This document shows positions 1 to 64,000 of a stretch of 64,000 nucleotides of DNA, piece after piece. The DNA lies in NCBI GenBank assembly GCA_902791985.1, contig CADAYD010000012.1, forward strand, positions 62,001 through 126,000, given 5' to 3'. Each line of letters starts with the position of its first letter. The first letter of the stretch is position 1. The notes under the pieces were generated by a model, which had not been told where the DNA came from, made no database searches, and saw only the letters and a list, made by a program, of their open reading frames with translations. The stretch comes from an uncultured bacterium (GTDB taxonomy: Bacteria > Cyanobacteriota > Vampirovibrionia > Gastranaerophilales > Gastranaerophilaceae). Position numbers and translations under genes: made by a program.

Positions 1-20
1 ATTTTCTTTGATGTTTTCAT
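1..20 (-). CDS. Start of a gene running off the left edge (unknown)
   Basis: Only six codons are visible on the minus strand (reading M-K-T-S-K-K). An ATG at 18-20 is preceded by a good ribosome site, AGAGGGA, about 4-9 nt upstream. The product cannot be named. The gene would diverge from the HD-domain gene at 172, leaving an AT-rich shared upstream region at 21-171. Confidence 0.35.
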
Positions 21-171
21 AGTTCCCTCTTAGCAAGTATTTTAAATTATAATTTATATAAAATATTTAATATTTTTTTGTGTAATATGTCAATTTTTTA
101 TGTTACAAAGATATAAAAAAACCTCTTAACTTTTTGTCGTTTATAGGTTAAAATATAATAAGAGGATTGTT

Positions 172-978
172 ATGAAATCGGTAAAAGAACTTTCAACGGA
201 AACAAAAATACAAAACAGATTAAAAAATAACCCAGTTTGTCTTGAACTTGTTAATTATTTATTTAACGACGCAGAACTTCAAGAGATGCAGGAGTATGCA
301 AATAATGTTTCGATTAGACGTCTTGGATATAATGACCATGGTCCTGTGCATATGCGTCAGGTTGTCGGAAATGCCATTAAAATGCTCAATATTTTGCATG
401 ATTTTGGGATAAAAACTTCTTTAGAGGAAGAAGAAATCGGAACATTTGATGACAGTATGTGTGCAGTAATTATGGCAGGATTGATGCATGATTTGGGAAT
501 GGCAATCGGCAGGCAAAATCATGAAGAACTTTCTGCGCTTCTTGCAATTCCGATAATTGATCGAACATTGATGCACATGTTTCCGAATGATTTACACAAG
601 CGTGTAATTATTAAGGAACTTACAACCGAAGCAATAATCGGACACATGTCCTCTCATAGAATAAATTCTATTGAAGCGGGAATAATTTTGATTGCTGACG
701 GATGTGATATGACAAAAGGTCGTGCAAGAATACCTCTATCAATGAATACTGTCCCAAAGGTCGGAGATATCCATAAATATAGCGCAAACGCAATTAAATG
801 GATTGGAATTCACCATGGAGAAAGAAAACCGATAAAAATTGATATAGAAATGATTTCAGAAGTTGGATTTTTCCAGATAGAAGAAGTTTTATTGACCAAA
901 ATTGATGTCAGTCCGGCAAAAAAATATGTAGAATTGTATGCCGGTGTCGAAGGTCAAGAAAGAAAATGCTATCTGTAA
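172..978 (+). CDS. HD-domain metal-dependent phosphohydrolase
   Basis: A 268-residue soluble protein with an HD-superfamily pattern: N-D-H-G-P-V-H near residues 54-60, the paired His-Asp in LMHDLGMAIG at 106-107, a further His near 158 (IGHMSSH), and an Asp in IADGCD near 176. These are the metal ligands expected of HD phosphohydrolases, which cleave phosphate esters of nucleotides or cyclic nucleotides. No sensor, RelA or GGDEF domain is attached, so the substrate cannot be read from the sequence. AGAGG lies 6-10 nt before the ATG. The gene stands alone, convergent with the small gene at 995. I am confident of the superfamily but not of the substrate. Confidence 0.85.
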   Translation: MKSVKELSTETKIQNRLKNNPVCLELVNYLFNDAELQEMQEYANNVSIRRLGYNDHGPVHMRQVVGNAIKMLNILHDFGIKTSLEEEEIGTFDDSMCAVIMAGLMHDLGMAIGRQNHEELSALLAIPIIDRTLMHMFPNDLHKRVIIKELTTEAIIGHMSSHRINSIEAGIILIADGCDMTKGRARIPLSMNTVPKVGDIHKYSANAIKWIGIHHGERKPIKIDIEMISEVGFFQIEEVLLTKIDVSPAKKYVELYAGVEGQERKCYL

Positions 979-994
979 TGTGAATTAATGAATA

Positions 995-1345
995 TTATTG
1001 ATTCTTAAATTTTGTACTAAATTCGTGTTTTGTCATTCGCATAAAACTGTCAATTATTTTTGCAAGTGTGTTGCGATTAAAAATTTCAACTTTCTTATTT
1101 CCGTCATTTGTTATTGCAACAAGAAGATGCTGTCTGCGACCTTTTATAAATTTTTGTTCATAATCAAGAGAATAATTATCAAACCCAAAATTTGAATATT
1201 GTTCAATTTTTTGATTAAACTCATACATCCGTTTTAATTTATTCGGGACTTGATTGTAATTGTAGTGATTTTGTACTACCTGATGAAAATGCGGAGATAT
1301 TTTAACTCCAAAAGCAGTGTTGTCATTAACTTTTTGTACTTGCAT
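995..1345 (-). CDS. Small lineage-type protein with N-terminal FG motif (paralogue A)
   Basis: A 116-residue protein of unknown function. The N-terminus carries NTAFGVKIS (F12-G13). The rest is basic and polar with no membrane span. It is a paralogue of the gene at 28322: both share FG-[VI]-x-I-S, an internal N-x-FG-[FY]-D segment, and a C-terminal F-x-R-M-[TR]-K-x-E stretch. The start is supported by AAAGGGGG a few bases upstream on the minus strand. The N-terminal motif recurs in otherwise unrelated proteins of this window, so it may be a sorting or binding tag; this is inference. No catalytic motif is visible. Confidence 0.75.
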   Translation of the reverse strand: MQVQKVNDNTAFGVKISPHFHQVVQNHYNYNQVPNKLKRMYEFNQKIEQYSNFGFDNYSLDYEQKFIKGRRQHLLVAITNDGNKKVEIFNRNTLAKIIDSFMRMTKHEFSTKFKNQ

Positions 1346-1429
1346 TTTATCCCCCTTTAAATTTTATAAGATATCCTTTATATATCTTATCACAAAACTC
1401 GTAAAAATAAAATTTGCTGTTTTTCATGA

Positions 1430-1441
1430 TAATATGAGTTT
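1430..1441 (+). promoter_or_regulatory. Possible leaderless -10 element of tsaC
   Basis: TAATAT at 1430-1435 lies exactly 6 nt before the ATG at 1442 and no Shine-Dalgarno sequence is present. This matches the -10/N6/ATG layout seen at other genes here, but the hexamer is weaker and no -35 is evident. Confidence 0.35.
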
Positions 1442-2038
1442 ATGTTGGAAGATAAAGAACAAATTATAAAGTGTCTTGAACAAGGCGGGGTTATTGCTTA
1501 TGTTACGGATACGGTATGGGGACTCGGGTGTCTGCCTGACAGTGCGGATGCTGTAAAAAAAATCTACGAAATTAAAAAGCGTGAAGCGCAAAAACCATTA
1601 ATCTTAATGTCTAATGAAATCTATAATTTGTTAGATTATGTTGAGCCTATACCAAAAATCGGACAGATTTTGATAAAAAAATATTTTCCCGGTGCGCTGA
1701 CTATTGTAACGGATAAGAGTGAAAAAACGCCAGAATATATAACTTCCGGAATGCAAACCGTAGGAATAAGAGTGCCGGATAATGAAGTATTTAAACAAAT
1801 CTGTGAAATTATACCCGGTCACGTTCTTGCAACAACCAGTGCAAATCTTTCTCATCAGCCGTCTGCTAAAACATATAAACAGGCTTTAGAAAATATGTCA
1901 GGACTTGCTGATATGATTATTCCTGACTATGGTTTTGCGGCAAAAGGTCTTGAATCCACTGTTGTAGGGGTTATGAATAATGAACTTCGGATTTTCAGGC
2001 AGGGTGAAATTTTATTAGATGAAAATTTACTAGATTAA
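1442..2038 (+). CDS. tsaC: Threonylcarbamoyl-AMP synthase (Sua5/YciO/YrdC family)
   Basis: Makes threonylcarbamoyl-AMP from threonine, bicarbonate and ATP, the first step of the t6A modification at position 37 of ANN-decoding tRNAs. The 198-residue protein is a single YrdC domain: YVTDTVWGLGC near residue 20, the K-R-E-x-x-K-P segment (KKREAQKPL) near 45-53, LATTSANLS near 136, and ESTVV near 173. It lacks the extra C-terminal Sua5 domain, so the TsaC form is the better name. It appears to be transcribed alone. No ribosome site is visible, and a -10-like hexamer sits 6 nt before the ATG. Confidence 0.93.
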   Translation: MLEDKEQIIKCLEQGGVIAYVTDTVWGLGCLPDSADAVKKIYEIKKREAQKPLILMSNEIYNLLDYVEPIPKIGQILIKKYFPGALTIVTDKSEKTPEYITSGMQTVGIRVPDNEVFKQICEIIPGHVLATTSANLSHQPSAKTYKQALENMSGLADMIIPDYGFAAKGLESTVVGVMNNELRIFRQGEILLDENLLD

Positions 2039-2077
2039 TAAATGTTAAAAATATTTTATTTTCTATACTTTTAAATG

Positions 2078-2083
2078 TATAAT
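2078..2083 (+). promoter_or_regulatory. -10 element for the 2116-7694 operon
   Basis: TATAAT about 32 nt before the first ATG of the operon, with AAAGGA between it and the start. Transcription would begin near 2090, giving a conventional short leader. No strong -35 is visible. Confidence 0.5.
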
Positions 2084-2115
2084 CTGATTAAACAGAATAA
2101 AGGATTTTACAGAGT

Positions 2116-3168
2116 ATGAAAAAATTTATAGCATTATTTTTAGTATTGATATTAACATCTTTAAATGGGGTATTTGCTTTTAGTGAAGTTTATTACCTTA
2201 AAAATACTACCCCGTCTGCAATTCAGCCAAGCATTTTAAATGCATTTTATGCGCAAGATTTTCAGGTTGTAGATAATAAAAACCCTTATTATGCTAAGTC
2301 AACAAAGAATCCGAATGATTATGCCGTTGTTATATTGCAGCAAAGCGGGAATAACTCTTTCTATTATTATCAGTCAAACGAGAATAAAAAAATCAATAAA
2401 TATATTATTAAGGCAATAAAAAGAGCAGGAATCTATTATGAACAATCATTTAATACGAACATAATAAATACATTTGATGAAATTGCAAATAGAACAATTC
2501 AAGCTTCAGGCTCGCAAGTTCAAAACAGATACGTATTTAATGATAATGAACCTGATTATTCTTCCGGATACTCAAATACAACGTCCAAAAGCACATATAG
2601 GCAAAATTCCAATACTTATAAAGGATATGTAGCCAATGTTGAAAGCGGAACAAAAATAAATATTTATCTTCAAAGCGCAATAAATACTTCAAGTGCTGTT
2701 GAAGGTGATAGGGTGATTGCTGTTTTAACAGAGGACTTAATGTATAACGGCTGTGTTGTTGCACCTCAGGGCAGCCTTGTGTACGGGATTTTAACCAAAG
2801 CGCGCCATGCAACCTACGGGTCCAGAAATGGCAGAGTTGTTATTGATTTCAATCAGTTAGTTACTCCGGATGGTAAAACATTTAATATAGAAACGGAAAA
2901 AATAGATTTTACGGTTACAAATGAGGGTAAAGTTTCAAGAGTTGCATCTAATGTAGCTGTCGGTGCTGTAGTCGGGACTTTAACAGGTCTTTTAATAGGG
3001 GCTCTGAACGGACATGTTGGGGCGAGCGCTGCAATTGGTGCAGGTGTTGGTGCCGGAGGAGCCTTAATAGGTGGAACTGCCGAAAGAGGTGTCGATGCTG
3101 AAATACCGTCATTTACCGAAATGGAAATTATTCTGACTAAGCCGTTTAGCACGACAATTAGTTATTAA
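2116..3168 (+). CDS. Secreted glycine-zipper protein, first gene of an envelope operon
   Basis: A 350-residue protein with a signal peptide at 1-21 (MKKFIALFLVLIL, cleavage near VFA-FS). The middle is polar, with an S/T/N/Y-rich linker around 140-170. Residues about 170-275 form a beta-rich domain (GDRVIAVLTEDL, APQGSLVYGIL) loosely recalling TrbI/VirB10-like C-terminal domains. Residues about 278-320 are a glycine-zipper segment (VGAVVGTLTGLLIGAL, GAGVGAGGALIGG) able to pack into or across a membrane. It is probably periplasmic or outer-membrane attached. The next gene starts 12 nt downstream, so it is the leader of a five-gene unit ending at 7694. Function unknown; the VirB10 resemblance is weak. 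Confidence 0.8.
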   Translation: MKKFIALFLVLILTSLNGVFAFSEVYYLKNTTPSAIQPSILNAFYAQDFQVVDNKNPYYAKSTKNPNDYAVVILQQSGNNSFYYYQSNENKKINKYIIKAIKRAGIYYEQSFNTNIINTFDEIANRTIQASGSQVQNRYVFNDNEPDYSSGYSNTTSKSTYRQNSNTYKGYVANVESGTKINIYLQSAINTSSAVEGDRVIAVLTEDLMYNGCVVAPQGSLVYGILTKARHATYGSRNGRVVIDFNQLVTPDGKTFNIETEKIDFTVTNEGKVSRVASNVAVGAVVGTLTGLLIGALNGHVGASAAIGAGVGAGGALIGGTAERGVDAEIPSFTEMEIILTKPFSTTISY

Positions 3169-3180
3169 TGAGGTTTTATA

Positions 3181-3843
3181 ATGGATAAGAGATTAATTAC
3201 TGTCGGACTTGTAATTCTTGCAGCGGCTATTTTAATAAAAACATTTGTTGTATTGTTGTCTAATGTTAAAGTTGATGAGTTTCATAAGACTGCAATAACT
3301 TTTGTTGTCGATTCTTCCGCATCTAATCAAACAAAATTACCTAAGCAAATAAAATACATAAAATCTTTGTGTTCAATACTTGATCCTGAAGATGCAATAA
3401 AAATAATAAAAACTGATAAATCTTCGTATCTTATTTATGAAGGAAGCCCTGGCGATGGTGTTGCAATTTCTAATGCTCTTAAAAAATATACTGTAAGCGG
3501 AGTTGATGAAAATTCTTACGGGGAAGCAATAAAAAAAGCTGTTAATTATTCTCTTACAATGAAAAAAAACGGATATAATACCGCAATTGTTGTTGTGGGA
3601 AGCCTTAATGATAAGGGTGATGTTTCTAAACAAATCAATTGGGAAACTTTGCCAAAGAATATTGAAAAAACGCAAAAATATTTACCGGAAATGGCTATGA
3701 TGTTTGTATTTGCAGACCCTGAAAAACTTGATTATGTAAAAACTAAACTTAGTCCGATTTTGGGTGAAAATAAGTTGTTAACTGTAAACGAAGTAAATCT
3801 TGAAAAATCCAATACAAGATTTATAAAGGCGATTGGCAGATAA
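3181..3843 (+). CDS. Membrane-anchored von Willebrand A-like protein
   Basis: A 220-residue protein with one N-terminal membrane span (about residues 6-26). A periplasmic domain begins ITFVVDSSAS; D-S-S-A-S fits the D-x-S-x-S metal-binding (MIDAS) signature of vWA domains. A later strand, NTAIVVVGSLNDKG, fits a Rossmann-like vWA core. vWA domains usually mediate metal-dependent protein contacts. The start has GAGG upstream, and the stop overlaps the ribosome site of the next gene (AAGGAG at 3843-3848), suggesting coupled translation. I infer a structural or assembly role in the same envelope complex as its neighbours. The vWA call rests on the motif and strand pattern only. Confidence 0.7.
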   Translation: MDKRLITVGLVILAAAILIKTFVVLLSNVKVDEFHKTAITFVVDSSASNQTKLPKQIKYIKSLCSILDPEDAIKIIKTDKSSYLIYEGSPGDGVAISNALKKYTVSGVDENSYGEAIKKAVNYSLTMKKNGYNTAIVVVGSLNDKGDVSKQINWETLPKNIEKTQKYLPEMAMMFVFADPEKLDYVKTKLSPILGENKLLTVNEVNLEKSNTRFIKAIGR

Positions 3844-3853
3844 AGGAGTTAAA

Positions 3854-5407
3854 ATGGGTTTTACGGTATGTTCAAAAAATAAAGAGCAAACATTTAAAGA
3901 TAAAAATGTAATTTATATAAGTTCAAAGCCAAATTATGATGTTCAAATAAACACTGATTTTGAATTTATACTGGGTGTCCGTTATGATGAAAAAACTAAC
4001 AGATGTTTAATTGTCAATAAGTATAAGTATCCGCAATTTAAATTCAAGGGTGAAAGTTTGCCTGAAAAAATGATTGTGGATAAAATTTGTAAAATTATGA
4101 TTGACGGCAGTGATGATTTTATAACAATAAAAGTCGGAGAACCTGAAAAAAGTATTTCTGAACAGGCGCAATCATTGAGGATTCCTAATAGTACAGAAAA
4201 AGAAAAGTCTCAAATTGAAAGTGAAAGAGTAAAGATTGTAAAAGAAGTCTCTTCAACAATAAGTGCTTTAAAACGAAAAATTTCAATTAATTCAAAATTA
4301 GGAATTTTATTGCATTTGGGTATGCTTTTAGCATCATTTATTTGTGCATTCGGGATTTCAAATTATTTAATGGGTGTTCCGTTAAGTTCTGATGGTACTA
4401 CTGTACAAATTCAAATGAATGCAAAACTTGTAGTATTTTATGCTTTTATTGTTTATTCCGTCGGTTCGATGCTCAAACAGGGGTTGTATCTTTTTATGCA
4501 GCGAAAATGCGGTAATGACACATCTACTCCAATTATTGTTGAAAAATTAATGATTAGTTTGTCATTACTCTTCTTTGTTTTCATATATTTGATTAATCTG
4601 CTTTATTACGTTTCGGTCAAAGACATGGTCTTTTTTGGAATATTTATTTCGCTTTTCTACTGCGGAACCGCTTTAACTCTTGCTTTAGGTTGCGGTTATT
4701 TTAAACATGGCAGCTCAATTGCAAGGCAGGAGCTTGATAAATATGAGTACAGAGAAGATTTTGAACGTGTGATTAAATCTTATCAAGGCTGGATAGAGAA
4801 TTTTGCTAATTCTTTAAGCGATGTTAAAATTCAAAAAATTAAAGATAAATTGTTTAATCTCCAAATTTGGTCAACTTTAGAAACTAGTCTGGGGATTTTT
4901 ACCGCTCCGTTTTTGGCATACGGAGTTTCAAATACTCTTGCGATGTGTTTCCCTGAAGCAGCAGGCTGGGTAAGGATAGGAGGATTGAGGTTTAGTCCGA
5001 TATTTCTTGTTTTAGCCACATTTTTAATCATATTCGCTTTTTTCTCTTTTGTAAGCGCATTTGCAATAATGAAAAAAATCTCGGCTTCAGATATTATCAA
5101 GCAAGATGGATTTAGCAATTATTTATCTCATGGGGTTGAAATCTACGGTCTTGAAGGTGTAAAGCGCTTGGATTCTGAAATGAGAAGATATATTTTTGTT
5201 GGATTAGCTATAATTTTAATTGAATTTTCAATGAATATCTCATATTTTATGCAAGAAATCGGTTCCGATATGAAAGGTTTATTTATAAGTTGTGTTGCGG
5301 CACTTGTACCAACAGCACTTTTAATTGCAGAAACAATTATGCTTGCGCATACAAGATTTGAGATTTCGGCATCGGAAGAACTAATTGCAAAGATTGATAG
5401 GGAATAA
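3854..5407 (+). CDS. Polytopic membrane protein of unknown function
   Basis: The start is ATG at 3854, behind AAGGAG. An upstream in-frame TTG at 3833 lies inside the preceding gene and has no ribosome site of its own. The 517-residue product has a cytoplasmic beta-rich N-terminal region (about 1-100), a charged, probably coiled segment (about 110-145), then about eight hydrophobic spans: four between roughly 150 and 290, a loop with a charged helix (about 295-345), two between 350 and 410, and two near the C-terminus. I recognise no transporter signature. Its last base pair is shared with the next gene (TAATG), so translation is coupled. It is the likely membrane core of the operon. Confidence 0.75.
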   Translation: MGFTVCSKNKEQTFKDKNVIYISSKPNYDVQINTDFEFILGVRYDEKTNRCLIVNKYKYPQFKFKGESLPEKMIVDKICKIMIDGSDDFITIKVGEPEKSISEQAQSLRIPNSTEKEKSQIESERVKIVKEVSSTISALKRKISINSKLGILLHLGMLLASFICAFGISNYLMGVPLSSDGTTVQIQMNAKLVVFYAFIVYSVGSMLKQGLYLFMQRKCGNDTSTPIIVEKLMISLSLLFFVFIYLINLLYYVSVKDMVFFGIFISLFYCGTALTLALGCGYFKHGSSIARQELDKYEYREDFERVIKSYQGWIENFANSLSDVKIQKIKDKLFNLQIWSTLETSLGIFTAPFLAYGVSNTLAMCFPEAAGWVRIGGLRFSPIFLVLATFLIIFAFFSFVSAFAIMKKISASDIIKQDGFSNYLSHGVEIYGLEGVKRLDSEMRRYIFVGLAIILIEFSMNISYFMQEIGSDMKGLFISCVAALVPTALLIAETIMLAHTRFEISASEELIAKIDRE

Positions 5408-6483
5408 TGACATATAAATCAATAATACAAATATTGCTTATACTTGCAATCATATCGACAATTTGCATCAGCATTATAAAACCGCAGATGCATAAACCTG
5501 TAATGGTTTTAAATTCCCAGTTTAATGTTGAGCATGATGACGGAATAAAAATTGATGAACAAAATATTGCACTTATGGTTCAAAACACAGAGGTTCAGTC
5601 AAATGGCGGACTTGATGTTCAAAATCAGGGGGGGATAAATTTTGTTGAACCAAAAGTTGAAGATGTTGCACCTGTAAGTTTTAAAAATACTCAGACTGTT
5701 ACTCAAAATACTACGAATGTTGAAAATATAAAAACTCAGCCTGTTAAAAATGTTGGGGTAAAAAGTAATAGTACAAATATAAAAACAACTCCAACCAAAG
5801 CGACGAATAATCGGATTAGATCTAATCCGACAAAGATTAATACTCAACCTGTAACAAGTAAACCTGTTGTCACAAATTCTCAGTCCCCAAAAATTGATTT
5901 GAATAAAATAGTAAATAATAATCAAAAAATCATTAATACTCCTGCTCAAACTCAAACTGCTCCAGTACAAAGTGTTCCTGTGACGACAACAAAACCGCAG
6001 CAACCAACACCAACGCAAACCACAAAGCCGCAAGAAACTAAGCCGTCTATAAGGATTGAAACGCAGAATAATAATTCGCATAAGCCTGTTAGTAGCCAAA
6101 GTCAGACTACTCCGATTGTTTTAACTGCGCAGCAGGAAGAAATTGCGTGGAATAAATGGCGTTCAAATTTGAATAATCAAATTATGAAGGATTCAAAACT
6201 CCCGACAATGCCAAACGGTATAATTTTTAAATATAAGTTTACGGTTGATAAATACGGGAAAATTTCCAATGTCCAGACATCATCAACCACTCCAGGATAC
6301 ACCCCTTATGCAATTCAATTTATAGCTCCTGTAATAAGGAGTTATCAGGGACGTTCAATTTTGAATTTCCCTGCAGGGTCAAATAGAGTATCAACCGAAG
6401 TTTCCGGAGCATGGAAAATTTCTAATAATTCAAAACTTTCTACTCCGGATGATTATCACGACATAGAAAAAATTAAGAAATAG
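5407..6483 (+). CDS. TonB-like protein with Q/T/P/N-rich linker
   Basis: A 358-residue protein: an N-terminal membrane anchor (about residues 5-21), a long low-complexity linker rich in Gln, Thr, Pro and Asn (about 90-235), then a compact C-terminal domain (about 245-345) with TonB-C-like strands (FKYKFTVDKYGKISNVQ). This anchor/extended linker/globular end layout is typical of proteins that span the periplasm. No ExbB or ExbD gene is nearby, so energy transduction of the classical kind is not supported. It overlaps the stop of the upstream gene by one base and is followed 8 nt later by a second protein of the same layout. Confidence 0.7.
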   Translation: MTYKSIIQILLILAIISTICISIIKPQMHKPVMVLNSQFNVEHDDGIKIDEQNIALMVQNTEVQSNGGLDVQNQGGINFVEPKVEDVAPVSFKNTQTVTQNTTNVENIKTQPVKNVGVKSNSTNIKTTPTKATNNRIRSNPTKINTQPVTSKPVVTNSQSPKIDLNKIVNNNQKIINTPAQTQTAPVQSVPVTTTKPQQPTPTQTTKPQETKPSIRIETQNNNSHKPVSSQSQTTPIVLTAQQEEIAWNKWRSNLNNQIMKDSKLPTMPNGIIFKYKFTVDKYGKISNVQTSSTTPGYTPYAIQFIAPVIRSYQGRSILNFPAGSNRVSTEVSGAWKISNNSKLSTPDDYHDIEKIKK

Positions 6484-6491
6484 GTAGATAA

Positions 6492-7694
6492 ATGTATAAA
6501 TGTAGTGAATGTGGAACAGAATATAATATTGCACCAAAATATTGTGATTGTGGAAACGATATTTTTATAAATATAGATGATGAAAATGAATTAATTGCCA
6601 AAGAAATGGATGTAAATGAGGAAGGCTCGGGGCAAACTTCAAAATATCGCGGCAGAGGAAGAAATTTTAAACAAAAATCATTTTCTCCTGTGGCTTTGAG
6701 CATATTTGTAATTTGTATTGTATTGTCGTTTTTGGTTCTTTTTGTAATAGCAAATCCTAAAAAAGATAATTCAAAAGTTCAAATTAAAGGAGAAACAGGA
6801 GAAGAAATAGAAATTCCTTCGGTTGATGCATATTGGGATAATACTCCTGCAAAACTTGCTAAAAAAAATGAGGTGCAACCACAAAAACAAGAAAATATTT
6901 TGGATAAATTTGTTCAGCAAATTATTCCTCAAGAGCAACCTAAAAAAGAGATTAAAACTGTTGCCACCGCTGTAAAGTCTACGACGCCGGTTCAGAAAAA
7001 AATTGTACAGGTCCCTATAAAAACTCACACTCAAAAATCTTCACAAAAATCAACTCAGTCAACTCAAACATCTTCAAAAGCAACAACAAAATCAGTGTCC
7101 AATCAACCAAGTATGACTGTAGAAGATTTAACAAATAAAATTAGAAGCCAATATGGAAATCAAACTCAGATTCAAAATGTTCCTAAGCAGGTTGTGTCAA
7201 CTTCACAAGTTGCACAAACTCCATCTGTCACAAAAACTAATGCTCCTTTACCGAATACATCAACGACGTCAACAATGGCTCAAAATACTCAAACATCTGC
7301 ACAAAAATCTCAAAATAATACTAAAACTACAACACAGGCTGTAAATAAAACGCCTGTTACTGCCCCTGTTGTTAAGACAAAAAGTACTGCACAGATAAAA
7401 CAAGAACTTGCTGCTTACAAATCGAATTTAAGAAATTCAATAGGCCGCAAAATAGATTTTACGAAGGTTATTGGCGATGGGGAATGTGCACTTTCATTCA
7501 AAGTTAATTCTAACGGAAGGCTTACATCAAAAGCATTTACTAAACAATCTTCAAATATAACGCTAAATGATGCAGCGTTTAATGCTTTAAATACTATGAC
7601 AAGTTTTAACCCGCCTCCTGAGGGGTATAATGGCGAAACCTTGCGACTAAACATAAAATTTTACAATGGGAATTTTGAAATTTCTTTAAATTAA
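6492..7694 (+). CDS. Zinc-ribbon / TonB-like fusion protein
   Basis: A 400-residue protein with an unusual order of parts. Residues 4-20 form a small zinc-ribbon-like knuckle (CSEC then CDC: C-x2-C and C-x-C), which would be cytoplasmic. A single membrane span follows at about 68-90. Next come a T/Q/S/K-rich linker (about 130-300) and a C-terminal TonB-C-like domain (about 305-400) containing GECALSFKVNSNGRL. It resembles the preceding gene in the linker and C-terminal domain and is probably its paralogue. It is the last gene of the operon; an imperfect hairpin with a T-run follows. Function unknown. The cytoplasmic knuckle suggests contact with an inner partner or a nucleic acid. Confidence 0.7.
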   Translation: MYKCSECGTEYNIAPKYCDCGNDIFINIDDENELIAKEMDVNEEGSGQTSKYRGRGRNFKQKSFSPVALSIFVICIVLSFLVLFVIANPKKDNSKVQIKGETGEEIEIPSVDAYWDNTPAKLAKKNEVQPQKQENILDKFVQQIIPQEQPKKEIKTVATAVKSTTPVQKKIVQVPIKTHTQKSSQKSTQSTQTSSKATTKSVSNQPSMTVEDLTNKIRSQYGNQTQIQNVPKQVVSTSQVAQTPSVTKTNAPLPNTSTTSTMAQNTQTSAQKSQNNTKTTTQAVNKTPVTAPVVKTKSTAQIKQELAAYKSNLRNSIGRKIDFTKVIGDGECALSFKVNSNGRLTSKAFTKQSSNITLNDAAFNALNTMTSFNPPPEGYNGETLRLNIKFYNGNFEISLN

Positions 7695-7740
7695 AATAAT
7701 GTTAAGATTTCTTAATAATTCATTATTTTTAGGCAATTTT
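7694..7740 (+). terminator. Terminator after the envelope operon
   Basis: AAATAATG (7694-7701) pairs with CATTATTT (7731-7738), enclosing a second small stem (TTAAG/CTTAA), and a T-run follows. It lies directly after the stop of the last operon gene. Confidence 0.55.
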
Positions 7741-7791
7741 TAATCAATTTTGTACTTAATTAATATATAAGGGAAAAATTATAGGATAATC

Positions 7792-8016
7792 ATGGGAATT
7801 AATGTAACAAAATTATTTGGTTCAAACGTCATCTCAGGTGCAAAAGGGCATGCACCTGTCAGTAGAGTTGTACCAAATACTATTCAAAATAAAGGTTTAT
7901 ATGCATCGATTAATGGTTTGGATAAAACATACGGTCAATCTCCTGTTGTTGAAGATTATGCAAATGCCGGAAAATATTTTGGTGATCCCGTATTAAAACA
8001 TCTTGCATATTGCTAA
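7792..8016 (+). CDS. Small hypothetical protein
   Basis: A 74-residue protein of unknown function beginning MGINVTKLFGSN. It has no signal peptide or membrane span and is rich in Gly, Asn, Val and Tyr. AGGA lies about 6 nt before the ATG. It ends four bases inside the convergent small gene at 8013-8222. The short N-terminal LFGS loosely recalls the FG-motif proteins elsewhere in the window, but the match is weak. It is probably real because of its ribosome site and the clean intergenic space before it. Confidence 0.55.
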   Translation: MGINVTKLFGSNVISGAKGHAPVSRVVPNTIQNKGLYASINGLDKTYGQSPVVEDYANAGKYFGDPVLKHLAYC

Positions 8017-8222
8017 GATAAAAAATCCAATTTATTCGCTGTTGTTGAATTTTGTACATTAGGATGAAATGGATTAAAACTGTTTTGGCTCTTTTGGTTT
8101 ATAAAATCAAAAGAGCTTTGTTGTGCAGCGGCTGAATTTTTGGTTTCAAACAACTGCACCGGCTGAACGGCAAACATATATTGCCTTTGTACGGGATTTA
8201 TCGAATTGTCTATCATAATCAA
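8013..8222 (-). CDS. Small Gln/Asn-rich hypothetical protein
   Basis: A 69-residue polar protein rich in Gln, Asn, Ser and Phe, with no membrane span and no recognisable domain. Two nearby starts are possible (ATG-ATT-ATG); a weak AAGAG lies upstream. It is convergent with, and overlaps by 4 bp, the gene at 7792. The length and composition make it a modest call; a comparison with related genomes would show whether the frame is conserved. Confidence 0.45.
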   Translation of the reverse strand: MIMIDNSINPVQRQYMFAVQPVQLFETKNSAAAQQSSFDFINQKSQNSFNPFHPNVQNSTTANKLDFLS

Positions 8223-8347
8223 TCTCTTAGGTTATCTATTATTATAAAAAAAATAAAATTCCGAGAATTTCAATTTTAGAATTTTTTGTTACAAATTTAA
8301 TATTTCGATATATTCTACTTGTTTTTATTTATGCATGGATTTTGTTA

Positions 8348-8359
8348 TATAATATACCT
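8348..8359 (+). promoter_or_regulatory. Leaderless -10 element of the spoIID-like gene
   Basis: TATAAT at 8348-8353 lies exactly 6 nt before the ATG at 8360. There is no ribosome site. The start codon would coincide with the transcription start. No good -35 is visible. Confidence 0.55.
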
Positions 8360-10066
8360 ATGAAAAAATTGGCTTTATTTATTTTAATGTTGGGGTTGTG
8401 TGTATGTCCTGTATTTGCTGATTATTCCGATAATCAAATAGAAATTAGTAACATTATAAATTCATTTAAAATTAAAAATGGAGAAATTGGTAAAACAGTC
8501 AGAGTTGGAATAGGTAATCAAAATTTTTCTAGTTATTTGTGGGATAAGGTTTCTATTTATGCTACAGGGGAATTTGAGATTTATAACAATAAAACTTATA
8601 TAAAAACTTTCGATTCAAATAGCAAAATAAATATATACATGGTCGGTAAAATTTTTGTGCTAAAAGACAGTGAAGATAATGTGGTTGCAAAAGTTTCCGG
8701 TCCGATTATTTTCAAAACTGATTATGGCTTAATCGGGATAAAAGATTTAAAACGTGCGGGTAAAGATGCTCTCTATCGCGGACAAATTGAACTTGTATGC
8801 CCTAAAGAAGGCTATTTTCACATAGTAAATTCATTGAATGTCGAAGAATATTTAAAAGGAGTAGTCCCGAATGAAATGCCTGTTCATTTCGGTCTTGAGG
8901 CTCTCAAAGCACAGGCTGTTGCGGCGAGAAATTATGTACTCTCTCCTAGAGTAAAAGCAAATCCTAATTATGATGTTGTGGATTCTGTTGCAAGTCAGGT
9001 ATATTTTGGGGCTAATACCGAAAAAGATTTGTCAAATCTTGCGGTTGAAGAAACAAACGGAATAGTGGGGATTTATGATTGGGATTTAATTCTCGCATTA
9101 TATTCTTCAACCGCAGGCGGATATACAGAGAGCTATGAAAATGCATTTTCAGATCCTTATACAAAAGAGTTCCCTGCCAAATCAAAGCCTTACCTGACTG
9201 GAGTTCCGGATTATGAGCATTTTGGGGTGTTAGATACTGAAGACGCAGCTGAGGAATTTTATGCTTCAAAACCAAAATCTTTTGATAATAAATCTTCTTA
9301 TTACAGGTGGGAACGTGAATGGTCAATAGATGAATTGCAGCAAGAGGTCCAAAATCATATTGCCGCACAGAGTGCGGCAGGATTTGTTCATCCCGCCGTT
9401 TATAAAGGTGAAATTATTGATAAAATTACCGGATTAAAAGTAATCAGACGCGGGGTTTCAGGCAAAATTATGCAAATTGAAATTCAAACGGGGGCAACTC
9501 ATTATACCGTAGAAAAAGAACTTGTTATTCGCCGGCTGTTTACTGTACACGGTAAAGCGCTGCCCAGCGCAAATTTCGTAATAAAAGAAGAACGAGATGA
9601 AAATGGAGAACTATCAAAGGTAAAAATTTATGGCGGCGGCTACGGGCATGGTGTTGGTATGAGTCAGTTTGGAGCGGGATATATGGCAACTCATCTGCAT
9701 AAATCTTTTGAAGATATTTTGAAGCACTATTATAAAGGAGTTACAATTGCAACAGAGCCGTTTTACATAGTCTCAAAATCTCCTGACAATACCAAAACTC
9801 AAACGTTTTATTCCAAAAGCGGTACAGGTGTTTTAGTTGTAGATAACAAATACAAATTTGATTATGTTGATTTGACGGTAAACGGAATATATGAAGCGAT
9901 TAAATTGAATAAAAAAGAACGAATTAATCGTATTGATTTGTCTCAATATTTACAAAACGGCAGGAATACAGTAACATTTACATATCCTCCGTACACAAAT
10001 ATTAAAGGTGGATTGAGAATGTATATAGAATTAGCGGGGAATGATGAATACGCAGTCAATCGATAA
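8360..10066 (+). CDS. SpoIID/LytB-domain peptidoglycan protein
   Basis: A 568-residue exported protein (signal peptide about 1-21, ending VFA-DY). The SpoIID core spans about 165-475: VEEYLKGVVPNEMP, LKAQAVAARNYVL near 184, and the hallmark GHGVGMSQFGA near 429. SpoIID-family enzymes are lytic transglycosylases acting on denuded glycan strands, here presumably during growth or division rather than sporulation. A small C-terminal extension follows. An upstream in-frame TTG at 8342 is rejected because the ATG at 8360 has the leaderless -10 spacing and begins the signal peptide. The 3' end overlaps the murJ start by 26 bp, so the two are co-translated. Confidence 0.88.
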   Translation: MKKLALFILMLGLCVCPVFADYSDNQIEISNIINSFKIKNGEIGKTVRVGIGNQNFSSYLWDKVSIYATGEFEIYNNKTYIKTFDSNSKINIYMVGKIFVLKDSEDNVVAKVSGPIIFKTDYGLIGIKDLKRAGKDALYRGQIELVCPKEGYFHIVNSLNVEEYLKGVVPNEMPVHFGLEALKAQAVAARNYVLSPRVKANPNYDVVDSVASQVYFGANTEKDLSNLAVEETNGIVGIYDWDLILALYSSTAGGYTESYENAFSDPYTKEFPAKSKPYLTGVPDYEHFGVLDTEDAAEEFYASKPKSFDNKSSYYRWEREWSIDELQQEVQNHIAAQSAAGFVHPAVYKGEIIDKITGLKVIRRGVSGKIMQIEIQTGATHYTVEKELVIRRLFTVHGKALPSANFVIKEERDENGELSKVKIYGGGYGHGVGMSQFGAGYMATHLHKSFEDILKHYYKGVTIATEPFYIVSKSPDNTKTQTFYSKSGTGVLVVDNKYKFDYVDLTVNGIYEAIKLNKKERINRIDLSQYLQNGRNTVTFTYPPYTNIKGGLRMYIELAGNDEYAVNR

Positions 10067-11636
10067 AACACCGAGTATTTTAAAAGCAGCATGGATGATT
10101 ATGGTGGTTACGATTATCAGCAAGTTAATCGGGTTCGTGCGTGATATTATTATCGCTAATTATTATGGCGCATCAATGGTTTCCGATGCTTATTATTATG
10201 CATATCAAATTCCTTCATTATCATTGATTTTGCTAGGCGGGGTAGGAGGACCATTCCACAGTGCAACTGTTGCAATATTCTCTAAACTTATACCAAATTT
10301 AAAAGAAAAACCCTCAGATGTCGTTAATAAACTTTATTCAACTTTTATGACTGCAACGATTATATTTTTCGTCGCGTTATCAGTATTGATGTACATTTTC
10401 CCAAGACAAATTATGCGATTAATAATTTCCGGCGGTTCTGAGCAGCTTGTTCATCTTGCATCAATTCATTTGCAAATAATGACGCCATTACTTGTAATTG
10501 GAGGGATTGTCGGAATTTATTACGGAATTTTGATTATTTATAAACAGTTTATGCTTCCTAATTTGTCACCTATAATTATGTCACTTGCAATTATTGGGAT
10601 AGTAATAGCTGTGCCGAACGACCAAAAAGGTTATGCCTTAGCATGGGCAACCACTATTGGGGCTGTTTTGCAGTTGATTATTCAATATCCGAATATTAGG
10701 AAACTTGGCTACAAGTTGAAACCGAATTTTGAATTTGTAAATAATCCGCATTTTAGAGAGATAGGTGAGCTTCTTTTCCCTGCGGTATTGAGTTCTACCG
10801 TTGGTCAAGTGCATATTTATGTTGATATGTTTTTTACCTCATCAATATCGGAGGGTGCATGGACTGCCATAGGATATGCTAATAGAGTTTTTCAGTTCCC
10901 TGTTGGAATTTTGGTTACGGCGTTTTTAGTTCCTCTTTTCCCGATTTTTGCAAGACTTGTTGCGGAAAAAGATTTTGCGGGGATAAAAAATTATTTTAAT
11001 AAGGGTGTCGGGGTGCTTTTATTTGGTGCTATCCCGATTATTATAGGAATTTTGGTTGTCGGAACAGATGCAATAAGACTTATTTTTGAACGTGGAGAAT
11101 TTGATGCAAACGCTACATTTATGGTTACGGAAGCTTTGTGGTTTTTGTCTGTGTCTATTATTCCGTATGTATTTAGAGATTCAATAACAAGGGTTTTTTA
11201 TTCGTTTAATGACTCTGCAACTCCTTTTACGGTTGCATTTTCATCTATCATATTAAAAGTATTATTAAACTGGATATTGATTTCAAAAATGCATTTCGGT
11301 ATCGGTGGCATTACGCTCTCGACTTCGCTTGTAACTCTATTTAATGCGTGTGTTCTTGGTTATTTTATTACGAGAAAAATGAAAATGGATTACAAATCAC
11401 TGTTTAAAAACTTTTCAAAAATGTGTATTGCGGGTATTATTTCAGGTGCAATATGCTGGATTTGTGCGGTTCAATATGATAATTTTGTAAATCTTTCAAA
11501 AGTCCCGTTTGAATTTCTGAAAATATCTTTGATTGCAATAGTTTGTCTTTGTGTCTACGTTCCGCTTAATCTTTTAATGAAAATGGAATATGCAAACGAA
11601 TTATTTAGTCGCTTAAAATCAAAATTTATCCGATAA
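10041..11636 (+). CDS. murJ: Lipid II flippase MurJ
   Basis: Flips undecaprenyl-linked lipid II across the inner membrane for peptidoglycan assembly. The 531-residue protein is hydrophobic throughout, consistent with the 14 spans of the MVF family. It shows the family N-terminus (ISKLIGFVRDIIIANYYG, with the conserved Arg) and the GILVTAFLVPLFPIFARL segment. Two tandem ATGs (10041 and 10044) follow GGGGA; either may be used. It overlaps the end of the SpoIID-type gene, coupling a wall hydrolase to wall precursor export. No anomalies seen. Confidence 0.95.
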   Translation: MMNTQSIDKTPSILKAAWMIMVVTIISKLIGFVRDIIIANYYGASMVSDAYYYAYQIPSLSLILLGGVGGPFHSATVAIFSKLIPNLKEKPSDVVNKLYSTFMTATIIFFVALSVLMYIFPRQIMRLIISGGSEQLVHLASIHLQIMTPLLVIGGIVGIYYGILIIYKQFMLPNLSPIIMSLAIIGIVIAVPNDQKGYALAWATTIGAVLQLIIQYPNIRKLGYKLKPNFEFVNNPHFREIGELLFPAVLSSTVGQVHIYVDMFFTSSISEGAWTAIGYANRVFQFPVGILVTAFLVPLFPIFARLVAEKDFAGIKNYFNKGVGVLLFGAIPIIIGILVVGTDAIRLIFERGEFDANATFMVTEALWFLSVSIIPYVFRDSITRVFYSFNDSATPFTVAFSSIILKVLLNWILISKMHFGIGGITLSTSLVTLFNACVLGYFITRKMKMDYKSLFKNFSKMCIAGIISGAICWICAVQYDNFVNLSKVPFEFLKISLIAIVCLCVYVPLNLLMKMEYANELFSRLKSKFIR

Positions 11637-11681
11637 AAGGGTGATGTATTAAAAATTTTACCTTATTAAAATATCAATACT

Positions 11682-12032
11682 ATGAAGTTAATGATTAATG
11701 GCATTTCGAGTGATAATAAGGTAAGATTAGAGTATTCTAATTCCCCGTCAAAACCTCGCTATGCTCCTGCGTATGTGATAAGTGGTGAGCGTGCAGACGA
11801 ATTTGTAAAAAAATACAATGAACAGTCAAAAAATCTTTTACGCAATACTTTGTTTATGACTGTTGCAGGTATAATTATCGGTGGAGGAATTGGTTTATCC
11901 GGCAGATTTACGAAATTATCTTTGGCTTTAAAGTCAAGTATAGGGGCGATTGTTGGTCTTATATCAGGTATGATATTGTCAGAACATCAAAAAAGTAAAC
12001 TCATGGATGAATATCATGTTGAGGAATTTTAA
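11682..12032 (+). CDS. Small two-span membrane protein, unknown
   Basis: A 116-residue protein with a polar N-terminal half containing a basic/aromatic stretch (SKPRYAPAYVISGE), then two glycine-rich hydrophobic segments at about 60-76 (TVAGIIIGGGIGLSG) and 84-102 (GAIVGLISGMIL), and an acidic tail. The glycine pattern suggests tightly packed helices. TAAAAT lies at 11667-11672, 9 nt before the ATG, and no ribosome site is visible. It follows murJ by 45 nt and is convergent with the CooC-like gene. Function unknown. Confidence 0.6.
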   Translation: MKLMINGISSDNKVRLEYSNSPSKPRYAPAYVISGERADEFVKKYNEQSKNLLRNTLFMTVAGIIIGGGIGLSGRFTKLSLALKSSIGAIVGLISGMILSEHQKSKLMDEYHVEEF

Positions 12033-12037
12033 ATTTA

Positions 12038-12781
12038 TTATTGCGGTAAATTCAATCTTGAATAAAATGCCTTAATTGCATTTTGGACAATTTGAGATTC
12101 TCTTGAAATGGGGTTATTTTCAAGTTCAGTATCGTAAGGTATAGCGCCTAAAATATCCAGATCGTATTTGTGCAAAAGTTCGGATAGGGCAAGCATTTTA
12201 CTGTTATCAACTTTGTTCACCACAACGCCTAATTGCGTTCCTGCGGCGTGTTTTGCGCTAAATTCTTTTATACGTTGGGCAAGATGTGCGGATTCTTCAG
12301 ACGGATTTGCAACAATTATTGTAGAATCAATTTCCACATCAACAAGTTGATTTAAGTATTTGAGGTCAAATTCGCAGTCAAAAATTACAAAATCATACCT
12401 ATTAATAAGCTTGTATACAGCATCATTAATCTGTTTGGTAATCGGGCAGCGGCAATCTTTTGAACCAACAAACCACGATTCTATTATATCAACATTATCG
12501 TTTATTTGAACAATAATTTCTTCTAAAGCCCATTCTATAAATTCGGATTTACTCATATCCTCCGGAATTCCGGTTTTGTATTCGTGTTTTCCGCTTCGAA
12601 TACCGTAAATTGTGTTTCTGATGTCAAGACCGAAGCTATGAGCGAGTTCACTTGTTAAATCATTATCAAAAAGCAAAATGGATTTGTCGGGGTACATTTC
12701 TTCAAAAATGTGCATAAATGCTTTTACTATTGTTGTTTTCCCGCTACCGCCTTTACCTGTTACAGCCAGTTTTACTGTCAA
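12038..12781 (-). CDS. CooC-like nucleotide-binding ATPase (SIMIBI class)
   Basis: A 247-residue P-loop ATPase of the ParA/MinD/CooC type. The deviant Walker A is TGKGGSGKTT near residue 8, DNDL near 40 fits switch I, FDCEFD near 134 the Walker B region, and NKVD near 191 the base-specificity motif. A C-x-C pair (DCRCP, about residue 108) recalls the metal-binding CxC of CooC, which loads nickel into carbon-monoxide dehydrogenase. The start is TTG, three bases after the upstream stop, with AGAGG about 9 nt before it; the Walker A would be lost with any later start. It is paired with a MetE-like gene. The true client is unknown, and no CODH gene is in view. Confidence 0.78.
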   Translation of the reverse strand: MTVKLAVTGKGGSGKTTIVKAFMHIFEEMYPDKSILLFDNDLTSELAHSFGLDIRNTIYGIRSGKHEYKTGIPEDMSKSEFIEWALEEIIVQINDNVDIIESWFVGSKDCRCPITKQINDAVYKLINRYDFVIFDCEFDLKYLNQLVDVEIDSTIIVANPSEESAHLAQRIKEFSAKHAAGTQLGVVVNKVDNSKMLALSELLHKYDLDILGAIPYDTELENNPISRESQIVQNAIKAFYSRLNLPQ

Positions 12782-12784
12782 AAT

Positions 12785-13855
12785 CTAAACCTCTCTTTTA
12801 AGCCTATCCGACAATTCTTTGACTAAACTCATTGCAAGTTCAGCATCTTTTATGCTTAGACCGCCTGCTCCGCAAGACGATGTTATTAGTGAATTATCTA
12901 TAATAAGTTTCTCATCTATCCCGTTTTTAGTCAAATAGTTTACACTATTATGAAATTTTTGAACCAAATCATCGACAGTTAATTTTTGCAAAATAGTACC
13001 ATCTAGTGTAGGCACGAATCCCCAAGCGATTTTCCCGCCATTATTCAAAAATTTAGAAATTTCTTTGTGGTATGCTTTAAAATTTTCTCCATAGGTATAT
13101 GCGTCAAAATTTATTATGTTTACACCTGTTTTAATAGGTATTCTCCAATCACATTTTCCGCAGCAATGAATTGCGCTTAAAGCGTTATGTGATTTTATTA
13201 CATCCGATATTTCTCTAATCATTGAGATAACTTCATTCTCAGATATTGTTAAATATGCAGATGAGCCGATTTGACTAACTGAAGGCTCGTCCATAAAAAT
13301 TATTGGTGTTGTGTCTGAATTTGCGTTTTTTATTCTCTTAATCTGCCACAAAACCTTTAAGGTTAAGAGCTTTACTATGATATCCCGTAGAGTTTCATCA
13401 TAAATTAATGCTCTGCTGTTTTGGTCGTTTAATGTTGAGCAAAGCGTAAAAACACCTACTATTTGACCTTTTGCATATTGTGGTTTATCCTTTTTTATAA
13501 TTTGCTCAAACTTCTCAAATGTAGATGATGATTGGGAAGTAATAGCGTATTTACTCAAAAGTGGCGAATTTATGTCAGAAATGATTTCTTCATAATCGCT
13601 GAAAAATCCTTCTAAACCTTCTAGAAATTCTTCACTTTCACTATTCAGGATAAATTTTTCACTGTTATTAGAGGAAAACGACGGCAACCCTTCCAAAAAC
13701 TGGAGCATCATATCTTCATTTCTGCTAACATTCGCAAGCTGAGGGAAAAAAGGAATTTGCGAAAAATTTTGTGTAATAACCGTCATCGCTTCATCAGGAT
13801 TTTTGTGAGGAAGCGAACCTATTCCAAGCGGTTGTAGTTTTAATTTTTCTGACAT
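12785..13855 (-). CDS. MetE/uroporphyrinogen-decarboxylase-like (beta/alpha)8 protein
   Basis: A 356-residue protein of the UROD/cobalamin-independent methionine synthase fold. It opens with GIGSLPHKNPDEA and contains IIFMDEPSVSQIG near 190. Cys and His residues are placed as in zinc methyltransferases: IHCCGKCDW near 233 and SSCGAGGLS near 330. It is half the size of full MetE, so only the catalytic half is present. Such short forms are often of unassigned substrate and may handle thiol methyl groups or corrinoid partners. It sits 3 nt upstream of the CooC-like ATPase, suggesting the two act together. A weak AAGGG lies about 12 nt before the ATG. Confidence 0.72.
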   Translation of the reverse strand: MSEKLKLQPLGIGSLPHKNPDEAMTVITQNFSQIPFFPQLANVSRNEDMMLQFLEGLPSFSSNNSEKFILNSESEEFLEGLEGFFSDYEEIISDINSPLLSKYAITSQSSSTFEKFEQIIKKDKPQYAKGQIVGVFTLCSTLNDQNSRALIYDETLRDIIVKLLTLKVLWQIKRIKNANSDTTPIIFMDEPSVSQIGSSAYLTISENEVISMIREISDVIKSHNALSAIHCCGKCDWRIPIKTGVNIINFDAYTYGENFKAYHKEISKFLNNGGKIAWGFVPTLDGTILQKLTVDDLVQKFHNSVNYLTKNGIDEKLIIDNSLITSSCGAGGLSIKDAELAMSLVKELSDRLKREV

Positions 13856-13890
13856 GTTGCACTGACCCTTATACTGAAACTGTCACCTTA

Positions 13891-13980
13891 AATTTTAAAA
13901 TTAAACCGAAAATTTTGTCATTCTGAACTTATTTCAGAATCTTAAAATTTTCGGTTTATTAATTTTACAATTTTAAAATT
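13891..13980 (-). terminator. Long hairpin after rplI, with nested mini-repeat
   Basis: TAAACCGAAAATTTT (13902-13916) pairs perfectly over 15 bp with 13944-13958. Inside is a second stem built on TTCTGAA/TTCAGAA (13921-13939). Outer AATTTTAAAATT palindromes flank both sides. It lies between the rplI stop and the next gene, so it probably ends rplI transcription. The inner motif recurs between the glucokinase gene and hydG. Confidence 0.6.
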
Positions 13981-14482
13981 ATTCAGCAACTTCTTCTGCT
14001 GCCGGTTCTTCTTCAAGTGCTTCTTTAACAACTTCTGAAGCAGTTACAACAACTGCAAGTTCGCATTTAACCTTTGAAGTTAATTTTATAAGCATTTTAA
14101 ATTCGCCGATTTTATTAATAGGAGCGTTAAGAGAAATTGATTTTCTGTCAACTTCAATACCTGTTTTCGCAAGAAGTTCTTCAGCGAGCTTCTTAGTTGT
14201 GATAGTACCGAATAATTTGCCTGATTCACCTGCTTTTGCTGATAATTCAAGTTTACCGAATTCTTCGATTTTTTGTGCTTTTTCCATAGCTTCGGCATTA
14301 AGTTTTTCTTGTTTAGCTTTGATTCTTGCAATATTCTTTTCTCTGTTTTCCAAAGCACCTTTAGTTGCTAATTCTGCAACATTTTGAGGTAATAAAAAGT
14401 TTCTTGCATAACCGTCTTTAACATTGATGATGTCACCTGCTTCACCGAGATTTTGGACATCTTTTTTCAATATAATCTGCAT
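13979..14482 (-). CDS. rplI: Large ribosomal subunit protein bL9
   Basis: Structural protein of the 50S subunit. The start is the ATG at 14482, which gives the canonical N-terminus MQIILKKDVQNLGEAGD and has AAAGGAG 9 nt upstream; an 18-codon upstream extension is spurious. The 167-residue protein shows the N-terminal rRNA-binding domain (GYARNFLLPQ), the long central helix (about 45-80) and the C-terminal domain. It ends in an acidic, Ala/Glu-rich tail (EEEPAAEEVAE) longer than in many bL9. The usual partner genes rpsF, rpsR or dnaB are not adjacent. Confidence 0.95.
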   Translation of the reverse strand: MQIILKKDVQNLGEAGDIINVKDGYARNFLLPQNVAELATKGALENREKNIARIKAKQEKLNAEAMEKAQKIEEFGKLELSAKAGESGKLFGTITTKKLAEELLAKTGIEVDRKSISLNAPINKIGEFKMLIKLTSKVKCELAVVVTASEVVKEALEEEPAAEEVAE

Positions 14483-14620
14483 AATAAAATTCTCCTTTGT
14501 ACTTATATTTCTGCGTGTAGCACAACCATACACCAAACAAAATCTTTTGTCGAGGGGTTATGTAAATTTGTTAAGTTCGTTACTTCTTCTCTTGATAAAG
14601 AGGTTGGGTAGGGTTAAGTG

Positions 14621-14655
14621 TTTACATACTTATTATTTTGACTTAAACTTGTACT
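14621..14655 (+). promoter_or_regulatory. Leaderless promoter of trmFO
   Basis: TTTACA (14621-14626), a 17-nt spacer, then TAAACT (14644-14649), ending exactly 6 nt before the ATG at 14656. No Shine-Dalgarno sequence is present. This is one of the two clearest -35/-10 leaderless cases in the window. Confidence 0.6.
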
Positions 14656-15966
14656 ATGGAAGTAAATGTAATCGGAGCGGGTCTGGCTGGTAGTGAGTGT
14701 GCCTTGCAGCTTGCAAAACGCGGGTTTAAAGTTAATTTATACGAGATGCGCCCTCATGTCGAAACAGGTGCGCATACTACGCAAGATTGTGCGGAATTTG
14801 TCTGCTCAAACAGCCTTGGCAGTTACGACGTCACAAACGGAAGCGGTCTTTTAAAGCATGAGATGGAAATTTTGGGCGGGGAACTAATCCAAATTGCTAA
14901 AGAATGTGCTGTTCCTGCAGGTAATGCACTTGCAATAGACCGTCACAAGTTTTCACAGACCGTAACCGAAAAAATCACTTCAAACCCGAACATTAATTTA
15001 ATCAGGGAAGAAGTTGTAAAAATTCCTGATACCCCGACAGTTATTGCGTCAGGACCTTTGACTAGCGATAAATTCGCAGACAGTATAAAAGAATTTACAA
15101 AAAGTGAATATCTGCACTTTTTTGATGCGATAGCACCGATAGTTGAATGTGACAGTATTAATTTTGACATAGCCTTCTGGGCTTCACGCTACGATAAAGG
15201 AGAAGCTTCATACATTAATTGCCCGATGAACAAGGAACAGTATGAAAAATTTTATAATATTTTAATTAATGCCCCCAGAATTGAGCGCCACGATTTCGAA
15301 AAAGGTGCAAAATTCTTTGAAAGTTGTCTGCCGATTGAGGTTTTGGCTACACGTGGGGAAGATACCTTGCGCTTTGGTCCGATGAAACCTGTCGGACTTA
15401 TAGACAAACGAACGGGAGAGAAAAATTATGCCGTTGTTCAGTTAAGGCAGGATAACAGCGCAAAAACGCTTTTCAATCTTGTCGGATTTCAGACAAATTT
15501 AAAATGGGGTGCGCAAAAGGAACTTTTGCAATCTATCCCCGGTCTTGAGGATTGCAATATAGTAAGATACGGTGTTATGCACAGAAATACTTTTATAAAT
15601 TCCCCCAAACTTCTTGAACCGACTTTGCAGACTAGGAAGCGGAAAGATTTGTTCTTTGCGGGTCAGATAACAGGAACTGAGGGCTACACAGAATCTATTG
15701 CATCCGGACTTTTGGCGGGCATTAATATGGCAAAATTTTTAAATGATGAACCTTTGCTTGAGCTTCCGTTAGAAACCATGCTTGGTGCGTTGACTCATTA
15801 CATAACAAACCCCGAAAATGACCATTTTCAACCGATAAATTCAAACTGGGGTATAATTCCGAGTGTAGAATTACCTAAAAAAGAACGTAAAAATAAGAAA
15901 TTAAAAGGCGAACTCATGGCAAAAAGGGCGATTGAGGTTTTGAAGACGATATCTATTCCTCAATAA
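14656..15966 (+). CDS. trmFO: Methylenetetrahydrofolate-tRNA-(uracil-5-)-methyltransferase TrmFO
   Basis: FAD- and folate-dependent enzyme that methylates U54 of tRNA to ribothymidine. The 436-residue protein begins directly with the FAD-binding NVIGAGLAGSECALQLA and YEMRP motifs. It carries the conserved Cys segment AEFVCSNSLGS near 55, and the C-terminal GTEGYTESIASGLLAGIN that binds FAD. Length and motif order match the folate-type family. No ribosome site is visible, and a promoter placed for a leaderless mRNA precedes it. It is followed 85 nt later by gpmI, which has its own ribosome site. Confidence 0.96.
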   Translation: MEVNVIGAGLAGSECALQLAKRGFKVNLYEMRPHVETGAHTTQDCAEFVCSNSLGSYDVTNGSGLLKHEMEILGGELIQIAKECAVPAGNALAIDRHKFSQTVTEKITSNPNINLIREEVVKIPDTPTVIASGPLTSDKFADSIKEFTKSEYLHFFDAIAPIVECDSINFDIAFWASRYDKGEASYINCPMNKEQYEKFYNILINAPRIERHDFEKGAKFFESCLPIEVLATRGEDTLRFGPMKPVGLIDKRTGEKNYAVVQLRQDNSAKTLFNLVGFQTNLKWGAQKELLQSIPGLEDCNIVRYGVMHRNTFINSPKLLEPTLQTRKRKDLFFAGQITGTEGYTESIASGLLAGINMAKFLNDEPLLELPLETMLGALTHYITNPENDHFQPINSNWGIIPSVELPKKERKNKKLKGELMAKRAIEVLKTISIPQ

Positions 15967-16050
15967 ATCTATAAGTCCTTCAATTTATATTGAAAAAAAA
16001 TCATGTTTTTGTTAGGCTATTTCATATTTACAGTAAAGAAGGGATAGAAA

Positions 16051-17577
16051 ATGGATAAAAGAGTTTTACTTTGTATTATGGACGGATGGGGAATCTCATC
16101 GGGTTCAGAAAAATATGATGCTACGAAATTGGCGCACCCCGTTAATGTACCAAAACTGGAAAAAGAAGAAAAATTTATACAAATTCACGCTGACGGAGAA
16201 AATGTCGGTTTGCCGGAAGGTCAAATGGGAAACAGCGAAGTCGGGCACTTAAACCTTGGTGCAGGCAGAATTGTTTATCAGGATTTGTCAAAAATCAATA
16301 ATGCAATAAAAGATGGCTCGTTTTTTAAGAACGAAAGATTTTTGAACGCAGTAGAACACGTCAAAAAATACGATTCTGCACTGCATATCTACGGACTTGT
16401 ATCAACAGGCGGAGTTCACTCATCTTTAGACCATGTTTTGGCACTAATTCAATTTGCGGCCCAAAACGGAATAGAAAAATTTTATGTACATGCGTTTCTT
16501 GACGGGCGTGATACCCCTCCATCAAGTGCTTGTGAATACTTACAAATAGTAGAGGATGAACTTAAAAAATTCAACCTCCCTCCTGTAGCAACTGCCGTCG
16601 GACGCTATTACATAATGGACAGAGATAACCGTTGGGAAAGAGTTGAAAAGGGCTACAACGCATTATTGTTAGGTGAAGGTAATCACGCATCAAGCGTAAT
16701 AGAAGGAGTTAAAAAATCTTATGAAGAAGGAATCACAGACGAATTCGTACTCCCTGTCATTGCAGGAGGCGATGAATCAAGAATACACGATAACGATGCA
16801 ATCATATTCTTTAACTTCCGTCCTGATAGAGCAAGAGAAATCACAAAGGCAATTAACTTTGCTGATTTTACCGGATTTGAAAGAAGAAAAGTCTTAAAAA
16901 ATATTCTTTATACGACTATGACAAGTTATGAAGCAACATTCAATTTCCCTGTTGCATTTCCTAAAGAGAAACTTGTAAATATATTGGGTGATGTTTTGGA
17001 AGCAAACGGAATAAATCAATTCCGTACGGCAGAAACAGAGAAATATGCGCACGTTACATTCTTCTTCAATGGGGGTATAGACCAGCCGCAGCCTCACGAA
17101 ACAAGAGTTCTTGTTCCGTCACCAAAGGTTCCGACTTATGATATGCAGCCTGAGATGAGTGCGCCTGAGGTTTGTGAGAATGTTTTAAAAGCGGTCAAAG
17201 ACCCGAAATATCAGTTTATTTTGGTTAACTTTGCTAATCCTGACATGGTTGGGCATACTGGAGTAGTAGAAGCTGCAACAAAAGCATGTAAGGTTGTGGA
17301 TGAATGTGTAGGAAAAATTGCGGATGCGTGCAAACAAAACGGTGTAGTTATGCTTCTTACAGCTGATCATGGTAATTCAGAAACAATGGTTAACGAAGAA
17401 ACAGGCAAACCGCACACAGCACACACAACAAACCCTGTACCGTTTGTTTTAATCAATGCACCAAAAGAACTTGAATTAAAACAAACCGGCAAACTTTGTG
17501 ATGTTGCACCGACGGTTCTTCAACTTCTAGGCATAAAACAGCCAAAAGAAATGACGGGGATGTCATTGATAAAATAA
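16051..17577 (+). CDS. gpmI: 2,3-bisphosphoglycerate-independent phosphoglycerate mutase
   Basis: Interconverts 3- and 2-phosphoglycerate in glycolysis, using two Mn ions and a phosphoserine intermediate. The 508-residue protein has the family start (LLCIMDGWGISSGSE), the nucleophile segment MGNSEVGHLNLGAGR near residue 66, GRDTPPSSA, and the C-terminal metal site LTADHGNSETM with KPHTAHTTNPVPF. AAGGG precedes the ATG by about 8 nt. Length is normal. With glucokinase, Pgi and PpdK elsewhere in the window it outlines a sugar-fermenting central pathway. Confidence 0.97.
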   Translation: MDKRVLLCIMDGWGISSGSEKYDATKLAHPVNVPKLEKEEKFIQIHADGENVGLPEGQMGNSEVGHLNLGAGRIVYQDLSKINNAIKDGSFFKNERFLNAVEHVKKYDSALHIYGLVSTGGVHSSLDHVLALIQFAAQNGIEKFYVHAFLDGRDTPPSSACEYLQIVEDELKKFNLPPVATAVGRYYIMDRDNRWERVEKGYNALLLGEGNHASSVIEGVKKSYEEGITDEFVLPVIAGGDESRIHDNDAIIFFNFRPDRAREITKAINFADFTGFERRKVLKNILYTTMTSYEATFNFPVAFPKEKLVNILGDVLEANGINQFRTAETEKYAHVTFFFNGGIDQPQPHETRVLVPSPKVPTYDMQPEMSAPEVCENVLKAVKDPKYQFILVNFANPDMVGHTGVVEAATKACKVVDECVGKIADACKQNGVVMLLTADHGNSETMVNEETGKPHTAHTTNPVPFVLINAPKELELKQTGKLCDVAPTVLQLLGIKQPKEMTGMSLIK

Positions 17578-17649
17578 GGTTTATAAATATCGGATATGGT
17601 CATAGCGCCTTATAGCCTTATCGCCATATCGTTTTATAAAAGGAGTGAC

Positions 17650-20625
17650 ATGCAGGATAATACTGATAATTTAAACATCGATTTTTCATTCAAAAAGAAC
17701 AACGTAGATGAATTATTTTTCAATTTGGGTGAAAGTCCTGACGGGTTTAAGAACAAGGACTTTCGCTACACGTTGAGTATGATATATCAAATAGTTGAGG
17801 ATGAATTTGCCGGAGTATTTTTGAGCCCAAACACTCCGACAAGAAATACTAATTTTTATTTAATTAATAAAGACGGAAAATATTCTTTCTTTGTTACTCC
17901 GACGAATAATTTTGAGTATTATTTGAAGTCAAAAGGTTCACTATTCAGATTTCGTCCGGAACAACTACCGGATGGGAGCAGGGGGTATATTCTTGCATGG
18001 GATATTGTAATGGATTATTTTGGCGGGTTTGGGAACATTGTTGATTTTGAAGCGCTTTCGCCGACGTTTATATATTTCAATAAACTTACATATTTTGTAA
18101 TGAAACTTATTGAAAAACTTTATTTTATCCCGACAGTAAAACGCCACGGTACAATGTTTCGAATAATTTATGAACCAATAATAAACAGCACACAGATGGC
18201 GAGAATTATTAATCAGTTTGAAGAATGTATGCCGGAAGATTTATTCATAATAGGTGAAAAGCCTAAAGATTTTATTTATGAATTTATTTACACATACCTA
18301 AATTATCTTGTGTATAAATTCCTCGGGATAAAGATGTTTCGATTTAAGGATGTTCAATCAGGGACATATATGCTCAAAGATTTAGATCGAAAAGTTATGT
18401 TCAAAAATCGGGATTTGGCAGAAAGTTTTGCCACTTGGTTTGATGAGCTCTATCTCGGAAAATACGATGTTATTCCGCTTTTAAAAATTGAAAAACAAAC
18501 AGACGAAATCTTTAGGCTCAAGGTTTATATCAAAAATCGAAAAACAGACGAGGAAGTTCTTATTGATAAACTTTACACCGATGAGGAAATATTTGGTGCA
18601 AAAGCAAGTGACATTTCAAGAATAGTAGAGAAACAATTAAATTATGCACTGCGCTATATGCCTGAACTTGAAGATTTGTTTGAGGATGAAGATAAGTTAT
18701 ATCTTGATTTTAACCTAAATGAAGTTTATCAGATTATTACGAAGACAGCTTATTATCTGCAAAAAGCCCAAATTGAAGTAGTTCTGCCTGAAGAACTTTC
18801 TAATATAGTTATACCAAGGGCTTCTATCAATGCTAAAGTTAAATCAGCCAGGGCAGGTGATTTATCGGATATATTCAACAGTAATTCCGCAGGAAAGCTA
18901 TCATTAGATGATATTCTTGAATTCTCTTATGAAATATCTATCGGGGATGAAAAATTATCGCTTGAAGAATTTCAAAAACTTACGAAAGAGAATAATGGTT
19001 TAATTAAGTTTAAGAATAAATACGTTCTTGTTGATAAAGATGAATCGAAAAAAATCTTTGAACAGATTGCAAAAACAAATCTTAAATCAATGTCGAGAAT
19101 GGAATTAATCCATGCATCATTATCAAAACAATTTGCACAGTACGATTTTGACTATGATGCTGCATTTGCAAGGGTTTTAGCTGATTTTACGAAACCTGTC
19201 GATATTACTTTGCCAAAAGATTTAAATGGCGAACTAAGACCATACCAGCAAATTGGCTTAAAATGGCTCTGGACAAATATTGCAAAAGGTTTTGGGGCTT
19301 GTATGGCTGATGATATGGGTTTAGGTAAAACTATTCAGGTTATAAGTCTTTTATTAAAAATGAAAGAAGAAAAAAAGCTCAAAAAACCTGTTCTTGTTAT
19401 TTGTCCTACAACTTTAATGGGTAACTGGATGAAAGAATTACAGATGTTTGCACCGAGCCTTGATGCGGTTATTTATCACGGAACGGATAGAGTATTAGAT
19501 GTCAATCATGATGTGATTTTAACGACATATGCAATTATGAGAATTGATGTTGAAGAACTCAAAAAACAGGCTTGGAGTGTCATTATTGTTGATGAAGCTC
19601 AGAATATTAAAAACCCTGATACGGCGCAAACTCTTGCAATTAAGATGCTAAAATCAGATGTCAAAATTGCAATGACAGGTACTCCTGTCGAAAATCGATT
19701 GACAGAGTTGTGGAGTATATTTGATTTTATAAATAAAGGTTATCTTGGTTCTTTGAGGGAATTCCAAAAGAGTTATGCTATTCCTATTGAAAGGTTCAAA
19801 GAACATTCAAGAGCAGGAAAACTTAAAATGTCTATTTCTCCGTTTGTTTTAAGACGTTTAAAAACCGATAAAAAAGTTATTTCAGACTTGCCTGAAAAAA
19901 TGGTGCTTAACGAATACTGCTATCTGTCAAAACCTCAGGCTATTTTATATGAAAAAACACTTAATGAAATGATGGAAAAGATTAAAGGATTTACCGGTGT
20001 CAACAGGCGCGGAAATATTTTCAAACTCATTACAGCTCTCAAACAAATATGTAACCATCCGTACCAGTTTCTTAAAACAGGTGAAATGGGAATTGAGTTG
20101 TCAGGTAAAATGGCTAAATGTCTTGATTTGGTCCAAAGTATTCTTGATCGTGGTGAAAAAACTCTTATTTTTACTCAATATAAGGAGATGGGTGATATTT
20201 TATGCAAAGTTATGGCTCAGGAATGTAACATTGAGCCGTTGTTCTTTCATGGCAGTCTGACTGTTCCGCAAAGAGAAGAACTCATTGACAAGTTCCAAAA
20301 TGACGATGATACAAAGGTTATGATTTTATCACTCAAAGCAGGCGGAACTGGTTTGAACCTCACAAGTGCTACTAATGTTATACATTACGACCTTTGGTGG
20401 AATCCTGCAGTTGAAGATCAGGCAACTGACAGAACATATCGTATAGGTCAGGATAAAAATGTTATGGTGCATCGTATGATTACATTAGGAACATTTGAAG
20501 AAAAAATCGATGAGATGTTAAAGTCTAAAAAAGAACTTGCCGACATGGCGGTTTACGAAGGCGAAAAGATTATAACAGAACTCACAGACGAAGAAATCTA
20601 CGAAATCTTTACCTTGTCTGCATAG
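17650..20625 (+). CDS. SNF2-family helicase/ATPase
   Basis: A 991-residue DNA translocase of the Swi2/Snf2 class. The start is ATG at 17650 behind GGAG; an 18-codon upstream extension lacks a ribosome site. The first ~530 residues form a long N-terminal region of unknown fold, like that of cyanobacterial and firmicute SNF2 proteins. The motor follows: Walker A ADDMGLGKTIQ near 553, VDEAQNIKNP (DEAQ box) near 646, AMTGTPVENR, then helicase motifs V/VI in TGLNLTSATNVIHYD near 898 and DRTYRIGQ. Such proteins remodel DNA-protein complexes; the target is unknown. No methylase or nuclease gene that would suggest a defence system is adjacent. Confidence 0.9.
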   Translation: MQDNTDNLNIDFSFKKNNVDELFFNLGESPDGFKNKDFRYTLSMIYQIVEDEFAGVFLSPNTPTRNTNFYLINKDGKYSFFVTPTNNFEYYLKSKGSLFRFRPEQLPDGSRGYILAWDIVMDYFGGFGNIVDFEALSPTFIYFNKLTYFVMKLIEKLYFIPTVKRHGTMFRIIYEPIINSTQMARIINQFEECMPEDLFIIGEKPKDFIYEFIYTYLNYLVYKFLGIKMFRFKDVQSGTYMLKDLDRKVMFKNRDLAESFATWFDELYLGKYDVIPLLKIEKQTDEIFRLKVYIKNRKTDEEVLIDKLYTDEEIFGAKASDISRIVEKQLNYALRYMPELEDLFEDEDKLYLDFNLNEVYQIITKTAYYLQKAQIEVVLPEELSNIVIPRASINAKVKSARAGDLSDIFNSNSAGKLSLDDILEFSYEISIGDEKLSLEEFQKLTKENNGLIKFKNKYVLVDKDESKKIFEQIAKTNLKSMSRMELIHASLSKQFAQYDFDYDAAFARVLADFTKPVDITLPKDLNGELRPYQQIGLKWLWTNIAKGFGACMADDMGLGKTIQVISLLLKMKEEKKLKKPVLVICPTTLMGNWMKELQMFAPSLDAVIYHGTDRVLDVNHDVILTTYAIMRIDVEELKKQAWSVIIVDEAQNIKNPDTAQTLAIKMLKSDVKIAMTGTPVENRLTELWSIFDFINKGYLGSLREFQKSYAIPIERFKEHSRAGKLKMSISPFVLRRLKTDKKVISDLPEKMVLNEYCYLSKPQAILYEKTLNEMMEKIKGFTGVNRRGNIFKLITALKQICNHPYQFLKTGEMGIELSGKMAKCLDLVQSILDRGEKTLIFTQYKEMGDILCKVMAQECNIEPLFFHGSLTVPQREELIDKFQNDDDTKVMILSLKAGGTGLNLTSATNVIHYDLWWNPAVEDQATDRTYRIGQDKNVMVHRMITLGTFEEKIDEMLKSKKELADMAVYEGEKIITELTDEEIYEIFTLSA

Positions 20626-20630
20626 TAAAT

Positions 20631-20667
20631 TTTGGTGCAAAACATTGCACATTACCAAATATTTTTA
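20631..20667. terminator. Shared hairpin between convergent genes
   Basis: TTTGGTGCAA (20631-20640) folds against TTGCAC then ACCAAA (20645-20659), followed by ATTTTT on the plus strand. It ends the SNF2 gene and lies just past the stop of the small minus-strand gene. Confidence 0.55.
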
Positions 20668-20826
20668 TAACAAAAAGAAATTATTACTATAATCCGGCTT
20701 AAAGTATTGTTTATGAACTCTAAAGTTTTGTTCTATAAAGGTTGGATAGTTGTCTTTTTTGTCTTTATATTTGCTTAATCCAACAGCATCTACATCTTCT
20801 TTAAAGATAAAACTTAACAATTCCAT
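20665..20826 (-). CDS. Small 53-residue protein, unknown
   Basis: An open frame reading MELLSFIFKEDVDAVG and ending SNNFFLL, 53 residues. Its start is marked by a strong GGAGG about 9 nt upstream on the minus strand, and it fills an otherwise empty 280-base gap. The sequence is charged and aromatic with no membrane span or metal motif. It is convergent with the SNF2 gene, with a hairpin between them. The ribosome site and codon pattern (TTA, AAA, GAA, GAT) match neighbouring genes, so I think it is translated. Function unknown. Confidence 0.55.
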   Translation of the reverse strand: MELLSFIFKEDVDAVGLSKYKDKKDNYPTFIEQNFRVHKQYFKPDYSNNFFLL

Positions 20827-20907
20827 ACTTACACGTCCTCCAATTTTTTTTTGAGTGTATAATGTTTTTAATGAAGTTTAGTTAAAAGTCAAAAAAGGAG
20901 AATTAAA

Positions 20908-21117
20908 ATGGCTGAATTAGTAACAAAAGATATGAACATTATCGAAATTGCACAAAAACATCCGGAAAGTATCGAAATTTTCCATAAATATGGATTGGGT
21001 TGTCTCGGATGTGCTGCCGCAAGATTTGAAAACCTTGAAGCAGGTGCTAAAGTTCACGGTTTTGATGTAGATGCGATGGTAAATGACATTAATGCCGCAA
21101 TTGAAGCAAACGCTTAA
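20908..21117 (+). CDS. DUF1858-type redox-disulfide domain protein
   Basis: A 69-residue protein matching the DUF1858 / hybrid-cluster-protein-associated redox disulfide domain: an N-terminal helix (MNIIEIAQKHPE), then YGLGCLGCAAARFE with a C-x2-C pair near residues 32-35, and a second helix pair. These small proteins are common in strict anaerobes and are thought to bind or exchange thiols; no reaction is established. AAAAGGAG lies 8 nt before the ATG. It is a single gene between two hairpins. The partner enzyme (hybrid cluster protein or another) is not in this window. Confidence 0.88.
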   Translation: MAELVTKDMNIIEIAQKHPESIEIFHKYGLGCLGCAAARFENLEAGAKVHGFDVDAMVNDINAAIEANA

Positions 21118-21139
21118 TTAAAAAAGTTAATAGTGAATT

Positions 21140-21206
21140 GTGAATAGTGAATAGTCGATTGAAAAAAATCAGCCTTAATGATTGATACGGCTTTTTCACT
21201 ATTCAC
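21140..21206. terminator. Inverted repeat between convergent genes
   Basis: GTGAATAGTGAA (21140-21151) pairs perfectly with TTCACTATTCAC (21195-21206). Inside, AGCC/GGCT adds a short stem, and T-runs follow on both strands. It separates the DUF1858 gene from the convergent gene at 21226. Confidence 0.6.
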
Positions 21207-21225
21207 TTTTTTATATTCAATCTTT

Positions 21226-23286
21226 TTAAGCAACTTCTTTATTTAGAAAACCTGCCATTGTCGGTTTACTTGACGGAGTTAAAGGTGCTTGTTGGGCTTG
21301 TTTTATAGATTTTATTCTATGTTCTTCCGCTTTTTTCTTATCTGTCATTGCTTTACAAATATCTGTTAATGCAATGATTAAGCCCGGAACAAGGACTAAT
21401 GTAGACAATGCCCCAAAGAAACTGTTGCATGTTTTTGCTCTGTTAAGTAATTTATTAGGTTTTTTGAATAGTTCATACAAATCATTAAGTTTTTGAGAAT
21501 TGTTAATATTCGCATTGTGTAATGCTTCTTTAATATCTAGAGCAGTCGCTTTTTCAAATGTTTTATTTGAATCTTTTAAAATATCGTCTACAACTTGTTT
21601 AATTTTAGAGTCATTCGCAAGGGCTTTTTTGATGTCTCCTCCGGATTTTTCGATAAAATCCATAAAGCCGTCAATGCCATTTTTATATAAATGAATATCT
21701 GTATATTTAGAATCAAGTTCTCTGCTCGAAAGTATAGAGTGTCTTGCGTCTGCCGGATTCAAATAATCCCAAACTTTTTGTAATTTATTACGACCTTCTA
21801 AATTCTTATTGTTTAATGCTAAGCCGGTTAGTTTTGTAAACCCGTCTGAGAACAATCTTGCAAGTGCTTTTGCGCCGAATAGCAACGCTGTAAATGCGGT
21901 CATGTCACGAACAAGAATTTCTCCATAATCGTATTTATCTTGAGCGTGAATGAGTCTTGGTGGAATACAAGCACTATATAATAATACAGCCATTGCATTT
22001 CCTTGAATAATAGGACCGTTTAATTCAAAAATATCAGAAATATTTTTCAATTTAGGAGTTTTAATTACTTTATCTCCTGCTCTATTCAACATTGTTGATG
22101 CGCCGGCAAAAGATACCTGTTTGTTATCAACAGTATCCTCTGCTTTTTCTGTTATACCGTTTTGTAGTGCAGGTTCTTCATCATTCATTAATGCCGGATT
22201 CTTTCCGCCTGTTCCCATATTGTACAATTTAGGAATTTGAGTGTAGAACAAAGCAACCGCAGCAAATAAACCGAGGTTAGTCAAAATTCTTGAACCCATC
22301 TTTTTGCTTGTAAAGTTGTTTATTACTTCGTTTAAATTAATGTTTTCTGCTTTTTTTAGTGCTTCGTGAGTATTTTTGACTGCATCACTAAAATAATTTT
22401 TCATTGCTTTCGTGAGTTCGCCAATACTGCCGCCTCGGATTGTTTTCTTGTCTGAGCCAAGCATCTCAACCGCTATATCAGAAGCAGCACCTCCAACATG
22501 TTTCTTTCTTAAAGCCATGTAATCATCTTCAATAGAAGTGCCGAGTTTTGCCAATTCCTCATTGCGCTTTTTCCTGTTGCCGAACTGCATAAATTTGAAT
22601 TTATATTTATCATTGATTTTGTCCGTTTCAAACTGTTTTTTTGCGAAATCAGCCGCAACTTTATCCAATTCTTCAGCGCTTAGCTTAACAGAGCCTTCCT
22701 GCTGATTTATACTTTGGTCTAAAATATTTTTAAATACTTTTTTATAGAATACTTCTTTATCTCCGGCACCTGCTCTTATTGCTTGAAGATTTTCTTTTGT
22801 ATATTCTGTAAAAATATCTTTAAAAGAATCCAAGTAATTTAACTTGACGCTATTACCCGTACCGAATTTTTTGTTAATACCCTTTAGCATCAACCATGGA
22901 ATAACAAATGCGCTCGGACCTGTAATGACTTCTCTTATGCCTTCTTTTCTTGCATAAGCCCAGTTGAGTTCACGTTTTGGCTCGCCGTTTTTATTTAAAA
23001 TTTCGTTTCCGTTTTCATCATGCTTTTTCTTTCCGCCGCGGCGTAAGCCTTTATAAACACGCGGGGCAATAAATCCAATACCGTCCTGCAAGCAGAAAGA
23101 TGCAGCAAAACCACCTGCCGCAATAAAATCCATTAGCCATACAATAGGATTAGGCGCTTTAAAGGCTCCCGTAAAAGATAAAGCGTTATTAGCCGGCACA
23201 TTCGTGTGTGGGGTTTGTATATTTTTGGTTCTCTTATGATTGTTTTTAATTGAACCTATATTTTGTCCTACTGTATTTACCTGCAT
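21226..23286 (-). CDS. Large lineage-type membrane protein with N-terminal SFTG motif
   Basis: A 686-residue protein of unknown function. The polar N-terminal ~35 residues end in ALSFTGAFK, the F-x-G motif seen in several proteins here. A hydrophobic stretch follows (WLMDFIAAGGFAASF), then a Lys/Arg-rich region, a helical charged middle (about 140-300), further hydrophobic segments near 320-340 and 400-470, and a C-terminal span (FFGALSTLVLVPGLIIAL) close to the end. AGTAGGG lies upstream of the ATG. It is probably membrane-bound with several spans. I recognise no enzyme motif. It is transcribed alone, convergent with the DUF1858 gene. Confidence 0.7.
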   Translation of the reverse strand: MQVNTVGQNIGSIKNNHKRTKNIQTPHTNVPANNALSFTGAFKAPNPIVWLMDFIAAGGFAASFCLQDGIGFIAPRVYKGLRRGGKKKHDENGNEILNKNGEPKRELNWAYARKEGIREVITGPSAFVIPWLMLKGINKKFGTGNSVKLNYLDSFKDIFTEYTKENLQAIRAGAGDKEVFYKKVFKNILDQSINQQEGSVKLSAEELDKVAADFAKKQFETDKINDKYKFKFMQFGNRKKRNEELAKLGTSIEDDYMALRKKHVGGAASDIAVEMLGSDKKTIRGGSIGELTKAMKNYFSDAVKNTHEALKKAENINLNEVINNFTSKKMGSRILTNLGLFAAVALFYTQIPKLYNMGTGGKNPALMNDEEPALQNGITEKAEDTVDNKQVSFAGASTMLNRAGDKVIKTPKLKNISDIFELNGPIIQGNAMAVLLYSACIPPRLIHAQDKYDYGEILVRDMTAFTALLFGAKALARLFSDGFTKLTGLALNNKNLEGRNKLQKVWDYLNPADARHSILSSRELDSKYTDIHLYKNGIDGFMDFIEKSGGDIKKALANDSKIKQVVDDILKDSNKTFEKATALDIKEALHNANINNSQKLNDLYELFKKPNKLLNRAKTCNSFFGALSTLVLVPGLIIALTDICKAMTDKKKAEEHRIKSIKQAQQAPLTPSSKPTMAGFLNKEVA

Positions 23287-23508
23287 AATCCCTACTGAAT
23301 TTCAAAACCTGCTACATAATTAATAAAAACAATAATCACAATAAAATTGTCTTTTTTTTGGGTAATGTTTCAAAACTTTTACAATTATAACTCAAAATTT
23401 TAAAACAAGTGTACTTATTATACTTAATCTGTAAAAATTTTTCAAGTTTTTTACTACAATTATAACATTTCTGTTACATATTTGAAAGATTTTTAAAATA
23501 AAAAAAAT

Positions 23509-23542
23509 AACTACCCTCTATCTTATTTGATAGAGGGTAGTT
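23509..23542 (-). terminator. Intrinsic terminator of the gene at 23566
   Basis: A 14-bp perfect stem (AACTACCCTCTATC, 23509-23522, with 23529-23542), 6-nt loop, followed on the minus strand by a long T-rich run. The 23287-23508 stretch beyond it is AT-rich; I see no gene in it. Confidence 0.85.
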
Positions 23543-23565
23543 GCGAATATATTTAGAATTTAATT

Positions 23566-25431
23566 TTATGCTTCGTAGCGTTTGAAAGATTTTTCAATTG
23601 TTTTTGATATAACTCCTTTCATTGTGTCATATTCTTTATCGAGTGCAGATATTTCTGTATCAAGATTTTTCATCTTCATGTCGATGGTATTTTCTTTATG
23701 CTCAATTTTGGCTTTTGCCGCATTGTATTTCGCTTCCGCGAGCGCAATGCCCTCCGTATCCGCGACTTCGGCAATATATGTATCTGTCGCATAGTTGCTC
23801 TGGTAGTAACATCCGTCATTATCTACAGAAGAAATAAATACTGCACCGTTTTTGAGTAATTGCTGCATATATTGTCCGTCTTCAATGTTAGCATTTAGAG
23901 TCCAGCCGCTTACGCAGATTCTATTGAATAGAGCATCATAAAATCCTGCATAAAGGTCTTCTGTTCCGTCAGATACATCTGCGGATGTTCTTACTTTGAA
24001 AATATCTGTATCAGAAGGTTCATAAAGGTTATATTTTACAGTGCTATCTCTTCCGTCATCAGTTTGTCCCATTTCGTAGCTGTACTTGGAATTTTCAATT
24101 CCGTTCAGATATTCCATAAATGCAGTCAAAAATGCTTTAGCTATATTGTTGAGGCTGACACTTGTGCTATGTTGCTGGTCACTATGCCCACCATCTCCGC
24201 AATGAGAATAAATTATACCCATATAATGTGGTGCTTTGGGGAATACCCCACCTTTATAATCCTCATATGTTTCTTCACAGAATCCGCCCATTACACTTGT
24301 TGCACATTGAGAAGTTATATCATTGATATGACCATCCCATCCATCGCTATCATCCTCATAACCCTCTCTATCTTGGCGGTCTTTTGCTCGACCTGTAAAA
24401 TAATCATTATGATTCAAAGCATCGTGTGCAAATTCTTGTAAGTTCTCATTTGGGTATAATAGGTCGAAAATTTGATTATATGCATACTGCAGAGCCAAAT
24501 CGTTTTCTGCAACTCCGCCCAGTATATTACTGAATTGATCAACCATCCATTTTAAAAATGAATTTGAATTTTCGTTTCCTACAAATAACTGTTGCATATA
24601 CGCAATTTGTGAAAATGGGTTTGAAGCACCCCAAAATGCTTTTTCGGAGTATACATATTCATTGTCTGACATAAGTAAGTCATATAAAGTTACACTTGCG
24701 TTAGATGATTGTTCTATGTGTATTCTATCATAAGGATCATCTGGGTTAGTTATTATATCTAAAATTGCATCCATATCGTATACATAGGCTTCGCAAGGAT
24801 ATGTTCCTTTGAAATTATCTAATTGACTGCTATCTCCAGATACTCCTCTATGACCGCTGAGTTGTATACCGTAGTCAAGCGTATCTACACTCTTTGCTTT
24901 CAATAAATTCATAAATTCTTCAAATGAAACTTCTTCATATCCTGCGCTTGCAGTGATTGTTGAGCCAAGACCTATGCCATTGTTATATGCTACGCTTTCA
25001 ATGGATGCAGCTGTTGCGGCAGTAATTACTCCGGTATCTCTGAGTGCTTCAACAAATTTGTTACGAACTTCGGATGACGGAGTTCCGTTGTAGCCTTCTG
25101 CCGGAATCCCTGCAGCTTTTGCAGCAAAAGCGTAATCTGATGATAATACAACACGATTTGTATTATCTGTTATAAGTTTCGGATAATAATCATTATAAAC
25201 TGACGGACGCATTAACAATCCGTAATTCAATGGCATTTGACTTGTGTTGCTGCCGTAATAATCGTAAACAAGTTTAGTTTTACTCATGGCGTTTTGATAC
25301 TCATCAGAAAGTCTTTCCATATCTCTGGATAGAGCTATTTTCTGATGTGATAAGCGCATAGATTCAAATTCACAGTCAGCTTTTCTGGCTGTGATGGTTA
25401 ATAATCTCGCTTGTGACGCCGCTAATCCCAT
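23566..25431 (-). CDS. Flagellin-like bipartite coiled-coil protein, unknown
   Basis: A 621-residue protein. The N-terminus (MGLAASQARLLTITARKAD, then LSHQKIALSRDMERL) is a long amphipathic helix without a signal peptide. The C-terminal ~80 residues (from about IALAEAKYNAAKAKI) form a second heptad-like helix ending IEKSFKRYEA. Between them lies a large Asp/Asn/Tyr/Gly-rich variable domain (about 80-540). Conserved terminal helices around a variable middle is the plan of flagellins and hook-type proteins, which are exported without a signal peptide, but no flagellar or injectisome genes are seen here. AAAGGAAA precedes the ATG. Function unknown; the structural analogy is inference. Confidence 0.7.
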   Translation of the reverse strand: MGLAASQARLLTITARKADCEFESMRLSHQKIALSRDMERLSDEYQNAMSKTKLVYDYYGSNTSQMPLNYGLLMRPSVYNDYYPKLITDNTNRVVLSSDYAFAAKAAGIPAEGYNGTPSSEVRNKFVEALRDTGVITAATAASIESVAYNNGIGLGSTITASAGYEEVSFEEFMNLLKAKSVDTLDYGIQLSGHRGVSGDSSQLDNFKGTYPCEAYVYDMDAILDIITNPDDPYDRIHIEQSSNASVTLYDLLMSDNEYVYSEKAFWGASNPFSQIAYMQQLFVGNENSNSFLKWMVDQFSNILGGVAENDLALQYAYNQIFDLLYPNENLQEFAHDALNHNDYFTGRAKDRQDREGYEDDSDGWDGHINDITSQCATSVMGGFCEETYEDYKGGVFPKAPHYMGIIYSHCGDGGHSDQQHSTSVSLNNIAKAFLTAFMEYLNGIENSKYSYEMGQTDDGRDSTVKYNLYEPSDTDIFKVRTSADVSDGTEDLYAGFYDALFNRICVSGWTLNANIEDGQYMQQLLKNGAVFISSVDNDGCYYQSNYATDTYIAEVADTEGIALAEAKYNAAKAKIEHKENTIDMKMKNLDTEISALDKEYDTMKGVISKTIEKSFKRYEA

Positions 25432-25650
25432 TGTTTTCCTTTCTAATTTATGAGTTAAACATGTTCTATCATGTGGTTTTACGGCATTTTCTTTGTAAAA
25501 CTTTAAGTTATGGGGTATTTTGTTACAAATGTTTACAAATTATAAAAAGGTGATAAGGCGATAGAACTGTTACAATTATTAATTGTTTCAATATATTACT
25601 ATTAATACTGATAATTAATAAAACGAAACGAACTTATCGCCTTATAACCT

Positions 25651-25738
25651 TATCGCCCTATCCCCCTATCCCCCTATCCCCCTATCCCCCTATCCCCCTA
25701 TCCCCCTATCCCCCTATTCCCCTATTCCCCTATTCCCC
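25651..25738. repeat. 8-bp tandem repeat next to the glucokinase promoter
   Basis: Eleven 8-bp units: one TATCGCCC, seven perfect TATCCCCC, then three TATTCCCC, running into TATTTTTTTT. The minus strand carries repeated runs of five Gs, ideal for G-quadruplex formation. The gap 25432-25650 before it is AT-rich and includes related decayed pieces (CTTATCGCC); I see no gene in it. Confidence 0.95.
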
Positions 25739-25746
25739 TATTTTTT

Positions 25747-25775
25747 TTGTGTTATCATGAAATTGCACTTAATTT
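25747..25775 (+). promoter_or_regulatory. Probable promoter of the glucokinase gene
   Basis: TTGTGT (25747-25752), 17-nt spacer, TAATTT (25770-25775), directly abutting the tandem repeat, so changes in repeat number would alter the DNA immediately upstream of the -35. Confidence 0.4.
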
Positions 25776-25791
25776 TAAGAAGGGGATAATT

Positions 25792-26742
25792 ATGGGAAAA
25801 AGAATCGGAATAGATGTCGGCGGGACTAATGTAAAAATCGCACTTGTTGACGAAAAAGGCAAAATAATTTATTCAAATACTGTGCCAACTTATGCAAAAA
25901 TGGGATTTGAATATACGGTTAATAATATCAAGCAGTCAATCAGAGATTTGATGAACGAGACCAGAACTGATGAAAAGTCAATTGAAGGTATCGGGTTTGA
26001 TTTCCCCGGACAAATTGATTGTAAAAAAGGTATTGTTAAACTTGCACCGAATATCCCAGGTTGGGTAGATGTCCCTATTGCAAAAATGATTGAAGAGGAA
26101 TTTCATATCCCAACAAGAATAGATAATGATGTGAGATGTGCTGCATTAGGGGAGCTTAAATTCGGCGCAGGCAGAGGATGTGAAAATTTTGTATGCATTA
26201 CTGTCGGAACAGGTATTGGTTCAGGACTTGTAATAAACGGTAAACTTGTTCGTGGTGCAGCTAATGCTGCAGGAGAAATTGGGCATATCAAACTTTTTGC
26301 AAAAGATGGCGCAATTTGCGGTTGTGGAGATACAGGTTGTTTGGAGGCATACGCATCCGGTCCTTGTATAGTTGCTATGGCTCAGGATTATATAAAAGGC
26401 GGGAAATCGGCTAAGTTCGCAGAAATGGCCAGTGATGGCGAGATAACACCGTATATAGTTGCAAAAGCCGCAGAAGCCGGTGATCCTGTTGCAAAACGTA
26501 TTTTTGAAATCATGGGCGAATACATTGGACTTGGCTTAACAAGTGTAATCAATTTGTTAAATCCTGAAAAAGTAATCGTTGGTGGCGGAGTCGCTGAATG
26601 TGGCGATTTACTTTTAGAACCAATTCGCAGAACAGTAAAAGAACGTGCTATGATTGTTGCAGGATCAAGTGTTGAAATTGTGCCTGCGCAACTTGGCAAC
26701 AGCGCAGGTGTCATAGGCGCAAGTATGCTTATTGATGAGTAA
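25792..26742 (+). CDS. ROK-family glucokinase
   Basis: Phosphorylates glucose (or a related hexose) with ATP. The start is ATG at 25792 behind AAGGGG; an upstream in-frame ATG at 25747 would fall in the promoter. The 316-residue protein has the ATP motif RIGIDVGGTNVK at the N-terminus, IDNDVRCAALGE near 106 with the catalytic Asp, GTGIGSGLVINGKL, AGEIGHI, and the ROK zinc knuckle CGCGDTGCLEAYASG near 176. The motif set and length fit bacterial ROK glucokinases, though ROK sugar specificity is hard to read from sequence. Upstream lies an 8-bp tandem repeat; downstream, three consecutive hairpins precede hydG. Confidence 0.9.
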   Translation: MGKRIGIDVGGTNVKIALVDEKGKIIYSNTVPTYAKMGFEYTVNNIKQSIRDLMNETRTDEKSIEGIGFDFPGQIDCKKGIVKLAPNIPGWVDVPIAKMIEEEFHIPTRIDNDVRCAALGELKFGAGRGCENFVCITVGTGIGSGLVINGKLVRGAANAAGEIGHIKLFAKDGAICGCGDTGCLEAYASGPCIVAMAQDYIKGGKSAKFAEMASDGEITPYIVAKAAEAGDPVAKRIFEIMGEYIGLGLTSVINLLNPEKVIVGGGVAECGDLLLEPIRRTVKERAMIVAGSSVEIVPAQLGNSAGVIGASMLIDE

Positions 26743-26750
26743 AAGATGTC

Positions 26751-26825
26751 TGCTGAACTTGTTTCAGCACCTATCCATTTGATTAAAATATAATTAAATG
26801 GATAGCCCCTGAAATAAATTCAGGG
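26751..26825. repeat. Three consecutive hairpins between glucokinase gene and hydG
   Basis: TGCTGAA/TTCAGCA (26751-26757, 26763-26769); CTATCCATTT/AAATGGATAG (26771-26780, 26796-26805); CCCTGAA/TTCAGGG (26807-26813, 26819-26825). The first and third share the CTGAA...TTCAG core with the hairpin at 13921. They may end glucokinase transcription or be copies of a mini-repeat. Confidence 0.6.
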
Positions 26826-26864
26826 TAACAGTGTGAATGTAAAATTTGGAGTCAGAAATATAAA

Positions 26865-28289
26865 ATGTACAATGTAAAATCACCTAAAGCAACAGAATTT
26901 ATAGATAATGAAGAAGTTTTATCGACTTTAAAATATGCGGATGAAAACAAAAATAATGCGCCGTTGATTGATAAAATTCTTGATAAGGCGAAACTTGGCA
27001 ATGGTTTGACACATAAAGAGGCCTCGGTTTTGCTTGCCTGTGAAATCCCCGAAAAAAATGAAGAAATCTATTCACTGGCAAAAAAAATTAAGCAGGAATA
27101 TTACGGGAACAGAATTGTGCTTTTTGCTCCGCTTTATTTGTCTAACTATTGCGTAAACGGTTGTGTATACTGCCCTTATCACGCTAAAAATACTCGTATT
27201 CCTCGTAAGAAAATGACTCAGGAGGAAATCAAGCAGGAAGTTATTGCGCTTCAAGATATGGGACACAAAAGGCTTGCGCTTGAAACAGGTGAAGATCCGG
27301 TAAATAATCCGATAGAATATGTTTTAGAATCTATTAAAACTATTTATTCGATTAATCATAAAAACGGAGCAATTCGTCGGGTGAACGTCAATATTGCAGC
27401 AACTACGGTTGAAAATTACCGAAAATTAAAAGATGCAGGTATTGGCACTTACATTTTATTTCAAGAAACTTATGATAAAGAGCGCTATGAAAGATTACAT
27501 CCGACAGGGCCTAAGCATAATTATGATTATCATACAGAGGCTATGGACAGAGCAATGCAGGGCGGAATTGATGATGTAGGAATGGGAGTTTTATTCGGAC
27601 TTTCAACTTATAAGTATGAATTTACAGCTTTATTGATGCACGCGGAACATTTAGAAGCTGTTTTTGGGGTAGGGCCTCATACGATTTCAGTACCTAGAAT
27701 AAGAAAGGCTGATGACATTGATCCGAGTTCATTCGAAAACGGAATAGATGATGATACATTTGCAAAAATAGTTGCTTGTATAAGAATAGCAGTACCTTAT
27801 ACCGGTATGATTATATCTACAAGAGAATCCGAAAAAACAAGAAAAAGAGTCTTAGATTTAGGAATTTCCCAGATTTCTGGGGGTTCAAAAACAAGTGTCG
27901 GCGGTTATGCGCACCCCGAAGATGAAACAGAGGAAGAAACTGCGCAATTTGATGTTGAAGACAGAAGAACATTAGACGAAGTAATCAGATGGCTAATGCA
28001 AATCGGGTATGTGCCGAGTTTTTGCACCGCTTGCTATAGAGCAGGAAGAACGGGTGACAGATTTATGGAAATCTGCAAAGACAAACAAATACACAACTTC
28101 TGCCATCCGAATGCACTTATTACATTAAAAGAATATTTGGAAGATTATGCATCGCCGGAAACAAAAAAAATCGGTTATGAACTTATTGAGAAAGAGTGTG
28201 GCAGTCTTGAAACATCGCAAGCTGTGATTGAAAAAACGCGCGAATACCTCGGAAAAATTGAGCACGGAGAGAGAGATTTCAGATTTTAA
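26865..28289 (+). CDS. hydG: [FeFe]-hydrogenase maturase HydG (tyrosine lyase, radical SAM)
   Basis: Cleaves tyrosine with a radical to supply CO and cyanide to the [FeFe]-hydrogenase H-cluster. The 474-residue protein has the C-x3-C-x2-C radical-SAM site (NYCVNGCVYCPYH, Cys near 96, 100, 103) and the HydG-specific C-terminal C-x2-C-x22-C site (FCTACYRAGRTGDRF then NFCHPNA, Cys near 387, 390, 413). ThiH lacks this second cluster motif, so HydG is the right assignment. Only GGAG, rather far (13 nt), precedes the ATG. HydE, HydF and the hydrogenase itself are not in the window. A strong two-way terminator follows. Confidence 0.96.
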   Translation: MYNVKSPKATEFIDNEEVLSTLKYADENKNNAPLIDKILDKAKLGNGLTHKEASVLLACEIPEKNEEIYSLAKKIKQEYYGNRIVLFAPLYLSNYCVNGCVYCPYHAKNTRIPRKKMTQEEIKQEVIALQDMGHKRLALETGEDPVNNPIEYVLESIKTIYSINHKNGAIRRVNVNIAATTVENYRKLKDAGIGTYILFQETYDKERYERLHPTGPKHNYDYHTEAMDRAMQGGIDDVGMGVLFGLSTYKYEFTALLMHAEHLEAVFGVGPHTISVPRIRKADDIDPSSFENGIDDDTFAKIVACIRIAVPYTGMIISTRESEKTRKRVLDLGISQISGGSKTSVGGYAHPEDETEEETAQFDVEDRRTLDEVIRWLMQIGYVPSFCTACYRAGRTGDRFMEICKDKQIHNFCHPNALITLKEYLEDYASPETKKIGYELIEKECGSLETSQAVIEKTREYLGKIEHGERDFRF

Positions 28290-28290
28290 A

Positions 28291-28323
28291 GAAAAACGCC
28301 TAAATGTTTAGGCGTTTTTCTTT
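28291..28323. terminator. Bidirectional intrinsic terminator
   Basis: A perfect 14-bp stem, GAAAAACGCCTAAA (28291-28304) with 28307-28320 and a 2-nt centre, with T-runs on both strands. It serves hydG and the convergent gene at 28322. Confidence 0.92.
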
Positions 28324-28726
28324 AGTCAAATTTCACACTGTATATATTCGCATCAAGTGGCTTTAATTCTGGGTGATTATTGCGGAATTGCTTAATTTTT
28401 ATATACAATTCCCCTTTTCTCATCCGTTGAAATTTTTCAATTACTTTTCTGAATTGGTCTTTTTCTGTTAATGGAACTGATAATCCTTTTTTGTCTGCCG
28501 ATAGAGTGTGTATCAATTTCCCATCTTTGTGGATTTTTTTATAGTTAATCACGAATTCGTCATAACCGAAATCATTAAAAACTTGTGCAACTTTTTTGTC
28601 AAAGATTTTCGCTTTCCAAGGTCTGTATTCGACTCCGTTAAAATAATTATGTGCTGCTTTGACAAAATTTTCAGATATGCCGATACCAAAAGCCGGCTGA
28701 TTGTTTATACTCAAAATTGTTTGCAT
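28322..28726 (-). CDS. Small lineage-type protein with N-terminal FG motif (paralogue B)
   Basis: A 134-residue paralogue of the gene at 995. It shares the N-terminal NQPAFGIGIS (F13-G14), a central N-D-FGYDEF segment, and a C-terminal helix FQRMRKGELYIK. It is basic, with no signal peptide or membrane span. AAAGGAG lies 8 nt before the ATG on the minus strand. It stands alone between hydG and thrS. Function unknown. Having two diverged copies in one 64-kb window suggests a sizeable family in this genome. Confidence 0.75.
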   Translation of the reverse strand: MQTILSINNQPAFGIGISENFVKAAHNYFNGVEYRPWKAKIFDKKVAQVFNDFGYDEFVINYKKIHKDGKLIHTLSADKKGLSVPLTEKDQFRKVIEKFQRMRKGELYIKIKQFRNNHPELKPLDANIYSVKFD

Positions 28727-28811
28727 AATTTATACTCCTTTATTATTACAAAACGCGTAAATTTTTTTTTTGCTATATAATATCTTTGTACTTGTTAAGG
28801 GGATCCACCCT

Positions 28812-28864
28812 GAGGGTAAATTTAGGTTTTTCGATGTAACGATTGCCGTATTAAATTCACCCCA
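28812..28864 (+). promoter_or_regulatory. Structured thrS leader with possible tRNA-Thr anticodon mimic
   Basis: GGGTAAATTTA (28814-28824) pairs with TAAATTCACCC (28852-28862) at 10 of 11 positions. The loop holds a small stem TCG/CGA enclosing ATGTAA (28831-28842), which contains UGU followed by AA, like the anticodon and 3' side of a tRNA-Thr(UGU) loop. The stem ends about 10 nt before the thrS ribosome site. E. coli ThrRS represses its own mRNA through such a mimic; here this is inference. Confidence 0.4.
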
Positions 28865-28888
28865 AAGGATAGAAAAGGAAAATTGAAT

Positions 28889-30691
28889 ATGGAAAAGAAC
28901 AACGAAACCTTGTCGATTTTAAGACACTCGACATCTCACATTATGGCGCAGGCTGTTCAAAGTTTATTCCCGAATGCAAAACTGGCTATCGGACCATCTA
29001 CTGCTGAAGGGTTTTACTATGACTTTGATTTAACTGATGGTCATGCTTTCACTCAGGAAGATTTAGACAAAATCGAAGAAAAAATGAAAGAAATTGTTAA
29101 ACAAAATCTTACCTTTGAAAGATATGAAATTCCTGATGTCCAAGCGCAGATTGATGAATTCAAATCACAGGGAGAAATTTACAAAGCGGAACTTTTAGAA
29201 GAACACCGCAATGACAACCCAACTTTGTATATCACAAAAGACAAAGACGGAAATGCACTGTTTAACGACCTTTGTGCAGGACCTCACTTGCCAAACACTT
29301 CATATATAAAGGCTAATGCATTCAAATTGTTAAAAGTCGCAGGCGCATACTGGCGAGGCAACGAAAAAAATAAAATGCTTCAAAGAATTTATGCAACGGC
29401 ATATTGGAACAAAGAAGATTTACAGGCATATTTGACATTCTTGGAAGAAGCAGAAAAACGTGACCACAGAAAACTCGGCAAACAGTTAGACCTATTCTCT
29501 ACCCGTGAAGAAATGGGCGGAGGGCTTGTGTTGTGGCATCCGAATTTGGCTTGTGTCCGTGAACAAATCGAAAATTACTGGAGAGAAGAACATCGCAAAA
29601 GAGGTTATGTAATTGTTAACACTCCTCAAATTGCAAAATCGACTCTTTGGGAAATTTCAGGACATATGGACCATTACAAAGAAAATATGTTCTTTGTTCA
29701 AAAAGATGAAGATAGTGATGACCAATATGTTGTCAAACCTATGAACTGTCCGTTCCACATTCTGATTTATCAGGCAAATCGATATTCATACCGTTCGCTG
29801 CCGTTAAGAATGGCAGAACTTGGTACGGTTTACCGTAAAGAAAAATCAGGCGCACTTTCAGGTTTAACAAGGGTTCAAGGTTTTACGCAGGATGATGCCC
29901 ATATCTTCTGTACTCCTGAGCAGTTGGTTGATGAAATCAACGCTATTATTGATTTTGTTGCAGATACGATGGCTATATTCAATATGGAATTTGAAGTAGA
30001 ACTTTCTACTCGTCCTGAAAGTTTTGTCGGCGAAATCGAAAATTGGAACAAAGCAGAAGCTGGTTTGAAAGAAGCAATGGAACGCCGAGGAATGAAATAC
30101 GACATCAACGAAGGCGATGGCGCTTTCTATGGCCCGAAAATTGACTTTAAGGTCAAAGATGCTATCGGCAGAACTTGGCAGTGTGCTACAATTCAGTTAG
30201 ACTTTAATTTACCGGCAAGATTTGATATCAAATATCAGGATAAAGACGGTCAGTTAAAAACTCCGTTGATGTTGCACAGAGTAATTTTCGGTTCTATGGA
30301 AAGATTCCATGGTATCTTAATTGAACACTATGCCGGTGCATTCCCTACATGGCTTGCTCCGACGCAGGTGAACGTTGTTCCGATTTCTAACGACAAACAT
30401 ACTGATTATGCAGAAAGTGTTTACAAAAAACTTCGTGCAGTTGGTATAAGAGCATCATTAGATGACCGTTCCGAGTCAATGAATTACAAGATAAGAGAAT
30501 CACTGCAGGATAAAAAGATTCCTTATGTCTGTGTAGTCGGTGACAGAGAGGCTCAGGAAGGTACCGTTGCCGTTCGTGCAAGAGGTATCGGTCAAATTGG
30601 CACATTCAATGTAGATGAATTTATTTCAAAAATTGAAGAAGAAATAAAATCAAGAGCAAACCAGTCTTTTGCTAAAAAAGATGAAGAATAA
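28889..30691 (+). CDS. thrS: Threonine-tRNA ligase, lacking the TGS domain
   Basis: Charges tRNA-Thr. The start is ATG at 28889 behind AAAAGGAA; a TTG two codons earlier is rejected. The 600-residue protein begins directly in the editing domain (LRHSTSHIMAQAV, H-x3-H near residues 12-16, and AGPHLPNTSYI with its Cys near 130), so the usual N-terminal TGS domain of about 60 residues is absent. The class II core follows: motif 2 around YRKEKSGALSGLTRVQGF, zinc ligands including MNCPFH, motif 3 near LMLHRVIFGSMERF. The anticodon-binding domain is C-terminal (VVPISNDKH). A structured leader precedes it and a strong terminator follows. Confidence 0.96.
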   Translation: MEKNNETLSILRHSTSHIMAQAVQSLFPNAKLAIGPSTAEGFYYDFDLTDGHAFTQEDLDKIEEKMKEIVKQNLTFERYEIPDVQAQIDEFKSQGEIYKAELLEEHRNDNPTLYITKDKDGNALFNDLCAGPHLPNTSYIKANAFKLLKVAGAYWRGNEKNKMLQRIYATAYWNKEDLQAYLTFLEEAEKRDHRKLGKQLDLFSTREEMGGGLVLWHPNLACVREQIENYWREEHRKRGYVIVNTPQIAKSTLWEISGHMDHYKENMFFVQKDEDSDDQYVVKPMNCPFHILIYQANRYSYRSLPLRMAELGTVYRKEKSGALSGLTRVQGFTQDDAHIFCTPEQLVDEINAIIDFVADTMAIFNMEFEVELSTRPESFVGEIENWNKAEAGLKEAMERRGMKYDINEGDGAFYGPKIDFKVKDAIGRTWQCATIQLDFNLPARFDIKYQDKDGQLKTPLMLHRVIFGSMERFHGILIEHYAGAFPTWLAPTQVNVVPISNDKHTDYAESVYKKLRAVGIRASLDDRSESMNYKIRESLQDKKIPYVCVVGDREAQEGTVAVRARGIGQIGTFNVDEFISKIEEEIKSRANQSFAKKDEE

Positions 30692-30707
30692 TTAGCAAAA
30701 CTAATTT

Positions 30708-30745
30708 AACGCGGGCGTTTTTCGAAATAGAAAAACGCCCGCGTT
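30708..30745 (+). terminator. Intrinsic terminator after thrS
   Basis: A perfect 16-bp G+C-rich stem: AACGCGGGCGTTTTTC (30708-30723) with 30730-30745, 6-nt loop. It lies 17 nt past the thrS stop. Confidence 0.88.
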
Positions 30746-30757
30746 AGTTAATAAAAA

Positions 30758-30808
30758 AGATTCTTCGCTAATGTTCGGAATGACGTTTTAAGCGAAGAAT
30801 CTTCTTTA
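30758..30808. terminator. Second hairpin between convergent thrS and ppdK
   Basis: AGATTCTTCGCT (30758-30769) pairs with AGCGAAGAATCT (30791-30802) around a 21-nt loop, with A/T runs on both sides. It can terminate the minus-strand ppdK transcript. Confidence 0.7.
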
Positions 30809-30841
30809 TTATGGTTGAACTTTTTTAGTTCTACATTATAT

Positions 30842-33443
30842 TTATTTTACCCCAGCGGCTTTTTTACATTCGATTACTGCCTGTGCTGCAGCAAGTCTTG
30901 CTTGTGGCACTCTGTACGGGGAGCAAGATACATAGTTCAACCCGATTTTGTGAGCATATTTTACAGAATCAGGATCTCCACCGTGTTCACCGCAAATACC
31001 GCCGACTAAGCGAGAATTAGCTTCTCTACCTTCATTTATAGACATCTCAATAAGTCTGCCTACTCCGTTGAAGTCTAAAGTTACAAACGGGTTCCAAGGT
31101 AAAATCTTCTGTTCTACATAGTTTTTGAGGAATTTACCTTCAGCATCATCTCTTGAGTATCCAAATGTCATTTGAGTCAAGTCATTTGTACCGTAAGAGA
31201 AAAATTCTGCTTCTGTTGCAATTTCTTTAGCCGTCAATGCAGCACGAGGAATTTCAATCATTGTACCGAATTTGTACTCTAATTTAACTCCTTTTTCCTG
31301 CATAACTTGTTCTGCAACGCTTACCAATGTAGCTTTAGCAGTCTTTAATTCGTTGATGTGACCGATAAGAGGAATCATAATCCATGGTTGGATTTTGTGA
31401 CCTTCTTTAGTTAAATCACAGCATGCTTCAAAGATTGCTCTAACCTGCATTTCGTTGATTTCAGGATAAGTTAAACCTAAACGGCAGCCTCTTAGACCCA
31501 TCATCGGGTTAGATTCCGATAAGTTTTCAACGATTTCAAGCATTTTTTCGTCTTCTGCGTAATCTTGACCTAAAGCTTTTTTAGTTGCAACTTTTTCAAC
31601 TAATTCAATCTTAGAAGGTAAGAATTCATGTAAAGGCGGGTCAAGCAAACGAACCGTAAGAGGTTTGTCACCTAATGCTTTGAACATTGCATAGAAATCT
31701 GAGTATTGCATTGGAAGTAAGTGAGAAAGTGCTTCTTTTCTTGCTTCTGTTGTACCTGCAATAATCATTTCCTTCAGCACCAAATTTGATAGCGTTTTCG
31801 ATATCTTTTGGAGTATCAGCATTTGCTTCAACGTGAAGTTCTTTGATTTCGTTAACCCAATTGAAGAATGTTTCAAAGTCGGCATCAATACCTGCTTCAA
31901 CAAGCTCAATTGCGCCTTCCATAACTTCACCTGTTCCGCCGTCTAATGAGATAATATCATTTTTGTGGAATACAGTACCATCTGCACAAGTTATTGTTTC
32001 GTTTGCTAAATCAATTTTTAGGTCTTCACAACCTGAAACGCATGGTTTTCCCATACCTTTAGCAACAACTGCTGCGTGAGAGGTTGCACCACCTCTGAGT
32101 GTTAAAACACCTTGAGAAACTGCCATTCCGTGAATATCATCAGGGCAGGTTTCAATTCTGACTAAGATAACCTTTTCCCCTGCTTCACCGCGTCTTGCTG
32201 CTTCTTCGGTATCGAATACGATTTTACCTACAGCCGCACCAGGAGATGCGTTTACACCTTTTGAAACTTTGTGCGAATGTTTAACTTTATCAGGATTAAA
32301 GCAAGGCAATAATACTTGGTAAACTGAATAAGGATCTACCTGCATAATTGCTTCTTCTTTAGAAATAATACCTTCATTGTACATGTCAACGGCAATTTTA
32401 ATTGCTGCTTTAGCGGTTCTTTTACCGTTACGTGTTTGAAGAATCCATAATTTGCCCCGTTCAACGGTAAATTCCATATCCTGAACATCGTGGTAACCTT
32501 TTTCAAGTTGTTTTGCAATATTTACATATTGAGCGTAAATATCAGGCATATCAGTTTCAAGTTCAGAAATTTGTTTTGGAGTTCTGATACCTGCAACAAC
32601 GTCTTCACCTTGTGCATTTACTAAATATTCACCATAGAATTTGTTTTCGCCTGTAGCAGGGTTACGAGTAAATGAAACACCTGTAGCACAGTCGTTGCCC
32701 ATGTTTCCGAATACCATTGTCTGAACGTTAACTGCAGTTCCAAAGTTATGATCTATTTTATTCATGTTTCTGTATGCAACTGCACGAGGAATATTCCAAG
32801 AACGGAATACAGCTTCGATTGCTTCTTGCAGTTGAACGTATGGGTCTTGCGGGAATTCTTTACCCGTTACTTCTTTAATTGTTTGTTTATAAACAGGGAT
32901 TAAAGATTTCCAGCCTTCTGCAGAGATTTGAGTATCTTCTGTTACGCCTTCTCTTGCTTTGACTTTTTCAACTTCTGATTCAAAGTATTTTTGTCTGTCC
33001 ATTTCCCAAGCAACAGATCCAAACATAGTTAAAAATCTTCTGTATGAATCGTAGCAGAAGCGAGGGTTGTTAGTTAATTTAACCATTGCTTCTACTGTTT
33101 CATCATTTAAACCTAAATTAAGGATAGTTTCCATCATCCCCGGCATTGAAACTCTAGCGCCGGAACGAACAGATACTAACAAAGGATTAGTTGAATCACC
33201 GAATTTTTTACCGGCTTGAGCTTCAACTTCTTTTAAGTAATATTTTACTTCATCCATCAAACCTTCAGGCATTTTGTTCCCGTTGTTGATGTATTCCATA
33301 CAGGTTGCTGTAGTGATTGTCAGTCCCGGAGGAACCGGAAGCCCTAAATTGGTCATTTCTGCGAGGTTAGCGCCTTTGCCGCCTAATTCGGCACGCATGT
33401 GAGCATTACCCTCTCTGAAAAGCCATACTCTTTTTTCTGTCAT
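30842..33443 (-). pseudogene. ppdK: Pyruvate, phosphate dikinase interrupted by a short deletion
   Basis: PpdK interconverts pyruvate, ATP and phosphate with phosphoenolpyruvate, AMP and pyrophosphate. The N-terminal part (33443 to about 31771) is normal: nucleotide-binding domain from MTEKRVWLF, and the phospho-His segment LRGGATSHAAVVAKGMG. It then reads KFGAEG and should continue IGLCRTEHMF, but the frame jumps to KEMIIAGTTEARKEAL, which continues to a normal C-terminus (GTNDLTQMTFGYSRDD, VGGICGEHGGDP). About 60 nt, not a multiple of three, are missing between short GAAGG copies, removing a universally conserved PEP-site Arg and shifting the frame. The first frame stops at 31668. AAAGGAG precedes the ATG. 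This is either a true null allele or an assembly error. Confidence 0.88.
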
Positions 33444-33596
33444 AATTTTCTTTCTCCTTTTAAATATTTAAAAAGTGTTACGTTATATCCTTTTATGACA
33501 AAATCGTATCATAAACAAGGTTTATAAAAAATATCTCATTAAAAATTTTTACATAATATCGTACTTTTAAAGGGCAAAAATTTTTTTTTAATGATT

Positions 33597-33608
33597 TATA
33601 ATGTTGAT
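33597..33608 (+). promoter_or_regulatory. Leaderless -10 element
   Basis: TATAAT at 33597-33602, exactly 6 nt before the ATG at 33609. There is no ribosome site. This placement decides the start over an in-frame ATG at 33591, which lies upstream of the -10. Confidence 0.6.
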
Positions 33609-34271
33609 ATGGATAACAATACACACAAAAATATTTTTAATACCGGTATGTTTATGCGTGATAACGGAATATCTCCGGCAAATCCTTTTAATGGAAAGGT
33701 TGCTGCGCAGATAAAAAATGGTTCTAAGCGTCTTAACGGTTACGATTCTACTATTTTAAACAGCTCAAAGTTTGATGAAGCGGAAGAACAAGAATTGAGT
33801 ATTGATTACCGTATAAAAGAAAAAGAACAGGCAATAAAAGATTTGGATGAAAAAATTAAGCTTGCGGATAATTATGGAACACAAAATGAAGCTTTAGGTT
33901 TAAAGGCTAAGCGCCAACGATATCTTGGAGAACTTACATCTCTGGAAAAACAGCGTGCATATGGTGGACGAGTTCTTGGGGATAAAGAAAAATTATTCAA
34001 TGAAACTTTAAAAGAAAAAATGCCTTTGTTATACAATGTTCAATCTTTTGTTTCAAGAAAAATTCTTGCAAAAATCTCTAAGAAATTTAATTCTGTTGTT
34101 GCTTTGAGTGATTCATTAGAACAGTTATCTAAAATAAGCAGAAGTGTGGATGAACTAATGGATATGAATATTCCATATGGAGAAAAAGGTCAAAATTACG
34201 AGAAACTTACAAATTATCTAAGTAAAGCAAACGCTATACATTCAAAGATTTCAAAAACATTAAGACATTAA
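33609..34271 (+). CDS. Coiled-coil protein of unknown function
   Basis: A 220-residue soluble protein. The start is taken as ATG at 33609 because a -10 hexamer overlaps the region just upstream; this removes six residues from the longest frame. The N-terminus has NPFNGKVA, a possible variant of the F-x-G tag. Residues about 60-125 are strongly charged with heptad character (KEKEQAIKDLDEKIKL), a likely coiled coil. A second helical region (SFVSRKILAKISKKF) and a C-terminal helix follow. No membrane span, metal or nucleotide motif is seen. It is convergent with, and nearly touches, the TPR gene at 34273. Confidence 0.65.
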   Translation: MDNNTHKNIFNTGMFMRDNGISPANPFNGKVAAQIKNGSKRLNGYDSTILNSSKFDEAEEQELSIDYRIKEKEQAIKDLDEKIKLADNYGTQNEALGLKAKRQRYLGELTSLEKQRAYGGRVLGDKEKLFNETLKEKMPLLYNVQSFVSRKILAKISKKFNSVVALSDSLEQLSKISRSVDELMDMNIPYGEKGQNYEKLTNYLSKANAIHSKISKTLRH

Positions 34272-34272
34272 T

Positions 34273-34842
34273 TTATTTATTTATATCTTGTACTAATCCT
34301 TGAATATGTTTTTTGACGGCAGGGGTAATAATTAAATCGGGTTCAGCCATCACAAAATCATCAAGAGTTGTAATAGCTTGTTTTTTATTGCCGTTTTGCT
34401 CTTGAAGTAGTCCAACCATTACTTTTGCTACAGGATTTTTACTTATTTCTGATTGATATTTTGATAATTTTTCTTGAATTTTGCCAAGTTGAGCATAGCA
34501 TTTTGCAAGATTTTCATAAAATTCAAAATTCAGGCTGTACTGAGTTAATGCATCTTCAAAACATCCGAGAGCAAGTTCCGGATATCCAATGATTAAATAT
34601 GCTTTACCTAAATTATTTAAATATATCGCTGTAGATTGAGCATTGGAATTTAGGCTTATTGCAATTTTAAATTCTTGAATTGCAGCATAGTAGCATTTTT
34701 CTTCCATATATACTATGCCCATATTATTATGGCTCCAAGCGTTTTTTTCAGGGTCAATCGTATATGTAACAATAGTTCCGGGTTTAGATATTGCCGGAAG
34801 TACGGTGAAAAATAATGCAATTATAATAAGCCACTTTTTCAT
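34273..34842 (-). CDS. Exported TPR-repeat protein
   Basis: A 189-residue protein with a signal peptide (MKKWLIIIALFFTVLPAIS-KP). Tandem TPR-like helix pairs follow at about 36-140, with typical patterns such as AWSHNNMGIVYMEEKCYYAAI, YLNNLGKAYLIIGYPELAL and FYENLAKCYAQLGKI. TPR domains act as protein-binding scaffolds; the periplasmic partner is unknown. AAAAAGG precedes the ATG. It heads a row of minus-strand genes but its spacing to the next suggests separate transcription. Two other exported or membrane TPR proteins lie in the window (36754, 51088). Confidence 0.8.
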   Translation of the reverse strand: MKKWLIIIALFFTVLPAISKPGTIVTYTIDPEKNAWSHNNMGIVYMEEKCYYAAIQEFKIAISLNSNAQSTAIYLNNLGKAYLIIGYPELALGCFEDALTQYSLNFEFYENLAKCYAQLGKIQEKLSKYQSEISKNPVAKVMVGLLQEQNGNKKQAITTLDDFVMAEPDLIITPAVKKHIQGLVQDINK

Positions 34843-34869
34843 ATAAACCTTTTTAATAATAAATTTTAT

Positions 34870-35793
34870 TTATTCAATATTGAATTCAAGACCTTCGTAA
34901 GCCATATATATATTTTTGTTTTGAGAAGTGTACAATTCTTTTATTCTTTCAAGCTTTGAATCATCATAAGCCGGTGAATAATGGAAAAATACAAGATTCT
35001 TTGCATTTGTTTGGCGCATTGCTTCCATTGCCATTTCGTATGTGGAATGTCCATATCCTTGCTTTGGCGAATGAGGGTTTAAATAATCCTCAGTGGTATA
35101 TTGAGCATCATGAATGAGTAAGTCACAATTTTTTGCAAACTCAATGAATTTTTTATCTCCTCCGAAATAGCTTTCTTTATCTGTCGCATAAATAAGACTT
35201 TTGTTCTTATAGTTGATTTTATAAATTATTACCCCGTTTTGCGGATGTACATAGGATTTGTAAAATTCAACCAGTACATCTCCTTCATCCTGTGCTGCCT
35301 CTGTTTTTTTTACTAATTGAGGTGTAGAGTTAGGTTTAAATAATATTACATAATCTTCTCTTATATCATGAATATTCAGTTCACAATTTATATCATCCAA
35401 ATCAAGTGGAAATGTTTTACCAAAAACAAGTTTAGATAGATTTTCTTTTAAATCCGCACTGTTGTCACCTTCCCCAAAGATATCGATTTGAGCGGAGTTT
35501 ATGTGCATTGGTTTGAAAAACGTCAACCCCAGCAAATGATCCTGATGAATGTGAGAGAGCAAAATGGATGTTCTCACAGAGGGTCTGTCTTTGACTTCCA
35601 GAGCAGATGAAATATATTTTTCAAACAATTCATTCCCGACTTTAACTATACCCGTACCGGCATCAAGTATTATATTATGACCGCCTGCTTCTATTTCTAC
35701 ACAAGATGTATTTCCTCCATACTGTAGAAATTTCTTATCCGCAACCGGAAAACTGCCTCTTACACCTCTGAATTTTACTTTAAAATCTTCCAT
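34870..35793 (-). CDS. Metallo-beta-lactamase-fold hydrolase
   Basis: A 307-residue cytoplasmic hydrolase with the MBL signature LLSHIHQDHLLGL (H-x-H-x-D-H, near residue 80), the N-terminal FRGVRGSFPV and GGNTSCVEI start, and later metal or acid residues in LIYATDKESY, IHDAQYT and GYGHSTYEMAM. This set is typical of the phosphodiesterase-like MBL group related to PhnP and cyclic-nucleotide phosphodiesterases. The start is ATG at 35793 behind AAGGTG; an in-frame GTG at 35802 overlaps that ribosome site and the upstream stop. It is co-transcribed with the phosphoesterase gene upstream. The exact substrate is not evident. Confidence 0.85.
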   Translation of the reverse strand: MEDFKVKFRGVRGSFPVADKKFLQYGGNTSCVEIEAGGHNIILDAGTGIVKVGNELFEKYISSALEVKDRPSVRTSILLSHIHQDHLLGLTFFKPMHINSAQIDIFGEGDNSADLKENLSKLVFGKTFPLDLDDINCELNIHDIREDYVILFKPNSTPQLVKKTEAAQDEGDVLVEFYKSYVHPQNGVIIYKINYKNKSLIYATDKESYFGGDKKFIEFAKNCDLLIHDAQYTTEDYLNPHSPKQGYGHSTYEMAMEAMRQTNAKNLVFFHYSPAYDDSKLERIKELYTSQNKNIYMAYEGLEFNIE

Positions 35794-35798
35794 AATTA

Positions 35799-36788
35799 TC
35801 ACCTTTTAATTTCGTAAATTCCGTCACGTTCCTTATCTTCTCCGGTATATATTGAAGAAACAATTACAAGAAGTTTTGCCATTTTTTGAATAGTTTTTTC
35901 TCTTGTTTCAATCCATTTTAATTCAAATACGGTTTTATCTTTATAATTTTGAACAGAAATTAATCTGAATGCGTTTGGATAGGAAACGATAGATGGAGTA
36001 TTTACATACAAAACATTTTCGTGTTGAACAACTCTTGTTGCATGATAGTGCCCTTGAAATACTCCAATCGGATTCTTATAACTTTCAATTAATCCCATAA
36101 CTTGAGATGCATTTCTTAATCTGTGATTTGGACTTGCAAACGGTTCAATCAAAGGAATGTGCATAAAAATTAGTACGGTATCATTTTTTGACCTATCTAA
36201 TTCTTTTTTTAGCCATTTTAATTGTTTTTCATTTACATATCCTTGTGATGTAATTTCATTGGTTATGATATCGTCAAGAACAATTACTCGATATCCTTTT
36301 TTGGGTGAAAAAGAATAATAAGGATTATCAAATTTGAAATCAGGATTTGCTTCTTTCAGCATTTTCATATACAAATTTGTATCAAGATATCCGCCGACGC
36401 ATCTGTCGTGATTACCGAAAGCGAAATACCACGGATAATTTAGGTTTTGAAGATGCGGCAATACTGCTTTGAGCTCTATTTCGAGTGGTTTGTCAATCAA
36501 ATCTCCCGTAATCATAACAAAATCAACATCTTTTATTTCGTTAATTTGTTCCACAGCATCGTCTAATAATCTTTGAGATTCCCCAATCATTTTGAATGTT
36601 GTGTTAGGGGAGTCTTGGGAAAAATGAACGTCACTTAGCTGTACAAATCTTAGTCCCGTAACATTACTGCATGCTTGTAAACCCCACATTAAGACAATCG
36701 TCATACAAACAGTAACAAAAGTGTTCCAAACTTTTGTAAATAAACTGTTTGACTTACTCTGGTAATAATGTGTTTTGTGATGCCTCAT
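35799..36788 (-). CDS. Calcineurin-like metallophosphoesterase lipoprotein
   Basis: A binuclear-metal phosphoesterase, about 329 residues. Motifs in order: VQLSDVHF (D-x-H), MITGDLID (G-D), AFGNHDRC (G-N-H-D), FMHIPLIEP, and GHYHATRV (G-H-x-H). The N-terminus is a basic stretch and hydrophobic span ending MWGLQACSN, a good lipobox (L-Q-A-C), so the enzyme is probably lipid-anchored in the periplasm. I chose ATG at 36788, behind GGAAG; a longer frame from 36821 has no ribosome site. Either way it overlaps the end of the TPR gene, indicating an operon: TPR protein, this enzyme, MBL hydrolase. Substrate unknown. Confidence 0.8.
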   Translation of the reverse strand: MRHHKTHYYQSKSNSLFTKVWNTFVTVCMTIVLMWGLQACSNVTGLRFVQLSDVHFSQDSPNTTFKMIGESQRLLDDAVEQINEIKDVDFVMITGDLIDKPLEIELKAVLPHLQNLNYPWYFAFGNHDRCVGGYLDTNLYMKMLKEANPDFKFDNPYYSFSPKKGYRVIVLDDIITNEITSQGYVNEKQLKWLKKELDRSKNDTVLIFMHIPLIEPFASPNHRLRNASQVMGLIESYKNPIGVFQGHYHATRVVQHENVLYVNTPSIVSYPNAFRLISVQNYKDKTVFELKWIETREKTIQKMAKLLVIVSSIYTGEDKERDGIYEIKR

Positions 36789-37692
36789 TGTTTTTTGCTT
36801 CCAATAAACGTTTAGCTTCATTATATTTCATTTCTAAATATTCGTCATCCTTAGATAAGAGGATAGCTCTGTCAAAATCAGTAACAGCATCAGAATAATT
36901 CCCAAGTGATATATCACATAAGCCCAAATATTCATAAATTTTTGAAGTTTGAATATCTCCAAGCAAAGATTTAAACAATTTTTTTGACTCTTTGTATGCA
37001 CCTTGACTATATAATATTTTGGCTCTGTCAAATTGATATTCAGGGCAGTTATTGATTTTTATGGCTGTATCATTATTTACTTTTGCTTCGTTAATAAGTC
37101 CCAGTTCAAATTCAGCACGAGATTTTATCGCATAGGCTAAGTCATCTTCGGGATTTATAGATAAATATTTATCTATCGGGTTAATAACACTGTTATATTG
37201 CCCCATTTCATATAGTACAATAGCGGTTGCCAAATATGCCGGAGAAAAATTCGTTCTGGCAGATGTGGCTGCAGAGTACGCATTTAGTGCGCTTTTATAC
37301 TCTTTCTTTTGTCTGTAAAAATTCCCCAAATAATAATACGCAATATAAGCATTACTATCTTCTGTTGCTTTAACTAACGTATTCCATTCTTTTGTTTCGT
37401 CCCCCGCTCTTTTATATTCCATTGCTTGTCGTGCAAGCGGAGAAACATTATCTATAAAGGATTTATTGTCTTTGGAAATTACATGATTTAGTCCGTTTTT
37501 CAGATCTTGAGCGTGTTTATTTGAAGGATTTATTTTCAATATCTTATCAAGGTATTGAAGTGCTGAATTGTAATCTCCAACAACGCAATAATTTGCTGCA
37601 ATATCAAGATAGTCATCTTCTATTTCGCTTCCCAAAGCAGGAATTATTGAAAATGGAATAATTAAAATTAACGCTAATAAGATTTTTTTCAT
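36754..37692 (-). CDS. Exported TPR-repeat protein
   Basis: A 312-residue protein with a signal peptide (MKKILLALILIIPFSIIPALG-SE). Several TPR helix pairs span about 27-300: YCVVGDYNSALQYLDKIL, YYLGNFYRQKKEYKSAL, AIVLYEMGQYNSVINPI, LGLCDISLGNYSDAV. It is likely periplasmic and a scaffold. It is the first gene of a three-gene minus-strand unit with the phosphoesterase lipoprotein and the MBL hydrolase, overlapping the former. It lacks a ribosome site; TATAAT lies exactly 6 nt before its ATG. The client is unknown. Confidence 0.82.
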   Translation of the reverse strand: MKKILLALILIIPFSIIPALGSEIEDDYLDIAANYCVVGDYNSALQYLDKILKINPSNKHAQDLKNGLNHVISKDNKSFIDNVSPLARQAMEYKRAGDETKEWNTLVKATEDSNAYIAYYYLGNFYRQKKEYKSALNAYSAATSARTNFSPAYLATAIVLYEMGQYNSVINPIDKYLSINPEDDLAYAIKSRAEFELGLINEAKVNNDTAIKINNCPEYQFDRAKILYSQGAYKESKKLFKSLLGDIQTSKIYEYLGLCDISLGNYSDAVTDFDRAILLSKDDEYLEMKYNEAKRLLEAKNNEASQNTLLPE

Positions 37693-37704
37693 AATGTTAT
37701 TATA
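37693..37704 (-). promoter_or_regulatory. Leaderless extended -10 element of the TPR operon
   Basis: On the minus strand TATAAT (37704-37699) lies exactly 6 nt before the ATG at 37692 and is preceded by TGA, giving an extended -10 (TGn). No ribosome site is present. Confidence 0.6.
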
Positions 37705-37775
37705 TCATAGATTTGTCAAAAAATTAAATCCATGCTACAATTAAGACATATTGTACATTTTTAAGGAGATTTATT

Positions 37776-38249
37776 ATGCGACCGGAAGAAAGAACATTTG
37801 TTGCAATTAAACCTGATGGAGTTCAAAGAGAGCTTGTAGGGGAAGTTATTAAAAGATTTGAGACAAAAGGATATAAGATAACTGCATTAAAAATGCTTCA
37901 GGTAACAGATGAACAAGCAAAAGCACATTACGCCGAGCATGAAGGCAAACCGTTTTATCCAAGACTTATAAGATACATTCAAAGCGGTCCGATTGTAGCA
38001 ATGGTTGTAGAGGGTTACAATGCGGTTGCAGGGGTAAGACATTTAATGGGTGCAACAGATCCGGATAAAGCAGAAGTCGGAACTATTCGTGCTGATTTTG
38101 CGCAAGTTATGGAATATAATGTAGTGCATGGTTCAGATTCTGTTGAGAGTGCAGAAAGAGAAATCGCCATTTATTTCAAAGAAAACGAAATTTTTGACAG
38201 CAGAAAGTGCATGTCGGAACTCGTAACCGAATATCTTGATGCAGATTAA
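37776..38249 (+). CDS. ndk: Nucleoside diphosphate kinase
   Basis: Transfers the terminal phosphate of ATP to other NDPs through a phosphohistidine. The 157-residue protein has RTFVAIKPDGVQREL at the N-terminus, the SGPIVAMVVEGYNAV segment, TIRADFAQ, and the active-site NVVHGSDS with His near 117. Length is slightly above the usual ~140-150 because of a short C-terminal extension. AAGGAG lies 8 nt before the ATG. It diverges from the TPR operon and converges on the HExxH gene. Confidence 0.97.
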   Translation: MRPEERTFVAIKPDGVQRELVGEVIKRFETKGYKITALKMLQVTDEQAKAHYAEHEGKPFYPRLIRYIQSGPIVAMVVEGYNAVAGVRHLMGATDPDKAEVGTIRADFAQVMEYNVVHGSDSVESAEREIAIYFKENEIFDSRKCMSELVTEYLDAD

Positions 38250-38256
38250 TCGATAA

Positions 38257-39420
38257 TTATAAAAGTTCTATTGGAATGTGCGGAAATTCTTTTTGGATTT
38301 CCGCTCTTTCGTTATTATATAAAATTCGGCTTTTGTTTCCTTGTTCGTTTGCACACATTTCTATAAAATTTTTTCGGTATTGTTCCCTATTTTCTGATAT
38401 CGTTACGTAGGAGCGTATTGATTTTGTGTATTCTTCGGCTTCTTTTTTTAGTTTTTTCGGTAAATCTCTAAATAAATTATAAATTTTTTCTTCCCATTCG
38501 GAGGCCCCTCCCTTTGTATTTCGGGCATGAAGATAAAACTGCCAGCCATGCTCTGTTTCATGACGTGAGGTGTGACAGACTTCGGATTTTGATTTAAAAA
38601 TATAACCTTTTATAAAGTTTATAACTCCTTCATTTGGGTCAAACATGCCTTTCATTAATTCTTCGTCATTGTTTCCCGCGATATAATTCGGATTAATTTT
38701 TATTCTTTTATTTTTTAGTTTGCGTTCTGATAAAAATTTTTGTGTAAATGCGGTTTTTGAATCGTTTATATCAAGTGCTCTTATTCCTAGAAAAGAGTCG
38801 TTTTGAGGGAGTTTTGAATTCTGTTCAAGTATATTATTCTTATTGATTTTGTACTCATTAAGGGTATCCACGCTAAATCTTAAAATTTTTTTTGCATAAT
38901 TTTGAATTTTGCCATTAATAATATGCGGATATTCAACGAATGTGTGAGTTTCTTTTTGCGGTTTCATAAGATTTGATTGAGTAACTTGAGTTAAAACTTT
39001 TTCTCCGGTTATGATATTTTCGCTCAAATGATTTGTAAAAAATTTAACAGGAGTCCATAAAAGAGTTCTTTTATAACCCTGTTCTACCGATTGTATATGG
39101 GCTTCTTTCAAGCTTTTGGGAAGAACGTACTCTTTTATATGAACAGATTTTACGTATTCATCAGGCTCAATAATATTATCTCGCATATTATAAACGCGGT
39201 TTTTATAGGGTTTACCGAAAAAATCCATTGCTCGTTCAATAATATTCCCATCTGAATCTCTGAATGTAGTAATTTTGCTTTTTAGATATGGCTGGCCTTT
39301 TATCCCGATTACAACTTCATCTACGGTTCTTGCAGTCTGATTAACCAGATGTAGTGCATCACCTTTATACTTGTAATAAGGCAATTTTTCAATTTTTGAA
39401 ATTAAATAATATCCGCTCAT
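38257..39420 (-). CDS. Putative HExxH zinc metalloprotein, lineage-type
   Basis: A 387-residue protein with no signal peptide. The N-terminal half contains polar repeats reminiscent of YD-type segments (FRDSDGNIIERAMDFFGKP). The C-terminal third holds TSRHETEHGWQF: H-E-T-E-H fits the zincin H-E-x2-H site (about residues 281-285). A downstream Glu in the FIEMCANEQGN helix (about 360) could be the third ligand, as in gluzincins. This supports a metallopeptidase-type fold, but no known family is recognised. The upstream region lacks a clear ribosome site. It is convergent with ndk. Confidence 0.65.
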   Translation of the reverse strand: MSGYYLISKIEKLPYYKYKGDALHLVNQTARTVDEVVIGIKGQPYLKSKITTFRDSDGNIIERAMDFFGKPYKNRVYNMRDNIIEPDEYVKSVHIKEYVLPKSLKEAHIQSVEQGYKRTLLWTPVKFFTNHLSENIITGEKVLTQVTQSNLMKPQKETHTFVEYPHIINGKIQNYAKKILRFSVDTLNEYKINKNNILEQNSKLPQNDSFLGIRALDINDSKTAFTQKFLSERKLKNKRIKINPNYIAGNNDEELMKGMFDPNEGVINFIKGYIFKSKSEVCHTSRHETEHGWQFYLHARNTKGGASEWEEKIYNLFRDLPKKLKKEAEEYTKSIRSYVTISENREQYRKNFIEMCANEQGNKSRILYNNERAEIQKEFPHIPIELL

Positions 39421-39622
39421 AGGTATTATTAAACACGTAAAAATATTTTTTGCTAGTTCTCATTGGCAGGCTATAGCCGTACATTTTAATGCAGGTCACA
39501 AAATTTGTGTTGCCTATCTTTCATAACTTTTACTGTAATTATTCAAGTTAATAATTTGCCAACTGGGAAGGGGGAAAAGTGGAGCTATCTGCCATAAATG
39601 GGGTAAAGAAAGAAATAATGCA

Positions 39623-40021
39623 TTAATCATTATCGTTAAATTTTGCTTTGAGTCTGGCTTTGGCACGCGCGATTGATGCTTCAATTCGTTTTGCATCCAT
39701 TTGTGCATTAGCTTCTTTTAATAGTCTCCTCCCGCGTTCAAGAGATTCTCTGGCGCGCATTTCATCAATTTCATCTCCTGGTTCGGCAAGGGTTGTAAGT
39801 ATCAGACATTCATCGTCTTTAAACTGCAAAACTCCGCCCATTGTGGTGAAAGCCTTTGTTTCATTTCCCTTTTTTACTCTTGTTACTCCGATATCAAGAG
39901 CGGACATTATTGGAACGTGATCTTTTAAGATGCCAAATTCCCCATCTACCCCTTTGGTGTAGATTTCGTCAACGTCATTGTCAAATACTACTCGTTCTTG
40001 CGTGATTATTTTTAAATGCAT
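39623..40021 (-). CDS. atpC: ATP synthase epsilon subunit
   Basis: Central-stalk subunit of the F1 sector that couples rotation and inhibits ATP hydrolysis. The 132-residue protein has the N-terminal beta-sandwich (MHLKIITQERVVFD, GEFGILKDHVPIMSAL, where GxxGxxxxHxP is typical) and the C-terminal helical hairpin (MRARESLERGRRLL, IARAKARLKA). AAAGGAAC precedes the ATG. It follows atpD after 84 nt, in a gap containing an ATGAATAG/CTATTCAT stem. The atpD-atpC pair without other atp genes is the cyanobacterial arrangement. The stretch 39421-39622 downstream holds no gene I can support. Confidence 0.95.
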   Translation of the reverse strand: MHLKIITQERVVFDNDVDEIYTKGVDGEFGILKDHVPIMSALDIGVTRVKKGNETKAFTTMGGVLQFKDDECLILTTLAEPGDEIDEMRARESLERGRRLLKEANAQMDAKRIEASIARAKARLKAKFNDND

Positions 40022-40105
40022 ATTGTTCCTTTATAGTGAAGAGTTAAGATGAATAGTCGTTTTATACAAATAATAAAGCCAATAAAGGTCTATTCATGTC
40101 TCATT

Positions 40106-41551
<1,446 letters not shown>

Positions 41552-41573
41552 TTATTTCCGACCTTCAAATTTT

Positions 41574-41579
41574 ATTATA
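41574..41579 (-). promoter_or_regulatory. Probable -10 element of atpD
   Basis: TATAAT on the minus strand, about 55 nt before the atpD ATG, with a conventional leader and ribosome site between. A weak TATGAA lies 17 nt upstream. Confidence 0.45.
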
Positions 41580-41621
41580 CTATAAGAAAAAATTTTTTCA
41601 TATTATTTACATTTTATTTAT

Positions 41622-41656
41622 TTGATAAAAATATTTTTTTAGATTAAAATTTACTT
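41622..41656 (+). promoter_or_regulatory. Leaderless promoter of the LptF/G gene
   Basis: TTGATA (41622-41627), exactly 17-nt spacer, TAAAAT (41645-41650), then 6 nt and the ATG at 41657. There is no ribosome site. This is the best-formed promoter of its kind in the window. Confidence 0.75.
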
Positions 41657-42793
41657 ATGTTTTTGAAGATTTATGAGTTTTTAAAAGAGAAGTATAATAA
41701 TACAAAAGTTTTGGATAAATACCTGCTAAAGCAGATTATAATGATGTTTTTGATGGGTGTGTTTGTTTTTACGACAATTATTTTTGCGTCGGACACTTTT
41801 ATCACTTTGATTAAACAGATTTCGCAGTTTGGTGTGCCGTTCAAAATTGCACTGATTATGATTTTACTAAATCTTCCTGCCGTAATTGTATTATCAATTC
41901 CTATGGGTGTATTATTGTCGACAGTAATGGTGTTAAACAAATTGAGCTTGTCATCTGAAATTACGGTTATGCGCTCATGCGGCATCGGACTGAACAGAAT
42001 AGCAAAACCGATATTTATTTTCTCGATAGTTATGGCATTATCGACTTTTGTAATTAATGAAAGTGTTGCTCCGGTTATGACAAGAACTTCTAAGGACTTG
42101 GCGCTCTGGTCTTTAGGGCAAAAAAATATTCCTGACGGAAAGGAAAATTTTGTATTCAAAGAGTTGAGCTCGGGGTCTTATATTAGACGATTGTTTTATG
42201 TTGGCCGCAGTCACAGAAAAAAATTATACAATGTTACGGTGTTGGATAATTCAAAACCTCATACTATTCAAGTTTTGCAAGCCAGGGAAGGTAAAACTTC
42301 AACGAAAGGCTGGGTTTTTGAAAAGGCTGCAATTTATACAATTGACCAAAACGGGGAGATTCTAAATACAGCACTGTTTGATACTTCGACTGTTCAATTT
42401 GGTTTGGATTTATCAAAAGAAATGAGAGATAATGTTGCAAGTGAAATGAATTTTGTAAGATTATCAAAATATTTAAAGAAATCAAATATTTCAAAAGCAG
42501 ATAGGCGAAATTATACTGTACAACTTTATGATAAGTTAGCGTTGCCTTTGGCAACGGTTGTCTTTGTATTATTAGGGGTTCCGCTTGCTATAACTCCACC
42601 CAGAGTAAGATATAATAGAGGTTTTCTCTTTACAATATTGATTATATTTGCGTTTTATGTATTGCGAGCGCTTTCGATTTCAATGGGAGGGGCTGGTACG
42701 ATTCCGCCGGCACTGGCTGCTTGGATTCCGGATTTGGTTTTAGCGATTTTTGGCGGAATTTTGTATTATAAGAAGGTTTATACAATTTCGTAA
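41657..42793 (+). CDS. LptF/LptG-family permease (YjgP/YjgQ)
   Basis: Inner-membrane part of the Lpt machine that extracts lipopolysaccharide and sends it to the outer membrane, working with LptB and LptC. The 378-residue protein has the family plan: a first span after DKYLLKQIIMMFLMGVF, two further spans by about 110 (LPAVIVLSIPMGVLLSTV), a periplasmic beta-jellyroll (about 130-290), and three C-terminal spans including TVVFVLLGVPLAITPP. One gene alone does not tell LptF from LptG. Its presence is good evidence for a diderm envelope. It is transcribed alone from a promoter that gives no leader. Confidence 0.9.
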   Translation: MFLKIYEFLKEKYNNTKVLDKYLLKQIIMMFLMGVFVFTTIIFASDTFITLIKQISQFGVPFKIALIMILLNLPAVIVLSIPMGVLLSTVMVLNKLSLSSEITVMRSCGIGLNRIAKPIFIFSIVMALSTFVINESVAPVMTRTSKDLALWSLGQKNIPDGKENFVFKELSSGSYIRRLFYVGRSHRKKLYNVTVLDNSKPHTIQVLQAREGKTSTKGWVFEKAAIYTIDQNGEILNTALFDTSTVQFGLDLSKEMRDNVASEMNFVRLSKYLKKSNISKADRRNYTVQLYDKLALPLATVVFVLLGVPLAITPPRVRYNRGFLFTILIIFAFYVLRALSISMGGAGTIPPALAAWIPDLVLAIFGGILYYKKVYTIS

Positions 42794-42820
42794 AATTGGC
42801 ATAAATGATATTTAAGGAAT

Positions 42821-43283
42821 GTTGTTCACTTTTCTTTTTGATTGCGATGCAAAAAGAAAAGTGAATCGAAAAGCGGATTGCGAGCCAAAGCCGAAACGGT
42901 TTTGCCAGTGGCAAAAGCCACAAAAGGCAAAACGTGAAGTGCTGTCGATGGCGAGCAACCAAGCAGAAAAACACGCTAATCACAGCAATGCCTTCGGCAT
43001 CGCTCAGCACACCAGATATAAGTGTAAAGTGTTCATACGTTTTGTCCTAACGGACAAAAATCAATCATGCGCCTAAAGATACGGCGCCTTTGATAATAAT
43101 CTTACAAGCGCGCGGCGTTGTCCTTAGCCGCGCTAAGAGATTTTTGCCGACAGGTAAAAACTCATATTACCGCGTAGCGGTCTTATGCCGCCGCTAGGCG
43201 GTATTGTATTTAGCGAAGTTTTCTTTTCTTTGGTTCATTTCTTTTCTTTTGCCTCGCAAACAAAAGAAAAGAAATGAACTTCA
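42821..43283. repeat. Hairpin-dense, G+C-richer cassette bounded by 9-nt-loop hairpins
   Basis: About 460 bp visibly richer in G+C than its surroundings. The left edge is a perfect 16-bp hairpin (42825-42840 with 42850-42865) and the right edge a perfect 18-bp hairpin (43234-43251 with 43261-43278), both with 9-nt loops. Between them lies a row of short palindromes, such as TTTTGTCC/GGACAAAA, GGCGCC-type, ACCGCGTAGCGGT and GCCGCC/GGCGGT. Open frames across it have no ribosome site and look incidental. It may be a non-autonomous mobile element or an RNA; I cannot tell. Confidence 0.65.
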
Positions 43284-43311
43284 TATAATATTATTTATGA
43301 GCAATAAAAAA

Positions 43312-43330
43312 GGAACCTTTTGAGGGTTCC
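43312..43330 (-). terminator. Intrinsic terminator (minus strand)
   Basis: GGAACC/GGTTCC stem with a 7-nt loop, followed on the minus strand by TTTTTTATT. It would end a pgi transcript that reads through the hairpin at 43450. Confidence 0.7.
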
Positions 43331-43364
43331 GTTATTGTAGTAGGGGAAAAGGAGGAAATTTATT

Positions 43365-43427
43365 ATGTTCTGGTTACATGATGTTTATCGGCTCATATTT
43401 ACAAGAACTTTAATAATTTTTGTTTAA
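43365..43427 (+). CDS. Possible 20-residue hydrophobic micro-ORF
   Basis: ATG TTC TGG TTA and so on to TAA, encoding MFWLHDVYRL then IFTRTLIIFV. It is preceded by a near-perfect ribosome site (AAAGGAGG) 10 nt upstream. TATAAT at 43284-43289 could start a ~200-nt transcript, and the 16-bp hairpin at 43450-43483 with a T-rich tail would end it. It lies antisense to the 3' extension of pgi. A short hydrophobic peptide with a strong ribosome site and an antisense overlap recalls type I toxins, but that is inference. It could also be chance or a leader peptide. Confidence 0.35.
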   Translation: MFWLHDVYRLIFTRTLIIFV

Positions 43428-43449
43428 TGTTAAGATTTTGTTACAAATA

Positions 43450-43483
43450 ATACGGTACAACCTTTCAAAAGGTTGTACCGTAT
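43450..43483. terminator. Perfect 16-bp hairpin between micro-ORF and pgi
   Basis: ATACGGTACAACCTTT (43450-43465) pairs fully with 43468-43483, 2-nt centre, followed on the plus strand by GCTTGTTTTTG. On the minus strand it lies about 20 nt past the pgi stop. Confidence 0.75.
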
Positions 43484-43503
43484 GCTTGTTTTTGTATTTT
43501 TAA

Positions 43504-44805
43504 TTACTTTGAAATTCTGCCCGGAATTACGACTCCGCCTTTTAAATTCTTTTTGTAAAATTCAACGTGCGGCTGTAATACGCTGTCAAGAACTTCAGGG
43601 AAGCCTGAACCGTTCATAATTCTTGTTACTATTTCCTGATAAACAGTTGCAAATGCTCTAAGTTGAGTCAATCTGCCTGCTGCTTCAGGAGTTAGACCCA
43701 TTCCTTGAGTCTCAACTCTTTCAACAAAAAGTGAACCTGTTACTGAGTACGATTTTGTTAAAGCGTCGATATAACTTTCAGAATTTTCTTTACATTCGCC
43801 TTTATCAACAGGAACAGTAAGCGCAAATACAAGTTTATTTGCAGGGTTGAAGTGTGCTTCTGCACTGTGGTGCATAGCATCTGGAACTTTTGCAACCTGT
43901 TTTAGTGTATCTTTTACAGATTCGTTTTGCATTTGAGCATGCCAGTAAACAGTGTTTTCAAAAATTGCGCCCATATATTGATGAACAGAAGCATCAATGC
44001 CTTTTGATTTAGCATCAGCCCAGAAAATACCTTCTTTTAATGCGTCATTAATTTCCAAATCCGCGCTCAAAGATTCACTTGAAACTGTTTGTGCTGAATT
44101 TAACATTGTCAGCATATCTTCTTTTCTCATTCCTGCATAAGCAAGTGTGAAAAGTGCGTGGTCATCAAATGCGCTGAATCTTCCGCCGACATCATCGTGA
44201 ATGAATAAATTGCCTATCCAGTTATTTTCATTTGATGTTCTGCGCAATTCTGATTTTTCGGTATTTGCATCTGTTACTGCAATAAAGTGTTTATTTGCAA
44301 GAACTTTTGCTTCATCATCAGACTTGCCCTGTGATTTGTAGGCTTCAATGAGTCTGTTTAAAATTCTCAAAAAGCCGTCTTTTGTTTCAAATGTTGAACC
44401 TGACTTTGAGGCGATAAGATAGTTTGAACTTGTAACATCTCCGCCTAAACGATACAAAAATCTTTCCCAGCTTGAGGAATCGATATCAGAATAGAATTCA
44501 ATATCTGTTCTGTTAATATTTAATCCGTTGATTGATAACATGTGCTCAACAGTGTGTTTTGAGCCACCTATACCCATAACACTCAAAGTTTTTGCGCCTG
44601 TTGCGTTTTTTAGCGCAGATGCCATTAAATAAATATCATCAATTCTTTGAGCTTGTTTTGAAGGCAAATCAACCCAGTTTAGAAACTGCCCCTGCTTATT
44701 GGCGCGGGAAGAAAATTCATTTACAAATTCGGAAATTTTTGATGTGTATTTGCTAAAATCTATTCCGGAGAAATTAGCCGTTAAACTTGAACTTTTAGTC
44801 AACAT
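43504..44805 (-). CDS. pgi: Glucose-6-phosphate isomerase
   Basis: Interconverts glucose-6-phosphate and fructose-6-phosphate. The 433-residue protein belongs to the shorter bacterial PGI group. It has MGIGGSKHTVEHML near residue 77, ASKSGSTFET near 140, the DVGGRFSAFDDHALF segment with the sugar-phosphate site, and the conserved His in VHQYMGAIFENTVYWH. AAAGGGAAAA precedes the ATG. Transcribed alone with hairpins downstream. Together with the ROK kinase and GpmI it supports glucose catabolism through glycolysis. Confidence 0.92.
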   Translation of the reverse strand: MLTKSSSLTANFSGIDFSKYTSKISEFVNEFSSRANKQGQFLNWVDLPSKQAQRIDDIYLMASALKNATGAKTLSVMGIGGSKHTVEHMLSINGLNINRTDIEFYSDIDSSSWERFLYRLGGDVTSSNYLIASKSGSTFETKDGFLRILNRLIEAYKSQGKSDDEAKVLANKHFIAVTDANTEKSELRRTSNENNWIGNLFIHDDVGGRFSAFDDHALFTLAYAGMRKEDMLTMLNSAQTVSSESLSADLEINDALKEGIFWADAKSKGIDASVHQYMGAIFENTVYWHAQMQNESVKDTLKQVAKVPDAMHHSAEAHFNPANKLVFALTVPVDKGECKENSESYIDALTKSYSVTGSLFVERVETQGMGLTPEAAGRLTQLRAFATVYQEIVTRIMNGSGFPEVLDSVLQPHVEFYKKNLKGGVVIPGRISK

Positions 44806-45015
44806 ATTTTCCCTTTCTTTTTAACTGACCGTTTACAAAAATAATTTTAGCACAAAAAAAGAAATAGCCGCTCAGACGTCAGGACGATAGGACAATAGTT
44901 TTATATTAAATAATTGATTTTTGAAATGCACTTGATATTATATCTTCTGAGTTCTTCGGCGTTTCTTTAAAACAAATCCTATAAATAACGGATATACTAT
45001 ATTTATGATTTTCAT

Positions 45016-45027
45016 TAAAATGAGAAT
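45016..45027 (+). promoter_or_regulatory. Leaderless -10 element
   Basis: TAAAAT at 45016-45021, exactly 6 nt before the ATG at 45028. No ribosome site and no clear -35. The preceding gap (44806-45015) shows no gene. Confidence 0.5.
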
Positions 45028-45354
45028 ATGGAATACTATGCGTCATTAGAAAACGAGGATAAAGAACTCAAAGCGGTTGGACTTGAACTTATGTTTCTTA
45101 CTCCGGAAAAATACTCATCAAAAGATGGGATCACTGCGGTAGAATTGTCCAAACGTGTGAACATTCCGGTTGAAATAGTAAAGAAAAAATTAAACATCCT
45201 CAAAGAAAAAAATATAGCGATAGTTAAAGGAATAAATCCGAAATATTGGACTTTTGACCAGTATAATTTTCAACGGTTACCGGATGATGACGATATATTC
45301 CTGCTTTTGTGCAGTTTTGATGATGTGGATTTTGACAAATTTTTCGCTTATTAA
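45028..45354 (+). CDS. Small winged-helix-like protein
   Basis: A 108-residue protein. The centre reads as a winged helix-turn-helix: ITAVELSKRVNIPVEIVKKK for helices 2-3 (about residues 37-56), LNILKEKNIAIVKGINPKYW for the last part of the recognition helix and the wing. An acidic, aromatic tail follows (DDDDIFLLLCSFDDVDFDKF), which could be an interaction arm. There is no ligand domain. It is probably a DNA-binding regulator, or a small adaptor, of unknown target. The lysA operon lies just downstream, but with its own ribosome site and a structured gap between. Confidence 0.65.
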   Translation: MEYYASLENEDKELKAVGLELMFLTPEKYSSKDGITAVELSKRVNIPVEIVKKKLNILKEKNIAIVKGINPKYWTFDQYNFQRLPDDDDIFLLLCSFDDVDFDKFFAY

Positions 45355-45464
45355 AACTCAAAAAAGCCTATATTTTTATAACAAAATATGATAATATAAA
45401 ATCAACCCCTATGGTACTTCGTGCTACTGCTCCCTTTAAAGGGACTGATAATAAAGGAGAATAA

Positions 45465-46796
45465 ATGACAAATTCGGCAAACCAATCACAAAAACCTTTA
45501 ACAACTAAAATCAATTCTTGCGGGAATATTGAAATCGGCGGATGTGATTTGGTTGAACTTGTCGAGAAATATGATACTCCGCTATATGTAGTTGATGAAA
45601 AAACTTTAAGAACTATTTGTGCAGATTATAAAAAAGCGTTCGAAAAATACCCCAAAACCAATATTATGTATGCATCAAAAGCACTATGTACAAGCGCAAT
45701 CAGCGCAATACTTAATGAAGAAGGTCTTGGGTTTGATACTGTTTCTGCGGGTGAAATTTATACTATTTATAAAGCCGGTGCTGATATGAGCAAGGTTTTA
45801 TTTAATGGCAATAACAAATCTTTTGATGAGCTAAATTTAGCTATTGATTTAGGGGTTGGCAGAATTTCTGCTGATAATTTTTATGAACTTGCACTTTTAA
45901 ATACGATTGCGCAAAGTAAAAATAAAACGGTAAATATTTTATTGAGAATTACTCCGGGGATTGAGTGCCATACTCATCAATACATTCAGACAGGTCATTT
46001 GGATTCAAAATTCGGATTTGACATTACTCAAATTGATGAAGCGGTAGAACTGATTTTGAATGAATATACAAATTTGAAACTTCATGGTCTGCATGCTCAT
46101 ATTGGTTCACAGATTTTTGAAACAAGTATATATGCGGATGAAATTGATATCTTGTGCCGCGAACTTGCAAGACTTGATGAAAAATTTGGTTTAAAACTCA
46201 ACGAAATCAATCTCGGTGGTGGCTTGGGAGTAAAATATACCGATGGAGATGTTCCTCCATCTACTTATGAGATTGGCGAAATTATTATTGATGCAATTAA
46301 TAAATCTGTAAAAAAATATAATATAGAACCTCCTGCGATATTCTTAGAGCCGGGACGCAGTATAATTTCAATGAGTGGTGTAACTTTGTATACAATCGGA
46401 AGTTCAAAACAGGTCCCGCACGGGAAGAAATACGTTTCAGTTGATGGCGGAATGGCTGATAATCCTCGTCCAAGCCTTTATCAAGCAAAATATTTTGCAC
46501 AGATTGCAAATAAGAAAGAAGCTTGTGAATATGAAAAAGTTACTATTGGCGGACGTTTTTGTGAATCCGGAGATATTTTGATTGAAGATATCTCTCTGCC
46601 AAAACTTGAAGAAGGTGATATTTTGTGCGTATACAATACAGGTGCGTACAATTATTCAATGGCTTCTAATTATAACAGAGTTGAAAAACCTGCAATGGTT
46701 CTGGTTAACAACGGGGAATCTGAAGTCATTGTAAAACGTGAAACTTTAGAAGATTTAATAAGATGTGATGTAATTCCTGAGAGGTTGAAAAGATAA
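45465..46796 (+). CDS. lysA: Diaminopimelate decarboxylase
   Basis: PLP enzyme that decarboxylates meso-diaminopimelate to lysine, the last step of the pathway. The 443-residue fold-type III protein has the PLP lysine in MYASKALCTSAI near residue 69, HIGSQIFE, NLGGGLGVKY, LEPGRSII, and the second active-site cysteine segment RFCESGDILI. AAAGGAG precedes the ATG. In the 110-nt gap before it, TCCCTTTAAAGGGA is a small palindrome whose CTCC could pair with the ribosome site, a possible translational control. It is the first gene of lysA-cdaA-yitT, with the next start 1 nt after its stop. Confidence 0.95.
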   Translation: MTNSANQSQKPLTTKINSCGNIEIGGCDLVELVEKYDTPLYVVDEKTLRTICADYKKAFEKYPKTNIMYASKALCTSAISAILNEEGLGFDTVSAGEIYTIYKAGADMSKVLFNGNNKSFDELNLAIDLGVGRISADNFYELALLNTIAQSKNKTVNILLRITPGIECHTHQYIQTGHLDSKFGFDITQIDEAVELILNEYTNLKLHGLHAHIGSQIFETSIYADEIDILCRELARLDEKFGLKLNEINLGGGLGVKYTDGDVPPSTYEIGEIIIDAINKSVKKYNIEPPAIFLEPGRSIISMSGVTLYTIGSSKQVPHGKKYVSVDGGMADNPRPSLYQAKYFAQIANKKEACEYEKVTIGGRFCESGDILIEDISLPKLEEGDILCVYNTGAYNYSMASNYNRVEKPAMVLVNNGESEVIVKRETLEDLIRCDVIPERLKR

Positions 46797-46797
46797 T

Positions 46798-47703
46798 ATG
46801 GAAAGTATTTTAATGTTTCTGCAAAATTCAATAGGTGATTGGCATACGTTTATCAAGGGCACTTTTGGCTGGAAGAATGTATTTGAAGTATTAGTAATTG
46901 TATTTGTGTTATTGTTTGTCTATCGCAAATTTATTAAAGATTCACAATCGGAAAAATTTGTCAAAGGTGCATTTGTACTTGTATTTATATGGATACTGAG
47001 TGAAATCTTGATTGCGGTAGATTTGCAAATATTAGGTGCGTTTTTGCGTTCGGTTGTTTTATTTGTGTCATTGAGTTTAATTGTTATATTTCAGCCGGAG
47101 TTGCGCAAATTGCTTGGTTATTTGGGGCAAGTAGGGTTTATAAATAAATTACTTTCCGGAAATAAAAATTCATATTCTGATAAAAATGTTGATGTAATAA
47201 AAGAAGTTGTTGAGGCTGTTAAATATTTATCTAAAACTCATACCGGAGCATTGATGGTTTTTCAAAAAGATTTGAGTAATACATTCAAAGATGTAGGAAC
47301 TATACTTAATGCGGATGTTTCAACAGAATTAATTCTGACTATATTTCATGTTAATACGCCTTTACATGACGGTGCAGTTGTTATAAACGGAAATAAAATT
47401 ATTTCGGCAGGAGTGCTGCTCCCGTTAACAGAAGATCCAAAGCTCAGTTGGAAATATGGTACTCGTCACAGGGCTGCTATCGGAATGACTGAAAATACTG
47501 ATGCTGCATGTCTTGTAGTATCTGAAGAAACAGGTGATGTTTCTATAACAATGGACGGAACTCTTAAAAAATATGATGATATTCCGACATTAAAGGCCGA
47601 TTTGGAAAATATTCTGGGTATAAAAAGAGTTGATAATGATGATGAAAAAAATATTTTTAGCCTTGAAAATTTGATAACAAAGAATAAAAAGGCAGAAAAA
47701 TAA
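46798..47703 (+). CDS. cdaA: Diadenylate cyclase CdaA (c-di-AMP synthase)
   Basis: Makes cyclic di-AMP from two ATP at the membrane; c-di-AMP controls potassium and osmotic balance and wall integrity in many bacteria. The 301-residue protein has three N-terminal spans (about 27-110, including VFEVLVIVFVLLFVY and VVLFVSLSLIVIF), a short linker helix, and the DAC domain with DGA (LHDGAVVI near 189) and RHR (GTRHRAAIG near 221). A charged C-terminal tail follows. It lies immediately behind lysA and before a YitT-family gene. The common partner genes cdaR and glmM are not adjacent. Confidence 0.95.
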   Translation: MESILMFLQNSIGDWHTFIKGTFGWKNVFEVLVIVFVLLFVYRKFIKDSQSEKFVKGAFVLVFIWILSEILIAVDLQILGAFLRSVVLFVSLSLIVIFQPELRKLLGYLGQVGFINKLLSGNKNSYSDKNVDVIKEVVEAVKYLSKTHTGALMVFQKDLSNTFKDVGTILNADVSTELILTIFHVNTPLHDGAVVINGNKIISAGVLLPLTEDPKLSWKYGTRHRAAIGMTENTDAACLVVSEETGDVSITMDGTLKKYDDIPTLKADLENILGIKRVDNDDEKNIFSLENLITKNKKAEK

Positions 47704-47704
47704 T

Positions 47705-48547
47705 ATGAAGAAAAATAAAGTATTTAAGATTTTAAGAAAATTATTTTTAATAACTTTTGGAGCAATAATTACAGGTTTTGCGTTAGGGTCTTTTTTGTCC
47801 CCAAATGATATTATTGACGGAGGAGTTATCGGTGTTTCAATGATTTTGAGTAATGTATTTAAACTAAATTTAGGTTTACTCATAATTATTTTAAACTTGC
47901 CTTTCATACTTTTAGCGTGGAAAAAAATGGGGACAAAATTTGTTCTTCTAACAGGTTATGCAAATATAATTTTGGCATTGTCAACAAATTATTTTGAAGG
48001 TATTAGAGTCACAAATGATTTGCTTTTGGCAACAGTTTTTGGGGGGATAATTTTAGGTGTTGGAGTAGGGACAATATTGAAAAGGGAGGCTTCACTTGAC
48101 GGAACGGAGATGTTATCACTTATAGTATCTCGTAAATTCGGGTTTAGTGTAGGGGAATTTATATTATTTATAAATGTATTTATATATGCTGTTGCAGGCT
48201 TGACTTTTGGCTGGGAAAGTGCAATGTATTCTGTTTTGACTTACTTTATAGGTTCAAAAGTAATTGATAGCGTAATGGAAGGTTTTAACAGTTCAAAATC
48301 AGTCCGAGTAATAAGTGAAAAGTCAGGACAAATTGGCGAAGAACTCATTGAAAAACTAGATATCAGTGTTACGTATTTGCAAGGTATTGGCGGGTATTCA
48401 GGATTGAATAAGGAGCTGATTTATTGTGTAATTTCTCGTTTAGAACTTCCCAAAATGTTGGATATTGTAAAAGAAATAGATCCAAAGGCTTTTGTTTCTG
48501 TAGTTGATGTCCACGAAGTTTATGGCGGAAGATTTAGTAAGCATTAA
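47705..48547 (+). CDS. YitT-family membrane protein (DUF161/DUF2179)
   Basis: A 280-residue protein with about five or six spans in its first ~200 residues (FGAIITGFALGSFLSPND, LLIIILNLPFILLAW, and the family segment REASLDGTEMLSLIVSRK), and a C-terminal soluble DUF2179 domain (SGQIGEELIEKLDISVTYL, VYGGRFSK). YitT proteins are widespread but of unsettled function; transport has been proposed. It starts 1 nt after cdaA and is probably translationally coupled, which may link it to c-di-AMP signalling or to lysine/diaminopimelate handling. Confidence 0.88.
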   Translation: MKKNKVFKILRKLFLITFGAIITGFALGSFLSPNDIIDGGVIGVSMILSNVFKLNLGLLIIILNLPFILLAWKKMGTKFVLLTGYANIILALSTNYFEGIRVTNDLLLATVFGGIILGVGVGTILKREASLDGTEMLSLIVSRKFGFSVGEFILFINVFIYAVAGLTFGWESAMYSVLTYFIGSKVIDSVMEGFNSSKSVRVISEKSGQIGEELIEKLDISVTYLQGIGGYSGLNKELIYCVISRLELPKMLDIVKEIDPKAFVSVVDVHEVYGGRFSKH

Positions 48548-48607
48548 ATTATATAGACATTTAAAAGAAAATATTATATACTTGTTTTAGAATGCGAGGG
48601 AAAATAA

Positions 48608-48955
48608 ATGGCTAAAAATAATGATACTGTACCAATAGAAGTTACTATTTTGACATCAGACCACGATATCAAAGGGGTTGTGCATGTTTCAAAGTATACT
48701 AATACGAACAGAGAGCTTACAGATCTTTTAAATGATAAAGAAAGAAGATTTTTGGCTGTTACTAATGCTGAGATTTATCCCCGAACAGGGAATCAATCCC
48801 CAAGACGATATAATTTTTTAGAAATACATATGGATTATGTTTTGATGGTTCACCCCACCACACAGGCCGTATTCAGAGATAGCGGCAAAACACAAGAAGA
48901 TATTGCACGTTTCAGAGATTTGAGAGCAAAATTGAATCAAACAAAACCATTTTAA
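48608..48955 (+). CDS. Conserved small protein, unknown
   Basis: A 115-residue soluble protein. The pattern is a beta-rich core: PIEVTILTSDHDIKGVVHV, then NRELTDLLNDKERRFLAVTN, then EIHMDYVLMVHP. It loosely recalls Lsm-like or PilZ-like small barrels in which an N-terminal strand pair is followed by a defined loop, but no family can be named with confidence. GAGGGAAAA precedes the ATG. It stands 60 nt after the yitT gene and is followed by a palindrome. Likely cytoplasmic. Confidence 0.7.
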   Translation: MAKNNDTVPIEVTILTSDHDIKGVVHVSKYTNTNRELTDLLNDKERRFLAVTNAEIYPRTGNQSPRRYNFLEIHMDYVLMVHPTTQAVFRDSGKTQEDIARFRDLRAKLNQTKPF

Positions 48956-48974
48956 CAATAAAAAATATGGATAA

Positions 48975-49000
48975 CCGGACAAAATATATATTTTGTCCGG
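48975..49000. terminator. Perfect 26-bp palindrome between convergent genes
   Basis: CCGGACAAAATAT and its exact complement, followed by AT-rich sequence, placed between the stops of the genes at 48608 and 49036. The T-run is weak, but the position fits a two-way terminator. Confidence 0.65.
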
Positions 49001-49035
49001 CTATATTATATGGGTTATTTATAAAAGAAAGGGGG

Positions 49036-49722
49036 TTAAATTTGTTGTACTTGTGAATCAGCTTCTTTAGCTTTTGCACGATTTGAAAATGCATCAATGA
49101 CAGAACCTATTGCCCAGCCAGCAACTCCTAAAAGAGGAAGTTTTATTGCTAAACCTTTTAATGTAAATGCTTTTTTGATGGTTTCGCCATTAAATATTTT
49201 CTTTATTCCACTAAATAGGGCAGTACCGAGACCTGCAAAGATACCTGTTTTCTTCCAGGTGCTTGAGGTTTCATAAATGTTGCCTTTTTCTGTAATTCTT
49301 AAATTCGGATTTTGTGCTAAAAGTTCATTATAATACTGATTTAATTCATCTTGCGTGAATTGTGCTTGATTTTGTCCTCCGTTGAATACAGGTTGATTGA
49401 TTTGTTGCGCCTGCGGATACTGAGTCTGCGGATACTGCGCCTGCGGATACGGAGTCTGAACTTGCGGATTAATGGTTTGTGTTTGTTGAACAGGAGTGCT
49501 CATTGGTCCAAAAATACTTGCTCTTTGTTCATCTGTAAGATTACCTGTCTTAAGCCAATCCGGCATCATCATATCATTTTCATAATTTTTCCCGTTCATA
49601 CCTGTATTAAATAAGCTTCCTGTAATATTACTATTAAATCCTGTTGGTTGTGTTACGACCGGATTTGTTGAAAGCGAAGTTGAGCTTACGTTCCCTACCT
49701 GTGTTAATAATTCATTTCCCAT
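49036..49722 (-). CDS. Gln/Pro-rich repeat protein with hydrophobic C-terminus
   Basis: A 228-residue protein of unknown function. The N-terminal half is polar (S/T/N/Q). Residues about 89-104 are pentapeptide-like repeats (YPQAQ, YPQTQ, YPQAQ). A short acidic helix follows (FTQDELNQYYNELLA), then a hydrophobic, glycine-rich C-terminal region (FAGLGTALFSGI, LPLLGVAGWAIGSVIDAF). AGGAAAGG precedes the ATG. The repeats come from 15-bp tandem DNA units. It may be an envelope-associated protein with a flexible spacer. No enzyme motif is seen. Confidence 0.65.
   Translation of the reverse strand: MGNELLTQVGNVSSTSLSTNPVVTQPTGFNSNITGSLFNTGMNGKNYENDMMMPDWLKTGNLTDEQRASIFGPMSTPVQQTQTINPQVQTPYPQAQYPQTQYPQAQQINQPVFNGGQNQAQFTQDELNQYYNELLAQNPNLRITEKGNIYETSSTWKKTGIFAGLGTALFSGIKKIFNGETIKKAFTLKGLAIKLPLLGVAGWAIGSVIDAFSNRAKAKEADSQVQQI
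49407..49458. repeat. 15-bp in-frame tandem repeat (about 3.5 copies)
   Basis: Units of the form G[CA]G[CT]CTGCGGATAC[TG], at 49407-49421, 49422-49436 and 49437-49451, plus a partial fourth. They encode the Y-P-Q-x-Q repeats of the gene at 49036, so copy changes would keep the frame. Confidence 0.85.
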
Positions 49723-49841
49723 AAAATAACCTTTCCTACAATAATTAATTTAACCCTACATGTACATAAAGTATTTTCTGATTAAAAAATTGCCTTTTTA
49801 TTAAAAAATATTAATAAAAATTTATAAATTTACGAAAAATG

Positions 49842-49853
49842 TATAATTAGCTT
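49842..49853 (+). promoter_or_regulatory. Leaderless -10 element of the chromate-type transporter pair
   Basis: TATAAT at 49842-49847, exactly 6 nt before the ATG at 49854. No ribosome site and no clear -35. Confidence 0.55.
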
Positions 49854-50408
49854 ATGGAAAAATCTTTTTTCTCTATTTTTAAAACATTTTTTAAGGTAGG
49901 AGCATTACTTCTTGGTGGAGGATATGTAATTCTTCCGTTATTGACTTCTGAGCTGGTTGATAAAAAAGGTTGGATAACTTCTGATGAGCTATGTGAATAT
50001 TATGCAATAAGTACCAGTTTGCCTGGTGTAATAGCAGTGAATACGGCGATTTTTGCGGGCAAAAAGCTTTTAGGTACAAAAGGTGCGATAGCGGCTATAA
50101 CAGGGGTTACAATGCCTGCTTTTGTTGTTATCATTCTGCTTGCTTCTATATTAAGTGAACTTGTGCATTTTAACAGTGTAAATTATATTTTTTGGGGTGT
50201 CGGAATAGGGGTTATTGCTCTTTTATGTTTTGCTGTTAAAGAGATGTGGGGCAAATGTGTCACAGACCGTTTTACTTCCTGGATTTATATTATATGTTTG
50301 CTTTTGGCATTATCAGGCAAAATCTCATCTGCGTGGATAGTTATTTTTGCGATTATAATTGGTGCCAGTGCGCAGTTTATAAAAAACAGGAGAATAAGTA
50401 ATGATTAA
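49854..50408 (+). CDS. Chromate-transporter-family half protein (N-type)
   Basis: A 184-residue membrane protein of the CHR (ChrA) family, here in the short, single-domain form that works as a pair. The signature is near the N-terminus: FFKVGALLLGGGYVILPLL, then LPGVIAVNTAIFAGKKLLG, with about five spans in all. Full-length ChrA exports chromate; short pairs in anaerobes have uncertain substrates. Its 3' end overlaps the second half by 8 bp, so the two are made together. No ribosome site is present; a -10 element placed for a leaderless mRNA precedes it. Confidence 0.88.
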   Translation: MEKSFFSIFKTFFKVGALLLGGGYVILPLLTSELVDKKGWITSDELCEYYAISTSLPGVIAVNTAIFAGKKLLGTKGAIAAITGVTMPAFVVIILLASILSELVHFNSVNYIFWGVGIGVIALLCFAVKEMWGKCVTDRFTSWIYIICLLLALSGKISSAWIVIFAIIIGASAQFIKNRRISND

Positions 50409-50943
50409 ACTTTATTTTCAACTGTTTCTTCAATTTCTCCATATAGGTGTGTTTTCTTTCGGGGGCGGATATGCTACTTTACCGTTTTTGTATGAAATCG
50501 CAGAAAAATATAAATGGTTTAGTGTAAATCAATTGACTGATATGCTTGCACTGTCGTCTATTACTCCCGGTCCGATAGGAGTAAATATGGCAACATTTTC
50601 AGGGTATACAATGGCAGGAATATCAGGTTCTGTAACCGCCACTGTTGCCATTATGCTGCCTTCATTTATTTTTGTTTCCATAGTTTATAAAATTCTTGAT
50701 AAATTCAAATCAAATTGTTATATCCAAAATATTGTAAAATCACTTAAACCTGCCGGTTGTGCTTTATTGTCGGCTGTTGGTATAAAACTTTTATTTACAT
50801 CCAATCTTCATCTTTTTGGCTTTTTATGTTTGTTGACTTTTTTAGTCACAGGATTTTTAAAAAAACGAGATCCGCTCTTCTATTTAGGAATTTCTGCTTT
50901 ATATGGTCTTGTAATAGGACATTTACACTGGATTGGAGTTTAG
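50401..50943 (+). CDS. Chromate-transporter-family half protein (C-type)
   Basis: A 180-residue partner of the preceding gene, with the same CHR signature in a second version: FLHIGVFSFGGGYATLPFL, then ITPGPIGVNMATFSGYTMAG. It has about five spans and a short hydrophilic middle (DKFKSNCYIQNIVKSL). It overlaps the first gene by 8 bp; GGAG within that gene serves as the ribosome site. The two halves are expected to form a heterodimer with opposite topology. Substrate unproven. Confidence 0.88.
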   Translation: MIKLYFQLFLQFLHIGVFSFGGGYATLPFLYEIAEKYKWFSVNQLTDMLALSSITPGPIGVNMATFSGYTMAGISGSVTATVAIMLPSFIFVSIVYKILDKFKSNCYIQNIVKSLKPAGCALLSAVGIKLLFTSNLHLFGFLCLLTFLVTGFLKKRDPLFYLGISALYGLVIGHLHWIGV

Positions 50944-51087
50944 ATTATTAAAAATTATTAAGATTGTCTGTAAAATATTATTTGCCAAAATCCAATGATA
51001 GTATAGACTTTATATATTGTTACAAAATTCGTTGTATCGCTTGAAATCATTTATTATATAATACTTTCAAAAGGATTACAAAATTTC

Positions 51088-52176
51088 ATGACAAAGATTA
51101 ATATATTACAGTGGTTATATAAACATTCTCCCGCAAATTTTTACAGTATTACTGACAGTGGTGAAACTATAATCAAATCAATTAATAACACATTTTCCGG
51201 TTATAAGTATAATAGAGTATTTTCGGATGATGAAGTTAATAATCTAAGAAAAGTTATTAAAAATTTTAAAAGATTTTCAACAATTGCGATTTTGGTAACA
51301 TATTTTATTTTAGTTTATTGTTTTGTTTTTCCTTATTACAGTTTGTTTGAGAATAGTAATGTTAAATTTTCGGTAATAATATCTGTGATTCTGATTCCGT
51401 TTGTAATCCTTGCTATAGTATCGAAATTTTTTGAAATTTATATAAAGAGAAATTTTGGGGAATTTGAAAAATCTCATTTCCCATCATCAAATTTTATCGA
51501 AACACAATCATATAGAGATTTTAAAATTGAAATTGCAAAGGTTTTTGTTTTTATATTTTTTATGTTTTTGGTTTTTATAAGTGTAGGTTCTCCGTATGAA
51601 ACATCTATAAATCTTATAAAACAAGGGCGCTATGAGCAAGCTATAAAGGTGACTACAGTTTGGTCAAAAATTATACCAATTGATCCTCAATGGTATTCAC
51701 TCAGGGCGTATGCAAAATTTTATAACGGAGATTATGAAGGTGCCATACAAGATTATGACAAAGCTTATGTATTGAAGGATGATGAATATAAAAGCATGAG
51801 TTTTGATAATAAGATATACATAAAATACTTTTTGAATGATTATAAATCCGCTTTGACGGATTTTGATAATGAAATAACACATACTAAAGATCTTGGAGAG
51901 CAAAATTCTCTTTTGTGGGATAAGGCTCAATTTTTGTATAATATTGGGGAATATAAAAAGGCACTCGATTTATACAATTCTTTAATTAAAAAATCTGTCA
52001 ATGACCGGATTTATTTGCTGGAAAATCGTCTTTATTTTGAAAGGGCACAAGTTTATAAACAACTTAAAATGTTTAAAGAAGCAAAAGATGATGAACAAAT
52101 GGCTAAGGATTTAGATTTGGATATTGAATATCAAAATTCAATACCGGAGCCTGTTTTAATTTTAGAAGAAATATAG
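51088..52176 (+). CDS. Membrane protein with C-terminal TPR repeats
   Basis: A 362-residue protein: a cytoplasmic N-terminal region (about 1-65), a two-span hairpin (FSTIAILVTYFILVYCFVF and VIISVILIPFVILAIVSKF, about 68-120), a third span near 150-168 (FVFIFFMFLVFISVG), then a soluble TPR domain (about 180-350) with units such as GRYEQAIKV, GDYEGAIQDYDKAYVL and GEYKKALDLYNSL. The TPR domain probably binds another protein at the membrane. TATAAT at 51057-51062 and AAAGGA before the ATG give a normal leader. It is followed 52 nt later by the secreted protein at 52229. Confidence 0.75.
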   Translation: MTKINILQWLYKHSPANFYSITDSGETIIKSINNTFSGYKYNRVFSDDEVNNLRKVIKNFKRFSTIAILVTYFILVYCFVFPYYSLFENSNVKFSVIISVILIPFVILAIVSKFFEIYIKRNFGEFEKSHFPSSNFIETQSYRDFKIEIAKVFVFIFFMFLVFISVGSPYETSINLIKQGRYEQAIKVTTVWSKIIPIDPQWYSLRAYAKFYNGDYEGAIQDYDKAYVLKDDEYKSMSFDNKIYIKYFLNDYKSALTDFDNEITHTKDLGEQNSLLWDKAQFLYNIGEYKKALDLYNSLIKKSVNDRIYLLENRLYFERAQVYKQLKMFKEAKDDEQMAKDLDLDIEYQNSIPEPVLILEEI

Positions 52177-52216
52177 ATTTAATATAAACAAATGATGATT
52201 TTTTTTGCAGAATTAT

Positions 52217-52228
52217 TATAATGTTTGT
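52217..52228 (+). promoter_or_regulatory. Leaderless -10 element
   Basis: TATAAT at 52217-52222, exactly 6 nt before the ATG at 52229. It decides the start over an in-frame TTG at 52205, which lies upstream of the -10. No ribosome site is present. Confidence 0.6.
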
Positions 52229-52876
52229 ATGAGAAGGTGCGGACTTTTTTTAGTAATATTATCTGTTTGTCTTATTCAAGGCCTACCTGCTTTGAGTAAG
52301 GATAAACTTCCTGTTGAAGGCAAAGGATATGTTGGGACTTTGCCTGTTTTAACAAGAAATTACGGATCTAATGAAGAGGCTACTGATACTACTCCGGCTT
52401 CAGTTTCTCCTATTCCTTCAAAAGATTTTAATTCGGAAAGTGAAATAAAACCTGCCCCGATTGAAGATCCTTCGTTCGTGAATATTATTCTTAAAACAGA
52501 TAAAACTTCAAAATATGTAAACGACCTCAATGAATTTATCCCTATTTTAGAAGAAATTTACGATATGATTGATGAAAATAAAAATGTTCAAATTTTTAAC
52601 GCAAAAGTTTATTATTTTAATAAAAGTGTTGAATATTTTAGAGATAAATATGCAAATAAGCCAGAAAGTCAATTTATTTCATATAGACGGCTTTTAGAGC
52701 TTAATACTCATTCAAAGTCTATATCGCTGCTTCGCAGCGAGGCGGAAAAATATAATCCTTATCTGTCTTATGGTAGCGAAGGGTACATCTATAATCCTAA
52801 TAATATACGAGAACAAATGGGGTATTTAAAAGACGAAATCAGACAAACGATTTTGCTACTTAGAGAGTCTAATTAG
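52229..52876 (+). CDS. Exported protein of unknown function
   Basis: A 215-residue protein whose N-terminus is a signal peptide (MRRCGLFLVILSVCLIQGLPALS-KD). A Thr/Pro/Ser-rich spacer follows (about 40-75), then a helical, charged domain (about 85-215) with segments like NDLNEFIPILEEIYDMID and LLELNTHSKSISLLRSEAEKY. No catalytic motif is seen. Its last 4 bp overlap the stop of the convergent AsmA-type gene. Likely periplasmic. Confidence 0.68.
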   Translation: MRRCGLFLVILSVCLIQGLPALSKDKLPVEGKGYVGTLPVLTRNYGSNEEATDTTPASVSPIPSKDFNSESEIKPAPIEDPSFVNIILKTDKTSKYVNDLNEFIPILEEIYDMIDENKNVQIFNAKVYYFNKSVEYFRDKYANKPESQFISYRRLLELNTHSKSISLLRSEAEKYNPYLSYGSEGYIYNPNNIREQMGYLKDEIRQTILLLRESN

Positions 52877-55800
52877 TGTTTAATCCATTTGAAGCTTTTA
52901 ACATAATTGCTGCCGTTGATATCGCCAAAGATTTCGGCTCTGAAAACACGAACAGCATTTTCTTTGTTAAAGTTTGGAATTTTATTGATATTACTTGTTG
53001 ATTCCGGATTGATATCGTTGATATTAATCCCAGGAAGTCGGTTTAATAATCTGTTTAATGATGCATTGCCGATTTTACCGAGTAATGTAGAGAAGTTCTT
53101 TGATAAGCTGCCATAAATTTCCATATCTGCAACAAGTGTTGAGAGGTTGTAACTTCCGGTCATATACATATTGAGTTCCTTACCTTGGGAATATACATTT
53201 ATGTTATTTGCAACTCCGTTTTTAACTTTTACATCCCCGCTTATTTGAGAGAAGTTGCCTGTTTTTAACGGAGTTATTAAATCAATAATCCCGTTAACAC
53301 TAACACCTGTAATCCCGCCTGTTACAAGATTTGCAGCTTTTAAAAGATATTCTAATGACCCGAGTTTTGGCATCCTGCCGTCTTTAACTTCAAATGCTCC
53401 GTCTCCGCTTAATGTGTTTAAACATTCAACGCTGTTTGAACCATTGCAGGACATTCTCATATCTCCTGTAACAAGACCGTACATTTGTCCCGGCATATCA
53501 AAGAAGTTTTCACTTATTATTTCAGCATCTGCATTTTTAATATTCATTGTTGCTTTTGATTCCATTGTTGAAAGATTTGTGTTTATATCTCCGTCAACAG
53601 TTCCGTTTGCAATATTGAATGTATATTTGTCGATATGTAAAATGTGATCTTCGCCCATCGTGACTTTTGCATTAAAATCTGTTGCCTGTGCTTTTTTTAT
53701 AAGAATTTTATCTGCAAGAATTTCACCGTTTTTTATAATTATTGAAGTCGGATCCAAATCAAATGATGTTGTTTTACTGTTTTTATTCTTTAATTTATCC
53801 GTATCATAGTCATTAAATCTGTTTGCAATCAAGTTTAAATCCAATACGTCTGTTTTCACTTTAAAATCTTCAACGATGTATGGAGGCGTTGTTTTATTAA
53901 CTATTTTTGCATAAATTGTAATATCATTTGTGAGGATTACTCCTTTTGAGTTTAAGTGTATATAATCTCTTTGCATATCAATATCAATATCGCGAATGGT
54001 TGAATCTAATATAGGAATATCTACACTCGAAATGTTTAGGGACCCCAATGCATAAGGGGCAAGAGATGTCCCGTTGACTGTCATATCCGCCATAAACATC
54101 CCCTGTTTGATAGTCGGTTTTTTAAGAAGTATATTAAATATTTTTGCATCCGTCGGTTCAAAAGTTTTAATTCTCAGGTTTTCAAATTTAATGAGATTGT
54201 TTTTAATAAGTGAAATTGCTCCTGACATTGAGAGCTGTTTTTGTTCGGAAGTCTTTTTATTTTGGGAAGTTATTGTTTGAATATAATCGAGCGCATTAAT
54301 TTTTATTCTGTTTTTTGTTAAATTTGTATCAGCATGAATTGAAACAGGATTTGTTGCAATCCCGTCAATATCTGTTTCACCTGAAGGTGCGCCGGTGAAA
54401 GTTGCTCCCATATAGTAAATTGAAGAATTTTCTTTAACATTTAAATGGCTGTTTGCATGTATATTTTCAAGAGTTCCGCTGAGTTTTGAGTTAAAATTGG
54501 CATCTCCTTTAAGTTTGACAGGATAAACAGATTTTTCGTTAATGAATTTATCAAAAAATTCTTGATTCAATTTTCCTGCAACATATAGGTTTAAATTTGG
54601 TGCGTTGAGTATATTTGAAATATAACCGTTTAAAAATACGGGCATTGAACTTATTTTTGTATTAACTTTGCTCAAATAAAGCGTTTCTCCTCTTAGGTTC
54701 GCTTTTCCTGATAAGATGTTGATATTAGTATCATATGGTTCATAACGAAAACTTATGTTTTTTAAATCGGTATCAGAGTATATTCCGCCGTTTTTAATAG
54801 TTCCTTTTATATTTATGTGTCCTTGAAGGTCTTTTATATTATTGATTTCTTTTTTGTATTCTGCAGGTAAATTGATTTGGTCTTTCATGTTATTAATGGA
54901 TGCAATATTAAAGTTCCCAAAGTCAAATATTGCATCTTGTATTTTCATAGAATCATAAATGTTTGTTCCAGTGAACGAAAGGGTGAACGGATTTCCGTTA
55001 AATAAGCCTTTTAATCCTTGAGCGCTTAAAACGGAATTTCTGACATTAAAATCTCCGCCGTTAACTTTTATGGGATTTGAAGTATTCATATTGGAGTGAA
55101 TTTTCCCGTCAACTATAATTTTGTTATAGTCTAGTTTTGAAGCATCTGCAACTCCGCTATATTTACCGACAAATGAGACTTCAAGATTTCCCAATTCCTT
55201 TTTAAACGGAACATACATATTTGGTTTCATTGCATCCCATAAATTAACCAGTTTAAATTTGTCAGATGTGGCAACAAGGTTCATTGTTGTATTTTGGGCA
55301 GTTCCTTTAACTTGAATATTTGAGTTGTTTAGTGTTCCGGTTAAGTCATAATTCGCATCTTGTTTGTCAAAATTAACGATTCCGTTTATATTTTTAAAAG
55401 GAATGAATGTATCTTGAAGGATTGTAGTGGCATTATGCAAAACGATTTTGCCTTTAGCAAATAAATCTTCATTGAATTGTATTTGAGTTACATCATCTTT
55501 TACTTTTCCGTAAATTGTTAAATATAAATCTCCAATTCCGTCCGGGTGAGTGAAAGGTTTTATTACTTTTTGTACTTCCGCTAAATCCGGAGAAGAATTT
55601 ATAACCTTCATCATATCAGGAATTTTTTGTCCTTTGGTTGCCGCCTCTACTATCATATCCCCGAAGACACTACATTTACCGTTAATTTTCGTCGGTCTAT
55701 TGTTTATTGTCCCCGAGCTTGTTTTGAAAGTTACGTTTCTGTCTTCAAATATAATCTCTCCTGATGCATTTTTTAATTCAAGGTTATGAATTTGGGTAAA

Positions 55801-57369
55801 ATGGGCGTTCCCATTCCAGAATTTTAAATATCCAAATAAATGCGGGTCAACTTTTTTACCGGCAGAACGTAAATCTATTGAACCAAATCCTGTTGCTTCC
55901 ATAACGGGAACAGGTCCGAGTTTAAATTTCAACATTTGATGTAAAGGCATAAGTACAGTTTTTGCCGTTTCAAGACGGACATTTCCGGTGCTTTTTATGT
56001 CCAGTTCCGAATATTTTGAACCGTCAATTTTTGCAAAACCCTTAACGGATACAGTTTCTTTTGGGGTTATCGGTACAAAAACATTTATCTTCATTTTCTG
56101 CCCGATAAAATCTAAATCTGTGCTTCCTCCTTGGGGCATAAGTAAATTTCTGTTTACAAGATGCATATTGCGAAGTTTAACTTGTCCAAATACTTCAGGA
56201 ATTTCTCCGTGTCCGACTACATGTATATCACCTTCACCTTTTCCCCAAAGGGTGGTTTCTTTGAATTTATAAAAATCCATTTCCGGAGGAAGTTCTCTAA
56301 ACCACGGCAGTATTTTTACGACATCCTCCAGTTTTGCCGGTGCAATATTGATTTTTAAATCCATAGCTGGAATTGTTTTACCGGATGAAGCCAACTTCCC
56401 GTCAACATCAAATTTAAAATCTTTTGATTTTAGGGTTGTATTTTTAAACATAATACCGTTTGTAATTGTTTCAAAGTTTGTATTTATGGACAATTTATCG
56501 TGATAAATTACCTGAGAAGGTTTATCTGTTCCTTTTATTTCCAATCCTGTTGTCCATAATGTACTATTTACCTGTTTATGGCTGTGTTTTGTTTGAATAG
56601 TATCGGCTTCAAAATTTAAAATTCCTTTAAGTTCTTGGACAATTCCTTTTGTAAGAACCGGTGCATAAGATGAAATTGAAGATAAATCAAAATCTTTTAT
56701 GTGACCTCTAATTTTTAGTTTATCTTCATTAAATCTATTCAAAGGGAGGTCAAGATATATGTCTGCAAAATATGGAGTTATTTTGTTTTCAAGAATCAAA
56801 TCCCCTTTAGTAGTAAATTGAATTTTATCATCAAGAACGAATTTTGCATTATTGAAATAATCCCCTTTTAAAGATAGTTGTTTATTATTGAATTGGTCAT
56901 CAAGATTTATCTGATATTCTCCAATATCAAGATTAACTTTTGAGATTTTAAATGGGGAGTCATTCTTTTCAAAGCATATTTTATTATCTCCAAGTGTAAA
57001 TATTTTTTCTTTTGTAAATACAAAATTCATTATTTCTTTATCTGCTGATATATTAGCAATTTCTATTTTTTTCAACAGTAAAGGAAATAGTTTTAACTTC
57101 AGTTTTGGATTTTTAATATCAACGGCTTTTGAGTTGTTATTATTCAAAACGGATATTTCATCGCTTTTAATCCAAACAGAGGGGAATGAACCCATCGAAA
57201 GATTTATATTCCCTAAATCTATATTATATCCTGTAGATTTATATATTTGCTGTTCAATTTCAGGTTTATTTTTGGGTAAATTTACTAAGGCAGGTATACC
57301 CCAAAAATATCCGGCAGTGAAAGCACCGATAAATCCGATTAAAACTAAAATTTTGTATACTGATTTCAT
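52873..57369 (-). CDS. Giant AsmA/TamB/YhdP-type envelope protein
   Basis: A 1498-residue protein with one N-terminal membrane anchor (about 5-27) and a long periplasmic body of repeated beta segments (e.g. DLDFIGQKMKINVFVPITP, INGIVNFDKQDANYDLTGTL). It ends in an AsmA-type C-terminal domain: LSGDGAFEVKDGRMPKLG, KNGVANNINVYSQGKELNM, GSYNLSTLVADMEIYGSL. Proteins of this group form hydrophobic-grooved bridges thought to carry phospholipids to the outer membrane. The ORF is intact over 4.5 kb. TATAAT lies 9 nt before the ATG and there is no ribosome site. Together with LptF/G it supports a two-membrane envelope. Confidence 0.85.
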   Translation of the reverse strand: MKSVYKILVLIGFIGAFTAGYFWGIPALVNLPKNKPEIEQQIYKSTGYNIDLGNINLSMGSFPSVWIKSDEISVLNNNNSKAVDIKNPKLKLKLFPLLLKKIEIANISADKEIMNFVFTKEKIFTLGDNKICFEKNDSPFKISKVNLDIGEYQINLDDQFNNKQLSLKGDYFNNAKFVLDDKIQFTTKGDLILENKITPYFADIYLDLPLNRFNEDKLKIRGHIKDFDLSSISSYAPVLTKGIVQELKGILNFEADTIQTKHSHKQVNSTLWTTGLEIKGTDKPSQVIYHDKLSINTNFETITNGIMFKNTTLKSKDFKFDVDGKLASSGKTIPAMDLKINIAPAKLEDVVKILPWFRELPPEMDFYKFKETTLWGKGEGDIHVVGHGEIPEVFGQVKLRNMHLVNRNLLMPQGGSTDLDFIGQKMKINVFVPITPKETVSVKGFAKIDGSKYSELDIKSTGNVRLETAKTVLMPLHQMLKFKLGPVPVMEATGFGSIDLRSAGKKVDPHLFGYLKFWNGNAHFTQIHNLELKNASGEIIFEDRNVTFKTSSGTINNRPTKINGKCSVFGDMIVEAATKGQKIPDMMKVINSSPDLAEVQKVIKPFTHPDGIGDLYLTIYGKVKDDVTQIQFNEDLFAKGKIVLHNATTILQDTFIPFKNINGIVNFDKQDANYDLTGTLNNSNIQVKGTAQNTTMNLVATSDKFKLVNLWDAMKPNMYVPFKKELGNLEVSFVGKYSGVADASKLDYNKIIVDGKIHSNMNTSNPIKVNGGDFNVRNSVLSAQGLKGLFNGNPFTLSFTGTNIYDSMKIQDAIFDFGNFNIASINNMKDQINLPAEYKKEINNIKDLQGHINIKGTIKNGGIYSDTDLKNISFRYEPYDTNINILSGKANLRGETLYLSKVNTKISSMPVFLNGYISNILNAPNLNLYVAGKLNQEFFDKFINEKSVYPVKLKGDANFNSKLSGTLENIHANSHLNVKENSSIYYMGATFTGAPSGETDIDGIATNPVSIHADTNLTKNRIKINALDYIQTITSQNKKTSEQKQLSMSGAISLIKNNLIKFENLRIKTFEPTDAKIFNILLKKPTIKQGMFMADMTVNGTSLAPYALGSLNISSVDIPILDSTIRDIDIDMQRDYIHLNSKGVILTNDITIYAKIVNKTTPPYIVEDFKVKTDVLDLNLIANRFNDYDTDKLKNKNSKTTSFDLDPTSIIIKNGEILADKILIKKAQATDFNAKVTMGEDHILHIDKYTFNIANGTVDGDINTNLSTMESKATMNIKNADAEIISENFFDMPGQMYGLVTGDMRMSCNGSNSVECLNTLSGDGAFEVKDGRMPKLGSLEYLLKAANLVTGGITGVSVNGIIDLITPLKTGNFSQISGDVKVKNGVANNINVYSQGKELNMYMTGSYNLSTLVADMEIYGSLSKNFSTLLGKIGNASLNRLLNRLPGININDINPESTSNINKIPNFNKENAVRVFRAEIFGDINGSNYVKSFKWIKH

Positions 57370-57426
57370 AACACATTTATTATAATATAATTGGGGGTTT
57401 TAGGGCAATAATATTATTGTTTTAAG

Positions 57427-58005
57427 TTAATATTTTTCGCATAAAAGTTTAAAATATGCTTTTTTATGATGACAATTCGGGCAGTAATCAGGGGCACTTT
57501 TACTCTCGTGTATGTATCCGCATTCTTTGCAAATCCATTGCTGAGGGGTATCTTTTTCAAAAAGAGTTCCGTTTTTAAGATTTTCATAAAGGATTTTATA
57601 TCTTTGTGCGTGGTGTTTTTCAGAATTTATTACATGTTTAAAGGTTGAGGCTACAGAATCAAATCCTTCTTCAAGTGCTATTTTTTCTGCGTTTGCGTAT
57701 AAAAGGGTGTATTCTTCGGTTTCCCCTTTAATTGCACTTAGAAGGTTTTCTTCAGTTGTCCCATGTTCAAAAGGATAAAAAGAGTCAACATGTCCGTCGG
57801 ATGTTGTTCCGATATGTTTATAGAACAATTTTGCGTGTTCGTATTCGTTATGGGCTGTTTGTTCAAAAATTTCTGCTATTTGTTCATATCCTTCTTTTCT
57901 GGCAGTGGATGCAAACATTGTGTACCTGTTACGTGCCATTGACTCTCCTGCAAATGCGTTTATAAGTTGTTGTTCTGTTTTTGAGCCTCTAAAATTGACT
58001 GGCAT
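57427..58005 (-). CDS. rbr: Rubrerythrin
   Basis: Non-heme iron peroxidase protecting anaerobes from hydrogen peroxide. The 192-residue protein has the diiron four-helix bundle, with Glu and E-x2-H ligands (NAFAGESMARNRYTMF near 12-27, AHNEYEHAKLFY near 50, INSEKHHAQRY near 128), and a C-terminal rubredoxin-like FeS4 site (WICKECGYIH and PDYCPNCHHK: two C-x2-C pairs). AAAGGAG precedes the ATG. The upstream region contains a nested palindrome at 58024-58137. No PerR or Fur gene is adjacent. Confidence 0.95.
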   Translation of the reverse strand: MPVNFRGSKTEQQLINAFAGESMARNRYTMFASTARKEGYEQIAEIFEQTAHNEYEHAKLFYKHIGTTSDGHVDSFYPFEHGTTEENLLSAIKGETEEYTLLYANAEKIALEEGFDSVASTFKHVINSEKHHAQRYKILYENLKNGTLFEKDTPQQWICKECGYIHESKSAPDYCPNCHHKKAYFKLLCEKY

Positions 58006-58023
58006 TATATTCTCCTTTCTGTC

Positions 58024-58137
58024 ACATAATACATATTATTTGTACAAGTTAGAAAAATATTTTTCATTGTTCACTTTTCTTTTTGCATTCCTATCAAAAA
58101 GAAAAGTGAACATAAGTTCCGATAATATGTATTATGT
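58024..58137. repeat. Nested 114-bp palindromic element upstream of rubrerythrin
   Basis: The outer arms ACATAATACATATTAT (58024-58039) and 58122-58137 are perfect complements. Inside, a perfect 18-bp hairpin (58068-58085 with 58095-58112, 9-nt loop) carries the same TTCACTTTTCTTTTTG arm as the hairpin at 42825. It could be a small mobile hairpin element, or a regulatory structure for the two flanking genes. Confidence 0.75.
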
Positions 58138-58273
58138 ATAATGAAATAAATTTTATTTATCCCCGAGTTGCTACCTGTAAGGATAGTTTTTTTAGATTTA
58201 TACGCTACTTTTTGGGGATTACTTCTCTTGATAAACCGTTCATAATTGAATAGTTATGATAGTTAGGAAATTT

Positions 58274-58438
58274 ATGACAGATTTATTACATTTTACAAAG
58301 AAAATTTCAAATCGGATTCAATACTACGATGCAATTGTTGATTTTGCAGAAGAAACCCATTGGTTTAATCCTTTTTATTCTCCCCAAGAATTTATAGTTA
58401 TTTGGTCAGATGAAAAAGATAAATTCAATAAATATTAA
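58274..58438 (+). CDS. Small 54-residue protein, unknown
   Basis: Start taken at the ATG at 58274, which has AGGAAA about 6 nt upstream; an earlier ATG at 58256 has no ribosome site. The product is a short aromatic, charged protein (MTDLLHFTKKISNRIQYYD, then HWFNPFYSPQEFIVIW). There is no membrane span or metal motif. It lies between the palindromic element and the kinase-like gene at 58517. The reading frame and ribosome site make it plausible; function unknown. Confidence 0.5.
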   Translation: MTDLLHFTKKISNRIQYYDAIVDFAEETHWFNPFYSPQEFIVIWSDEKDKFNKY

Positions 58439-58516
58439 GAATTTTTGTAAAATATAGCAAAAAATATTTTTCTTGTGTATTATAATTCTATATCCTATAC
58501 ATTATTGGAATAGAAA

Positions 58517-59368
58517 ATGCTATCTTTGAAAGAACAAGAAAAAGAAAGAATATTTAAACCGGATTTCAATTCCAAATCAGGACGGGAGTTGCTTGCATTT
58601 TATCTCCAAACCAAATTTAAACAAATATTTTTATATGATAAGAGACAACAAACCCCAATAATAAACGCTATTTCGCCTGATTTTATTTCAAGATTTACTA
58701 AAAGAATTATAACAAATCCGTCAAAAAGACTCTTAATAGGTGTAACAGGAGAGTCAGCTTCAGGTAAATCGACAATTTGTTCAGAAATTCAAAATGTAAT
58801 AGGTCAGTTTGACATGCCTGTAACAGTTTTGAGTACGGATAATTATTTTAATGATATATCTGAATTAATAAACAAATATGGGTCTTTTGATAATGTAAGA
58901 GACAGCGGATATGATGTTGATGCCCCTACAAGTTTTCAACTTGATATTTTAAGGAATGATTTGGAGGATTTGTCCGTAGGACTTGATATAAAGGCTCCTA
59001 TGTATTTGCCAAACGGTACCGGAATTTCAGTTCCGAGTGCAATAGAAGTAAAATCCCGAAAAATTATTGTTGTCGAAGGAATTGCGACAATGTATGACGA
59101 AGTAAAAGATGTATTCGATATAAAAATTTATGTAGAAACGGATAATGAAATTCGCCGTTCAAGGTTTGTATCAAGGGCGATTGAAGAACGCAATCAAGAT
59201 GAAGAAAATGCACTCAAACATTGGAATTACATTTCTCAAGCCGGAGAAAAATATGTAAAACCTTTTAGAAAAGAGGCAGATTTAGTCTTGAACGGGAATT
59301 CTGATTTAACTTATTTTGCTCAAATTCTTGAACATATATACAATATTACAAATAATTTTGAAAATTAG
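58517..59368 (+). CDS. Uridine-kinase-like P-loop kinase
   Basis: A 283-residue kinase of the phosphoribulokinase/uridine kinase/pantothenate kinase superfamily. An N-terminal extension of about 70 residues precedes the P-loop VTGESASGKSTICSE near 77. Then come the substrate-side motif LSTDNYFNDISE (D-N-Y-F, typical of uridine kinases), DAPTSFQLDIL, IIVVEGIATMYDE (Walker-B-like), and the RRSRFVSRAIEER lid. The substrate may be uridine or another small hydroxylated compound. GGAA lies before the ATG, and TATAAT at 58481-58486 could be its -10. It overlaps the convergent gene at 59365 by 4 bp. Confidence 0.8.
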   Translation: MLSLKEQEKERIFKPDFNSKSGRELLAFYLQTKFKQIFLYDKRQQTPIINAISPDFISRFTKRIITNPSKRLLIGVTGESASGKSTICSEIQNVIGQFDMPVTVLSTDNYFNDISELINKYGSFDNVRDSGYDVDAPTSFQLDILRNDLEDLSVGLDIKAPMYLPNGTGISVPSAIEVKSRKIIVVEGIATMYDEVKDVFDIKIYVETDNEIRRSRFVSRAIEERNQDEENALKHWNYISQAGEKYVKPFRKEADLVLNGNSDLTYFAQILEHIYNITNNFEN

Positions 59369-59775
59369 GCTAAATAAATAGTTTTCCCATTTATTATTAT
59401 TTTTACGAGTTTTCCATTTAAGTCCCGAATATATTCGTTGATATAATTTTTTTCGGGGGAAGTTTTTGAGGTGTATTTTTCAACATAATGTGTTAATGAA
59501 TCTTTTATAAAGTGTTTTATTTCTCTGATGTATTGTTGTTTTACCCCGTCATAGGTTTCGATACAGCCGTCTTGGGTATATTTTTTGTGTATGCGCCCGA
59601 TAATATTGTGATTTTCATCAAATTCTTTGGTTTCAATATCCAATGCAGTTTTGTTGTATGCAACTTGACGTTTCAGATTTTGATTTTTGTCAAATACGTC
59701 CATTATGTTGTGTGTTAAGTTATGATAGCGTATTTTCTTTTCTCCGCTGGGAATAACATCAAAATTAATTTTCAT
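59365..59775 (-). CDS. Small polar protein of unknown function
   Basis: A 136-residue soluble protein, rich in Lys, Asn, Tyr and Ile, with a repetitive D-x-N-x feel (DVFDKNQNLKRQV, EFDENHNIIGRIHKKY, YIRDLNGKLVKIIINGK). Such short turn-strand repeats resemble those in the N-terminal half of the HExxH protein at 38257 (DSDGNIIER), possibly a shared lineage family. AGGAG precedes the ATG. It follows rex by 11 nt on the minus strand, so it is probably in that transcript. Function unknown. Confidence 0.65.
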   Translation of the reverse strand: MKINFDVIPSGEKKIRYHNLTHNIMDVFDKNQNLKRQVAYNKTALDIETKEFDENHNIIGRIHKKYTQDGCIETYDGVKQQYIREIKHFIKDSLTHYVEKYTSKTSPEKNYINEYIRDLNGKLVKIIINGKTIYLA

Positions 59776-59786
59776 ATTATTAACTC

Positions 59787-60404
59787 CTAATTTATATTGT
59801 ATGTAAATTGGAGAAAATTCCCCATTAAGTTCTCATTCCAAACTTGGACATCATCAGGGACATCAAGTATAACAGGAGTAAAATTCCATATGTATTTTAT
59901 TCCTGTGTTGACCAAAAATTTTGCAGTGCTCTGAGCATATTGTGACGGGACAGTTAAGATTGCAATATCTATAAAATGCTGCCAAACGTATATAGGCAAG
60001 TCTTTTATATCAAGAATTTTTTTATTGTTTACTTCTTTGCCGATTTTATTGGGATCATTATCAAAAAGACTGATAATATTTAATCCGTAATTTGCAAAAT
60101 TGTCATATTTTGCAAGAGCCATTCCCAAATTACCTGCACCGATAATGTAAGCGCGTTTATTTTTTGAGAAACCTAATGTCGTTTCGATTGATGTTTTTAA
60201 TTCTTTTGTTATGTATCCGACACGAGATTTCCCTGAATTATTCAGTAAATTGATATCTTTACGAATCTGTGAATCATCAATTTTTAGTAATGACGCAATT
60301 TGACTGCTCGAAATATATTCTTCACCTTTTTTTATGTAATCGTTTAGGATGCAGTGATAAAGCGTCAATCTGTTAATTACCTTATCAGAAATTTGCTTTT
60401 TCAT
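59787..60404 (-). CDS. rex: Redox-sensing transcriptional repressor Rex
   Basis: Represses fermentation and hydrogenase genes until NADH rises. The start is ATG at 60404, with TATAAT exactly 6 nt upstream; a six-codon longer frame overlaps that promoter. The 205-residue protein has a winged helix (SSSQIASLLKIDDSQIRKDI, RVGYITKELKTSIE), the Rossmann NADH site IIGAGNLGMALAKYDNF near 84, IISLFDNDPNKIG, and a C-terminal domain-swap helix. It follows the DXS-like gene by 54 nt but seems to have its own promoter. I found no clear Rex operator (TTGTGAA type) at genes in this window. Confidence 0.92.
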   Translation of the reverse strand: MKKQISDKVINRLTLYHCILNDYIKKGEEYISSSQIASLLKIDDSQIRKDINLLNNSGKSRVGYITKELKTSIETTLGFSKNKRAYIIGAGNLGMALAKYDNFANYGLNIISLFDNDPNKIGKEVNNKKILDIKDLPIYVWQHFIDIAILTVPSQYAQSTAKFLVNTGIKYIWNFTPVILDVPDDVQVWNENLMGNFLQFTYNIN

Positions 60405-60416
60405 AAAATTATTATA
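60405..60416 (-). promoter_or_regulatory. Leaderless -10 element of rex
   Basis: On the minus strand TATAAT (60416-60411) lies exactly 6 nt before the ATG at 60404. No ribosome site is present. It decides the rex start. Confidence 0.6.
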
Positions 60417-60458
60417 CACCATAAAATAAAAAATGGAGTATTTGCTATGTTCTTATTT

Positions 60459-62225
60459 TTAAATTAATTTTTCAATATCTTTAGCTATAATTTCTTTAGT
60501 TAAATGATATCTTTCATTTAGTAATTCCATAGGTTTTCGGTCATTAAATTCTTTAAATGCACCATAGTTAAGCACTTTTATATCCGAACTCCCGTAAAAT
60601 CTTGATATTTTTTCTCCAAATCCGCCGTCAAGTGTTCCGTTTTCAAGTGTTATAATAATATCATGGTCAGATTTCAGATTCTCCAGCAATTCTTTATCAA
60701 TCCCTGTAATAAATCTCGGGTTGATTAGCGTAGCGTCAATTTCGAGTTTTGATTTTAATTCTTTTTTAACTTCTTTACCTAATTCAAAAAAGTCGCCGAG
60801 TCCAATAATTGCAACTTTTGTTCCTCGTTCAACCAATTTATACTTATTTAGAATTGAATAATCAGTATTATCAACTTCTCCGGATATAATATAATTTGCG
60901 GTCGGTACTCTTATTGCTACAGGATGTTCATTTTGTTTTACAGACCAGTCAAGCATTTGCAAATATTCTTCTTTGCAAGTTGGAGCCAGATAAACAATAT
61001 TTGGAATATTACATATTAGCGGAATGTCAAAAAGTCCAAGATGAGTGCAATCTGCACTTGAAATTCCGCCCCAATAAACAAGAATTGTTGCAGGGGAATT
61101 GTTCAATGCTAAATCCTGAGACAGTTGATCATATGCGCGCTGGATAAATGAAGTCATAACTGCAAAAATATGCTTTGCACCGTTTCTTGCAAGCCCGGAT
61201 GCGTACCCAACGGCGTGTTGTTCTGCAATTCCGACATCTGTATAATTTTCTCCTAATTTGTTTCTAAATTCACTATCCCACCAAAATACTCCAGGAGTTG
61301 CCGCATTAATCGCCATAACGGTCTTATCTTGTTTAACCTTATCTAATATATAATTTTTTGTAATTGTTTCATAGCACTCGGGTGTTTCGCTGAAAGGAGA
61401 TTCTTCTGATAAAATCCCCGGCATAGCCCAGTGTCCCCATTCTTTATTTGCGACTGCTTTTTCAAAACCTTTGCCTTTTAATGTATGAATGTGAACTACT
61501 ACAGGTTTTGTACTGTCTTTTATGTCTGAGAATGTTTTAATGAGAGTTTCAATATTGTTACCTTGTTCAACATAAATGTAATCAAATCCGAATGTTTTAA
61601 ACCAATTATTTGCGCAAGTACCATTTGAGTCGCGAAGTTCTTTAAGGTTTTTGTATAATCCTCCTTGGTTTTCTGCAATGGACATTTCGTTATCGTTTAC
61701 TATAATAATTAAATTTGAATTTAAAACGGATGCATTATTAAAACCTTCAAACGCTTCGCCCCCTGATAATGAACCGTCCCCAATAAGCGAGATGACGTTA
61801 TAATTCTCCCCTTTTAAATCTCTTGCTTTTGCGACACCTGTTGCAAGTGTGACGGAAGTGGATGTGTGCCCTATCATAAAATGGTCATGTACACTTTCAT
61901 TTTGGTTTGAATATCCCGAAATTTCCGGATGATTTAATGGATCTAAAAACCCTTGTTTTCTGCCTGTGAGCATTTTATGCGGGTAACATTGATGAGAAAC
62001 ATCAAAAATCAATTTATCTTTTGGCGAATCAAAAACATAATGAAGCGCAATCGTTGCTTCCACAATTCCCAAATCAGGTCCAAGATGCCCTCCGACTTTA
62101 TCTACTCTGTTTATAACTCCTTGTCTTATTTCATCTGCAAGGATATTCATTTCTTCAAAAGATAATTTCTTAACATCTTCCGGTGAATTTATTTTTTCTA
62201 AAACGGTTGTTCTCAAAGTTGTCAT
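60459..62225 (-). CDS. 1-deoxy-D-xylulose-5-phosphate synthase-like protein (short form)
   Basis: A 588-residue transketolase-type enzyme with DXS motifs: HLGPDLGIVEATIALH, FDVSHQCYPHKMLTGRK, MIGHTSTSVTLATG, the thiamine-diphosphate site GDGSLSGGEAFEGFNNA with LIIIVNDNEMSI, and the C-terminal DVGIAEQHAVGYASG. It is about 40 residues shorter than typical DXS, and several signatures differ (DVSHQ for DVGHQ, SLSGGEAF for the usual MTGGMAF type). DXS makes deoxyxylulose phosphate for isoprenoids and thiamine. This may be the main DXS or a specialised paralogue; a search for a second copy would tell. AGGAGC precedes the ATG. It is upstream of rex. Confidence 0.82.
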   Translation of the reverse strand: MTTLRTTVLEKINSPEDVKKLSFEEMNILADEIRQGVINRVDKVGGHLGPDLGIVEATIALHYVFDSPKDKLIFDVSHQCYPHKMLTGRKQGFLDPLNHPEISGYSNQNESVHDHFMIGHTSTSVTLATGVAKARDLKGENYNVISLIGDGSLSGGEAFEGFNNASVLNSNLIIIVNDNEMSIAENQGGLYKNLKELRDSNGTCANNWFKTFGFDYIYVEQGNNIETLIKTFSDIKDSTKPVVVHIHTLKGKGFEKAVANKEWGHWAMPGILSEESPFSETPECYETITKNYILDKVKQDKTVMAINAATPGVFWWDSEFRNKLGENYTDVGIAEQHAVGYASGLARNGAKHIFAVMTSFIQRAYDQLSQDLALNNSPATILVYWGGISSADCTHLGLFDIPLICNIPNIVYLAPTCKEEYLQMLDWSVKQNEHPVAIRVPTANYIISGEVDNTDYSILNKYKLVERGTKVAIIGLGDFFELGKEVKKELKSKLEIDATLINPRFITGIDKELLENLKSDHDIIITLENGTLDGGFGEKISRFYGSSDIKVLNYGAFKEFNDRKPMELLNERYHLTKEIIAKDIEKLI

Positions 62226-62371
62226 ATAAAGCTCCTATATTATGCCAATATCTAAAGTATGCTTGAATTCATTTATTTCGTCAAGCAATGTCTTAATATA
62301 AGTTTATAAAGTGTAGATAATACACTTACTTTGTATTTTAATAATAGTGTTACTAATAAAGGAGAATTAAG

Positions 62372-62620
62372 ATGAAAATGGCTGCTATTACCCCGACAAG
62401 TTTTCAAGGTTTGAAACCTATATATGTACCCCCAAAATCAAAAAAGAATCTCTCCAGAAAATTTATATATAACGATGTATTGAATATTGTAAGAAGATTG
62501 AATGTTCCGGCTACATTTACAAATAAACGAATTGAATTGCCTGCTCCGACAAAAGATTTAATAGATGAGCTGAAAAAGTTGGGCATTTCATATGTAACAA
62601 AGAAAAAGCCTATTCATTAA
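62372..62620 (+). CDS. Small lineage-type protein with N-terminal SFQG motif
   Basis: An 82-residue basic protein. The N-terminus reads MKMAAITPTSFQGLKP, with F11-x-G13 placed as in the other F-x-G/FG proteins here. The remainder is helical and Lys-rich (VLNIVRRLNVPATF, DLIDELKKLGISYVTKKK) without membrane span. AAAGGAG lies 8 nt before the ATG. It diverges from the DXS-like gene and precedes another small gene by 98 nt. Function unknown. Confidence 0.7.
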   Translation: MKMAAITPTSFQGLKPIYVPPKSKKNLSRKFIYNDVLNIVRRLNVPATFTNKRIELPAPTKDLIDELKKLGISYVTKKKPIH

Positions 62621-62718
62621 TATTTGTTAATATTCCTTATAAAAAAGTAAATTTTTTAATCCAATTTTTTTTTTATAAATTATAGGGGATATTTATAAAA
62701 AATGAAAGGGAAATTTGT

Positions 62719-63048
62719 ATGTTAAGTCATTTATTTCAATTGGGTTTTAAAGAATTCGGGGTTTTGAAAAATGGAACAAAAGTGTTAAGAAAAATCTCCA
62801 TGGAATTTGGAAATACGACAAAAACTTGGAATAAAGTTGAAAGAAAGGCTGCCAGTGCCGGCCGTCCATGTAAGGTGACAACGGATTATTATTTATTAGG
62901 GCAAGATGGAAGCGTAACACCGATGAGGCGTGCTGCCGGTAATCATTATACGGGTCACTCTGCATCTATATGGATGAGCGGACAGGATGGGGCATACTTA
63001 AGAACTAGATATAGTGCATATCGTGGGGTCGGATATAAATTTAACTAG
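62719..63048 (+). CDS. Small basic protein, unknown
   Basis: A 109-residue protein rich in Gly, Ser, Arg and aromatics. After a short hydrophobic start (MLSHLFQLGFKEFGVL) it is polar, with the segments RPCKVTTDYYLLGQDGSV, AAGNHYTGHSASIWMSG and YSAYRGVGYKF. The glycine/aromatic C-terminal half looks beta-rich. AAAGGGAAA precedes the ATG. A strong hairpin terminator follows. I recognise no family. Confidence 0.6.
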   Translation: MLSHLFQLGFKEFGVLKNGTKVLRKISMEFGNTTKTWNKVERKAASAGRPCKVTTDYYLLGQDGSVTPMRRAAGNHYTGHSASIWMSGQDGAYLRTRYSAYRGVGYKFN

Positions 63049-63070
63049 ATTATTTTTACAAGATTATAAA

Positions 63071-63104
63071 TAATTAGGGTGCATTGTATGATGCACCTTA
63101 ATTA
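63071..63104. terminator. Bidirectional intrinsic terminator
   Basis: TAATTAGGGTGCAT (63071-63084) pairs with ATGCACCTTAATTA (63091-63104), 14 bp with one G-T pair and a 6-nt loop. The cysK stop (63098-63100) lies inside the right arm. Confidence 0.8.
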
Positions 63105-64000
63105 TTGTATAACTCTGAGCTTAAGTATCTATCACCGCAATCCGGTAAGATTGTTACTATGAGTTTGCCTTTATTTTCAATACGTTTTGATAATTCTATT
63201 GCTGCAAAAACATTTGCTCCGCCCGAAAAACCGGCAAGTATTCCTTCTTTGGTCGATAAATTGCGTGCGGTTTTTATGGCATCTTCATTTTTAACTGGGA
63301 TAATTTCATCTATCAAATCGCAGTTATAATTTTTTGGCTTAAAGTTTGCTCCAATCCCCTGAATTTTGTGTGATCCGGCATGACCTTTTCCCAAAACTTG
63401 AGAAGAATAAGGTTCAACTGCAATACATTTTATATTTAGATTTTTTTCTTTTAAATTTTTTGCAATACCGCAGATAGTCCCCCCAGTGCCTACTCCTGCA
63501 ACAACTATATCGACTTGTCCATTTGTATCAGCCCAAATTTCTTCAGCGGTATGCAGATAATGTGCTTTTGGGTTTGACGGATTGTCAAATTGGGATGGAA
63601 TAAATGAGTTTTTTATTTCATTATGTAATTCAAAAGCCTTATCAACTGCGCCTTGCATACCTTTTTGACCCTCTGTTAATATAAGTTCTGCTCCGTACCC
63701 TTTTAAAATTGCTCTGCGTTCTTGTGACATTGTTTCCGGCATGGTTAAGATTATTTTATAACCTTTAATTGCGCAAATCATTGCAAGACCGATACCGGTG
63801 TTGCCGCTTGTCGGTTCAATGATTACGGTATCTTTATTAATTTTCCCTGATTGTTCAGCGTCAAGAATCATTTGAAGTGCGGCTCTGTCTTTTATTGAAT
63901 TGGCAGGATTAAAGTATTCGAGTTTAAGGGCAATTTGTGCATTCCCGTTATTGAGTTTATTTAATTTTACCATTGGAGTATTTCCGATAAGTTCAGTTAA
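63098..64000 (-). CDS. cysK: Cysteine synthase (O-acetylserine sulfhydrylase), 5' end cut by window
   Basis: PLP enzyme that makes cysteine from O-acetylserine and sulfide. The frame stays open to the right edge, reading LTELIGNTP before the first visible ATG at 63973, which is the family N-terminus; so that ATG is internal and the gene continues past 64000. Motifs: PLP lysine in FNPANSIKDRAAL, TSGNTGIGLAM phosphate and substrate loop, GVGTGGTICGI PLP-phosphate loop, and GSHKIQGIGANFKP, followed by EGILAGFSGGANV. CysK is preferred over cystathionine beta-synthase because no CBS extension is present. Confidence 0.93.
   Translation of the reverse strand, partial: LTELIGNTPMVKLNKLNNGNAQIALKLEYFNPANSIKDRAALQMILDAEQSGKINKDTVIIEPTSGNTGIGLAMICAIKGYKIILTMPETMSQERRAILKGYGAELILTEGQKGMQGAVDKAFELHNEIKNSFIPSQFDNPSNPKAHYLHTAEEIWADTNGQVDIVVAGVGTGGTICGIAKNLKEKNLNIKCIAVEPYSSQVLGKGHAGSHKIQGIGANFKPKNYNCDLIDEIIPVKNEDAIKTARNLSTKEGILAGFSGGANVFAAIELSKRIENKGKLIVTILPDCGDRYLSSELYNN

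Follow-up and report, generated by a model that had tools for sequence, protein, structure and literature searches.

A five-gene cassette of Gastranaerophilaceae with VirB10-type, vWA, FHA and TonB-type domains: a candidate trans-envelope complex

The window analysed here is a 64,000-nucleotide stretch of the genome of an uncultured member of the Gastranaerophilaceae. Gastranaerophilales are gut bacteria, relatives of the cyanobacteria that lack photosynthesis. The original prediction described five tightly packed genes, and the corresponding plus-strand ORFs were found, with gaps of 12, 10, -1 and 8 nt between them. The genes, designated GZ, VWA, TM8, TB1 and ZnTB2, and the features of their products are as follows.

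2116..3168, + strand, gene 1 (GZ), ORF of 350 aa
N-terminus of gene 1, + strand, signal peptide of GZ, judged by eye
2179-2511, + strand, N-terminal alpha/beta domain of GZ in the AF2 model
2620-3165, + strand, VirB10/TrbI C-terminal domain of GZ by Pfam, profile and structure comparison
2926..3090, + strand, glycine-zipper stretch of GZ, with weak Gly-zipper Pfam matches, at the VirB10 'antenna' position
3181..3843, + strand, gene 2 (VWA), ORF of 220 aa
N-terminus of gene 2, + strand, membrane anchor of VWA
3295-3630, + strand, vWA domain of VWA (Pfam VWA), predicted to be periplasmic
3854..5407, + strand, gene 3 (TM8), ORF of 517 aa
3854-4141, + strand, predicted cytoplasmic FHA fold of TM8 by AF2 model, VIA and Foldseek
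about 4295-5353, + strand, eight-helix membrane domain of TM8 in the AF2 model
5222..5224, + strand, invariant Glu457 of TM8, in membrane helix 7 where that helix is most hydrophobic
5330..5332, + strand, invariant Glu493 of TM8, in membrane helix 8
5407..6483, + strand, gene 4 (TB1), ORF of 358 aa
N-terminal part of TB1, + strand, membrane helix followed by a long Q/T/P/N-rich linker, from alignments
about 6124-6417, + strand, conserved C-terminal domain of TB1, from alignments
6492..7694, + strand, gene 5 (ZnTB2), ORF of 400 aa
6501-6554, + strand, zinc ribbon of ZnTB2 with four conserved Cys
6681-6752, + strand, membrane helix of ZnTB2, followed by a low-complexity linker
7410-7661, + strand, TonB C-domain of ZnTB2 (PF13103 TonB_2)

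All five ORFs are genuine and under purifying selection, with dN/dS values of ~0.06-0.23 against four relatives (dS is near saturation and the figures are rough). The single promoter and single terminator proposed for the operon were not borne out. Promoter-like sites are about as frequent as expected by chance (35 against 33), and the sole terminator-like site on the plus strand lies ~400 nt downstream of the cassette (8087-8117). Just 3' of gene 5 there is a weak A/U-rich hairpin (-6.6 kcal/mol) and nothing more.

GZ had been described as a glycine-zipper protein. Three Gly-zipper Pfam models do give weak matches in 10-11 of 11 orthologues, but the main identity of the protein, a VirB10/TrbI C-terminal domain (CTD), had been missed. 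In a genome-wide search, PF03743 (TrbI) matches GZ with 27.4 bits (E 2.7e-6), and the best GZ orthologue reaches 33 bits, both below the curated cut-off of 35. The match does not appear in a single-protein Pfam scan; it is seen in the genome-wide family search and in profile-profile comparison, where hhalign aligned GZ to plasmid TrbI/VirB10 CTDs with a probability of 94% (score 55, against at most 21 in 40 shuffles). The AF2 model of GZ (pLDDT 78) contains two confident domains, and its glycine-zipper or antenna part (residues 271-325) is of low confidence. The top 20 Foldseek matches to this model were all VirB10, CagY or ComB10, VIA gave a Z of 14.0 against VirB10-type structures, and the final strand, which follows the glycine-zipper stretch, also aligned to VirB10. 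GZ, like TM8, had no credible match among PDB sequences. For its N-terminal domain, assignments as BamC-N, KA1 or ferredoxin-like were rejected as too generic (Z about 8 each). Profiles and model together indicate that GZ is secreted and carries a VirB10/TrbI CTD.

VirB10 itself is anchored in the inner membrane and has its CTD at the outer membrane, where the 'antenna' consists of membrane-inserting helices. GZ resembles the T4SS outer-membrane core proteins (VirB10/TrbI/TrwE/CagY/ComB10) in CTD fold and sequence profile, in its final strand and in a helical stretch where the antenna lies. Unlike them, it begins with a signal peptide followed by a different N-terminal domain, and lacks the inner-membrane anchor and the long periplasmic stretch. 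Because its fold, down to the final strand, is that of T4SS outer-membrane ring subunits, and because it is encoded together with a polytopic inner-membrane protein, the cassette could be read as a minimal secretion or export channel, with the VirB10-like ring as outer pore, TM8 as inner-membrane channel and an unspecified substrate. We consider this improbable. When the five proteins and their near neighbours were scanned with Pfam, neither a secretion ATPase, whose absence had been stated originally, nor VirB4/VirB11, VirB9, VirB7 or VirB8 was found; the cassette also has no pilin homologue, and no cargo gene is conserved beside the cassettes, whose flanks vary. VirB10-CTD-like domains moreover occur 2-9 times per genome, in contexts that include an Exb motor and SLH-domain fusions, so secretion cannot be concluded from the fold.

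The vWA-like domain of gene 2 was recovered by Pfam VWA with 23.5 bits (cut-off 23.8; E 7.3e-5), and a paralogue exceeds the cut-off with 25.3 bits. The DxSxS motif is retained in most VWA orthologues, and the window copy has Ser in place of the later Asp of the domain.

The eight spans predicted for TM8 are present as membrane helices in its AF2 model (pLDDT 84), but the N-terminal FHA fold, predicted to be cytoplasmic, had been overlooked. This fold was matched by VIA (Z 11.7 to 6ccd, 93 residues, rmsd 2.4) and by Foldseek (probability 1.0), and a TM8 paralogue shows a weak match to Yop-YscD_cpl (E 0.022). The TM8 alignment shows no conservation of GR and SxxH, the canonical phosphopeptide residues of FHA domains. 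The membrane part had no match in Pfam, NCBIfam, PADLOC or PDB sequences. In the Foldseek search against the PDB the FHA part alone was confident, followed by low-probability MATE/GltPh matches, and the VIA matches cover only residues 1-98, which lie outside the membrane part. By these sequence searches, the membrane part appears to match no known family. It is possibly an internal duplication, since its halves aligned to each other in hhalign with a score of 26.5, against at most 22.0 in 100 shuffles. Glu457 (local hydropathy 1.85) and Glu493 are each kept in 33/33 TM8 sequences, and the former also in two type C copies (see below). Kinship of TM8 with ExbB/TolQ/MotA was suggested by eye from 'LTAPFLAYGVSNTL'. 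Pfam MotA_ExbB did not match TM8, and hhalign of TM8 against the ExbB family of the same genome scored below shuffles, both profiles being shallow and of low diversity.

Genes 4 and 5 had both been called TonB-like, which is supported for gene 5. PF13103 (TonB_2) matches ZnTB2 with 28.2 bits (cut-off 22), or 30.8 bits in the genome search, and hhalign aligned ZnTB2 to the genome's own TonB with 95% probability (46.9, against at most 15.4 in shuffles). Its zinc ribbon, also predicted, has C4, C7, C18 and C20 invariant in 11 orthologues. TB1 has no Pfam match; its C-domain matches that of ZnTB2 weakly (28.6, against at most 19.2 in shuffles), and its hhalign score against TonB is not above shuffles. 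Judged from these profiles, ZnTB2 has a true TonB C-domain, and TB1 a weak resemblance only.

The five genes are linked across relatives. The complete order GZ-VWA-TM8-TB1-ZnTB2 is found in 66/80 related loci and is never rearranged, the short intergenic gaps are kept across these loci, and the five genes alone are common to relatives, the flanks differing from genome to genome. This arrangement was designated type A. Two reduced, paralogous forms were recognized, type B (VWA-TM8-TB1) and type C (VWA-TM8-ZnTB2), each of them monophyletic in the TM8 tree; a type B cassette is present as a second copy in the window's genome, where it had been missed. The TB1 C-domains of types A and B are homologous (hhalign 99.4%). 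Upstream of several type B cassettes the conserved neighbour is a rubrerythrin gene, taken as unrelated. Weak TM8 matches in genus g22 were rejected, since both loci examined (L232 and L233) contain only an FHA-like ORF of ~100 aa. In a survey of 60 genomes (37 of the genus and 23 others), full-length GZ and ZnTB2 were found only alongside type A TM8, with the exception of one fragmented genome with ZnTB2 alone; the type A genes are inherited all-or-none. Since the reduced cassettes retain VWA and TM8 plus one arm, the three types follow a core/variable logic, in which VWA and TM8 are the core and the arms look interchangeable. No GZ is linked to types B and C, and a VirB10-like partner is thus either dispensable there or encoded elsewhere. 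The smaller gene number of types B and C would fit an ordinary operon of five envelope genes without physical partnership. That the type A genes occur all-or-none despite changing flanks, and that their short or overlapping junctions are conserved, makes such an absence of any complex very unlikely.

The statement that no ExbB/ExbD lies nearby is correct locally, but ExbB, ExbD and TonB are present elsewhere in the genome. Its single PF01618 match is on contig C3, in an ExbB-ExbD-ExbD-TonB operon, and there too VirB10-like proteins are paired with a TonB arm. As for TonB-dependent receptors, reported to be absent nearby, no PF07715 Plug match was found in the whole genome (assembly 97.8% complete), and none was detected in the other genomes of the family that were searched. 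The arms would therefore need another outer partner.

Profile searches of the five proteins place them in no one known system, in agreement with the original prediction that this is neither a standard TonB system nor a known secretion system: no ExbB-like core was detected and no ExbD found in the cassette, no receptor plug was detected in the genome, and the overlap with T4SS is the VirB10 CTD only. PADLOC scans of the five proteins and two paralogues gave no credible match to anti-phage defence. In the open-licence literature, no description combining FHA domain, von Willebrand factor, TonB and VirB10 was found, and TrbI, ExbB and TonB together matched only an unrelated genome paper. The cassette resembles Ton/Tol-Pal (ExbB/ExbD/TonB, TolQ/TolR/TolA) in its arms with an N-terminal membrane helix and disordered linker, in the TonB C-domain of ZnTB2, in its polytopic inner-membrane core and in having no ATPase. 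In contrast to these systems, its core is an FHA-8TM protein whose similarity to ExbB/TolQ is undetected (with shallow profiles), none of its five proteins matches ExbD/TolR, and, TonB-dependent receptors being undetected, its linked candidate partner is the VirB10-like GZ. YscD (T3SS) and TagH (T6SS) likewise place an FHA fold on the cytoplasmic face of an envelope machine, but YscD has one membrane helix, whereas the FHA of TM8 is fused to eight, and the cassette has no other T3SS/T6SS component. Membrane-tethered vWA force transducers occur alongside TolQ homologues and rely on either a membrane Asp or an SHLS motif (Williams-Jones et al. 2025, PMC12204202). As in those transducers, a tethered vWA gene here adjoins a gene for a polytopic inner-membrane protein without ExbD/TolR, but the VWA anchor has no conserved His/Asp and TM8 is not TolQ-like by profile, the profiles being shallow. 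No majority D/E/H column was found in the anchors of VWA, TB1A, TB1B or ZnTB2; the known docking and proton motifs of Ton/Tol arms, the SHLS-type His or membrane Asp, are thus absent here.

This lack of an acidic or His motif, in a cassette without an ATPase or a recognised proton motor, would suit a passive envelope-tethering or sensing complex, in which the arms together with the VirB10-like protein link the two membranes or convey the state of the outer membrane, FHA and vWA act as signal adaptors, and neither force nor transport is involved. FHA and vWA are typical binding domains, and the predicted cytoplasm-facing position of the zinc ribbon and FHA fits signalling. Invariant glutamates buried in membrane helices would be unusual for a passive scaffold, however, and the unconserved GR and SxxH residues weaken classical FHA signalling; we regard a passive complex as somewhat unlikely.

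A Ton/Tol-like complex spanning the envelope, so far undescribed, with an inner-membrane core of another kind and belonging to neither Ton, Tol-Pal nor T4SS, is favoured because of the conserved order, the all-or-none occurrence and the reduced cassettes with VWA, TM8 and one arm; because the VirB10 CTD fold of GZ is paired with the TonB C-domain of ZnTB2, a pairing that recurs in the Exb operon; and because of the buried, invariant Glu457 and Glu493 and the lack of a detected receptor plug domain. Counted against it were the TB1 C-domain, which is not demonstrably TonB, the low-confidence antenna model of GZ, the anchors without Asp/Glu/His and the types B and C without linked GZ. On balance, this complex has about an even chance of being the correct explanation. 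The 'undescribed trans-envelope machine' originally proposed is thus well supported as a genetic module, with its order kept and no known system matched, and we infer the physical machine, including its topology, assembly, energy coupling and cargo or signal. In the trans-envelope complex, TM8, whose FHA fold would lie in the cytoplasm, would form the core, and the membrane-anchored vWA protein would adjoin TM8 on the periplasmic side, serving as an adaptor or a switch. The arms would be TB1 and ZnTB2, each with a cytoplasmic or membrane start, a flexible linker crossing the periplasm and a C-domain at the outer membrane. There they would contact exported GZ, forming a VirB10-like ring or anchor, and movement or signal would be relayed from core to arms to ring, for which ion flow past Glu457/Glu493 might supply the power. 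A motor role for TM8 is a guess, since similarity to ExbB/MotA is undetected with low-diversity profiles and the membrane part is unmatched in the PDB search. It is rather doubtful that the FHA-8TM and vWA proteins represent a new ion-coupled motor/transducer family, distinct from ExbB/TolQ/MotA, that uses membrane glutamates to drive TonB-type arms on VirB10-type rings in three cassette forms in this Gastranaerophilales family.

To our knowledge, the Ton/Tol-type arms described to date share a single driving motor family, namely ExbB/TolQ/MotA with ExbD/TolR/MotB or vWA partners. If the proposed complex exists, the inner membrane would be coupled to outer-membrane work by another route, a TonB-domain arm on an apparently unrelated eight-span core, and the VirB10 ring domain would be used outside secretion. 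For the gut lineage concerned, which is common, largely uncultured and little studied as to its cell envelope, the complex would then be a defining envelope system. The three cassette versions make the question testable.

The cassette lies on the forward strand of the window, in the order GZ, VWA, TM8, TB1 and ZnTB2:

2116-3168, + strand, GZ, open reading frame (ORF)
3181-3843, + strand, VWA, ORF
3854-5407, + strand, TM8, ORF
5407-6483, + strand, TB1, ORF
6492-7694, + strand, ZnTB2, ORF

The tight spacing described in the original prediction is borne out by these coordinates (gaps of 12, 10, -1 and 8 nt), and sequence checks gave no support to its single promoter and terminator dedicated to the operon. 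Upstream of the cassette lies a Sua5/YrdC gene; downstream are a small ORF and a gene judged by eye to be SpoIID-like. All five genes are under purifying selection (dN/dS ~0.06-0.23 against four relatives, with dS near saturation). An ORF of 116 aa (window 11682-12032), which contains two hydrophobic segments, lies four kb from the cassette; in several close relatives (L042-L045) its counterpart and the cassette are immediate neighbours.

The source assembly of the window comprises 1.9 Mb in 34 contigs. In a class-wide sample, TM8 was present in 200 of 382 genomes, all from the window's family; it also occurs in a single genome of another family, 66% complete, where transfer or a binning error could be the cause. 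The same five-gene order (type A) was read in ten genomes with differing flanking genes (12-19 kb around the cassette), and in one of them an ORF of 97 aa separates GZ from VWA. In another collection, partly of the same genomes, the order was complete at 66 of 80 loci and rearranged at none; the remaining 14 had one or two genes undetected, for some of which contig ends may account. Gene order is conserved in relatives, contrary to one refuting condition of the original prediction. One genome of 8% contamination holds two near-identical type A cassettes (L042 on G002:C26, and G002:C61).

A phyletic pattern was drawn from 60 genomes: 37 belong to the genus, among them that of the window, and 23 do not. 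Type A TM8 was found in 19 of these, ZnTB2 (E below 1e-40) in the same 19 and in one 390-contig genome, and GZ with its N-terminal domain, or as a fragment cut by a contig end, in 18, all within that set. Neither ZnTB2 nor GZ was found in genus members with only a shorter cassette, VWA-TM8-TB1 (type B). No other line of evidence speaks as strongly as this co-occurrence for the five genes being one functional unit.

Type B is also present in the window's genome (contig C4, 2969-6193) and in 37 of 37 genus genomes, in one as a fragment only; its TM8 and VWA share 40-45% and 48-49% identity with those of the window. A third version, VWA-TM8-ZnTB2 (type C), without TB1 or a linked GZ, was found at three loci (L229-L231) in genera g36 and g47. 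A tree of 104 TM8 sequences, 16 of them type B and 3 type C, recovered each of these two types as monophyletic with support 1.0. The versions differ in their content of TB1 and ZnTB2, the putative arms, so VWA and TM8 are the constant part, to which one or both arms are added. An extra one-helix ORF of 60-108 aa immediately precedes GZ in 20 of 80 type A loci and is absent from the window cassette. Among L070-L141 this ORF resembles the TB1 N-terminus (CxxKPxMHKPF...IEYxxKINxDGSxTTTKQ) and often overlaps the GZ start.

The model of TM8 (33 sequences, pLDDT 84) has a beta-sandwich at 1-96 followed by eight membrane helices, in agreement with the predicted eight-span protein. The sandwich has the FHA fold (VIA Z 11.7 to 6ccd), and the FHA phosphopeptide residues are not conserved in the TM8 alignment. 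ORFs of ~100 aa in genus g22 (L232, L233) are FHA-like and match just this part. The membrane part had no sequence match in Pfam, NCBIfam, PADLOC or PDB; the VIA search says little on its fold, as it only re-ranks Foldseek matches. Profile comparison by hhalign, with shallow profiles, detected no similarity to ExbB. The two membrane halves aligned to each other with a score of 26.5 (100 shuffles, 22.0 at most), pairing FGISNYL with YGVSNTL, which is suggestive of internal duplication. Every one of 33 sequences keeps Glu457 in membrane helix 7 and Glu493 in membrane helix 8.

VWA begins with a single membrane-helix anchor, followed by a vWA domain whose Pfam scores lie close to the cut-off, on either side of it, so the predicted vWA-like character holds. 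Its DxSxS motif is mostly kept, and in the window's VWA a Ser stands in place of the later metal Asp. In ZnTB2 a ribbon with four invariant Cys is followed by a single membrane helix, then a linker of low complexity and finally a TonB C-domain; TB1 is built alike, except that the ribbon is missing. The TB1 C-domain is common to types A and B (profile match 99.4%) and weakly similar to that of ZnTB2 (28.6 against at most 19.2 in shuffles), and its score against TonB was not above shuffles. Column shuffles served as controls in these small comparisons, whose E-values hinge on shallow alignments. Of the two TonB-like proteins predicted, ZnTB2 is supported as such and TB1 shows a weak resemblance. 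The genome's strongest TonB_2 match (65.6 bits) is a 167 aa ORF outside both cassettes (contig C3:56461-56712).

GZ had been described as a glycine-zipper protein. The zipper stretch matches Pfam models weakly and is not the protein's sole identity, since sequence and structure comparisons lead to the VirB10 C-terminal domain. Pfam TrbI (PF03743) matched GZ with E 2.7e-6 and 27.4 bits in the genome search, and an orthologue with 33 bits, against a curated cut-off of 35. Compared profile to profile with the C-domains of six plasmid TrbI/TrwE/VirB10 proteins, GZ scored 55 with 94% probability (40 column shuffles, at most 21; reversed profile, 15). In the AlphaFold2 model, built from 68 orthologues, two domains are confident: 22-132 and 168-268 + 327-350. 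The top 20 Foldseek matches in PDB were all VirB10/CagY/ComB10 chains (E 3.6e-7 to 2e-4, with 1.5e-2 for the first unrelated match), and VIA-align placed residues 172-350 on 6gyb_C with Z 14.0 and rmsd 2.5 over 113 residues (unrelated rows at most 8.8). By profile and model, GZ is classed as a VirB10 C-terminal-domain protein, with its zipper at the position of the VirB10 membrane antenna, at low model confidence. GZ departs from VirB10 in starting with a signal peptide and in having a distinct N-terminal domain, and so lacks an inner-membrane anchor.

Related C-domains occur in 2-9 copies in every genome examined. One 422 aa protein (L213:3238-4506) fuses such a domain to S-layer homology (SLH) repeats. 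Elsewhere in the window's genome, an operon (L212:4650-8984, contig C3) encodes two secreted proteins with VirB10-like C-domains beside ExbB-ExbD-ExbD-TonB, its TonB matching PF13103/PF03544, and relatives repeat ExbB, ExbD, TonB and a VirB10-like gene side by side. This recurrence suggests that in this order VirB10-like proteins are outer partners of an Exb motor.

No conserved Asp, Glu or His was found in the anchors of VWA, TB1 and ZnTB2, whereas the arms of Ton/Tol systems and the vWA transducers (Williams-Jones et al. 2025, PMC12204202) have such residues in theirs. TonB-receptor plug domains were not detected in the window's genome or the same-family genomes searched. The cassette is assigned to neither Ton/Tol nor T4SS, since it lacks defining features of each. 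The main rival reading is that it is a passive tether or a sensor. Gene linkage and domain identities are established by this analysis; the topology, assembly, energy source and output of a complex are inferred. The most economical reading is that the five proteins would form a trans-envelope complex, in which TM8, with its FHA domain and eight helices, and the vWA protein would make up the inner-membrane core, TB1 and ZnTB2 the arms and GZ the outer-membrane partner, working in the manner of Ton/Tol and built on a different core.
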